From positions 1 through 29,671 of the IMG/VR virus record IMGVR_UViG_3300013372_001792: DNA of 29,671 bases, one strand, 5' to 3'. Positions 1 to 29,671 of the stretch are shown one piece after another (the stretch's first letter is position 1; the number at the start of each line of letters is the position of its first letter). The stretch is from a virus. Both the position numbers and the translations under genes were made by a program. The notes beneath the pieces were generated by a model. The model was given only the letters and a program-made list of their open reading frames with translations, was not told the origin of the DNA and ran no database searches.

Positions 1-450
1 GCAAGTCAGGATATGTTTGATCCAGATGACAAAGTATCAGGTGGTCAAGGCTTTGTGTATGCAAGTAGTATTCTTGTTGCTATGAAGAAACTCAAACTCA
101 AAGAAGATGAAGATGGTAACAAAGTCTCAGAAGTAAAAGGTATTCGTGCCGCATGTAAGATTATGAAAACACGATATTCTAAACCTTTTGAAACACTACA
201 GATTAAGATTCCATATGAAACAGGTATGAATCCGTACAGTGGTCTACTTGATTTGTTTGAGAAGAACGAACTACTTACTAAAGAAGGTAATCGCCTATCA
301 TATACAACTGATGACGGAGAAATCTTAAAGATGTTCCGTAAAGGTTGGGAATCAAATGAAGGTGGTTGCTTAGATAAAGTCATGGAAGAGTTTAGCAAAA
401 ATCATGGGAAAAAGCTAAGTACTGAATCTATAGAGGAGGTAACACCATGA
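1..450 (+). CDS. uvsX: UvsX recombinase, C-terminal part (5' end outside window)
   Basis: The frame is open from base 1, so this is the C-terminal 149 residues of a longer protein. UvsX is the T4 RecA-family strand-exchange ATPase that acts with UvsY, UvsW and gp32 in recombination-dependent replication and repair. The fragment has the end of the RecA core (GGQGFVYASS), then K-T-R-Y-S-K-P-F and Y-E-T-G-M-N-P-Y-S-G-L-L-D, the conserved segment of T4-like UvsX proteins in which the basic KxRY stretch and the GLLD helix end the core. The C-terminus is charged. Walker A and B lie upstream and cannot be checked. The stop overlaps the next start (ATGA at 447-450) and an SD sequence GAGGAGGT (433-440) lies inside this gene, so the two are translationally linked. 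Family identity rests on recognition of the C-terminal block. Confidence 0.85.
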   Translation, partial: ASQDMFDPDDKVSGGQGFVYASSILVAMKKLKLKEDEDGNKVSEVKGIRAACKIMKTRYSKPFETLQIKIPYETGMNPYSGLLDLFEKNELLTKEGNRLSYTTDDGEILKMFRKGWESNEGGCLDKVMEEFSKNHGKKLSTESIEEVTP

Positions 451-695
451 GTTTAGATAGTATCGTAGAGGTTTGGGAAATCTTACGTGACCATGTTGAC
501 TTGAATGACAGAAGTGATGCGGCAGATTCTTTAGTTAACTATTTGATGGATAACAATTATGAAGTTGATGAAATCAAAGATGCATTTAAAGATAAAGATA
601 TTACACAAGCCTTAAAGGGTTATGCTGAACAGCACTTCCAAGAAGAAGAATACGAAGAATATGATGAAGACCAAGATCCAGAAGATTGGAACTAA
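447..695 (+). CDS. Small acidic protein downstream of uvsX, unknown function
   Basis: An 82-residue protein beginning MSLDSIVEVWEIL. The first 60 residues look helical, and the last 20 are almost all acidic or aromatic (E-E-E-Y-E-E-Y-D-E-D). Start choice is secure: GAGGAGGT at 433-440 is the best SD sequence in the window, 6 bases before ATG, and the start overlaps the uvsX stop. A short protein with the same MSLDS..-VWE-L beginning and an acidic tail is, from memory, common next to uvsX in marine T4-like phages, but no function is known to me. The acidic tail could be a DNA mimic or protein-binding tail (inference only). Confidence 0.75.
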   Translation: MSLDSIVEVWEILRDHVDLNDRSDAADSLVNYLMDNNYEVDEIKDAFKDKDITQALKGYAEQHFQEEEYEEYDEDQDPEDWN

Positions 696-1160
696 ATGTC
701 ACACAATTGGTATACCCGAATCACTTATGATTTGTCAGTGATACCGGATTTTATATCGTATTACCTAACTGAATTAGACTCAGCAAAAAAAGAAGTAAAG
801 ATATATGGCAATGTTGAAAAGAATATTGCCGCGTTGCCCGGTGTAACAGAACAGAGATTCAACCAGCTACAAGAGATTGAGGCTGTGTTGAACTACCTAA
901 ACATTCAACTTCGGAAAATTCGCCGAAAACATTTTCAAAAGTATTTAGAAGCGTATAATAGAGCATTGACTAGTCGGGATGCTGAAAAGTATGTCGACGG
1001 AGAAGATGAAGTGATTGATTATGAAACACTAATCAATGAAGTGGCCTTACTACGTAATAAGTGGTTAGGTATTATGAAGGGCCTTGAAGCAAAGCAGTGG
1101 CAGATGGGTCATATTGTTAAACTCAGAACAGCTGGAATGGAAGATATCACAATTGGCTAA
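696..1160 (+). CDS. Conserved marine T4-like phage protein, unknown function
   Basis: A 154-residue, mostly helical, charged protein starting directly after the previous stop (TAAATG). Helical segments are Q-E-I-E-A-V-L-N-Y-L with the basic R-K-I-R-R-K-H-F-Q-K-Y-L, then Y-E-T-L-I-N-E-V-A-L-L-R, and a C-terminal block HIVKLRTAGMEDITIG. Size, helical character and position close to uvsX recall UvsY, the T4 recombination mediator (137 aa). However, the sequence does not resemble the T4 UvsY I remember, and similar proteins occur in marine phages that also have a separate UvsY, so I do not name it uvsY. A role in DNA metabolism is likely only from context. Confidence 0.7.
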   Translation: MSHNWYTRITYDLSVIPDFISYYLTELDSAKKEVKIYGNVEKNIAALPGVTEQRFNQLQEIEAVLNYLNIQLRKIRRKHFQKYLEAYNRALTSRDAEKYVDGEDEVIDYETLINEVALLRNKWLGIMKGLEAKQWQMGHIVKLRTAGMEDITIG

Positions 1161-2052
1161 TTATACTTATAAAAATCATACACGTTCCCAAACAGGATCT
1201 ATGGCAAATAGTACTATGGCACATAGTACTATGGCAAATACATCCCATGTGGTAATAGGAGGTGGCGGTGTCGGCGGCCCACAACAATATTCAGGTTTAT
1301 CTAATCAACAATTGACTGCATTGACCTCAAATAATTTTGGACACCTTAATACAATTTCTATTAGCGGACTGGATTATATCGTTGGTTCACATCATCCAGA
1401 TGTAAAGAAATATGAAATTTACGAAAGCCCAGAAGATTTGCTTACTCTAAGTGTAGCATGGAAAAGATGCCGTGATGGAAGCAAAGAATATCCTGGATTT
1501 CGTAATCTATTAGATACTAGTTTATTTAAAGAAATAACTCCAGAGGATCAGCATACTGCTGATGTAATTAGGGATTACTATAGTAAAAAAATTATGATGT
1601 GGAAGTTAAAGGGTACAAAGTTAACAACGTACCGAGAAGACCTAAACTCATTTGTTCATAGTGATGGTAAAAAATTTCGTGAGAGTAGTTTTGGTTTGGC
1701 ATATTATTTGCCGGACTTCTATGAACATGATATAAATTTAGATGATGTTAGATTGCAAGTAGACCCCCGTATAGGGCCTTATAAGGAAAATACTACTAAA
1801 AAATTAAAACCTTTAAAACGCATAGTAAAGAAAAACAAAAAGGGTACTAGTATACAGTACTGGTTCAAAGATGATGATACTAATGCAAGTGCATTATTGA
1901 CATTAGAACCTAAGAATCCATTAGCACATATATGGGATTACTTATTTGAAACAAAAGAACTACTATCAATTACTGGGTTGTATTATACTAATGATAGCAA
2001 ATATGAATTTGAATACTTTAGTATTAAGAATTGGAAGTTGATCCAAGGTTGA
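1153..2052 (+). CDS. Hypothetical protein of 299 residues with MA(N/H)ST repeat near its N-terminus
   Basis: I place the start at TTG 1153, where TTGGCTAA overlaps the upstream stop by 8 bases; the frame is also open further upstream, but that would bury the start deep in the previous gene. The first 60 residues are low-complexity: two and a half MA(N/H)ST units, then a glycine-rich stretch IGGGGVGGPQQYSG. A folded region of about 230 residues follows, rich in W, Y, D and K (for example D-Y-I-V-G-S-H-H-P-D and L-A-Y-Y-L-P-D-F-Y-E-H-D), with a lysine-rich stretch near residue 225. I recognise no family or catalytic motif. No SD precedes the start, so expression probably relies on coupling. The next gene has its own promoters starting at 2049, so this gene ends its operon. 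Confidence 0.65.
   Translation: MANYTYKNHTRSQTGSMANSTMAHSTMANTSHVVIGGGGVGGPQQYSGLSNQQLTALTSNNFGHLNTISISGLDYIVGSHHPDVKKYEIYESPEDLLTLSVAWKRCRDGSKEYPGFRNLLDTSLFKEITPEDQHTADVIRDYYSKKIMMWKLKGTKLTTYREDLNSFVHSDGKKFRESSFGLAYYLPDFYEHDINLDDVRLQVDPRIGPYKENTTKKLKPLKRIVKKNKKGTSIQYWFKDDDTNASALLTLEPKNPLAHIWDYLFETKELLSITGLYYTNDSKYEFEYFSIKNWKLIQG
1201..1245 (+). repeat. 15-bp tandem repeat, about 2.7 copies, in frame
   Basis: Copies at 1201-1215, 1216-1230 and a diverged third at 1231-1245 follow the pattern ATGGCAAATAGTACT. The period of 15 keeps the reading frame and encodes MANST, MAHST, MANTS. Because each unit begins with ATG, copies could also act as alternative starts of the 299-residue protein; none has a good SD. 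Confidence 0.8.
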
Positions 2053-2086
2053 CAATAAAGCCGTTCGGGTATATAATACATGTATT
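2049..2086 (+). promoter_or_regulatory. Sigma70-type early promoter P1 with palindrome at its start point
   Basis: TTGACA (2049-2054), a 17-base spacer and TATAAT (2072-2077) match the bacterial sigma70 consensus exactly. The expected transcription start is about 2084. The perfect 12-base palindrome AATACATGTATT (2075-2086) overlaps the -10 and the start point, where a repressor or activator could bind. The first element lies at the very end of the upstream gene. The leader contains a 7-bp stem (AACTGTT 2109-2115 with AACAGTT 2126-2132) but no T run. Confidence 0.85.
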
Positions 2087-2138
2087 GAGTTAGAGATAGT
2101 AAGTTTTCAACTGTTACTGAAAAACAACAGTTTAACAA

Positions 2139-2176
2139 TTGACAATAAATCGATTCTCTGCTACAATACTTGTATT
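2139..2176 (+). promoter_or_regulatory. Sigma70-type early promoter P2, tandem to P1
   Basis: TTGACA (2139-2144), a 17-base spacer and TACAAT (2162-2167) repeat the layout of P1 about 90 bases downstream. The sequence after -35 (AATAAA) and after -10 (AATACTTGTATTGA) also copies P1, so one promoter probably arose by duplication. AATAC-TT-GTATT (2165-2176) is the same inverted repeat as at P1. The expected start is near 2174, giving a leader of about 24 bases with the SD AAAGGGG before the ATG at 2198. Confidence 0.85.
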
Positions 2177-2197
2177 GAATGATTGAAAGGGGTTTCT

Positions 2198-3247
2198 ATG
2201 TCATCAACAATTCGTGTTAAATACGGTGAATATCGTAATATTCCTGTAGTGAACAAAACTTTTACACTTGTCAAGGGTTTCCAAACAGGTGCAAAAGGTG
2301 GTTATGTAACAGTTAAGAATGAAGGGCACTTTCCCGCTGTTAACATTGAAAATGTTAAGGTTAAGGTAAGTGGTATTGAAAACATTGAATTTTTAAACGG
2401 AGAGACTGCAATGGTAGATGCGATACAATTTAAATCAAAAGAAACTAAAGTAGTTTCACCTAAGGAATCTGATGAGGAAGCAATGAATCGTATTGCTACC
2501 CGCTTTCAGGTGCTTGATGAAATGTCAAAAGCGGCTATCAATGGTGATATCCGTGCAATGATTGTGTCAGGTCCTCCTGGAGTTGGTAAGAGTTTTGGTG
2601 TTGAAACACAATTAGAAAAAGCAAGTCTGTTTGATAAGATTGCAGGTAAGCGTATTCGTTATGAAGTTGTTAAAGGTGCTATGACCGCTCTCGGCTTGTA
2701 CGCACAATTGTACAAACTTTCGGATCGTAAGAATGTGTTAGTGTTTGATGATTGTGATAGCGTGTTTGCCGATGACTTGTCATTGAACATTTTGAAGGCT
2801 GCATTGGATTCAGGTAAGCGTAGACGTATTTGCTGGAACAGTGATTCTAGTTTGTTACGCCGTGAAGGTATCCCTGATAGTTTTGACTTTAACGGTACTG
2901 CAATTTTCATTACAAACTTAAAGTTTGAAAATGTGAAAAGCAAGAAGTTGCAGGATCACTTGGAAGCATTGCAAAGTCGTTGTCACTTCTTGGATTTGAC
3001 TATTGACAATGAACGTGACAAAATGTTGCGTATCAAGCAAGTTCACCGCGATGCTGATGGTGGTTTGTTCAAAGACTATGACTTTGAAAACGGTGAGGGT
3101 GAAATGATTATCGAATTCATGGTTGAAAATCAAAATCGGTTGCGTGAATTGAGTATGCGTATGTGTCTGAAAATAGCAGACTTAGTAAAGATCAGTCCGA
3201 GCAATTGGAAGTCTTTGACTGTTAGTACTTGTATGAAATCTGCTTAA
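2198..3247 (+). CDS. AAA+ family ATPase
   Basis: A 349-residue protein. I start it at ATG 2198, six bases after AAAGGGG (2186-2192), rather than at an upstream in-frame TTG. The AAA+ core has Walker A GPPGVGKS at about residues 125-132, Walker B VLVFDDCD at 180-187 and a sensor-1-like F-I-T-N at 237-240. An arginine-rich segment (K-R-R-R-I) and R-E-G-I-P lie between Walker B and sensor 1, with a helical C-terminal lid. The first 100 residues have no motif I know. AAA ATPases of this type are carried by many marine T4-like phages; the substrate is unknown and could be a DNA or protein machine. The gene stands alone between two strong tandem promoters and a terminator, so it is expected to be strongly expressed early. 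Confidence 0.85.
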   Translation: MSSTIRVKYGEYRNIPVVNKTFTLVKGFQTGAKGGYVTVKNEGHFPAVNIENVKVKVSGIENIEFLNGETAMVDAIQFKSKETKVVSPKESDEEAMNRIATRFQVLDEMSKAAINGDIRAMIVSGPPGVGKSFGVETQLEKASLFDKIAGKRIRYEVVKGAMTALGLYAQLYKLSDRKNVLVFDDCDSVFADDLSLNILKAALDSGKRRRICWNSDSSLLRREGIPDSFDFNGTAIFITNLKFENVKSKKLQDHLEALQSRCHFLDLTIDNERDKMLRIKQVHRDADGGLFKDYDFENGEGEMIIEFMVENQNRLRELSMRMCLKIADLVKISPSNWKSLTVSTCMKSA

Positions 3248-3270
3248 TTTACCCTTTCGTTAAGCAGTGA

Positions 3271-3297
3271 AGAGGGACTTATATGTCCCTCTTTTTT
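3271..3297 (+). terminator. Rho-independent terminator after the AAA+ ATPase gene
   Basis: An 8-bp perfect stem AGAGGGAC (3271-3278) and GTCCCTCT (3285-3292) with loop TTATAT is followed by a T run to 3297. It closes the single-gene unit and lies just upstream of the next promoter. Confidence 0.9.
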
Positions 3298-3306
3298 CCA
3301 CTATGC

Positions 3307-3335
3307 TTGCGTTACTTAATCATAAGTAGTATAAT
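3307..3335 (+). promoter_or_regulatory. Sigma70-type promoter giving a probable leaderless mRNA
   Basis: TTGCGT (3307-3312), 17 bases, TATAAT (3330-3335). The -10 box touches an ATG at 3336, and a second in-frame ATG at 3342 lies exactly 6 bases after the box, where transcription should start. The first ATG would not be transcribed from this promoter, so 3342 is the more likely start codon. It heads the long operon that runs to about 12017, although a second promoter lies within the operon at 5813. Confidence 0.75.
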
Positions 3336-3341
3336 ATGACA

Positions 3342-4373
3342 ATGAAGGTAAAACCAAATACAAAAGAACAATTAGTGGATTATATGCTAAAACACCTTAG
3401 CTTAGGAACCTACGATAAAAAATTCTGTAGTAATTTGTTGCTTATTCATATTGCTAAAAATAAACCAGTAACGTCAAATCAAGCAGACCTTTTAGATAAG
3501 ATTATTGCTAGGTATCATAGACAATTAGCTAAACAAGAAATTGATAGTAACCAGATAATTACATTACCATGGACACTACCTCCTATTCAAAGTTTACCTC
3601 AATATACTCAGGCACATATTGCCATTGCCGATGATTCAGGTCCATCAGTAGTAATTCATAGTCCGTTCAAAAAAAATTATGTTAAAGAATTACAAGAATT
3701 AAATTACGCAAAGTGGAACAGGGATGAGAGAGTTTGGCTAGCACCTGCGACAGAAAAAACAATTAGGTCTTTGATTTCAATAACTGAAAAACATTATGAC
3801 TCAGTTAATTATTGTCCTGAAATAGAAAATATATTAACTACAATGTCAGTATTTGCTAACGAAAAATACTGGGAACCTACTCTTATCAAAACAAATAGTA
3901 ATTTTTATGTTGTAGCCACTAACCAATCATTAATGAAAGCGATTGAACACATCCCCTTGAATGACGAGCCTCATAATCTTGCACGATTGGTTAGAATGGG
4001 TATAAAAATTGATGATGATATAATCACTAGCGATATGTTAAGAGTTGCAATTGACACATCACCTTCTATTGAACAATTTAACATTGAAACTATCATTGAC
4101 TATTTAGTGATGATTAAAACCGACATGGTAGTACTTGCCGAATGGTTTGGTCCAAATAAAGAGTTTATTTTAGAATTGGCCAATAATTTAAAAGCTAACA
4201 AGATTGAACATAAATTAGTTAAGAGTAAAAGAGCAAATGCATTGAACATTGATTTAAAACCATATGAAATGCCTGTTAAAATTAACTTAGGCATATGGAG
4301 AAGTGAAAACAGAGTTATGTTCTTAGGCAAAAATATTAATTTAGTAAATAGTAACCCAGTGGACGTTAAATGA
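3342..4373 (+). CDS. Protein with HARP-like domain, coupled to UvsW
   Basis: A 343-residue protein. Start 3342 is chosen because the promoter's expected start point falls there; ATG 3336 adds two residues. Residues around 100-140 (IHSPFKKNYVKELQEL, then Y-A-K-W-N-R-D-E-R-V-W-L-A-P) match the pattern of HARP/SMARCAL1-type modules, in which a strand-helix unit ends in a W-x-x-x-x-x-x-W-x-x-P motif and precedes an SNF2-like motor that remodels forked DNA. No helicase motif is visible here; the motor seems to be supplied by UvsW, whose start overlaps this stop (ATGA 4370-4373). A later stretch (V-V-L-A-E-W-F-G-P-N) is reminiscent of a helicase domain without its motifs. A UvsW partner that recognises DNA forks is my inference. 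Confidence 0.55.
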   Translation: MKVKPNTKEQLVDYMLKHLSLGTYDKKFCSNLLLIHIAKNKPVTSNQADLLDKIIARYHRQLAKQEIDSNQIITLPWTLPPIQSLPQYTQAHIAIADDSGPSVVIHSPFKKNYVKELQELNYAKWNRDERVWLAPATEKTIRSLISITEKHYDSVNYCPEIENILTTMSVFANEKYWEPTLIKTNSNFYVVATNQSLMKAIEHIPLNDEPHNLARLVRMGIKIDDDIITSDMLRVAIDTSPSIEQFNIETIIDYLVMIKTDMVVLAEWFGPNKEFILELANNLKANKIEHKLVKSKRANALNIDLKPYEMPVKINLGIWRSENRVMFLGKNINLVNSNPVDVK

Positions 4374-5827
4374 AAAAATGTAAAATAATAGTCAGAGATG
4401 AAGTGAACATCAAGGTAGAAGGATTAGAATTATCTGAACGAAAAAAGTTGATGAAGATGTTTGAGTATGATGTACCTGGGGCAAGATATTTACCTAGTGT
4501 TCGACTAGGTAGATGGAATGGTAAAGTAAGTTATTTTAGTTTAGGTGGTAGTAGTTATATTAACTTGCTACCTGAAATTCTACCAGTCATCGATGCTGCC
4601 GGATATGATGTAGAACTGGATGATACACGTGATTACTCAACAACATTCGAATTCAATCAAGTGTCCGAGTCTACGTTTAGTCATAAGAATTGGCCGAAGG
4701 GTCATCCCAAAGAAGGAGAACCGGTTGTATTGCGTGATTATCAAATTGAAATTATAAACAATTTTTTAGAAAATCCACAATCATTGCAGGAAGTAGCAAC
4801 GGGGGCTGGTAAAACTATTATGACTGCCGCACTAAGTTATAGTGTAGAGTCGTATGGTCGTAGTATTGTTATTGTACCCAATAAAAGTTTAGTAGGTCAA
4901 ACTGAGGCTGATTATATAAATCTTGGATTAGATGTAGGCGTATACTTTGGTGATAGAAAAGAGTTTGGTAAGACACATACAATCTGCACATGGCAAAGTC
5001 TTAATAATATGCTTAAGAAAACAAAAGTAGATGAGGCAGAAGTTCCGATTGGAGAGTTTTTAGAAGGTGTAGTATGTGTAATGGTAGATGAGGTGCATCA
5101 GGCTAAAGCAGATGCATTAAAAACACTACTCACTGGTGTAATGAGTACTATACCAATTAGGTGGGGATTGACAGGAACTATACCCAAAGCATTATATGAA
5201 GCACAAGCGTTGTATGTTAGTTTAGGTCCACTAATTAATAAATTAGCCGCAAGTGAATTGCAAGATAGAGGTGTACTAGCACAATGTCATGTGAATATCG
5301 TTCAATTACAAGACAATGTAGAGTTCACCAATTATCAAAGTGAATTAAAATATTTACTTGAAGATAAAACAAGGCTAGATTCAATAGCAGAATTAATATT
5401 AAATATTAAGGAAAGTGGAAATACACTTGTACTAGTTGATAGAGTAAATGCAGGTAAAGAAATAGTTAGTAGATTACCTGATAGTGTTTTTGTATCAGGT
5501 GATACAAAGTTAACAGAAAGAAAAGAGGAATACGATGAAATTGCCACAAGCACAAATAAAATCATTGTCGCAACCTACGGGGTGGCGGCGGTTGGTATTA
5601 ACATACCACGAATATTCAACCTTGTTCTTATTGAACCTGGCAAGAGTTTTGTTAGAGTCATCCAGAGCATTGGTAGAGGTATTAGAAAAGCGGATGATAA
5701 AGATTTTGTCCAAATATGGGACCTCACCAGTAATTGTAGATTTGCAAAACGACATCTCTCCCAGCGAAAAACTTTCTTCAAAGAAGCAAATTACCCATTT
5801 GACTCAGAAAAATTGACTTACAAGTGA
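4370..5827 (+). CDS. uvsW: UvsW-like superfamily 2 DNA helicase
   Basis: A 485-residue protein, close to T4 UvsW in size. UvsW unwinds branched DNA and R-loops, drives fork regression and helps switch replication from origin-dependent to recombination-dependent. Residues 1-85 form the N-terminal DNA-binding domain (including V-R-L-G-R-W-N-G-K). The motor follows: R-D-Y-Q at 122-125, Walker A ATGAGKT at 143-149, DEVH at 240-243 (motif II), GLTGT at 266-270 (motif III), and C-terminal motif VI with Q-S-I-G-R-G-I-R-K. All key residues are present. It overlaps the HARP-like gene by 4 bases and has no own SD. Its last codons contain the promoter of the next gene (5813-5841). Confidence 0.93.
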   Translation: MKKCKIIVRDEVNIKVEGLELSERKKLMKMFEYDVPGARYLPSVRLGRWNGKVSYFSLGGSSYINLLPEILPVIDAAGYDVELDDTRDYSTTFEFNQVSESTFSHKNWPKGHPKEGEPVVLRDYQIEIINNFLENPQSLQEVATGAGKTIMTAALSYSVESYGRSIVIVPNKSLVGQTEADYINLGLDVGVYFGDRKEFGKTHTICTWQSLNNMLKKTKVDEAEVPIGEFLEGVVCVMVDEVHQAKADALKTLLTGVMSTIPIRWGLTGTIPKALYEAQALYVSLGPLINKLAASELQDRGVLAQCHVNIVQLQDNVEFTNYQSELKYLLEDKTRLDSIAELILNIKESGNTLVLVDRVNAGKEIVSRLPDSVFVSGDTKLTERKEEYDEIATSTNKIIVATYGVAAVGINIPRIFNLVLIEPGKSFVRVIQSIGRGIRKADDKDFVQIWDLTSNCRFAKRHLSQRKTFFKEANYPFDSEKLTYK

Positions 5828-5841
5828 TTACCTGATATAAT
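5813..5841 (+). promoter_or_regulatory. Sigma70-type promoter giving a leaderless mRNA
   Basis: TTGACT (5813-5818), 17 bases, TATAAT (5836-5841), then exactly 6 bases to ATG at 5848. Transcription should start at the A of the start codon. There is no SD before 5848. The -35 lies inside the end of uvsW. This is the clearest example of the leaderless geometry in the window. Confidence 0.85.
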
Positions 5842-5847
5842 CTTATT

Positions 5848-6348
5848 ATGCGAATTTTAACACTAGATAACGAATTTTACAATTTAGAAACACTACCCGA
5901 TGAGGTAGACGATTTACGTTTTGCGATACTAGACAATAGTAATCCTCAAAATGTAGACTATCATTATATACCATTAATCTTTTTGGAAAGTTTCAATAGT
6001 CCTGCACTTGTATTACATATTGGTGATAGGACATTGAAGATGCCGGTAGACTGGCAGATATTAATCGGTGAACCTGAGATGGGCGACTTAGAAACATTAC
6101 CGTTAACAAGTATCAATGATAGAGGATTTAAAGCATTTGAGTTTAATCCACTAAGTGCATTCAGACCTAGCTTTCTTGACATTGAAATATTAGATATATA
6201 CCATGATGTAACTTGGTATGCACCTCGGTTGAAGAACGGACAATTTTTGTGTATTCCTATCGATGATGGACTTAAACCAAGATGTGTTTATTTTGTAAAA
6301 GAAATTAGTAGAAATTGTGAAATTATAGATTACAATCAGGCATTCTAA
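5848..6348 (+). CDS. Conserved hypothetical protein, leaderless start
   Basis: A 166-residue acidic protein of mixed strand and helix (MRILTLDNEFYNLETLPDEV at the start), with no catalytic motif or membrane segment that I recognise. Notable conserved-looking parts are M-P-V-D-W-Q-I-L-I-G and P-L-T-S-I-N-D-R-G-F-K-A-F. The start is fixed by the promoter directly in front of it; no other ATG or SD competes. It overlaps the next gene by one base (TAATGG), so the gp62-like protein is made from the same mRNA. Its place between uvsW and a clamp-loader-like gene suggests replication, but that is context only. Confidence 0.75.
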   Translation: MRILTLDNEFYNLETLPDEVDDLRFAILDNSNPQNVDYHYIPLIFLESFNSPALVLHIGDRTLKMPVDWQILIGEPEMGDLETLPLTSINDRGFKAFEFNPLSAFRPSFLDIEILDIYHDVTWYAPRLKNGQFLCIPIDDGLKPRCVYFVKEISRNCEIIDYNQAF

Positions 6349-6935
6349 TGGCAACCAAAGCACCAGCAGATGAGAAATTTCAAAACATAGATTTTGATTT
6401 GTTTGATGCACTTTCTGCATTAGATAAAAAAGACTATGGATATTTGGATCGATTAACAGAAGAACAACAAAAGAAATTTGTTCCTTATATGATGACGCAT
6501 TGGATGAGTGCTGTCAAGGGTGCTAGTGACATACAAGGTTATTACTTATTAAGTGTAGAAGCCGCAGTCAATAAACACTTATTCAATGAACACGTGATGA
6601 AACATCCTAAGTTACAATGGCTTATGTTATGTGCTAGCGGCTTGGGTGCAGGAAAACATTATCATCAATGGATACCTCAATTATCAAAAGGCACACGTGA
6701 ACTAAAAGAAACTCCCAATAAGAAGGATGTTAAAGAGTATTACAAAAAGATTTATCCTAAAACAGATGATGAAACATTGGATAAGGTTAGTCTACAATTT
6801 GTAGAAGAACAGAAGAAGAAAGTTTATTTGGCAAAAAGATTCCCTTCTCTGAAGAAAGATGATATTGAGACATTAGCGTTAGTAGTAACAGATGAAGATA
6901 TTAACCAATATGAAAAAGACAACGGCAACGATTGA
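6348..6935 (+). CDS. Probable clamp-loader small subunit (gp62-like)
   Basis: A 195-residue helical protein. The pattern F-V-P-Y-M-M-T-H-W-M-S-A-V near residue 45, a helix with N-K-H-L-F, then W-L-M-L-C-A-S-G-L-G-A-G-K-H-Y-H-Q-W-I near residue 95 resembles the short clamp-loader proteins of marine T4-like phages, where (from memory) a PFM-x-x-x-W-x-S motif is followed by a basic K-x-R-Y-x-x-W-I block. In T4, gp62 pairs with gp44 to load the gp45 sliding clamp. T4 gp62 has 187 residues, a similar length. No Walker motif is present, as expected for gp62. gp44 and gp45 are not in the window, so context does not confirm this. A different helical replication protein is possible. Confidence 0.5.
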   Translation: MATKAPADEKFQNIDFDLFDALSALDKKDYGYLDRLTEEQQKKFVPYMMTHWMSAVKGASDIQGYYLLSVEAAVNKHLFNEHVMKHPKLQWLMLCASGLGAGKHYHQWIPQLSKGTRELKETPNKKDVKEYYKKIYPKTDDETLDKVSLQFVEEQKKKVYLAKRFPSLKKDDIETLALVVTDEDINQYEKDNGND

Positions 6936-7617
6936 TGATATAAAGTTTGGCTGTGAGTTTTGCAAACGTGAATTCATACGTGAGCGTACTTTAATTAGTC
7001 ATTTATGTGAACAGAAAAACCGATGGTTAGCTAAAGACCAAAAAGGTAATAGATTGGCATTTCAATGCTGGTTACAATTTTATGCTAAGAATAGCATGAG
7101 TAAAACCAAGAATAAAACGTATGAAGAATTTATTAAAAACCCATACTACACTGCATTTATTAAGTTTGGCAATTACTGTAATGATGTAAATGTTATCAAC
7201 GTAAGTCGTTATGTAGATTGGTTACTAAGAGAAAATACAAAAATTGATAATTGGAATAGTGATGTTACATATACTAAATTTTTGATTGAGTATTTAAAAA
7301 ATGAAAACCCATTTGATGCATTAGCACGAAGTGTAGAATGTTGTGCAAATTTAGGTGAAGCAGATAATCTATTACCCAATGACTTGTTTCGGTATGGCAA
7401 TGCAAATAAAATTTGTTATGGTATAACAACGGGTAAAATAAGCCCTTGGATGTTATATCAAAGCGATAGCGGTGTCCATTTCTTAGATACACTGAGTCAG
7501 GATCATGTTAGAATAGTGATTGATTATATAAATCCAGAACAATGGGCATTAAAGTTTAACCGTGAACCAGACCTCGCAAGACAAATTAAAGACACCCTTA
7601 GACAAGCCGGCTATTAA
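6910..7617 (+). CDS. Zinc-finger protein of unknown function
   Basis: A 235-residue protein. I start it at ATG 6910 (MKKTTATIDD); an in-frame ATG at 6892 lies deeper inside the previous gene. Near residues 14-33 there is a C-x2-C-x12-H-x-C finger (C-E-F-C-K-R-E-F-I-R-E-R-T-L-I-S-H-L-C), a C2H2-like metal site with a final Cys. The rest is helical, with a repeated aromatic pattern (F-x-x-Y-x-x-N-P-Y-Y-T-A-F-I-K-F-G-N-Y) and a C-terminal H-V-R-I-V-I-D-Y-I-N-P-E-Q-W. This suggests a nucleic-acid-binding protein, possibly a transcription or nuclease factor, but I know no defined family. It overlaps the upstream gene by 26 bases and the downstream one by up to 56. Confidence 0.7.
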   Translation: MKKTTATIDDIKFGCEFCKREFIRERTLISHLCEQKNRWLAKDQKGNRLAFQCWLQFYAKNSMSKTKNKTYEEFIKNPYYTAFIKFGNYCNDVNVINVSRYVDWLLRENTKIDNWNSDVTYTKFLIEYLKNENPFDALARSVECCANLGEADNLLPNDLFRYGNANKICYGITTGKISPWMLYQSDSGVHFLDTLSQDHVRIVIDYINPEQWALKFNREPDLARQIKDTLRQAGY

Positions 7618-7801
7618 GGTAGTATTGGTATGGACTAAAGGGCGTGACAGTATTCCTGTATGGGATGAAATATGCATATGGGCGATTGAACAGTTTGGAC
7701 TGCCGGGAAATAGATTTGAATGGCATCCTACAGAAGATGATATGGAATTCTATTTCTATAATGAACGTGACGCAATACATTTTGAATTAAGATGGGGGTA
7801 G
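7562..7801 (+). CDS. Small F-x-L-R-W family protein, copy 1
   Basis: Up to 79 residues from GTG 7562. A TTG at 7625, preceded by TAAGG, would give 58 residues and is at least as likely, because the family domain begins just there (V-L-V-W-T-K-G-R-D). The protein has a helix W-D-E-I-C-I-W-A-I-E-Q-F-G, two predicted strands, and the terminal helix N-E-R-D-A-I-H-F-E-L-R-W-G. The closing motif, acidic/charged helix then F-x-L-R-W, recurs in six more small genes at 8563-10036. No catalytic residues are evident. Function unknown. Confidence 0.7.
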   Translation: MNQTSQDKLKTPLDKPAIKVVLVWTKGRDSIPVWDEICIWAIEQFGLPGNRFEWHPTEDDMEFYFYNERDAIHFELRWG

Positions 7802-7802
7802 T

Positions 7803-7919
7803 ATGATAGTTGAAATTTTTTTATACGGTTTTATAACAGCATTTGGCTGGTGGACTGCACAACATTATGTAATTGAGCCTCATTTTCCACCGCCTATTGA
7901 AAAGAAAGTAGAAAAATGA
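7803..7919 (+). CDS. 38-residue single-pass membrane protein
   Basis: ATG 7803 follows the previous stop by one base and the TGA overlaps the next start (ATGA 7916-7919). Residues 3-20 (V-E-I-F-L-Y-G-F-I-T-A-F-G-W-W-T-A) form one hydrophobic segment. The remainder, H-Y-V-I-E-P-H-F-P-P-P-I-E, is proline-rich and ends in a lysine/glutamate tail. Such tiny proteins with a G-W-W-T/S-A motif, followed by I-x-P and prolines, occur in marine T4-like phages as far as I recall, with unknown role. The tight fit between two genes and the typical inner-membrane profile support a real gene. An effect on the host membrane is inference. Confidence 0.7.
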   Translation: MIVEIFLYGFITAFGWWTAQHYVIEPHFPPPIEKKVEK

Positions 7920-8563
7920 AACCTACAATAGCACTATTTGTTTCTGACCCTAAGTGTTCAGTACAGAGTGCCAATGGTATGATTAGTTCGTTGGATCGCT
8001 ACTATAATTTTAAATTGTTTTCGAAGAATAAATTAGAATACAATTTTTTTGATAATGTTGATATGATAGCAATGCCCGGCGGATTGGGAGATGCGGCTTC
8101 ATTTGAAACATTGTTTAAAAATAACGGAGATAGAGTACGTGAATTTATTCACAATGATGGAAGATATCTTGGTATATGTATGGGTGCATATTGGGCAGGC
8201 AAGCATTATCTTAATGTGTTGCATGATGTTGATGCAGTTCAATATTTGAAAAGACCCGGGACTGACACACGTAGACCACATGCAAAGAATATATCTATCA
8301 ATTGGGACGGAATGTCAACTAAAATGTTTTGGTATGATGGTTGTGCATTAGTGGGTGATAAAACTAAATTTGAAACAGTAGCTACTTACGAAGCAAATAA
8401 TGATAGTATGGCTATCTATCAGAATCGTATAGGATTAATCGGCTGCCACCCAGAAAGTCAACAATTTTGGTATGATGGGTATTCATATCTAAAGGGAAAA
8501 TACCATGGAGGTTGGCATCATAAGTTGTTGTTAGAATTTACTAATCAATTAATGAGAAGATAA
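7916..8563 (+). CDS. Class I glutamine amidotransferase-like (BPL_N-type) protein
   Basis: A 215-residue protein with the class I amidotransferase fold. The nucleophile elbow is G-I-C-M-G-A with Cys88; an M-P-G-G loop lies at 53-56, and His177 with Glu179 in G-C-H-P-E-S complete a Cys-His-Glu triad. The order and spacing fit the N-terminal domain found in biotin-protein-ligase-like proteins (BPL_N), which are amidotransferase-like but whose substrates are mostly unknown. Such domains release ammonia from glutamine or act on other amides; in phages some contribute to DNA base hypermodification. No synthetase partner is fused. It is embedded in the small F-x-L-R-W gene row and overlaps both neighbours (ATGA before, TAATG after). 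The family call is firm; the substrate is unknown. Confidence 0.8.
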   Translation: MKPTIALFVSDPKCSVQSANGMISSLDRYYNFKLFSKNKLEYNFFDNVDMIAMPGGLGDAASFETLFKNNGDRVREFIHNDGRYLGICMGAYWAGKHYLNVLHDVDAVQYLKRPGTDTRRPHAKNISINWDGMSTKMFWYDGCALVGDKTKFETVATYEANNDSMAIYQNRIGLIGCHPESQQFWYDGYSYLKGKYHGGWHHKLLLEFTNQLMRR

Positions 8564-8820
8564 TGACACTAGAAGATGAAATTGCTGAATCTATTGCTAA
8601 AGAATACTTTGGGAATATGGACTTTGAGATTACAAAAGACCTTTTAGTTGAGTCAGGTTGGTATGTTATTGAGTTACCTACTTTAGGAAGTAGAAAACAG
8701 GCAATTGATATCAAAGATTGGGTAACAGAAAAATGCAAAAAAAATGTTATATTTAGGGGGAGAATTTTTGTGTTCAAGTCTAAAAAAGAGGCTGAATGGT
8801 TTAGTTTGAGGTGGCAATGA
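8563..8820 (+). CDS. Small F-x-L-R-W family protein, copy 2
   Basis: 85 residues, starting at ATG overlapping the amidotransferase stop (TAATG). N-terminal helix D-E-I-A-E-S-I-A-K-E-Y-F; then S-G-W-Y-V-I-E-L-P, a helix K-D-W-V-T-E-K-C, a strand pair N-V-I-F-R-G-R-I-F-V-F, and the closing helix K-K-E-A-E-W-F-S-L-R-W-Q. The final bases GGTGGCAATGA also form the start of the next copy, so the gene junction itself belongs to the duplicated unit. Confidence 0.8.
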   Translation: MTLEDEIAESIAKEYFGNMDFEITKDLLVESGWYVIELPTLGSRKQAIDIKDWVTEKCKKNVIFRGRIFVFKSKKEAEWFSLRWQ

Positions 8821-9122
8821 TTAAGAAAAGACAAATGACTAATAAGTTATATGGATCTAACGGTGGTTGGGCGGCAAAACGTAGTGTCAACTATGCGGGC
8901 ATAGGATATGCGTATGACATGCCCTATCATCAGATTGATCCTATAATATCACCGAATGAATGGAATAAAATGATTGCTTGGTGTGTTAACACATTTGGAC
9001 CTAGTGGCACACCTGGTGCTCCCGGTGTATGGACGCCCGGCGATAGATGGTATGCTAACAATGCTAAGTTTTGGTTTAGAGACAAGCCAGATTGCGAATG
9101 GTTTCTGTTGAGGTTTCAATGA
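8817..9122 (+). CDS. Small F-x-L-R-W family protein, copy 3
   Basis: 101 residues. I use ATG 8817, which overlaps the previous stop (ATGA), rather than a GTG at 8811. The N-terminal half is basic and glycine/tyrosine-rich (for example Y-A-G-I-G-Y-A-Y-D-M-P-Y-H). The C-terminal half has the family pattern: W-N-K-M-I-A-W-C-V-N-T-F-G helix, a loop rich in G and P, W-Y-A-N-N-A-K-F-W-F strand, and D-K-P-D-C-E-W-F-L-L-R-F-Q. Confidence 0.8.
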   Translation: MIKKRQMTNKLYGSNGGWAAKRSVNYAGIGYAYDMPYHQIDPIISPNEWNKMIAWCVNTFGPSGTPGAPGVWTPGDRWYANNAKFWFRDKPDCEWFLLRFQ

Positions 9123-9337
9123 TTAATTTACATGAATGGAAATGGGCAGGTAGCAATTATGTTAGAGTTATTGACACTATGGATGTTGATATAAGTTATA
9201 CTAAAAGACAAGAAATCTACGATTGGTGTAGTGAACATAATATTGAAATAGAATATCAAGGTACTATGATGGGAACTGATGTTTGGCGTGTCAAAGATGA
9301 AAAACAACGATTGTGGTTTAAGTTGAGATGGCAGTAA
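9119..9337 (+). CDS. Small F-x-L-R-W family protein, copy 4
   Basis: 72 residues from ATG 9119, again in an ATGA overlap. The 28 bases around this junction closely match those around 8799-8826, showing a recent-looking duplication of gene end plus next start. The family core is Y-T-K-R-Q-E-I-Y-D-W-C-S-E-H helix, I-E-I-E-Y-Q-G strand, V-W-R-V strand and E-K-Q-R-L-W-F-K-L-R-W-Q. Confidence 0.8.
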   Translation: MINLHEWKWAGSNYVRVIDTMDVDISYTKRQEIYDWCSEHNIEIEYQGTMMGTDVWRVKDEKQRLWFKLRWQ

Positions 9338-9552
9338 CTATACCTCTCAATGATTATGGACTAAAGCCAAAACAAGAACAATGGCTTATGAAAAATGTAG
9401 GACCTAGAATGTTCTATTTACATAATAGCATTGGTGGACAAGGCTGGGTAGCTAAACAGCAATGGGAGCCTGGTATGGTAACTAAGAGATGGTATCTAAC
9501 ACTAGAAGATGAAAAACTTGCTACCTTTTTTGCAATAAAGTTTTCATCGTGA
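9328..9552 (+). CDS. Small F-x-L-R-W family protein, copy 5 (diverged end)
   Basis: 74 residues from ATG 9328, overlapping the previous gene by 10 bases. It has L-K-P-K-Q-E-Q-W-L-M-K-N-V-G helix, a middle region with two W residues, and ends L-E-D-E-K-L-A-T-F-F-A-I-K-F-S-S, a diverged form of the closing motif in which L-R-W is replaced by I-K-F. Confidence 0.75.
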   Translation: MAVTIPLNDYGLKPKQEQWLMKNVGPRMFYLHNSIGGQGWVAKQQWEPGMVTKRWYLTLEDEKLATFFAIKFSS

Positions 9553-9761
9553 TTAAACTCAAACTAGAAATATCTGCGACAAAGGCAATAGAGAGAGCAA
9601 ACGAATTACGAGAAGCCGGTTATGTTCAGGGCGTAGATTTTGATTTTACATTTTACCCTAGTATACAGGATAGATTTAATGGTCCGGCTAAACCTAGTTA
9701 TGTACAATTTCACTTTTACAAAGAATCATTAGCAACATATTATGGATTAAAATGGCAATAA
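9549..9761 (+). CDS. Small F-x-L-R-W family protein, copy 6 (GTG start)
   Basis: 70 residues from GTG 9549 in a GTGA overlap with the previous stop. Helix S-A-T-K-A-I-E-R-A-N-E-L-R-E-A-G, strand V-D-F-D-F-T-F-Y, loop with a G-P-A-K-P-S-Y, strand V-Q-F-H-F and closing helix K-E-S-L-A-T-Y-Y-G-L-K-W-Q. The GTG start seems forced by the overlap rule that all junctions in this row follow. Confidence 0.75.
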   Translation: MIKLKLEISATKAIERANELREAGYVQGVDFDFTFYPSIQDRFNGPAKPSYVQFHFYKESLATYYGLKWQ

Positions 9762-10036
9762 TGAAACCTACAGGTACATTTGTACCACTACCAATCAGAC
9801 ATGATGAAATTGATTATGTGATACAGGACCGTAATTATATGGGTAGCAGAAACAGAACTTCATATGTATATGAGTGTATAAAGAAAAAAGAAGATCCAAC
9901 TGTAATTGTCTCATGGTGCAGACGTAATTTCGGTGAAAGAGGGGTGGGTTGGGACTTTCTTTTTACCTCAGGAAATGTTACAATCATACTGTGGGATGAC
10001 AAATTTAAAACTATGTATGAACTATGGAAAAATTGA
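9752..10036 (+). CDS. Small F-x-L-R-W family protein, copy 7 (most diverged)
   Basis: Up to 94 residues from ATG 9752; ATG 9761 in a TAATG overlap would remove three. The C-terminal half has the family helix T-V-I-V-S-W-C-R-R-N-F-G-E-R-G, strand G-W-D-F-L-F, strand V-T-I-I-L-W and helix D-K-F-K-T-M-Y-E-L-W-K-N, with Y-x-L-W in place of F-x-L-R-W. The N-terminal half is unlike the others. It overlaps endonuclease VII by 13 bases. Confidence 0.65.
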   Translation: MAIMKPTGTFVPLPIRHDEIDYVIQDRNYMGSRNRTSYVYECIKKKEDPTVIVSWCRRNFGERGVGWDFLFTSGNVTIILWDDKFKTMYELWKN

Positions 10037-10425
10037 TATCAAAGATTTGTAACCGATGCAAATGTATTAAACCATTGAATCAATTTGGTAACGATAGTGG
10101 TGGTAAAAAATTACGGTCTGATTGCAGAGTATGTGATAGTACACTGGCTAAAGAACGTATTGAAATAAGAAAAACTGCACCACCGATTCCTTACAACCAT
10201 ATTTGCCCTGTGTGCGAACAAACAGAAGAACAATTAAATGAAAATATTAATCCAACACTACGCAAAAAAGGTAGACCATGGGTGATGGATCATAATCATA
10301 CTGAAAAAACATTTCGCGGTTGGTTGTGTAGAAAATGCAATTTAGGATGTGGTAATTTTAAAGACAACCCTGAATTATTAGAAAAGGCAGCAAAATATTT
10401 AAGAGAAACACAAAATGGCAAATGA
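10024..10425 (+). CDS. 49: Recombination endonuclease VII (gp49-like)
   Basis: A 133-residue Holliday-junction resolvase of the T4 gp49 family, which cleaves branched DNA during packaging and recombination. The family core is near residues 85-125: V-M-D-H-N-H, then R-G-W-L-C-R-K-C-N-L-G-C-G, then K-D-N-P-E-L-L and A-A-K-Y-L. The DHNH histidines form the His-Me finger site and C-x2-C pairs bind zinc. An additional N-terminal zinc ribbon (C-N-R-C-K-C near residue 8 and C-R-V-C near 37) is present, as in many marine relatives. T4 gp49 has 157 residues and a C-terminal dimer region, which is shorter here. It sits between the small-protein row and the DEDDh exonuclease, overlapping both. Confidence 0.88.
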   Translation: MEKLISKICNRCKCIKPLNQFGNDSGGKKLRSDCRVCDSTLAKERIEIRKTAPPIPYNHICPVCEQTEEQLNENINPTLRKKGRPWVMDHNHTEKTFRGWLCRKCNLGCGNFKDNPELLEKAAKYLRETQNGK

Positions 10426-10975
10426 TGTAATGATAGATATTGAAAGTTTGAACACTACACCTGATTGTGTAATACTTACTATCGGCGCAGTTAGATTCGA
10501 TCCCAAAGGTACTGGCGTTGTTGAAAAGTTAGAACTACGACCTACTGTTGAGGATCAAACAGAAATATATAATAGGAGTATAAATGAAGATACATTACGT
10601 TGGTGGAGTACACAGAGTCCTGAAGCACTTGAAGAGGCAATGGGAGAGAATGGGAGAACATCATTTAAAGACTGCATGGAGACACTCTATAAGTTTTGCT
10701 GGAATAGGCGTTGTGTTTGGAGTAACGGTGCTAGTTTTGATTGCGTTGTTATGGAACATGCTTGGAGACAAACAAGTGACAAACCAAATCCTATACCCTG
10801 GCCATTTTGGTCAGTCAGGGATACCAGAACTCTATACGACATTACAGGAGTCAAACTCAAAGACGGTGGACACGTTACCAGCCACAAAGCGGTAGAAGAT
10901 GCTGAACGTCAGGCTATTGTTGTACAGCAAGCATATATGAAATTAATAAAAGCAGGATTAGTTGAACACAAATGA
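10415..10975 (+). CDS. dexA: DEDDh 3'-5' exonuclease, DexA-like
   Basis: A 186-residue exonuclease of the DEDDh (RNase T/DexA) class. Catalytic residues are D8 and E10 in M-I-D-I-E-S, D109 in S-N-G-A-S-F-D, and H157 with D162 in H-K-A-V-E-D. The segment T-L-R-W-W-S-T-Q-S-P-E-A matches the T-I-E-W-W-x-x-Q-S-P-E-A of T4 DexA as I remember it, which makes DexA the best comparison, although this protein is shorter than the 227 residues of T4 DexA. It also fits the related Rv2179c-like exoribonuclease family, so the substrate could be DNA or RNA. It overlaps endonuclease VII by 11 bases and the cytidylyltransferase-like gene by 4. Confidence 0.82.
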   Translation: MANDVMIDIESLNTTPDCVILTIGAVRFDPKGTGVVEKLELRPTVEDQTEIYNRSINEDTLRWWSTQSPEALEEAMGENGRTSFKDCMETLYKFCWNRRCVWSNGASFDCVVMEHAWRQTSDKPNPIPWPFWSVRDTRTLYDITGVKLKDGGHVTSHKAVEDAERQAIVVQQAYMKLIKAGLVEHK

Positions 10976-11439
10976 AAATCGGATTTAATTGTAGTAGTTT
11001 TGATTTGTTTCATGCCGGACATGTAACAATGTTAAAGATGGAAAAAGAATTGTGCGACTATTTAATAGTTGCATTACAAGTTGACCCCACGATTGATAGA
11101 CCGGGTGTTAAAAACAAACCATGTCAAAGTGTATATGAACGCTATGTACAATTGCAGGCATGTAAATATGTGGATGAAATTTTGGTATACTCGACCGAAT
11201 ACGATTTACTACAAATGTTAATGACCCAAACTATTCATATTCGGTTTCTAAGTGAAGAATATGTTAATAGAGATTTCACTGGAAAACAATATTGTATTGA
11301 CAATGACATTGAATTGCACTATCATAAGAGACAACATAACTATAGCAGTAGCGAACTACGTGGTAGAGTTGCAAAATTAGAAAACATGAAAGATGAAACA
11401 GTTAGTATCCCGCAACATTCACCTGAACTTTTAAAATGA
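10972..11439 (+). CDS. Cytidylyltransferase-like nucleotidyltransferase
   Basis: A 155-residue protein of the glycerol-3-phosphate cytidylyltransferase (TagD/HxGH) family. H-A-G-H at residues 14-17 follows N-C-S-S-F-D-L-F, the nucleotide-binding motif; R-Y-V-Q-L at 57-61 and the substrate loop Y-S-S-S-E-L-R at 124-130 correspond to the ISTSxxR motif. Enzymes of this family join a phosphate-containing group to CMP or AMP, for example making CDP-glycerol. The family normally acts on cell-envelope or cofactor precursors; here a role in DNA or sugar modification or in nucleotide metabolism is possible, and the substrate cannot be told. It starts at ATGA after the exonuclease and overlaps the DnaE-like gene the same way. 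Confidence 0.82.
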   Translation: MKIGFNCSSFDLFHAGHVTMLKMEKELCDYLIVALQVDPTIDRPGVKNKPCQSVYERYVQLQACKYVDEILVYSTEYDLLQMLMTQTIHIRFLSEEYVNRDFTGKQYCIDNDIELHYHKRQHNYSSSELRGRVAKLENMKDETVSIPQHSPELLK

Positions 11440-12017
11440 AATTTAACTCAGACATTGATATTGACTTTGGTAACAGAGACAAGATATTAGAACATATCAA
11501 ACACATCCCTGCGGCAATGCGTAAAGTTGATCCTATACGTAAACATGCTACTGGTATCTATGTTACTGATATACCATATGATGCGATTAATCATATGTCT
11601 AACTTAGATTACAGTGAAGCTGAAAAGCGTGGATATATAAAATTAGATTTCTTAAATGTGCATGTCTATGACAAAGTACGTGACGAACAACATTTAATTG
11701 AGTTAATGCGTGAACCAAATTGGGAAAAACTTAATGATAGAGTGTTTGTTGAAAAGCTGATTCACTTAAGCAATCATTATAACAGTATGCAGAAGATGCC
11801 AGAACCTATTGATAGTATACCTAGACTGGCAATGTTTCTAGCAGTTATCAGACCATCAAAGAAACATTTAATTGGAAAATCTTGGCGTGAAGTGGCAAAA
11901 ACAGTATGGGATGATGATAAGACAGGGTATCACTTTAAGAAAAGTCATAGTATTGCCTATGCACAATTAGTCGTTGTGCATATAAATCTATTAGACTCAG
12001 GACATTCGTTTGACTAG
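11436..12017 (+). CDS. Miniature DnaE (DNA polymerase III alpha)-like protein
   Basis: 193 residues that align, in order, with motifs spread over about 400 residues of bacterial DnaE. S-D-I-D-I-D-F-G-N-R-D at 5-15 matches the P-D-F/I-D-V-D-F catalytic motif; R-K-H-A-T-G-I-Y-V at 35-43 matches the G-K-H-A-G-G-V-V motif; G-Y-I-K-L-D-F-L at 66-73 matches the G-L-V-K-F-D-F-L motif with the third catalytic Asp. Then A-V-I-R-P-S matches A-L-F-R-P-G-P, and F-K-K-S-H-S-I-A-Y matches F-N-K-S-H-x-x-A-Y. All three catalytic aspartates (D8, D10, D71) are kept, while the PHP domain, thumb, most of the fingers and the clamp-binding tail are absent. It is either a compact nucleotide-binding/polymerase palm or a relic. 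It overlaps the convergent minus-strand gene by 21 bases. Confidence 0.7.
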   Translation: MKFNSDIDIDFGNRDKILEHIKHIPAAMRKVDPIRKHATGIYVTDIPYDAINHMSNLDYSEAEKRGYIKLDFLNVHVYDKVRDEQHLIELMREPNWEKLNDRVFVEKLIHLSNHYNSMQKMPEPIDSIPRLAMFLAVIRPSKKHLIGKSWREVAKTVWDDDKTGYHFKKSHSIAYAQLVVVHINLLDSGHSFD

Positions 12018-12377
12018 AGTAATTGATTTACGTTTACTTTTACGTTTTGCTAGTTCTAACATACTGCATATTGGGCCATGCACTATTGTTAGACTTTTAT
12101 TGTTGAATGTACGAATGTACGGTTTGAAGGGTTCCCAGTCGTTTTTAAGAAACATATTTATGGGTATTAATCTATTACTTTCCCACCACCATTGGTCACC
12201 TAATATTAGAAATTGTTCCCTAAGATCCGGATGTATAATAGATCCATAGTCGTATATAGTGGTGACTATATCATCCCTATTTTGAACTATTCCTACATAG
12301 TCTTGGCCTGCGTAGGAACACACTGTAATAAAGGGGTGATTTTCTGTTAATTTTTTGAAAAATTCGTTATGAATCAT
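11997..12377 (-). CDS. Conserved hypothetical protein, convergent to the DnaE-like gene
   Basis: 126 residues. The N-terminal 100 residues form a compact domain of strands (F-I-T-V-C-S-Y-A-G-Q-D-Y-V-G-I-V-Q-N) with a W-W-W-E-S-N-R segment and F-L-K-N-D-W-E-P-F; the end (R-K-S-K-R-K-S) is basic. I recall near-identical patterns (Y-V-G-I-V-Q-N, D-x-W-W-W-E-S-N-R) in marine T4-like phages, so it is a conserved family without known function. It is the only minus-strand gene in the left two thirds of the window. A T4-type late promoter (12398-12405) precedes it, giving a leader of about 15 bases without SD. Its 3' end crosses into the plus-strand gene. Confidence 0.82.
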   Translation of the reverse strand: MIHNEFFKKLTENHPFITVCSYAGQDYVGIVQNRDDIVTTIYDYGSIIHPDLREQFLILGDQWWWESNRLIPINMFLKNDWEPFKPYIRTFNNKSLTIVHGPICSMLELAKRKSKRKSITLVKRMS

Positions 12378-12397
12378 TGTTTATCATATTTCAGTGT

Positions 12398-12405
12398 TAT
12401 TTATA
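12398..12405 (-). promoter_or_regulatory. T4-type late promoter (TATAAATA), minus strand
   Basis: A perfect TATAAATA on the minus strand, 20 bases before the start of the convergent hypothetical gene. In T4 such boxes are read by RNA polymerase with gp55/gp33 and the sliding clamp. The start point is expected near 12392. Confidence 0.8.
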
Positions 12406-12435
12406 CGATATGGTTACCCGATATAATATTATTTT

Positions 12436-12443
12436 AATAAATA
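12436..12443 (+). promoter_or_regulatory. T4-type late promoter variant (AATAAATA)
   Basis: One mismatch from TATAAATA. It lies 18 bases before the GTG start at 12462, with GGAG (12451-12454) between. It is arranged back to back with the minus-strand late promoter, so both directions are expected to be on late in infection. Confidence 0.55.
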
Positions 12444-12461
12444 TAGTATAGGAGCCAATCT

Positions 12462-13229
12462 GTGTATTCAACCAACGTTTATCATTATACCCCAAGACAA
12501 ATAGTTGTAGTAAACTTTGGCAATTCAACCAGGAGATACCAAAACGTGTATGCTAAAACATTAAAATTACATAAAGGTGTTGACAACAAATTACAGTTTC
12601 AGGTTTTAAATCAAGACCAAAAACCAGTCAACATTACAAACAAAGAAATAACATTAAGAATCATTAGTTTCGAGGGAAGTCACATATTACTTAAAAAATC
12701 ATTAATGTTAACATTACCCTTAAAGGGGTTGGCAGAATTACAAGTAACTACTCCAGAATTAGAACACATTGATGCTCAAAAATGTTATTATACTTTAGAA
12801 ATACCAGATGGTGGTTTTGACAATTTACCGATATTTATAGATAATGATGGTAGTGGTAGAGGTGTTATAGATATAGTTAATAGCACATTGCCTAGTTTTA
12901 AAGCAGCCTATGAATTTGATATTCCGTCGCATCCTCCGATAGTTGCACCGTTAATTGGTCAACTACCTATACCCATAACATATTACACTAGTATACATAG
13001 TACATCGGATAATCCAATCATAACGATTCAAATTAAATATACCGATTATACCGGTGATATAATTCCACAAGGATCTACTACTGGCGTCGGTGAATGGTAT
13101 GACATAGATTATTATGACTATGATTTAAGTACGGGTACTGAAGGCTGGACCATAATAGGTTATCATCCTTATATCCGCTTAAAGTTTGTCAGTACTCACG
13201 GTACTGTGGATAAAATATTAGCCAGATAA
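12462..13229 (+). CDS. Structural protein with BppU-like N-terminal domain
   Basis: 255 residues starting with GTG 12462, 7 bases after GGAG. Residues about 20-120 (for example D-N-K-L-Q-F-Q-V-L-N-Q-D-Q-K-P-V-N-I-T) follow the beta-strand pattern of the BppU-type N-terminal domain of baseplate and receptor-binding proteins: a ligand-like phrase 'x-L-x-F-x-V-x-x-x-x-x-x-P-V-x-I/L' repeated with a strand and an edge. The C-terminal half is beta-rich with P-I-P-I-T-Y-Y-T and repeated D-Y. A tail or baseplate component is likely; which one cannot be said. The gene is monocistronic: the primase promoter follows it. Confidence 0.55.
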   Translation: MYSTNVYHYTPRQIVVVNFGNSTRRYQNVYAKTLKLHKGVDNKLQFQVLNQDQKPVNITNKEITLRIISFEGSHILLKKSLMLTLPLKGLAELQVTTPELEHIDAQKCYYTLEIPDGGFDNLPIFIDNDGSGRGVIDIVNSTLPSFKAAYEFDIPSHPPIVAPLIGQLPIPITYYTSIHSTSDNPIITIQIKYTDYTGDIIPQGSTTGVGEWYDIDYYDYDLSTGTEGWTIIGYHPYIRLKFVSTHGTVDKILAR

Positions 13230-13242
13230 TATACCAACCTTC

Positions 13243-13271
13243 TTGCTTTTTGTTACAACTTATGTTAACAT
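13243..13271 (+). promoter_or_regulatory. Sigma70-type promoter giving a leaderless primase mRNA
   Basis: TTGCTT (13243-13248), 17 bases, TAACAT (13266-13271), with the extended -10 T-G (13263-13264) one base before it, then exactly 6 bases to ATG 13278. The -10 differs from consensus at two positions, which the extended T-G could offset. No SD precedes the start. Confidence 0.55.
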
Positions 13272-13277
13272 AGTAAT

Positions 13278-14252
13278 ATGTTTGACATCCTTTCATTAAT
13301 TCCGGGTAGAAAGAAACAAACAGGTAGCGGTTGGACTAGCTTCAACGCTATTTGTTGTAACCAACGCGGACATAGAGAGGATAAAAGAAGTAGGGGCGGT
13401 ATAAAATTCGATGGTGTAAATAATTGGGTAATGCATTGTTTCAATTGCAGTTATAGCTGTAGCTTTACATTAGGCAAAAATATAAGTCCCAAGACAAGAC
13501 AATTTCTATTATGGTGTGGTATTGATAGTGACCAAATTCAAAGATGGAATTTAGAAAGTTTACAACACAAAGATTTATTAGACTTTAGTGGTAATCGTAA
13601 ACCACGAAGTAAAGTAAAATTTAAATCACGTGAGTTACCAATTGGTGAGACGTTAGATATAAACAATCCCAATCATTATCATTATATTGAATATTTAGAA
13701 AAACGATGCATTCATTATGATAGCTATCCTTTTATAGTAACTCCCAATGACAGAGGAAGAAATAGTAATAGGATTATCATTCCGTATACGTATATGGGGA
13801 AATCAGTGGGACACACTAGTAGGTACTTAGATAATAAAATACCTAAGTATATTAATGAGCAAGATGCAGGTTATGTATTCGGATATGATTTACAAAAACC
13901 TGAATACAGTATGTGTATTCTAGTTGAAGGAATCTTTGATGCATTGAGCATTAACGGTTGTGCTTTAACTCATAATACAATAAGTGATGACCAGGCTCAT
14001 TTACTTTCACAATTAAACAAACAGATTATTGTTGTACCTGATAGAGATAAGACAGGGCTAGATATAATTGACAGAGCATTGGAATTGGGGTATAGTGTAA
14101 GTTTACCTCCCTGGGATAAATCAATCAAGGATGTTAATGATGCAGTAATAAGATATGGTAAGCTACCTACATTACTAAGTATCATACAACACGCAACAAG
14201 TAGTAAGATAAAAATAGAATTAAGGAAAAAACAGATTGCTAAAGGAATATAA
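13278..14252 (+). CDS. 61: DNA primase, gp61-like
   Basis: A 324-residue primase that makes lagging-strand RNA primers with the gp41 helicase. The N-terminal zinc-binding domain has C26-C27, H32, C54 and C57 (C-F-N-C). The catalytic TOPRIM domain shows I-L-V-E-G at 214-218 with Glu217, D-A-L-S from 221 and V-P-D-R-D-K-T-G with Asp255 and Asp257. The C-terminus has S-I-K-D-V-N-D-A as in T4-like primases. Length fits T4 gp61 (342). It overlaps gp41 by 17 bases, matching their paired function. The start is fixed by the leaderless promoter. Confidence 0.9.
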   Translation: MFDILSLIPGRKKQTGSGWTSFNAICCNQRGHREDKRSRGGIKFDGVNNWVMHCFNCSYSCSFTLGKNISPKTRQFLLWCGIDSDQIQRWNLESLQHKDLLDFSGNRKPRSKVKFKSRELPIGETLDINNPNHYHYIEYLEKRCIHYDSYPFIVTPNDRGRNSNRIIIPYTYMGKSVGHTSRYLDNKIPKYINEQDAGYVFGYDLQKPEYSMCILVEGIFDALSINGCALTHNTISDDQAHLLSQLNKQIIVVPDRDKTGLDIIDRALELGYSVSLPPWDKSIKDVNDAVIRYGKLPTLLSIIQHATSSKIKIELRKKQIAKGI

Positions 14253-15651
14253 CACAGACGTTCAACGGCTCTTTTTACAAATGATGCTAACTAATGCAGA
14301 ATTGTATATTAGAGTTATGAATATTATGAATCCGCAGAACTTTGATCGGGCATTAAGACCTGTATCAGAATTTATGAAAGAGTACAGTGAGAAATATAGT
14401 ATACTACCGGATATAACACAAATAAAAGCAACAACAGGAATAGAACTTGTACTCATTGAAGATTTTGGTGATAGACACACTGAGTGGTTCTTAGAAGAAT
14501 TTGAATCATTTACTAAACGACAAGAACTAGAACGTGCTATTCTTAAGAGTGCCGATTTACTTGAGAAGGGTGAATTCGGACCAGTTGAGAAACTAATCAA
14601 AGACGCGGTGCAGATTAGTTTACAACGAGATATGGGTACAGATTACTTTGCTGATCCTAAAGCACGATTACACAAATACTTTAACGCAGGTGGACAACAA
14701 AGCACAGGTTGGCCTCAACTTGATAAACTATTGTACGGTGGATTTAGTCGCGGTGAATTGAATATTTTTGCAGGTGGTTCAGGTTCAGGTAAGTCATTAG
14801 TGATGATGAACATTGCATTGAATTGGTTGCAACAGGGACTTAGTGGGGTATATATTAGTTTAGAATTGAGTGAAGAATTAACCTCACTTAGAACAGATGC
14901 TATGTTGACTATGATGAGTACCAGAGACATTCGTAAGGATATTGACAGTACAGAACTTAAAGTTAAAATTGCAGGTAAAAAATCCGGTGATTATCGTGTT
15001 AAGGGCTTGCCAGCACAAAGTAATGTTAATGACATTAGGTCATATTTAAAAGAAGTACAAATTCAAACTGGAATTAAAATTGACTTTGTTATGATTGATT
15101 ATTTGGATCTAGTTATGCCGGTTAGTGTTAAAGTTAATCCCAATGACCAGTTTATTAAAGACAAGTATGTTAGTGAAGAATTACGTAATTTGTCTAAAGA
15201 ATTAGGTGTATTAATGGTAACAGCAAGTCAGTTGAATCGTAGTGCAGTTGATGAACAAGAATTTGACCATAGTCATATTGCAGGTGGTATCAGTAAGATT
15301 AATACAGCAGATAATGTGTTTGGTATTTTTACAAGTCGCAGTATGCGTGAGCGTGGAAAATATCAAATTCAATGTATGAAAAGTCGTAGTTCGACGGGTG
15401 TGGGACAGAAAATTGACTTGGAATACAACATTGAGACTATGCGTATTACTGACGAGGATCCTGACGGGTATGCAGACCAACAAGCAAAATATAGACCCAG
15501 TTCTAGTCCCAATGACATTATGAATCGATTAAAGCCCCAATCTACTGTAATTGATTCTATTACAGGAGAAATTGAGCCAATAAATACACGGGTTGTTGCT
15601 GATGTTCAGGGTTCAAAATTGAAATCATTGATAAACAATCTGAAAAGATGA
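14236..15651 (+). CDS. 41: Replicative DNA helicase, gp41-like (DnaB family)
   Basis: 471 residues, TTG start at 14236 within the end of the primase gene; the start M-L-K-E-Y-N-T-D-V-Q-R-L-F-L agrees with the usual beginning of this family, and the next ATG (14281) would cut that helix. The N-terminal domain is about 150 residues, the RecA-like motor follows: Walker A GGSGSGKS at 180-187, Walker B F-V-M-I-D-Y-L-D-L-V at 284-293, and a later T-A-S-Q-L-N-R-S (H3-like). It forms a hexamer with gp61 at the fork. The stop TGA overlaps the next late promoter box. Confidence 0.92.
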   Translation: MLKEYNTDVQRLFLQMMLTNAELYIRVMNIMNPQNFDRALRPVSEFMKEYSEKYSILPDITQIKATTGIELVLIEDFGDRHTEWFLEEFESFTKRQELERAILKSADLLEKGEFGPVEKLIKDAVQISLQRDMGTDYFADPKARLHKYFNAGGQQSTGWPQLDKLLYGGFSRGELNIFAGGSGSGKSLVMMNIALNWLQQGLSGVYISLELSEELTSLRTDAMLTMMSTRDIRKDIDSTELKVKIAGKKSGDYRVKGLPAQSNVNDIRSYLKEVQIQTGIKIDFVMIDYLDLVMPVSVKVNPNDQFIKDKYVSEELRNLSKELGVLMVTASQLNRSAVDEQEFDHSHIAGGISKINTADNVFGIFTSRSMRERGKYQIQCMKSRSSTGVGQKIDLEYNIETMRITDEDPDGYADQQAKYRPSSSPNDIMNRLKPQSTVIDSITGEIEPINTRVVADVQGSKLKSLINNLKR

Positions 15652-15657
15652 TAAATA
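15650..15657 (+). promoter_or_regulatory. T4-type late promoter (GATAAATA)
   Basis: GATAAATACTA starts within the helicase stop codon. The expected start near 15663 gives an mRNA beginning AGGAAACT, so an SD-like AGGA would lie at its very 5' end, 8 bases before ATG 15676. Confidence 0.7.
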
Positions 15658-15675
15658 CTACTAGGAAACTATATC

Positions 15676-15924
15676 ATGCAAAAGAAAACTCGCAGTTTGC
15701 TAGAGGAATTAGAAGCCATAGGCAATAACCGTGATACTAAACATATCATTGAGAGCCGAGCCCATAATATTATTACTAGTGCTATTAATCTATTAGAAAT
15801 GATTAATAAACAGTATGATCCGGAAAAAGCACAAATACTAGAACGCAAACTACTAAGCGCAATCAAAGCCAGAGATCAGGGTAGATTTTCTAAGAGTATA
15901 AGGAAAAACGATGAAACTCAATGA
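15676..15924 (+). CDS. Small helical protein, conserved next to gp41
   Basis: 82 residues, entirely helical in appearance: R-S-L-L-E-E-L-E-A-I at the start, then H-I-I-E-S-R-A-H-N-I-I-T-S-A-I-N-L-L-E-M-I, and a basic end with R-K-L-L-S-A-I-K. A family with this layout follows the helicase in marine T4-like phages from memory, with unknown function. Its own late promoter (15650) places it with virion or packaging genes. It overlaps the next gene by 14 bases, and AAGGAAAAACG before that start lies inside it. Confidence 0.75.
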   Translation: MQKKTRSLLEELEAIGNNRDTKHIIESRAHNIITSAINLLEMINKQYDPEKAQILERKLLSAIKARDQGRFSKSIRKNDETQ

Positions 15925-16726
15925 GGTCATTACTGAAAATGCCTTTACAGATTTTGCTAAAAGACAGGCATTTAACCTAGTCGGACAACAATCTGATTGG
16001 GGTAGACAGGGATTAGAATTACAAACTAAACAGAAGTATATTACAAAAGTTGAACAACTTTTATCAATGAACATCAAAAGTGCTAATGTAGCCGGTAACA
16101 CACCAGACCCGTCGTATGTTAAAAATCTAGTGGTTGGGTATTTAAAGAAAAACGGTATATCAATTCCGGTACAACCGGTACAACAACAAACTACTACACC
16201 AACACCTACTACACCGGTACCCGAGTCAACAGGGTCACCCACTACATATTATTGGGAAGAACAAATAGATAGATTAGCTCCTGGAGTTGCTAGTAACAAT
16301 TCTAAAGCAATAAATCAAATGGCAAATTTGATTTATCAAATTATATCATCTGAAAGCGAAACACAGCCTAATGTTACATTAGGTGGAGGTTCTAGTAGCG
16401 CATCTAGTCCTGCCCCCAATCCTGCTCCTGCCCCACCCGATAACGACACAACAGCTATTATTAAGATGATACGAAAACTTGCATCACAGGGTAATACTAC
16501 TGGTTTGCAAACAATTGCTAATGCTGCCAATAGAAGTCTCAGTAGAATTGCTAAACAAAATGTAGCACAAACACCGCAAGCACCACAAAATATTCCCGTT
16601 TCAATTGGTGGCAATCCAATATCACCGGGACATCCCTCATATGCCTCGGCGCAGGCAGCGGCGCAGGCAGCACAACCTGTTCCGGAAAGCAAGAATACAG
16701 TACAGTCTTGGATTAAGGTTGAATAA
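15911..16726 (+). CDS. Hypothetical virion-type protein with Pro/Thr linkers
   Basis: 271 residues starting at ATG after AAGGAAAAACG. Residues 1-85 are helical and start with MKLNEVITENAF. A linker rich in P, T and Q (about 87-110: Q-P-V-Q-Q-Q-T-T-T-P-T-P-T-T-P) leads to a central helix region, then a second low-complexity segment (S-S-A-S-S-P-A-P-N-P-A-P-A-P-P, near 160-172), another helical block, and an alanine/glutamine-rich end. The arrangement of small domains on flexible linkers is typical of virion or scaffold-like proteins; no enzyme motif is seen. It shares the MKLNE start with the genes at 19423 and (similar) 18893. Confidence 0.65.
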   Translation: MKLNEVITENAFTDFAKRQAFNLVGQQSDWGRQGLELQTKQKYITKVEQLLSMNIKSANVAGNTPDPSYVKNLVVGYLKKNGISIPVQPVQQQTTTPTPTTPVPESTGSPTTYYWEEQIDRLAPGVASNNSKAINQMANLIYQIISSESETQPNVTLGGGSSSASSPAPNPAPAPPDNDTTAIIKMIRKLASQGNTTGLQTIANAANRSLSRIAKQNVAQTPQAPQNIPVSIGGNPISPGHPSYASAQAAAQAAQPVPESKNTVQSWIKVE

Positions 16727-17883
16727 TGAATTCATTACGTGACCTAGTTGACAAACTAGAAGATATCAATACCGTCGTTACAGAAGAAGTAGAGTTAACT
16801 AAGGCTCACGTTGAACATCCTGAAGATTTGATATTTGATATTGGTTCTAGAGGAGCAACTCAAGGATTGCAAGCAATAGTTAACACTGTTAAAAATCCCA
16901 ATGTAGTAACTATTAAGTGGGACGGATATCCTGCGTTAGTATTTGGTACTGGTATGGATGGTAAGTTTATCATAGCAGATAAACACATGTTTAATAAAAG
17001 TGACGGTAGCGGACATGTGACTAGTCCAAAAGCATTTCAACAATATGATATTGCTAGAGGAATTGACCGCAGCCAATTGCATCAAATTATTGCTACTATT
17101 TGGCCAGGTCTACAAAAATCATATTCGGGTAGTGGATTTTATTGGGGTGATTTGTTGTTTAGTCAACAATTACAAGATGAAAATGGGCTTTATAAGTTTA
17201 AAGCTAATCCAAATGGTATAACGTACACTGTTGAAGTAGACAGTGAAATTGGAAAATTAATAACAGGTAAAGTTGGGGGTATAGCAGTTCACCAGTATTT
17301 GCCACCTCAAGCCACTAACGTACAACAAGCACAATTATTAAACGGTTCTATTGGGCAGTTAACAAACAACAGTAACGTTGCTGTTATTCCAGCTAAAATG
17401 CCGACTACACCTAAGTTGAAATTTTCACCAGCAGATGTAGCAAAAATTCAGCAGGTTATCTCTCAGGCAGGAGATGCAGCCGATACATGGTTGCTTCAAG
17501 CACCAGCAGGAACTAAGTCAGCGTTCCCGGCAATGTGTAAAGTCTACATCAATAAGAAAATTGTATCAGGCAATTTAACTAATTTAGTTGGTGATTTTTA
17601 TAAATTCTTTGAGACTCGTCCAATGTCAGACGGGATACGTATGAAATTAACAGAACATTTTAAGCAAAATGAAGCTGGTATAAAAAGTGCATTCGTAATT
17701 TGGATGGCAATATATAATGCTAAAATGAAGATTGTGAATCAGTTAGATAAGGCCGCAGAAGCTAGTCCAGTCAAGGGTTATCTATTAGACGGGACACAAA
17801 CCCAAGAAGGATTTGTTGCAAATGGGGTCAAATTTGTCAACAGAATGGGCTTTAGCCGTCAAAATTTAGCCGCCAGAGGCTAA
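16726..17883 (+). CDS. KxDG nucleotidyltransferase-like protein (ligase superfamily-like)
   Basis: 385 residues, one-base overlap with the upstream stop. V-V-T-I-K64-W-D-G67-Y-P-A is the motif I (K-x-D-G) of covalent nucleotidyltransferases (DNA and RNA ligases, capping enzymes), where the lysine accepts AMP or GMP. F-Y-W-G-D-L-L-F at 138-145 suits motif III, and G-K-V-G-G-I-A-V-H at 181-189 suits motif IV. Motif V (K-x-K) may be P-K-L-K near residue 220. The rest, about 165 residues, is helical. From memory this matches a DUF (DUF6267-like) found in marine T4-like phages; no activity has been shown to my knowledge. It follows a late promoter, so it is a late, possibly virion-associated, ligase-like protein. 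Confidence 0.55.
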   Translation: MNSLRDLVDKLEDINTVVTEEVELTKAHVEHPEDLIFDIGSRGATQGLQAIVNTVKNPNVVTIKWDGYPALVFGTGMDGKFIIADKHMFNKSDGSGHVTSPKAFQQYDIARGIDRSQLHQIIATIWPGLQKSYSGSGFYWGDLLFSQQLQDENGLYKFKANPNGITYTVEVDSEIGKLITGKVGGIAVHQYLPPQATNVQQAQLLNGSIGQLTNNSNVAVIPAKMPTTPKLKFSPADVAKIQQVISQAGDAADTWLLQAPAGTKSAFPAMCKVYINKKIVSGNLTNLVGDFYKFFETRPMSDGIRMKLTEHFKQNEAGIKSAFVIWMAIYNAKMKIVNQLDKAAEASPVKGYLLDGTQTQEGFVANGVKFVNRMGFSRQNLAARG

Positions 17884-17910
17884 CCAAAACCAACATTTTT
17901 TTCTATATGG

Positions 17911-17918
17911 CATAAATA
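17911..17918 (+). promoter_or_regulatory. T4-type late promoter variant (CATAAATA)
   Basis: One mismatch from TATAAATA, followed by ATAGT and an ATG at 17924, the expected start point. The actual gene starts at 17965, so the leader is about 41 bases. Confidence 0.65.
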
Positions 17919-17923
17919 ATAGT

Positions 17924-17938
17924 ATGAGTTCTATATGA
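17924..17938 (+). other. Possible leaderless four-codon mini-ORF in the leader of the 137-residue virion protein
   Basis: ATG AGT TCT ATA TGA begins at the expected +1 of the late promoter (17911-17918). The sequence resembles the leaderless junction at the Nudix gene (ATAGTATG). It could be a relic of a leaderless gene start or a regulatory short ORF; nothing proves translation. Confidence 0.3.
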
Positions 17939-17964
17939 ATTCAAACTTTTAAAGGAAAATTATC

Positions 17965-18378
17965 ATGGCATATACAACAAGATTACACGGCGACACAAAA
18001 CCAGTATTCGCAATTGACTCATTAGCAGGTTCTGGAGTTGCAACAGTAGCTACACCAGTAATGTTATCTGGTCCAAAACTAGACTTCTTTGGTTTAGACC
18101 TAGGTGCAACACCAGCTAACGAGTTTGATTATGACGAAGCTGTTCACGCTGTCATTCAGTGCGTAACACAATTGGCAACTACACATTTCTACCAAGTAGA
18201 AGGTACAGGTAACGTTACAAACATGTCTATCGCTGTTTATCCAACAGCCGCATGGACAGCAACTTCATTACAAGCCGCAGTTCGTGCATTAGGTACAGTA
18301 GGTAGTTTTGACCTAAGCGGTGCAGCGGTTACAAACGTTGGTTTCCGTTTAGCTTCTACACAAACTACCGCATCTTAA
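17965..18378 (+). CDS. Small, probably abundant virion protein
   Basis: 137 residues with few charged residues and many T, A, G and V, a beta-rich profile (M-A-Y-T-T-R-L-H-G-D-T-K-P-V-F-A-I-D). The gene has an own late promoter, the strong SD AAAGGAAAA (17950-17958, 6 bases before ATG) and a strong terminator right after it. Codons look regular with many C/A-ending forms. Such an isolated, heavily signalled unit is typical of a capsid, decoration or tail-surface protein. I recall similar starts (T-R-L-H-G-D-x-x-P-V) among structural proteins of marine T4-like phages but cannot name it. Confidence 0.6.
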   Translation: MAYTTRLHGDTKPVFAIDSLAGSGVATVATPVMLSGPKLDFFGLDLGATPANEFDYDEAVHAVIQCVTQLATTHFYQVEGTGNVTNMSIAVYPTAAWTATSLQAAVRALGTVGSFDLSGAAVTNVGFRLASTQTTAS

Positions 18379-18401
18379 TCTAATACTTAGATTATACAAA
18401 G

Positions 18402-18427
18402 AGCCCGGGAATTTCTCGGGCTTTTTT
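18402..18427 (+). terminator. Rho-independent terminator after the small virion protein
   Basis: A 9-bp GC-rich stem (18402-18410 with 18414-18422, one G-T pair), 3-base loop, and a T run to 18427. It is the strongest stem in the window and isolates the 17965 gene from the late promoter at 18433. Confidence 0.92.
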
Positions 18428-18432
18428 ACCTC

Positions 18433-18440
18433 TATAAATA
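18433..18440 (+). promoter_or_regulatory. T4-type late promoter (TATAAATA) with leaderless geometry
   Basis: Perfect TATAAATA, four bases before ATG 18445. With the start point expected 6 bases after the box, the mRNA begins at or within the first codon. No SD precedes the start. No other start in the next codons fits (the frame has no other close ATG). Confidence 0.8.
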
Positions 18441-18444
18441 CTGT

Positions 18445-18909
18445 ATGAGTTACAGAATTCGTTGCTATACGTTGTTTGATATTACTAAGACAGGTATCAT
18501 AAACCGCAAACCTCCTGCCAATGGAACTAACGAACAACTGTCAACATGGGAAAAAACTAGAAATACTCAATGTAATTTTGACACAATATTACAAGTAGTT
18601 TCACTACGTAGTCAACCAGAGAATATCACTGAACCACAGCAAGAAGTAGTTTTATTCAATGATTCTGATTTGTTTGGATTTATGTATGATAATGAAGAAG
18701 GACAAATAACGTGGGCTTTTGATTTTGATATTATACATCGTAGTGTTTTTGATGACGGATTGAATAAATTAGGATATTTATATAGTGACTGTGATAGTGT
18801 TCCTATGATAAAAGTAGGAACTGAATGGGATAAACTGCCCAGTTTTTTAGACACTAGCCCGGAATTACGTAATATCTATTTTGAGGTAATAAATGAAAAA
18901 GTTGAATGA
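18445..18909 (+). CDS. Conserved late hypothetical protein, leaderless start
   Basis: 154 residues beginning MSYRIRCYTLFDITKTG. It is mostly strands and loops, with D-T-I-L-Q-V-V-S-L-R-S-Q and acid-rich runs (F-D-F-D-I-I-H), and its end (E-L-R-N-I-Y-F-E-V-I) suggests a further strand. I recall R-I-R-C-Y-T-L-F-D-I-T at the start of a family in marine T4-like phages, without function. It overlaps the next gene by 17 bases. The start sits at the expected +1 of its late promoter. Confidence 0.7.
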   Translation: MSYRIRCYTLFDITKTGIINRKPPANGTNEQLSTWEKTRNTQCNFDTILQVVSLRSQPENITEPQQEVVLFNDSDLFGFMYDNEEGQITWAFDFDIIHRSVFDDGLNKLGYLYSDCDSVPMIKVGTEWDKLPSFLDTSPELRNIYFEVINEKVE

Positions 18910-19378
18910 ACAGCAAATGTTCAGGATTTTAACTAAAATCCTAGATAAAAAAGAAATAGCAAATTTATCAGAGAATATTGTATTTGAAGATCCGGACGGA
19001 ACATACCATCTTTATGGGGATTATTCGATAAAGAAAAATATGGATAAATACGTATTAACTAAAAGGGGAACGTTTACTGTAATACCATTTTTTAACTTAC
19101 GCAATGCGGTAATTTATACATCTTTTGATAAAAGAAATATGATTATGGACGCAAAGAGAATGGTAGAGTTAGATACCTTACAAGAAGGAACAGAATCGTC
19201 TATTCAGATTTACCGTAGTTTAATGAATAAAACCAAAGACTTAGAGAAAAAAACTATATATAGTGCTAAGTTTAATGAAGGTAGAAATAGAAAAACAAGG
19301 ATAGAACAGGAACTCACTACGTATGCTTTAAACAGCAAAAGGTGGCAGGAACAAATGTTCAACCAAGTGACAAAATAA
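18893..19378 (+). CDS. Hypothetical late protein
   Basis: 161 residues. ATG 18893 follows GAGGTAATAA inside the upstream gene. The start MKKLNEQQMF is helical; a strand-rich middle (G-T-Y-H-L-Y-G-D-Y, R-G-T-F-T-V-I-P-F-F) and a basic helical end (N-R-K-T-R-I-E-Q-E-L) follow. No known motif. It is cotranscribed with 18445 from the same late promoter. Confidence 0.7.
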   Translation: MKKLNEQQMFRILTKILDKKEIANLSENIVFEDPDGTYHLYGDYSIKKNMDKYVLTKRGTFTVIPFFNLRNAVIYTSFDKRNMIMDAKRMVELDTLQEGTESSIQIYRSLMNKTKDLEKKTIYSAKFNEGRNRKTRIEQELTTYALNSKRWQEQMFNQVTK

Positions 19379-19388
19379 TTTAAATAAT

Positions 19389-19396
19389 GATAAATA
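19389..19396 (+). promoter_or_regulatory. T4-type late promoter (GATAAATA)
   Basis: One base from TATAAATA. The start point is expected near 19402. TAGGAAAA (SD-like, 19411-19418) lies in the leader, 5-8 bases before ATG 19423. Confidence 0.7.
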
Positions 19397-19422
19397 TAAT
19401 ATCAGCATTCTAGGAAAACTCT

Positions 19423-20127
19423 ATGAAACTAAACGAATTTAACATGAAACCATCTACAGTCGCTAAAAAAGCACTGAAAGAACATTTCAACACTACGGTC
19501 AATTTTGACTCATTAAGCCTATACGATACCAATCGTATGTTACGAAAAATTAAAGGATTAATGAACGAAATGAAATCTAGCGAAAAGTCTTTTGCTAGCG
19601 AAAAAAATCCTTCATACATGAAATTAATGTTTATGGAACAAGCATTGGTTCATCATTACGGTGAATTGAAAGCACTTCCAATATATAATCAACGTATTGT
19701 TGTAGAGAACGAAGAAGTTGAAAAATCACAAGTTGTACTAGCAGCCAAAGAAATGATTGACGAACTACAAAAGATGATTGAAAATGTTAGCGATATGCTA
19801 GTTAAAGAATTACCAGCAGTTGTTGACGGTGTCAATGCAGAAATTGGTACAAATGAAGGTGAACAATTCAATAGTCAAACATCAGAAGCATTGACTAGCT
19901 TACAAGCCGCATTGTCACAGAGTAAAATCGGATTACAATCAGCATTGGGTGTAATTACAGGTCAAGGCGGTGGATTCGGTGATATGGCAGCAGCCGGTGA
20001 TATGGGTGCTGATATGAGTATGCCACCAGAAGAACCAATGGACGATGAGATGGATGTAGGTGGTGAATTACCCGAAGAGCCACCAGAAGAAGAACCAACA
20101 TCTGGATTAGGCAGATCCACTCGTTAA
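19423..20127 (+). CDS. Helical virion or scaffold-like protein with acidic Pro-rich tail
   Basis: 234 residues starting MKLNEFNMKPS after an SD-like TAGGAAAA. Residues 20-180 are mostly helices (K-K-A-L-K-E-H-F, K-S-S-E-K-S-F-A-S-E-K, a long A-K-E-M-I-D-E-L-Q-K-M-I-E-N-V region, L-T-S-L-Q-A-A-L-S-Q). The tail (about 190-225) is glycine/methionine-rich, then a run of P-E-E and D-D-E-M. I recall a family with the same Y-M-K-L-M-F-M-E-Q-A-L and L-x-A-L-x-V-I-T-G-Q in marine T4-like phages, with unknown function. The helical body plus acidic end suits scaffold or internal head protein roles (inference). Confidence 0.7.
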   Translation: MKLNEFNMKPSTVAKKALKEHFNTTVNFDSLSLYDTNRMLRKIKGLMNEMKSSEKSFASEKNPSYMKLMFMEQALVHHYGELKALPIYNQRIVVENEEVEKSQVVLAAKEMIDELQKMIENVSDMLVKELPAVVDGVNAEIGTNEGEQFNSQTSEALTSLQAALSQSKIGLQSALGVITGQGGGFGDMAAAGDMGADMSMPPEEPMDDEMDVGGELPEEPPEEEPTSGLGRSTR

Positions 20128-20128
20128 C

Positions 20129-20458
20129 ATGCGTTTATTCGAATTTGCACAGGATGACCCTTTGCGTGTCAAACTGACAGCAGTAGCCAGCCAATTGGAA
20201 TCACGTTTTAAAAATCAAAATCAACCGTTACCATTAGATTTCTTTTTAGATATACTTAGAAAAAGTGATATCGCAGTTGATGAGGAAGATATCTATGATA
20301 TCATCAAAAAGGAACCATTGGTAAATATTATAGATAGTATTGAAGGTGGAAACGTAATATTTAAAGGACAATCAGGTGCCGAAGGTGAAGAAGACGGACC
20401 TGATGAAAATCAAAAAACACTACAGTCAATGGCTAGCAAACAAGCTAGTAAACTATAA
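20129..20458 (+). CDS. Hypothetical late protein of 109 residues
   Basis: One base after the previous stop, no own SD, so translated by coupling. It starts MRLFEFAQDDP. Two helical parts follow (L-T-A-V-A-S-Q-L-E-S-R-F, then D-E-E-D-I-Y-D-I-I-K-K-E-P) and an acidic, glycine-rich stretch (G-A-E-G-E-E-D-G-P-D-E). No recognised domain. Its stop lies within the first unit of the decamer repeat that follows. Confidence 0.7.
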   Translation: MRLFEFAQDDPLRVKLTAVASQLESRFKNQNQPLPLDFFLDILRKSDIAVDEEDIYDIIKKEPLVNIIDSIEGGNVIFKGQSGAEGEEDGPDENQKTLQSMASKQASKL

Positions 20459-20481
20459 TCCACTATAATCCACTATAACTA
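20452..20481 (+). repeat. Tandem decamer ACTATAATCC, three copies
   Basis: Copies at 20452-20461, 20462-20471 and a partly diverged one at 20472-20481. Two contain TATAAT, but no -35 lies 16-18 bases upstream of either, so I do not call them promoters. They begin inside the stop region of the preceding gene. Confidence 0.75.
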
Positions 20482-20490
20482 ACCAAATAC

Positions 20491-20520
20491 ATTGTACTAC
20501 AGAGAAATTTGTAGTACAAT
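20491..20520 (+). promoter_or_regulatory. Leaderless promoter embedded in a long inverted repeat
   Basis: ATTGTACTACA (20491-20501) and TGTAGTACAAT (20510-20520) form a perfect 11-bp inverted repeat with an 8-base centre. The left arm contains TTGTAC (20492-20497) and the right arm TACAAT (20515-20520); they lie 17 bases apart and the latter ends 6 bases before ATG 20527, the same leaderless geometry as at 5848. So the repeat holds both -35 and -10, and a dimeric protein bound to it would cover the whole promoter. There is no T run, so it is not a terminator. Confidence 0.65.
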
Positions 20521-20526
20521 TGCCAT

Positions 20527-21213
20527 ATGTACAATCCCAATAAATTTAACTATCAACCTCTACCGCGTATGGAGATTGATGGTAAACGTAGATACGCTAC
20601 ACCTGACGGTGAGAAACTTCCTAGTGTCACTACGATACTAGATGCTACTAAATCAGAAGAAAGCAAACAAGCACTGAATAATTGGCGCAAACGTGTAGGT
20701 ACCGTACAAGCGCAAGCAATTACTACTGAGGCTGCTGGTCGAGGCACACGTATGCACAAATGGCTTGAAAACTATATTAAGACAGGTGAGACAGGAGAGC
20801 CTGGGTCAAACCCATATAGCATTCAAAGTCATACTATGGCTCATAGTATTATTTCCCAAGGTCTTATTAAGTGTAATGAATATTGGGGTACAGAAGTGCC
20901 ATTATATTTCCCCAAAGTCTATGCTGGTACTACTGATTTGTGCGGAGTACATGATGGTAGTGAGGCTATCATGGATCATAAACAAACAAACAAGCCTAAA
21001 AAACGTGAGTGGATTGATGACTATTTTGTTCAATTAGCCGCTTATGCTAATGCACATAATGAGTTACACGGGACAAAGATACGTAAGGGTGTTATTTTTA
21101 TGTGTGATCCTAATGCTATGTATCAGGAATTCATCATTGAGGGTACTGAATTTGACAAATATACTGATATGTGGTTTAAGCGAGTAGAACAGTACTATAT
21201 GCAGTTCCTTTAA
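20527..21213 (+). CDS. PD-(D/E)XK exonuclease (RecB/Cas4/MGME1-like)
   Basis: 228 residues. The core fits the nuclease fold: G-R-G-T-R-M-H near 71-77, E123 in G-T-E-V-P-L, D137 in A-G-T-T-D-L, the catalytic D150-H-K152 and the Q-x-x-x-Y (Q169-L-A-A-Y173) motif, which place it with RecB/MGME1-type exonucleases. Marine T4-like phages encode similar proteins as far as I recall. A role in trimming ends during recombination or in host DNA breakdown is plausible. The promoter and its inverted repeat lie directly upstream, giving a leaderless mRNA. No SD is present. Confidence 0.85.
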   Translation: MYNPNKFNYQPLPRMEIDGKRRYATPDGEKLPSVTTILDATKSEESKQALNNWRKRVGTVQAQAITTEAAGRGTRMHKWLENYIKTGETGEPGSNPYSIQSHTMAHSIISQGLIKCNEYWGTEVPLYFPKVYAGTTDLCGVHDGSEAIMDHKQTNKPKKREWIDDYFVQLAAYANAHNELHGTKIRKGVIFMCDPNAMYQEFIIEGTEFDKYTDMWFKRVEQYYMQFL

Positions 21214-21218
21214 ATCGT

Positions 21219-21226
21219 GATAAATA
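21219..21226 (+). promoter_or_regulatory. T4-type late promoter (GATAAATA) for the fibre gene
   Basis: Starts six bases after the nuclease stop. The start point is expected near 21232, leaving a leader of about 19 bases. The box ends at the first base of the stem-loop at 21226-21250. Confidence 0.7.
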
Positions 21227-21250
21227 GTTTAATCAACTAAAGATTAAACT
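21226..21250 (+). promoter_or_regulatory. Stem-loop directly before the fibre gene start
   Basis: AGTTTAATC (21226-21234) and GATTAAACT (21242-21250) form a perfect 9-bp stem with a 7-base loop, and the right arm touches the ATG. In mRNA read through from the nuclease gene the whole stem is present and would hold the region before the start codon. mRNA from the late promoter begins near 21232, within the left arm, and lacks most of it. T4 genes e and soc use this logic. Confidence 0.65.
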
Positions 21251-23533
21251 ATGGCCATTGTACAAATAAGTAAAATAATTCACAGAACTGGCGCAAATAT
21301 TGATTTGCCTCAATTAGACACGGGTGAAATAGGCTTTGCATCAGATACTAAGCGACTTTATATAGGAAATGATTCAATCATTCATCCACCGGGAAGTCCT
21401 GACCAAACAACACAAACTGAAATTTTAACTGATTCATCAGTAATAAGGTTTGACCAATTAGCAGGTTCTGCTACTACTACATTGAATATTTCAGGTAATG
21501 TAGAAAATGGACAGGTACTAGTTGTTAATAATTCTACTTGGACTAATGGTGGCGGTACGGCAGGCGGATTAATTAATCTAGGTAACGTAGCAAACGTAAA
21601 AGTATCCGGTGGAGTCAACGGGTATGTATTAACAACAGACGGTGCTGGTAATTTAGCTTGGACTACTAATGGTATTATTAGGTACGAAATACAGAATATA
21701 AATTTTACTACCGGTACAGGAAGTCCATCACATGCAGTAGTAGTTACTACTAAAACAGCGCACTTGTTACCGACTGGTGCTACTGTAACTATTATGGGTG
21801 TAAGTGGTAGTTCTATTCAAACTGCAATTGATACATCTGGTATCACATTGGATATCGGTGGAGGTACTTATGTTTCTTCTAATAGATTTTATGTTAAACG
21901 ATTAACTGACACTACTTTTGCATTGTATACAGATAGTAATGCTATAACAAATCCAGTAGACGGTAGAGGTTGGGATGACACTACACCTTATGTAAGTGGT
22001 ACAGGATATGCATTGGGCTTTGTTCCTCCAGCAGGAACAAGTGCTCCCGGTGGCTCTGCAACTCAATTACAATTTAATACTTCGGGTGGGTTTGATGGTA
22101 GTACTAATTTAACATTTAATAAAGTCACTAATTTACTGACAGTGGGTGGAAATGTTACTGCTACTACTGTAACAGCTAACATAAATGGTAACTTTGATGG
22201 TCGAGTTGGATACTATAGTCCTAACTCAGGAGCATTTACTAGCATTACCGCAACCACTACACTAACTGCAACAGGCAACATAACAGGTGGAAATGTTAAA
22301 ACATTGGGTACTGCTAACGTAGGTACATTGATTGTAACCGGAATTAGCACCCTAGCCAATGCAAGTATTGCTAATGTTAAGAGTGATAACATATTGTATG
22401 CAAATGGTGTGCCGTGGCCAATTGGTGCAGGGTATACAGGTGTATCAGGAAGTGATACTCAAATTCAATTTAATGATACTGGAACTTTTGCAGGTTCTGC
22501 AAATTTAGTGTTTAACAAAACAACTAAGATATTTACCGTAGATAAGATTACTGCAAATGGTTCTTTACTTACTAATTTAACGGGTGCTAACGTAGAAGGA
22601 ACCGTAAGTTTAGCGGCAGTTGCTAATTCAGTAGCTGGTGCTAACGTCAGTGGTACCGTAGCACAAGCAACTTATGCTACAACTGCTAACAGTGTATCTT
22701 GGAGCAACGTAGCGGGCAAACCTACTTTTTCTACTGTAGCTACTAGTGGAAGTTACACTGATTTATCTAGCAAGCCAACCATTCCAGATGCACAGATACA
22801 AAGTGATTGGAATATAACTGATAATGCATTAAAATCTTTTATTGTTAATAAGCCAACTATACCGGCGGCACAGATACAAAGTGATTGGGCTCAAGTTGAT
22901 AACACATTAAAAGATTTTATTAAGAATAAGCCAACGATCCCTGCGGCACAAATACAAAGTGATTGGAGTCAAGCAGGTACAGGGTCTTTAGACTTTATTA
23001 AGAATAAGCCAACTATACCAGCGGCACAGATACAAAGTGATTGGAATGTAACTGATAATAATCTAAAGTCATTTATTGCTAATAAGCCAACAATTCCAGC
23101 CGCACAGATACAAAGTGATTGGAATGTAACTGATAATACTCTAAAGTCATTTATTGCTAATAAACCTTTAACGGGTGTATTACCTCAAGTATTATTATAC
23201 AATCAAACTAACGTTAATAGAACACTGTTATTAACTGACGCTGGGAAACATATTTACATCAAGTCAGAAACCAATGTATATAGCGCAAATGTAGTTATAC
23301 CTGTAAATTTTAGTGTGGCTTTTACTATAGGAACTAAGATTGATGTTATCAATAGTCCATATAGTGAAACATCTTCATATGTAAAAGTTTCTGATAGTGC
23401 TATTGTATCGTTGTTTTTAGCAGGATATGAAGCTATTGCATCACCGGACGATCCGGTAGAAGTTAAACCGGGTGAAATAGTTCATCTATTAAAGGTAGAA
23501 GAAGATACGTGGATAGTTGAGCGAAAGAGATAA
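21251..23533 (+). CDS. Tail fibre/structural protein with 26-residue repeats
   Basis: 760 residues. Residues 10-45 (T-G-A-N-I-D-L-P-Q-L-D-T-G-E-I-G-F-A-S-D-T-K-R-L-Y-I-G) are the short G-E-I-G-x-x-x-D-T-x-R-L-x-I-G module seen at N-termini of phage fibre and tail-tip proteins. The middle is beta-rich with many T, G, N and V-x-A-N-V repeats, and two copies of a x-T-Q-L/I-Q-F-N-x-x-G-x-F motif (near residues 275 and 400). Residues 508-637 contain five 26-residue repeats (K-P-T-I-P-A-A-Q-I-Q-S-D-W). The C-terminal 120 residues are a separate domain. A long trimeric fibre is the natural reading; which adhesin is unknown. Confidence 0.75.
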   Translation: MAIVQISKIIHRTGANIDLPQLDTGEIGFASDTKRLYIGNDSIIHPPGSPDQTTQTEILTDSSVIRFDQLAGSATTTLNISGNVENGQVLVVNNSTWTNGGGTAGGLINLGNVANVKVSGGVNGYVLTTDGAGNLAWTTNGIIRYEIQNINFTTGTGSPSHAVVVTTKTAHLLPTGATVTIMGVSGSSIQTAIDTSGITLDIGGGTYVSSNRFYVKRLTDTTFALYTDSNAITNPVDGRGWDDTTPYVSGTGYALGFVPPAGTSAPGGSATQLQFNTSGGFDGSTNLTFNKVTNLLTVGGNVTATTVTANINGNFDGRVGYYSPNSGAFTSITATTTLTATGNITGGNVKTLGTANVGTLIVTGISTLANASIANVKSDNILYANGVPWPIGAGYTGVSGSDTQIQFNDTGTFAGSANLVFNKTTKIFTVDKITANGSLLTNLTGANVEGTVSLAAVANSVAGANVSGTVAQATYATTANSVSWSNVAGKPTFSTVATSGSYTDLSSKPTIPDAQIQSDWNITDNALKSFIVNKPTIPAAQIQSDWAQVDNTLKDFIKNKPTIPAAQIQSDWSQAGTGSLDFIKNKPTIPAAQIQSDWNVTDNNLKSFIANKPTIPAAQIQSDWNVTDNTLKSFIANKPLTGVLPQVLLYNQTNVNRTLLLTDAGKHIYIKSETNVYSANVVIPVNFSVAFTIGTKIDVINSPYSETSSYVKVSDSAIVSLFLAGYEAIASPDDPVEVKPGEIVHLLKVEEDTWIVERKR
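22772..23161 (+). repeat. Five 78-bp in-frame repeats in the fibre gene
   Basis: Five complete units of 78 bases, each encoding K-P-T-I-P-x-A-Q-I-Q-S-D-W-x-x-x-x-x-x-x-x-x-F-I-x-N. The first 39 bases of each are best kept; the last two copies differ at a single residue, suggesting recent copying. A half-unit precedes the first copy (A-G-K-P-T-F near 22719). Confidence 0.88.
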
Positions 23534-23536
23534 ATA
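23529..23536 (+). promoter_or_regulatory. T4-type late promoter (GATAAATA)
   Basis: Overlaps the fibre gene stop (GATAAATACTT). The expected start near 23542 gives a leader of about 66 bases with SD AAAAGGAAAAAC before ATG 23608. Confidence 0.7.
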
Positions 23537-23607
23537 CTTAGTTCAATAACTTATGCTGTATGTCCACAGCGTAGTCCCTAGAACGGTCATTACAAAAGGA
23601 AAAACAA

Positions 23608-24285
23608 ATGGCACGCAGTTTAAATAAAAAATATTTTGGTAATCGTAACGCTGGTACAACAGGCACCAGTGACGATAAAATTGGTGGCGAAGGTGTAGCA
23701 AGCATTACGCTAGGTGGTGTAAACAACAGTTCAGGTTATGCATTAAATGATCCACTAGTCATTAGTGCTCCTACTCTACCGGGTGGAGTACAAGCTACTG
23801 CTATAGTATCACAACTTGGTGCTAGTAATAAGATTCTTGCAATTGAAGTTACTGAAAAAGGTTCTGGATATACGGCAGCTCCCACAGTTACAGAAAACGT
23901 TGGCGGAGTTCAAGGTACATTAACATTTACCGCAGTATTAACCAATACACAAGAAGAAAGTATATACGCAAGAGCTAAGACCACATCAGGTGGCACAAGT
24001 CAACTATGCGATATTATTCGTCAAGTTGGTGCTCGCCGTTTCAAAGTTAGAACAGCAGACGGTACAGCAATTTGTACGTTAAAAGGTAGTGCTGTGTCAG
24101 CAGAAGGTGACATGGCTATTCAGGCCACTGACAGCGCCGGCGGTACATATTTTGTTACAAAAATTAGTAACCGTCGTTGCACTGTAACACAAAGTACCGG
24201 TACACAATTTGCAACAGATTCAAGCGTTCCATGGACTTTTGGTGCGGCAGTATTAAATACTTCTGTTCAACTTGATAACGCTTAA
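23608..24285 (+). CDS. Virion structural protein
   Basis: 225 residues starting MARSLNKKYFGNRNAGTTG after SD AAAAGGAAAAAC. The profile is beta-rich with G, T, S and V (I-G-G-E-G-V-A-S-I-T-L, T-E-K-G-S-G-Y-T-A-A-P-T-V), ending in small D-and-A-rich strands. I recall near-identical starts (S-L-N-K-R-Y-F-G-N) among structural proteins of marine T4-like phages, with no exact name. It has its own late promoter, a strong SD and a terminator directly after it, so it should be abundant. Confidence 0.7.
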   Translation: MARSLNKKYFGNRNAGTTGTSDDKIGGEGVASITLGGVNNSSGYALNDPLVISAPTLPGGVQATAIVSQLGASNKILAIEVTEKGSGYTAAPTVTENVGGVQGTLTFTAVLTNTQEESIYARAKTTSGGTSQLCDIIRQVGARRFKVRTADGTAICTLKGSAVSAEGDMAIQATDSAGGTYFVTKISNRRCTVTQSTGTQFATDSSVPWTFGAAVLNTSVQLDNA

Positions 24286-24302
24286 TATTTTTAAGCATCA
24301 AC

Positions 24303-24330
24303 AAAAAAGCCGCATTACGCGGCTTTTTTT
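24303..24330 (+). terminator. Bidirectional rho-independent terminator
   Basis: Stem AAAAAAGCCGC (24303-24313) and GCGGCTTTTTT (24319-24329) with loop ATTAC. T runs exist on both strands, so it ends the plus-strand structural gene and the minus-strand gp14-gp15-Nudix unit. The minus-strand gene reads into it: its last codons and stop are inside the stem-loop. Confidence 0.92.
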
Positions 24331-24731
24331 ATTAGTTTCTTTAGTTTGTCTTGCACTACATCAAAGTTAATTGTATTAAACAATCCCGGATGTAATGGTT
24401 TAGGATAGTGTTCCCCGTCTATCCAACAATATCCACAATGTTCTTCATTTAATTTAGGAATAAATTCATTGTCTATTTTGCAAAAGAATGTATGATATGT
24501 AAATGTATTGTTTACAAACTTTTGAATAGGTACAAGTTTAGCATCATTGGGGAAAAAGTCTATTTCCTCGACACACTCACGTTTAACACCTTCTAATAGT
24601 GTTTCGTTATTTTCAATTTTGCCCCCGGGTATTCCCCAGTTGCCGGGATTTTTAGAATCGCTTCTTAGTAAAAATAAAAATCTTTGTGTATTACTTGCAT
24701 AAAAGAATACACCTGCACTATTGTTCTTCAT
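24315..24731 (-). CDS. Nudix hydrolase
   Basis: 138 residues. Start 24731 (MKNNSAGVFF) is preferred to an ATG at 24746, because a late-promoter-like box ends five bases before 24731. The Nudix box is complete: G37-x5-E43-x7-R51-E52-C-V-E55-E56-I-D-F, with D in place of the final G. The N-terminal strand R-F-L-F-L-L-R-S-D is usual. Nudix enzymes hydrolyse nucleoside diphosphates linked to another group; the substrate (damaged or modified dNTPs, NAD-like compounds, ADP-ribose) cannot be told. The last residues K-K-A-A are encoded in the terminator stem. It follows gp15 closely on the same strand. Confidence 0.88.
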   Translation of the reverse strand: MKNNSAGVFFYASNTQRFLFLLRSDSKNPGNWGIPGGKIENNETLLEGVKRECVEEIDFFPNDAKLVPIQKFVNNTFTYHTFFCKIDNEFIPKLNEEHCGYCWIDGEHYPKPLHPGLFNTINFDVVQDKLKKLIKKAA

Positions 24732-24736
24732 ACTAT

Positions 24737-24744
24737 GATTTATC
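24737..24744 (-). promoter_or_regulatory. Late-promoter-like box with leaderless geometry, minus strand
   Basis: GATAAATC, two differences from TATAAATA, ending five bases before ATG 24731. With initiation 6 bases after the box the mRNA would begin with the A of the start codon. The following ATAGTATG also occurs after the box at 17911. Confidence 0.5.
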
Positions 24745-24761
24745 ACAGTATTACTTGCCCA

Positions 24762-26141
24762 TTAAATTACGATGTTATAATCACCTTGGTCATACCAACC
24801 TTCATAACTCTTCATCCAAGCACCTTCTGCATACCTATATTGAACACCGGAGGTTATGTTAGTTACATATTCTGTTGTAGTTGAAGATTGGCTATCAAAA
24901 TTAACAGTCCATTTACTAGTTGATGCAGTATACTGTATGATATCATTTGCATTAGCTACTAAATCACCCCAAACACTATAGTTTGCTGGAGTAATACTAG
25001 GATCGCCTATAGATTCTACTATTAAATATCGTTGTCCATTACTTACACTAGGTAATCCGTTATCGGGACCTTTAGTTCTAGGATTAATAATACTATCAAC
25101 TGCCTGTAACGTATTTTGCGGCAATGTATCAGGATCTATATTATATGATAATAGCCTATCATCTGTTGGATTAAATGCAATAGTACCTACAATGTCAGTA
25201 TCCATATATGTATTTTGCAACCATATTTGACTAATACCCGGCTTTACAGTTCCGTAAACATTTAATACACTTTGCCAATACAATGGTACATTTGGATTTT
25301 CCGGTAAGTCTATTTCTGTATTACGCGGTTCAAAAACTTGATTAGCAGGAAGTATTTGTAATGTATTACCTATCAACAATAATTTATATCCATATGGAGT
25401 AATCTTTTGTCTTGTACCCAATAACAAATCATCGTCTTGCATATCAGTGAGAGCAGTGCCTCTAAAGATACTAGCAATAATTTTATGAATGACACCAAGT
25501 TTTTTAACTTTACTCGGTGTGCTGATCCATATAGGCATATAGAACTTCCATGTCAATACATCTATAGGATTTCCTGTACCCTGCGGTATTGTCTTACTAC
25601 TAAATGTTAATCCATCCTGATATACAACACTTAAACTTGTCCAGTCAATAAAGTTATCTGTACTTTGAATCTCCATTGCAGGATTAAACAATACACCTAA
25701 TTGTTCAACTAACTCTAATTTCTGATTATAATTAGTTGTCCAAAAGTCTACACTAATTCTTAATGTATATGGTACTGGCATAATACGTTCAACTGTAAAT
25801 GCTTGTCCCTGTGTTTGTTCGTATTGTCCTGTTTCCTGATTAAATGAGCGTTGTCTAACACTTACTTTGTCTAAGAAGTATGGATCTTGGGTTCGTTTTT
25901 GGTCGTATTCTAAACCACTAATGTGATATGTAATTAGCGGGGCACTCGGTAAACTATTAGGACTATTATTTCCTTGTATAGCAGAAACCATTCTACTACT
26001 ATCACCATACTGTATAGGCACACGTATAACAATATCATTACCGGCAGGGTCTTTACCTTTTGTAACTTGCCAATCACTAAAAATTCTTGCAAATTGAATT
26101 AAGAATCTACGTATCTGATTGTCATAAAAATATTGTGCCAT
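24762..26141 (-). CDS. 15: Tail sheath stabiliser/completion protein, gp15-like
   Basis: 459 residues. The beginning (A-Q-Y-F-Y-D-N-Q-I-R-R-F-L, then V-I-R-V-P-I-Q-Y-G-D-S-S-R-M) follows T4 gp15 (M-F-G-Y-F-Y-N-S-S-F-R-R-Y, then F-I-R-V-P-I-T-Y-A-S-K-E-H), and Q-L-G-V-L-F-N-P matches the later Q-I-L-P-Y-F-Q-P. gp15 forms the hexameric ring ending the tail and joins it to the gp13-gp14 neck. T4 gp15 has 272 residues; here about 190 extra residues lie at the C-terminus, beta-rich with Q-R-Y-L-I-V-E and W-x-K-S-Y-E-G-W-Y-D-Q-G-D-Y-N-I-V. It lies directly downstream of the gp14-like gene, as in T4. Confidence 0.85.
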   Translation of the reverse strand: MAQYFYDNQIRRFLIQFARIFSDWQVTKGKDPAGNDIVIRVPIQYGDSSRMVSAIQGNNSPNSLPSAPLITYHISGLEYDQKRTQDPYFLDKVSVRQRSFNQETGQYEQTQGQAFTVERIMPVPYTLRISVDFWTTNYNQKLELVEQLGVLFNPAMEIQSTDNFIDWTSLSVVYQDGLTFSSKTIPQGTGNPIDVLTWKFYMPIWISTPSKVKKLGVIHKIIASIFRGTALTDMQDDDLLLGTRQKITPYGYKLLLIGNTLQILPANQVFEPRNTEIDLPENPNVPLYWQSVLNVYGTVKPGISQIWLQNTYMDTDIVGTIAFNPTDDRLLSYNIDPDTLPQNTLQAVDSIINPRTKGPDNGLPSVSNGQRYLIVESIGDPSITPANYSVWGDLVANANDIIQYTASTSKWTVNFDSQSSTTTEYVTNITSGVQYRYAEGAWMKSYEGWYDQGDYNIVI

Positions 26142-26149
26142 TGATTACC

Positions 26150-27796
26150 TTAATCTGTTTGTATTTTAAACAATGTTGACAATGATTGAATTTCAGGTAT
26201 CGTGGTTCCGTCGGACAATGTAGTAACATTAGTGTTATTAATGAATGTATTTAGCTGTGAACCACCTTCGCTATCAAATCCTCCAGCTGGTCTATTATTG
26301 ACACTTATCTTCACCCATAAATTACCATCATATCTATACATAATGTTAGGTAAATAATCAGTGCGTAAGAAGTAATCTCCTAAATTAGGATTTGACGGGA
26401 AAGTTATACCTGCTCTGAATGGTAATCCATTTGGTGCAGTACCATCACCTGTCATATTACCATCAGTGTATCCAAAACTCTCTGGACTATAACGAACTAT
26501 CCATCTAAATCTAGGATCCGCATCAGCACGATAATCCATTTCGTTTGTATCAAGTAATGGACCACCGTTCATTGGCCAATCAGGTAATGTTATGTCCTCA
26601 TCAGCTCCTGTATATATGTTGTCAGATGTACCATACGGTCTGTCAATTAAAGCTGTTGCAGTAGCGGCTAATACTAAATTAGGTTCTACTGGGCCTGAAC
26701 CTGTATCAGTTCTTTCAGGAGCTATACTTGCTACTTCTAAGTTTACTTGCGTTAATGCTTTTAATAATTCACGACTACCTATAGGCATATCCCATATATC
26801 TTTCATAGCTGCCGCACCAATTCTTAGTACTGGCATTGAGTATAACAATGATATACTTCCCCTTGTTGGTACAGGATTAGTTTTTGGTACAACAACATTA
26901 ACCGGTAGTGCAGGAGCACTACTTGCAGTTGGTACAAGATATAATTGACTTCTATCGTATCCTAATTTAGGCACAATACGTGCAGCCTCAGCAACCATAG
27001 CATCATTTATTGCAATGTTTTGATTATATCTACCTAATATATCTCTTAAGCTGTCTGCTGTATCTAATTGCCAATATGTGCTATTAGGAGGGGCGATTCC
27101 AACTGGTACGTTTTGTTTAGGGGTATAATTTTTATTACCAAAACTAACTACATACCCCGGTAAGTATGTAGCAGTCAAACTCCAATCTCCTAAATAATTA
27201 TCTTTACTCACTGGTTCTTTCAATATATTACTAAATTCTTGACTATCAACTAGTGGCTCACATTTGATTCTCCACAAATGAGGATACCAGGTATTACTAA
27301 ATCCTTCGCTTGCAAAGTTACCGTCTGTTATTTGATAATATCTACGCAAACTTGTAGGTATATCCTCGTTTAATGGATGATAGTCTGTCAGATGAGGCAT
27401 CTCAATTACATCACCCACTATTAATTTACGACCTACAATATTAATCATGTCGTTATAATGTATAGTTACAAATATAACATCGTTATTTAGAAATAATCCA
27501 AACTGACTTAAGTCAAAATCTAAATTCTGTACATTATAATGACCACGTAATCTATAGATACTATCATCATATTTTCTATCACGATTTTCTAGGAATAATA
27601 GATCCTGAATGTTAGTTGGATCTAATGAATTATATCGGGGTTGTGACAGACTAGCAGTAGGTCCTGAATCAGGGACACCTAAATACTTATGTACATATAA
27701 ATCTGTGGCTCCGACACTAAGCATTTCTGATATTGTTCTATCAAAAAATCTATAGTCGTTTCCCTTTTCCGAGCGGTATAATGATAACTTTGGCAT
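26150..27796 (-). CDS. 14: Neck protein, gp14-like
   Basis: 548 residues from ATG 27796 (MPKLSLYRSEKG). A longer frame start at 27826 is open but would sit upstream of the late-promoter start point. The first 200 residues share the layout of T4 gp14: an N-terminal segment, an I-Q-D-L-L-F-L-E region, V-G-D-V-I-E-M-P (T4 E-G-D-L-I-Y-F-P), and W-Y-P-H-L-W-R-I-K-C-E-P-L-V-D-S-Q-E-F. gp14 and gp13 form the neck that closes the packaged head. It is twice as long as T4 gp14 (256), with a middle proline-rich region and a C-terminal beta module (P-N-L-G-D-Y-F-L-R-T-D-Y, Y-R-Y-D-G-N-L-W-V). It is first in the minus-strand late unit. Confidence 0.75.
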   Translation of the reverse strand: MPKLSLYRSEKGNDYRFFDRTISEMLSVGATDLYVHKYLGVPDSGPTASLSQPRYNSLDPTNIQDLLFLENRDRKYDDSIYRLRGHYNVQNLDFDLSQFGLFLNNDVIFVTIHYNDMINIVGRKLIVGDVIEMPHLTDYHPLNEDIPTSLRRYYQITDGNFASEGFSNTWYPHLWRIKCEPLVDSQEFSNILKEPVSKDNYLGDWSLTATYLPGYVVSFGNKNYTPKQNVPVGIAPPNSTYWQLDTADSLRDILGRYNQNIAINDAMVAEAARIVPKLGYDRSQLYLVPTASSAPALPVNVVVPKTNPVPTRGSISLLYSMPVLRIGAAAMKDIWDMPIGSRELLKALTQVNLEVASIAPERTDTGSGPVEPNLVLAATATALIDRPYGTSDNIYTGADEDITLPDWPMNGGPLLDTNEMDYRADADPRFRWIVRYSPESFGYTDGNMTGDGTAPNGLPFRAGITFPSNPNLGDYFLRTDYLPNIMYRYDGNLWVKISVNNRPAGGFDSEGGSQLNTFINNTNVTTLSDGTTIPEIQSLSTLFKIQTD

Positions 27797-27803
27797 AATA
27801 TAG

Positions 27804-27811
27804 TATTTATC
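27804..27811 (-). promoter_or_regulatory. T4-type late promoter (GATAAATA), near-leaderless, minus strand
   Basis: The box ends 7 bases before ATG 27796; the expected start point is near 27798, so the mRNA would have at most a two-base leader. No SD precedes the ATG. It drives gp14, gp15 and the Nudix gene. Confidence 0.7.
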
Positions 27812-27845
27812 GCGGCTGTAATGCAAAAGTCTTACCTCTCAGAGG

Positions 27846-27884
27846 TTGACAAATAATGGATAAGGCTATATAATACTAAGTATT
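27846..27884 (+). promoter_or_regulatory. Sigma70-type early promoter with AATAC/GTATT repeat
   Basis: TTGACA (27846-27851), 17 bases, TATAAT (27869-27874). AATAC-TAA-GTATT (27872-27884) overlaps the end of -10 and the expected start near 27881. It has the same half-sites as the tandem promoters at 2049 and 2139. The leader carries CAGGAG (27891-27896) before ATG 27905. It is divergent from the gp14 late promoter. Confidence 0.85.
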
Positions 27885-27904
27885 GTTTAACAGGAGTAAA
27901 CTCA

Positions 27905-29065
27905 ATGGCGATTCGTAAACACAAACAGACTGACGACCACTTTATCAAAGCACTTAATCCTAGGGATGCTGACCAAAAATACATGGGTGATGAACCGTTT
28001 TTTCCATTGCAACCCGATGACAATGGTAGAAAGTTAGCACTAACAAACAGTTTTACGTGGTATAATAGGTTTTACGGTAAAAAAGACGCAAAAGAATTAT
28101 TGTGTCAGTATTTGGAACATCATAATCGCACAGCCGAAGCCAAACATGTGCGTAAAGTACATGAATCTGAATTTTTGATGACATTGTGCTGGTTGGCTAG
28201 AATGACAATGAGGGGTTTAGAACTTAGTGAGTATGAATCACTTACCCTAGAAAATGAAATAAGCCGATTATATAAATTAGTCAATAAACCAGAAGTAGTA
28301 GAAAAAGAACCAAGTAATCGCCCCAATATTCAAGACCTGATGAAAGAAAAGGCACGTGACGCCGCAGGAGAACTTGAAGGATTATTTGATGAGTATATTA
28401 CATCAGGTGCACCTACAAAACACACATTGCGTCCTATTGATGAAGTAGCTAAGAAGAATGTAATGCCACAGCATATCAGCATTCTAGTTGAAGTTTGGAA
28501 AAAGAAACTAACCGAGTTTGAGGCTGTGCTTGATGGTAAAGATAGTCATTTAGTACAGGGTTATATTTTTCTATCTAAGACTCAAACAAAGAATATTATC
28601 AAATTTATTGAAATGGTATTAACTGACCTAAATAGTTATATTTCTGTTAAGAAAGCAAGTAAAGCACCTCGCAAACGTAAGGCAGTTCCTGTTGAAAAGA
28701 TTGTTTCTAAACTTAAGTATTTGAAAGAACACAAAGATCCTGTTAACAAACTTGAACTGATTAGTGTGCATCCTACTAAGTTACACGGTGCAAGTGAGGC
28801 ATGGGTCTATGATACTAATCGCCGCAAATTGCATCACTATATCGCAGACGAGTACAGCAAGAGTTTTACGGTAAAGGGTAATACATTGCTAGGATTCGAC
28901 AACGCATCAAGTGAGGTCAAAACATTGCGTAAACCCGGTGAACAAATAAAAGAAATAATGGGTAGTAAGCCAGTTGCACGTAAATACTTTAAAGAAATTA
29001 AAGCAGTATCTACAGTCCCGAACGGTCGCTTTAATGAAAACATGATTATATTAAAGGCATTTTAA
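27905..29065 (+). CDS. Conserved hypothetical protein of 386 residues
   Basis: The start ATG follows AGGAG and a strong early promoter. The first 130 residues are mixed (for example Y-L-E-H-H-N-R-T-A-E-A-K-H-V-R-K and a leucine-rich helix), then a charged region, then a helical block with K-K-A-S-K-A-P-R-K-R-K (basic, residues about 250-260) that may bind nucleic acid, and a strand-rich C-terminal part (L-E-L-I-S-V-H-P-T-K-L-H-G-A-S-E-A-W-V-Y-D). No catalytic motif is recognised. Similar proteins are present in marine T4-like phages, I believe, without function. Early expression and the basic patch suggest a DNA or RNA role. Confidence 0.7.
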   Translation: MAIRKHKQTDDHFIKALNPRDADQKYMGDEPFFPLQPDDNGRKLALTNSFTWYNRFYGKKDAKELLCQYLEHHNRTAEAKHVRKVHESEFLMTLCWLARMTMRGLELSEYESLTLENEISRLYKLVNKPEVVEKEPSNRPNIQDLMKEKARDAAGELEGLFDEYITSGAPTKHTLRPIDEVAKKNVMPQHISILVEVWKKKLTEFEAVLDGKDSHLVQGYIFLSKTQTKNIIKFIEMVLTDLNSYISVKKASKAPRKRKAVPVEKIVSKLKYLKEHKDPVNKLELISVHPTKLHGASEAWVYDTNRRKLHHYIADEYSKSFTVKGNTLLGFDNASSEVKTLRKPGEQIKEIMGSKPVARKYFKEIKAVSTVPNGRFNENMIILKAF

Positions 29066-29251
29066 ATGCGTGAAGTTGAAAAACGAATGAAAGAAATGAT
29101 GGAACCAATTGATAAATGTATTCAATTAACCGACGATGATGAGGATCTATTGATGCTAGCATGTGCAATGTTGCAAAGAACTAAAGAGATTTTTGATAAT
29201 CAAATTGGAGTGCGTGGAAGAAAAGAAATGTTTAAAGGACTTTTAGAATGA
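29066..29251 (+). CDS. Small hypothetical protein of 61 residues
   Basis: Begins directly after the previous stop (TAAATG) and ends in an ATGA overlap with mazG. It is acidic and helical (K-R-M-K-E-M-M-E-P-I-D, D-D-D-E-D-L-L-M-L-A-C-A-M-L). No own SD; expression depends on the early promoter at 27846. No known family. Confidence 0.65.
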   Translation: MREVEKRMKEMMEPIDKCIQLTDDDEDLLMLACAMLQRTKEIFDNQIGVRGRKEMFKGLLE

Positions 29252-29671
29252 ATGTAGATTTGAAAAAATATAGTGAATTTGTAGAGGCTGTAACAAGCCA
29301 GCCAAGTAACGACTTGACAACTTTCATGGATCGTTGTGATGAACTAGACGGCAACTTTGATTTAGTAACACAAGAACATGGACCTGATATCAACGTCCCG
29401 TTGTTGCTAACAGCATGTTTAGGACTGGCCGCAGAGTCAGGTGAGTTTATTGAGATTCCAAAAAAGATTTTCTTTCAAGGTAAAGCACTTACTGACGATA
29501 ATGTGTTTCACATGAAACGTGAACTAGGTGATATCATGTGGTACTGGATCAATGCTTGCAGGGCACTTCGCCTAGATCCTAATGATGTGATTGCTGAGAA
29601 CGTAGAGAAATTAAAAGCACGATATCCCGGTGGTGAGTTTAACGTGTTCAACAGCGAAAATCGCAAATCTA
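29248..29671 (+). CDS. mazG: MazG-like nucleotide pyrophosphohydrolase (3' end outside window)
   Basis: Starts in an ATGA overlap with the previous gene; the frame is open to the window end, giving 141 residues. The metal-binding motifs are A-A-E63-S-G-E66-F and K-R-E92-L-G-D95-I-M-W-Y, with the family's spacing and helix pattern; N-V-E-K-L-K-A-R-Y-P-G-G-E-F near the end is the usual closing block. MazG-type enzymes hydrolyse dNTPs or (p)ppGpp-like alarmones; the phage protein is thought to change host nucleotide pools. The C-terminus may be a few residues past the window edge. Confidence 0.88.
   Translation, partial: MNVDLKKYSEFVEAVTSQPSNDLTTFMDRCDELDGNFDLVTQEHGPDINVPLLLTACLGLAAESGEFIEIPKKIFFQGKALTDDNVFHMKRELGDIMWYWINACRALRLDPNDVIAENVEKLKARYPGGEFNVFNSENRKS

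Follow-up and report, generated by a model that had tools for sequence, protein, structure and literature searches.

Genes at the Locus

The window, that is, the whole stretch of viral DNA analysed here (29,671 nucleotides, IMG/VR record IMGVR_UViG_3300013372_001792), carries on its plus strand an ORF of 193 codons without an internal stop (Table 1). A first-pass annotation had read this ORF as a DnaE-like protein in which five motifs of bacterial DNA polymerase III (Pol III) alpha follow one another in the usual order, and the ORF and all five motifs were found as described. Its product is called the C-half below. The same annotation had placed a resolvase, a DEDDh exonuclease and a nucleotidyltransferase beside it; these neighbors are indeed there, as an endonuclease VII, a PF16473 exonuclease and a cytidylyltransferase-like protein.

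Table 1. Features in and around the C-half gene; residues are numbered in the C-half and equated with those of E. coli DnaE.
Feature	Position	Strand	Basis
DEDDh exonuclease, PF16473 (E 9e-34)	10415..10975	+	
Cytidylyltransferase-like protein (PF01467); overlaps the C-half gene by 4 bases	10972..11439	+	
Probable C-terminal subunit of a split minimal Pol III alpha (PHROG 11778), 193 aa	11436..12017	+	profile, model, motifs
D6-I-D8-I-D10; D6 = D401, D8 = D403 (catalytic), D10 = D405	11451..11465	+	E. coli alignment
H37..G40 = KHAGG motif of DnaE (H511, G514)	11544..11555	+	
K69-L-D71 = K553 and catalytic D555	11640..11648	+	
R139-P140-x-K142 = ALFRPG motif (R639, P640)	11850..11861	+	
F167..Y175 = FNKSHSAAY O-helix; H171 = steric gate H760	11934..11960	+	
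Convergent gene, PHROG 11637, 126 aa, no assigned function; overlaps the 3' end of the C-half gene	11997..12377	-	
T4-type DNA primase (phrog_47)	13278..14252	+	
DnaB-like replicative helicase (phrog_19)	14236..15651	+	

Homologues of the exonuclease were found within 1.2 kb upstream of the C-half gene in 111 of 147 loci, abutting it in 69. We do not claim this protein as a Pol III epsilon subunit, as it falls in PF16473 (Rv2179c-like) and its PF00929 match is sub-threshold. The cytidylyltransferase-like gene is shared by a minority of relatives, and the ATGA at the start of the C-half gene was not taken as a sign of coupling because a Met-Lys start gives it too. On the downstream side, homologues of both the primase and the DnaB-like helicase were present in 115 of 116 loci. 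The convergent PHROG 11637 gene sits in the interval from the C-half gene to this pair and keeps its place and orientation in 160 of the 165 loci with room for it, from environmental to enterobacterial jumbo phages. It was detected in 58 phage records, in the same phage groups as the C-half. In its product, a conserved WWW-x-[ST]-[NS]-R core is combined with a basic tail; searches with this protein yielded nothing in Pfam and nothing credible in PDB.

Farther upstream, positions 8563-10036 of the plus strand hold a row of six small ORFs (70 to 103 aa), several of which end alike (WFSLRWQ, WFLLRFQ, WFKLRWQ and YYGLKWQ). These endings suggest distant paralogues; the two tried against PHROG, those starting at 8563 and 9549, had no match. 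The adjoining ORF (7916-8563, plus strand) encodes a domain of the glutamine-amidotransferase/biotin-ligase N-terminal type (PF09825), and ORFs related to it lie near the C-half gene in about 10 of 118 loci.

The C-Half Is Related to the Palm of DnaE

The 193-residue protein matched PHROG 11778, annotated "DNA polymerase," with an E value of 6.8e-54. By tblastn, relatives were found in 63 phage records, nearly all of them large T4-like phages of 140 to 490 kb, such as Agrobacterium Atu_ph07, Sinorhizobium Phosso, Pseudomonas PA5oct and Paride, Cronobacter GAP32, Pectobacterium CBB, Klebsiella RaK2 and Escherichia 121Q. At least 324 IMG/VR contigs also carry one. Among the pairs with computable dS, dN was ~0.12 to 0.16 against a dS of 1.3 to 1.9. 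Single-sequence searches of Pfam and PDB with the C-half returned no match and the hhalign comparison with the single E. coli sequence was weak, so that a profile-versus-profile comparison of the C-half was needed. Two divergent queries, P0006 and P0004, each run singly against viral contigs, also gave no matches. With the DnaE profile, hhalign gave a probability of 97.1 (E 6.9e-11) versus 0.7 for the reversed control, which bears out the homology with the DnaE palm proposed at first reading. Taken together, the PHROG 11778 match, the wide spread of relatives, the DnaE profile match and a dN below dS show that the ORF is not a chance one.

Aligned with E. coli DnaE, the SDIDIDF of the C-half falls on PDFDVDF, and the palm motifs follow in the same order in both. 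The metals of DnaE are bound by D401, D403 and D555 (PMC3919608). The first-pass annotation had named D8, D10 and D71 as the catalytic residues. It was right about D8 and D71, but D10 corresponds to D405 and the residue it missed is D6. With that correction, its expectation that the three catalytic aspartates are kept among homologues held: D6, D8 and D71 were invariant in all 136 sequences of our alignment (135 distinct relatives plus the window sequence). So were D10, H37, G40, K69, R139, P140, K142, F167, H171 and Y175, while position 169 was Lys or Arg in 134. D405 is retained in all DnaE groups and replaced by Asn in PolC (PMC3919608). The PolC-type Asn was absent at D10, which was Asp in 136 of 136 sequences, marking the C-half as DnaE-type in sequence. 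In the O-helix, K169-S170-H171 align with K758-S759-H760 and Y175 with Y764. H760 has been proposed as the steric gate of Pol III alpha (PMC8485763), and the invariance of H171 argues for deoxynucleotide selection.

The C-half begins 5 residues before D6 and ends after the O-helix. The D8-H37 interval lacks the thumb, and the K142-F167 interval lacks most of the fingers. The length of 193 residues, the alignment and the structural model agree with the earlier statement that PHP, thumb, most of the fingers and the clamp-binding tail are gone. Such losses, which extend to the tau-binding region, would suit a noncatalytic DnaE mimic that has kept the fold and serves as a scaffold, senses nucleotides or acts as a decoy of the host polymerase, all the more as these phages own a family-B polymerase. 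We consider this unlikely. The three catalytic aspartates, K69, H37 and the steric-gate His, all invariant in the 136 sequences, are needless for a decoy, and the clamp- and tau-binding parts that a decoy could use are the very ones lost. The sensor and decoy roles raised in the first-pass annotation are thus disfavored.

Predicted Fold of the C-Half

A structure prediction had been proposed as a check on the assignment. The AlphaFold2 model of the C-half, built from 65 input sequences, had a pLDDT of 91.6 and a pTM of 0.81. The best eight Foldseek matches were all Pol III alpha, with probabilities of 0.72 to 0.99. Using VIA-align, the best score was obtained with the PolC-DNA-dGTP complex 3f2c (Z 9.4 over 188 of the 193 residues), and residues 1-193 could be superposed on residues 397-787 of E. 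coli 2hnh with a Z of 8.4 over 186 residues. Unrelated structures reached a Z of 3.8 at most.

A Separate Gene Encodes the GRGS Half in Relatives

The 172-residue protein CBB_328 of phage CBB matches PF07733 (2e-8) and carries GLGRGSSVSSYCLYLIG. It terminates at FLKW, just before the point where the DnaE chain runs on into D401, and the C-half of the same phage, gp287, begins where CBB_328 leaves off. The family of CBB_328 (PHROG 11127), hereafter the N-half, consists of proteins of ~170 residues encoded by a separate gene, and its profile matched DnaE at 98.0% (E 2.9e-13). Each of the 14 records searched with PF07733 had both halves and a single match, whose end fell between positions 89 and 99 of the 260-position profile; no full-length match was found in these 14 records. 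The end of the N-half is nearly fixed. Counted from the first GRGS residue, it came after 33 residues in 76 of 80 IMG/VR sequences and after 34 in the other 4, and in 20 paired records after 33 to 35.

The AlphaFold2 model of the N-half had a pLDDT of 89.0, and its residues 69-168 were superposed on E. coli residues 278-393 with a Z of 7.9 (8.4 on 5lew). The N-half stops at E. coli residue 393 and the C-half starts at 396 or 397, so that the two are adjacent without overlap, as expected of one palm cut in one loop. Residues 1-68 of the two N-halves compared (P0011 and P0008) had no Pol III match in the structure comparison and may form a separate small domain.

These data bear on the proposal that the 193-residue protein is a compact polymerase in its own right, which would make it, acting alone, the smallest C-family polymerase. 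It does contain all three catalytic aspartates and folds confidently by itself. However, the GRGS helix and the loop that complete a nucleotidyltransferase palm are absent from it and are found, in the relatives, in the co-occurring N-half, with a fixed cut point between the two. We therefore hold activity of the C-half alone to be very improbable, and the self-contained polymerase of the first-pass annotation is not upheld.

Both Halves Occur Together in Relatives

All 20 record pairs examined carry both halves, Atu_ph07, XacN1 and CM1 being among the genomes in which both are present. The distance between the two genes is 11 to 224 kb in named phages. A search of the window, a fragment of 29.7 kb, gave no N-half; in relatives this half is encoded tens of kb away from the C-half gene. 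Of the larger metagenome contigs, 32 were selected by the presence of one half, and the other half was there too in 18; in those lacking it, the expected partner position was mostly beyond the contig end, although not obviously so in one (G036). The distance matrices of the two halves correlated with r = 0.91 over 20 pairs, a value that co-inheritance alone would give. The retention of the GRGS half in all paired records is a further point against a noncatalytic mimic, for which this half is also needless.

We also considered a split intein but rejected it, because no more than a few residues separate EFLK from the end of the N-half, and the C-half opens directly at its motif. As there is no intein sequence at either end, we infer that the halves associate noncovalently.

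A family-B polymerase was detected in 12 of 14 related records, the two without it being metagenome contigs of 223 and 260 kb. The first-pass annotation had called a C-family palm beside a family-B polymerase unexpected. The combination is indeed odd but is not new, having been described by Iyer et al. in 2021.

A Two-Protein Polymerase Model

Comparison of the sequences and models shows that two conserved, co-inherited proteins jointly hold every catalytic palm and O-helix motif of DnaE that was compared, in the native order. We think it likely that the 193-residue protein is the C-terminal subunit of a trans-split minimal DnaE-type polymerase of large T4-like phages, whose halves pair into a dNTP-using enzyme. 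By sequence and model, the C-half contributes the metal-binding D6, D8 and D71, both the KHAGG and the RPG element, and the O-helix that bears the steric-gate His. The N-half contributes the GRGS helix and the loop that precedes D401 in DnaE, the cut falling in that loop just before D401. Joined without a covalent bond, the two would rebuild one active site for two metals and a dNTP and carry out primer extension over short distances. Little is left of the fingers segment with GADMLRRAMGKK, and the pair may therefore bind dNTPs only weakly.

An enzyme that lacks the thumb, the clamp-binding tail and most of the fingers is unlikely to replicate DNA processively, which favors synthesis near primers or in gaps. 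Our best guess is that the pair would make short DNA stretches distributively (primer extension, gap or repair synthesis) near the primase and the DnaB-type helicase, beside the phage family-B replicase. The absence of thumb and most of the fingers, which hold the primer-template in Pol III, would also fit a heterodimer that is a template-independent or very short-patch nucleotidyltransferase, acting for example in DNA end tailing or repair, rather than a template-directed polymerase. The Pol-beta type fold is common to many transferases, and exonuclease and endonuclease VII genes lie nearby. The retained O-helix and steric gate, as well as the primase and helicase linkage noted above, speak against such a transferase, which seems to us rather improbable. 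Within the preferred model of a split polymerase, one may speculate that the PHROG 11637 protein is the third component of a three-part thumbless C-family polymerase for primer-proximal synthesis alongside the family-B replicase, a role we regard as doubtful.

Relation to Known Split and Minimal Polymerases

Iyer et al. 2021 (PMC7824862) predicted that jumbo phages of group 2.2, Atu_ph07 included, have a minimal Pol III alpha split in two, with the N-terminal unit binding NTP and the C-terminal unit binding Mg2+ and the template, and read the split form as a model of the ancestral enzyme. As described there, the system has the same two-protein split, distant genes and accompanying family-B polymerase as the relatives of the window; we see no essential difference from that account, and the window, an environmental contig, is taken as a further member. 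Our analysis adds the residue map and shows that the cut site is fixed, that the steric gate is retained and that the convergent neighbor gene is conserved. The authors who described phage CBB noted CBB_328 as a "truncated" alpha subunit (PMC5259590), and the replication section of their paper draws no link to gp287; CBB_328 is the N-half of the same system. We found no experimental study of the split enzyme in the open-access literature.

E. coli DnaE is one chain of 1160 residues, whereas the phage system consists of two proteins of 193 and ~170 residues, keeps D405 as bacterial DnaE does, and lacks the PHP, thumb, most of the fingers, HhH, OB and CTD parts. If active, the pair would be the smallest C-family polymerase known to us and would show, as a natural two-piece version of the palm of the bacterial replicase, how small a part of Pol III suffices for catalysis. 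It would also raise the question of why a second polymerase, of bacterial type, is kept by a phage that already has a family-B replicase. The split form could be ancestral, as in the reading given by Iyer et al., or reduced. With the fixed cut site and the residue map, the 2021 prediction becomes directly testable with two small proteins.

Other C-family polymerases of phage contigs appear to be interrupted too. In phage contigs L093 to L098, the C-terminal part is a separate ORF (~5870-7464) which, in contrast to the C-half, starts beyond the D555 region and still has the fingers and the domains that follow; judged from the ORFs, this is a second, different split. The corresponding ORF of L099 (5872-8232) is broken after IIRPG by an insert that starts with CISGDT, ends with VHN before a Cys and looks like an HNH-bearing intein. 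In Bacteroides phage BS-TP1 (L290, 2825-4558), a 577-residue "DNA polymerase" annotated as PHP-containing has a GRGS-type match near its C-terminal end and is perhaps another split C-family polymerase.
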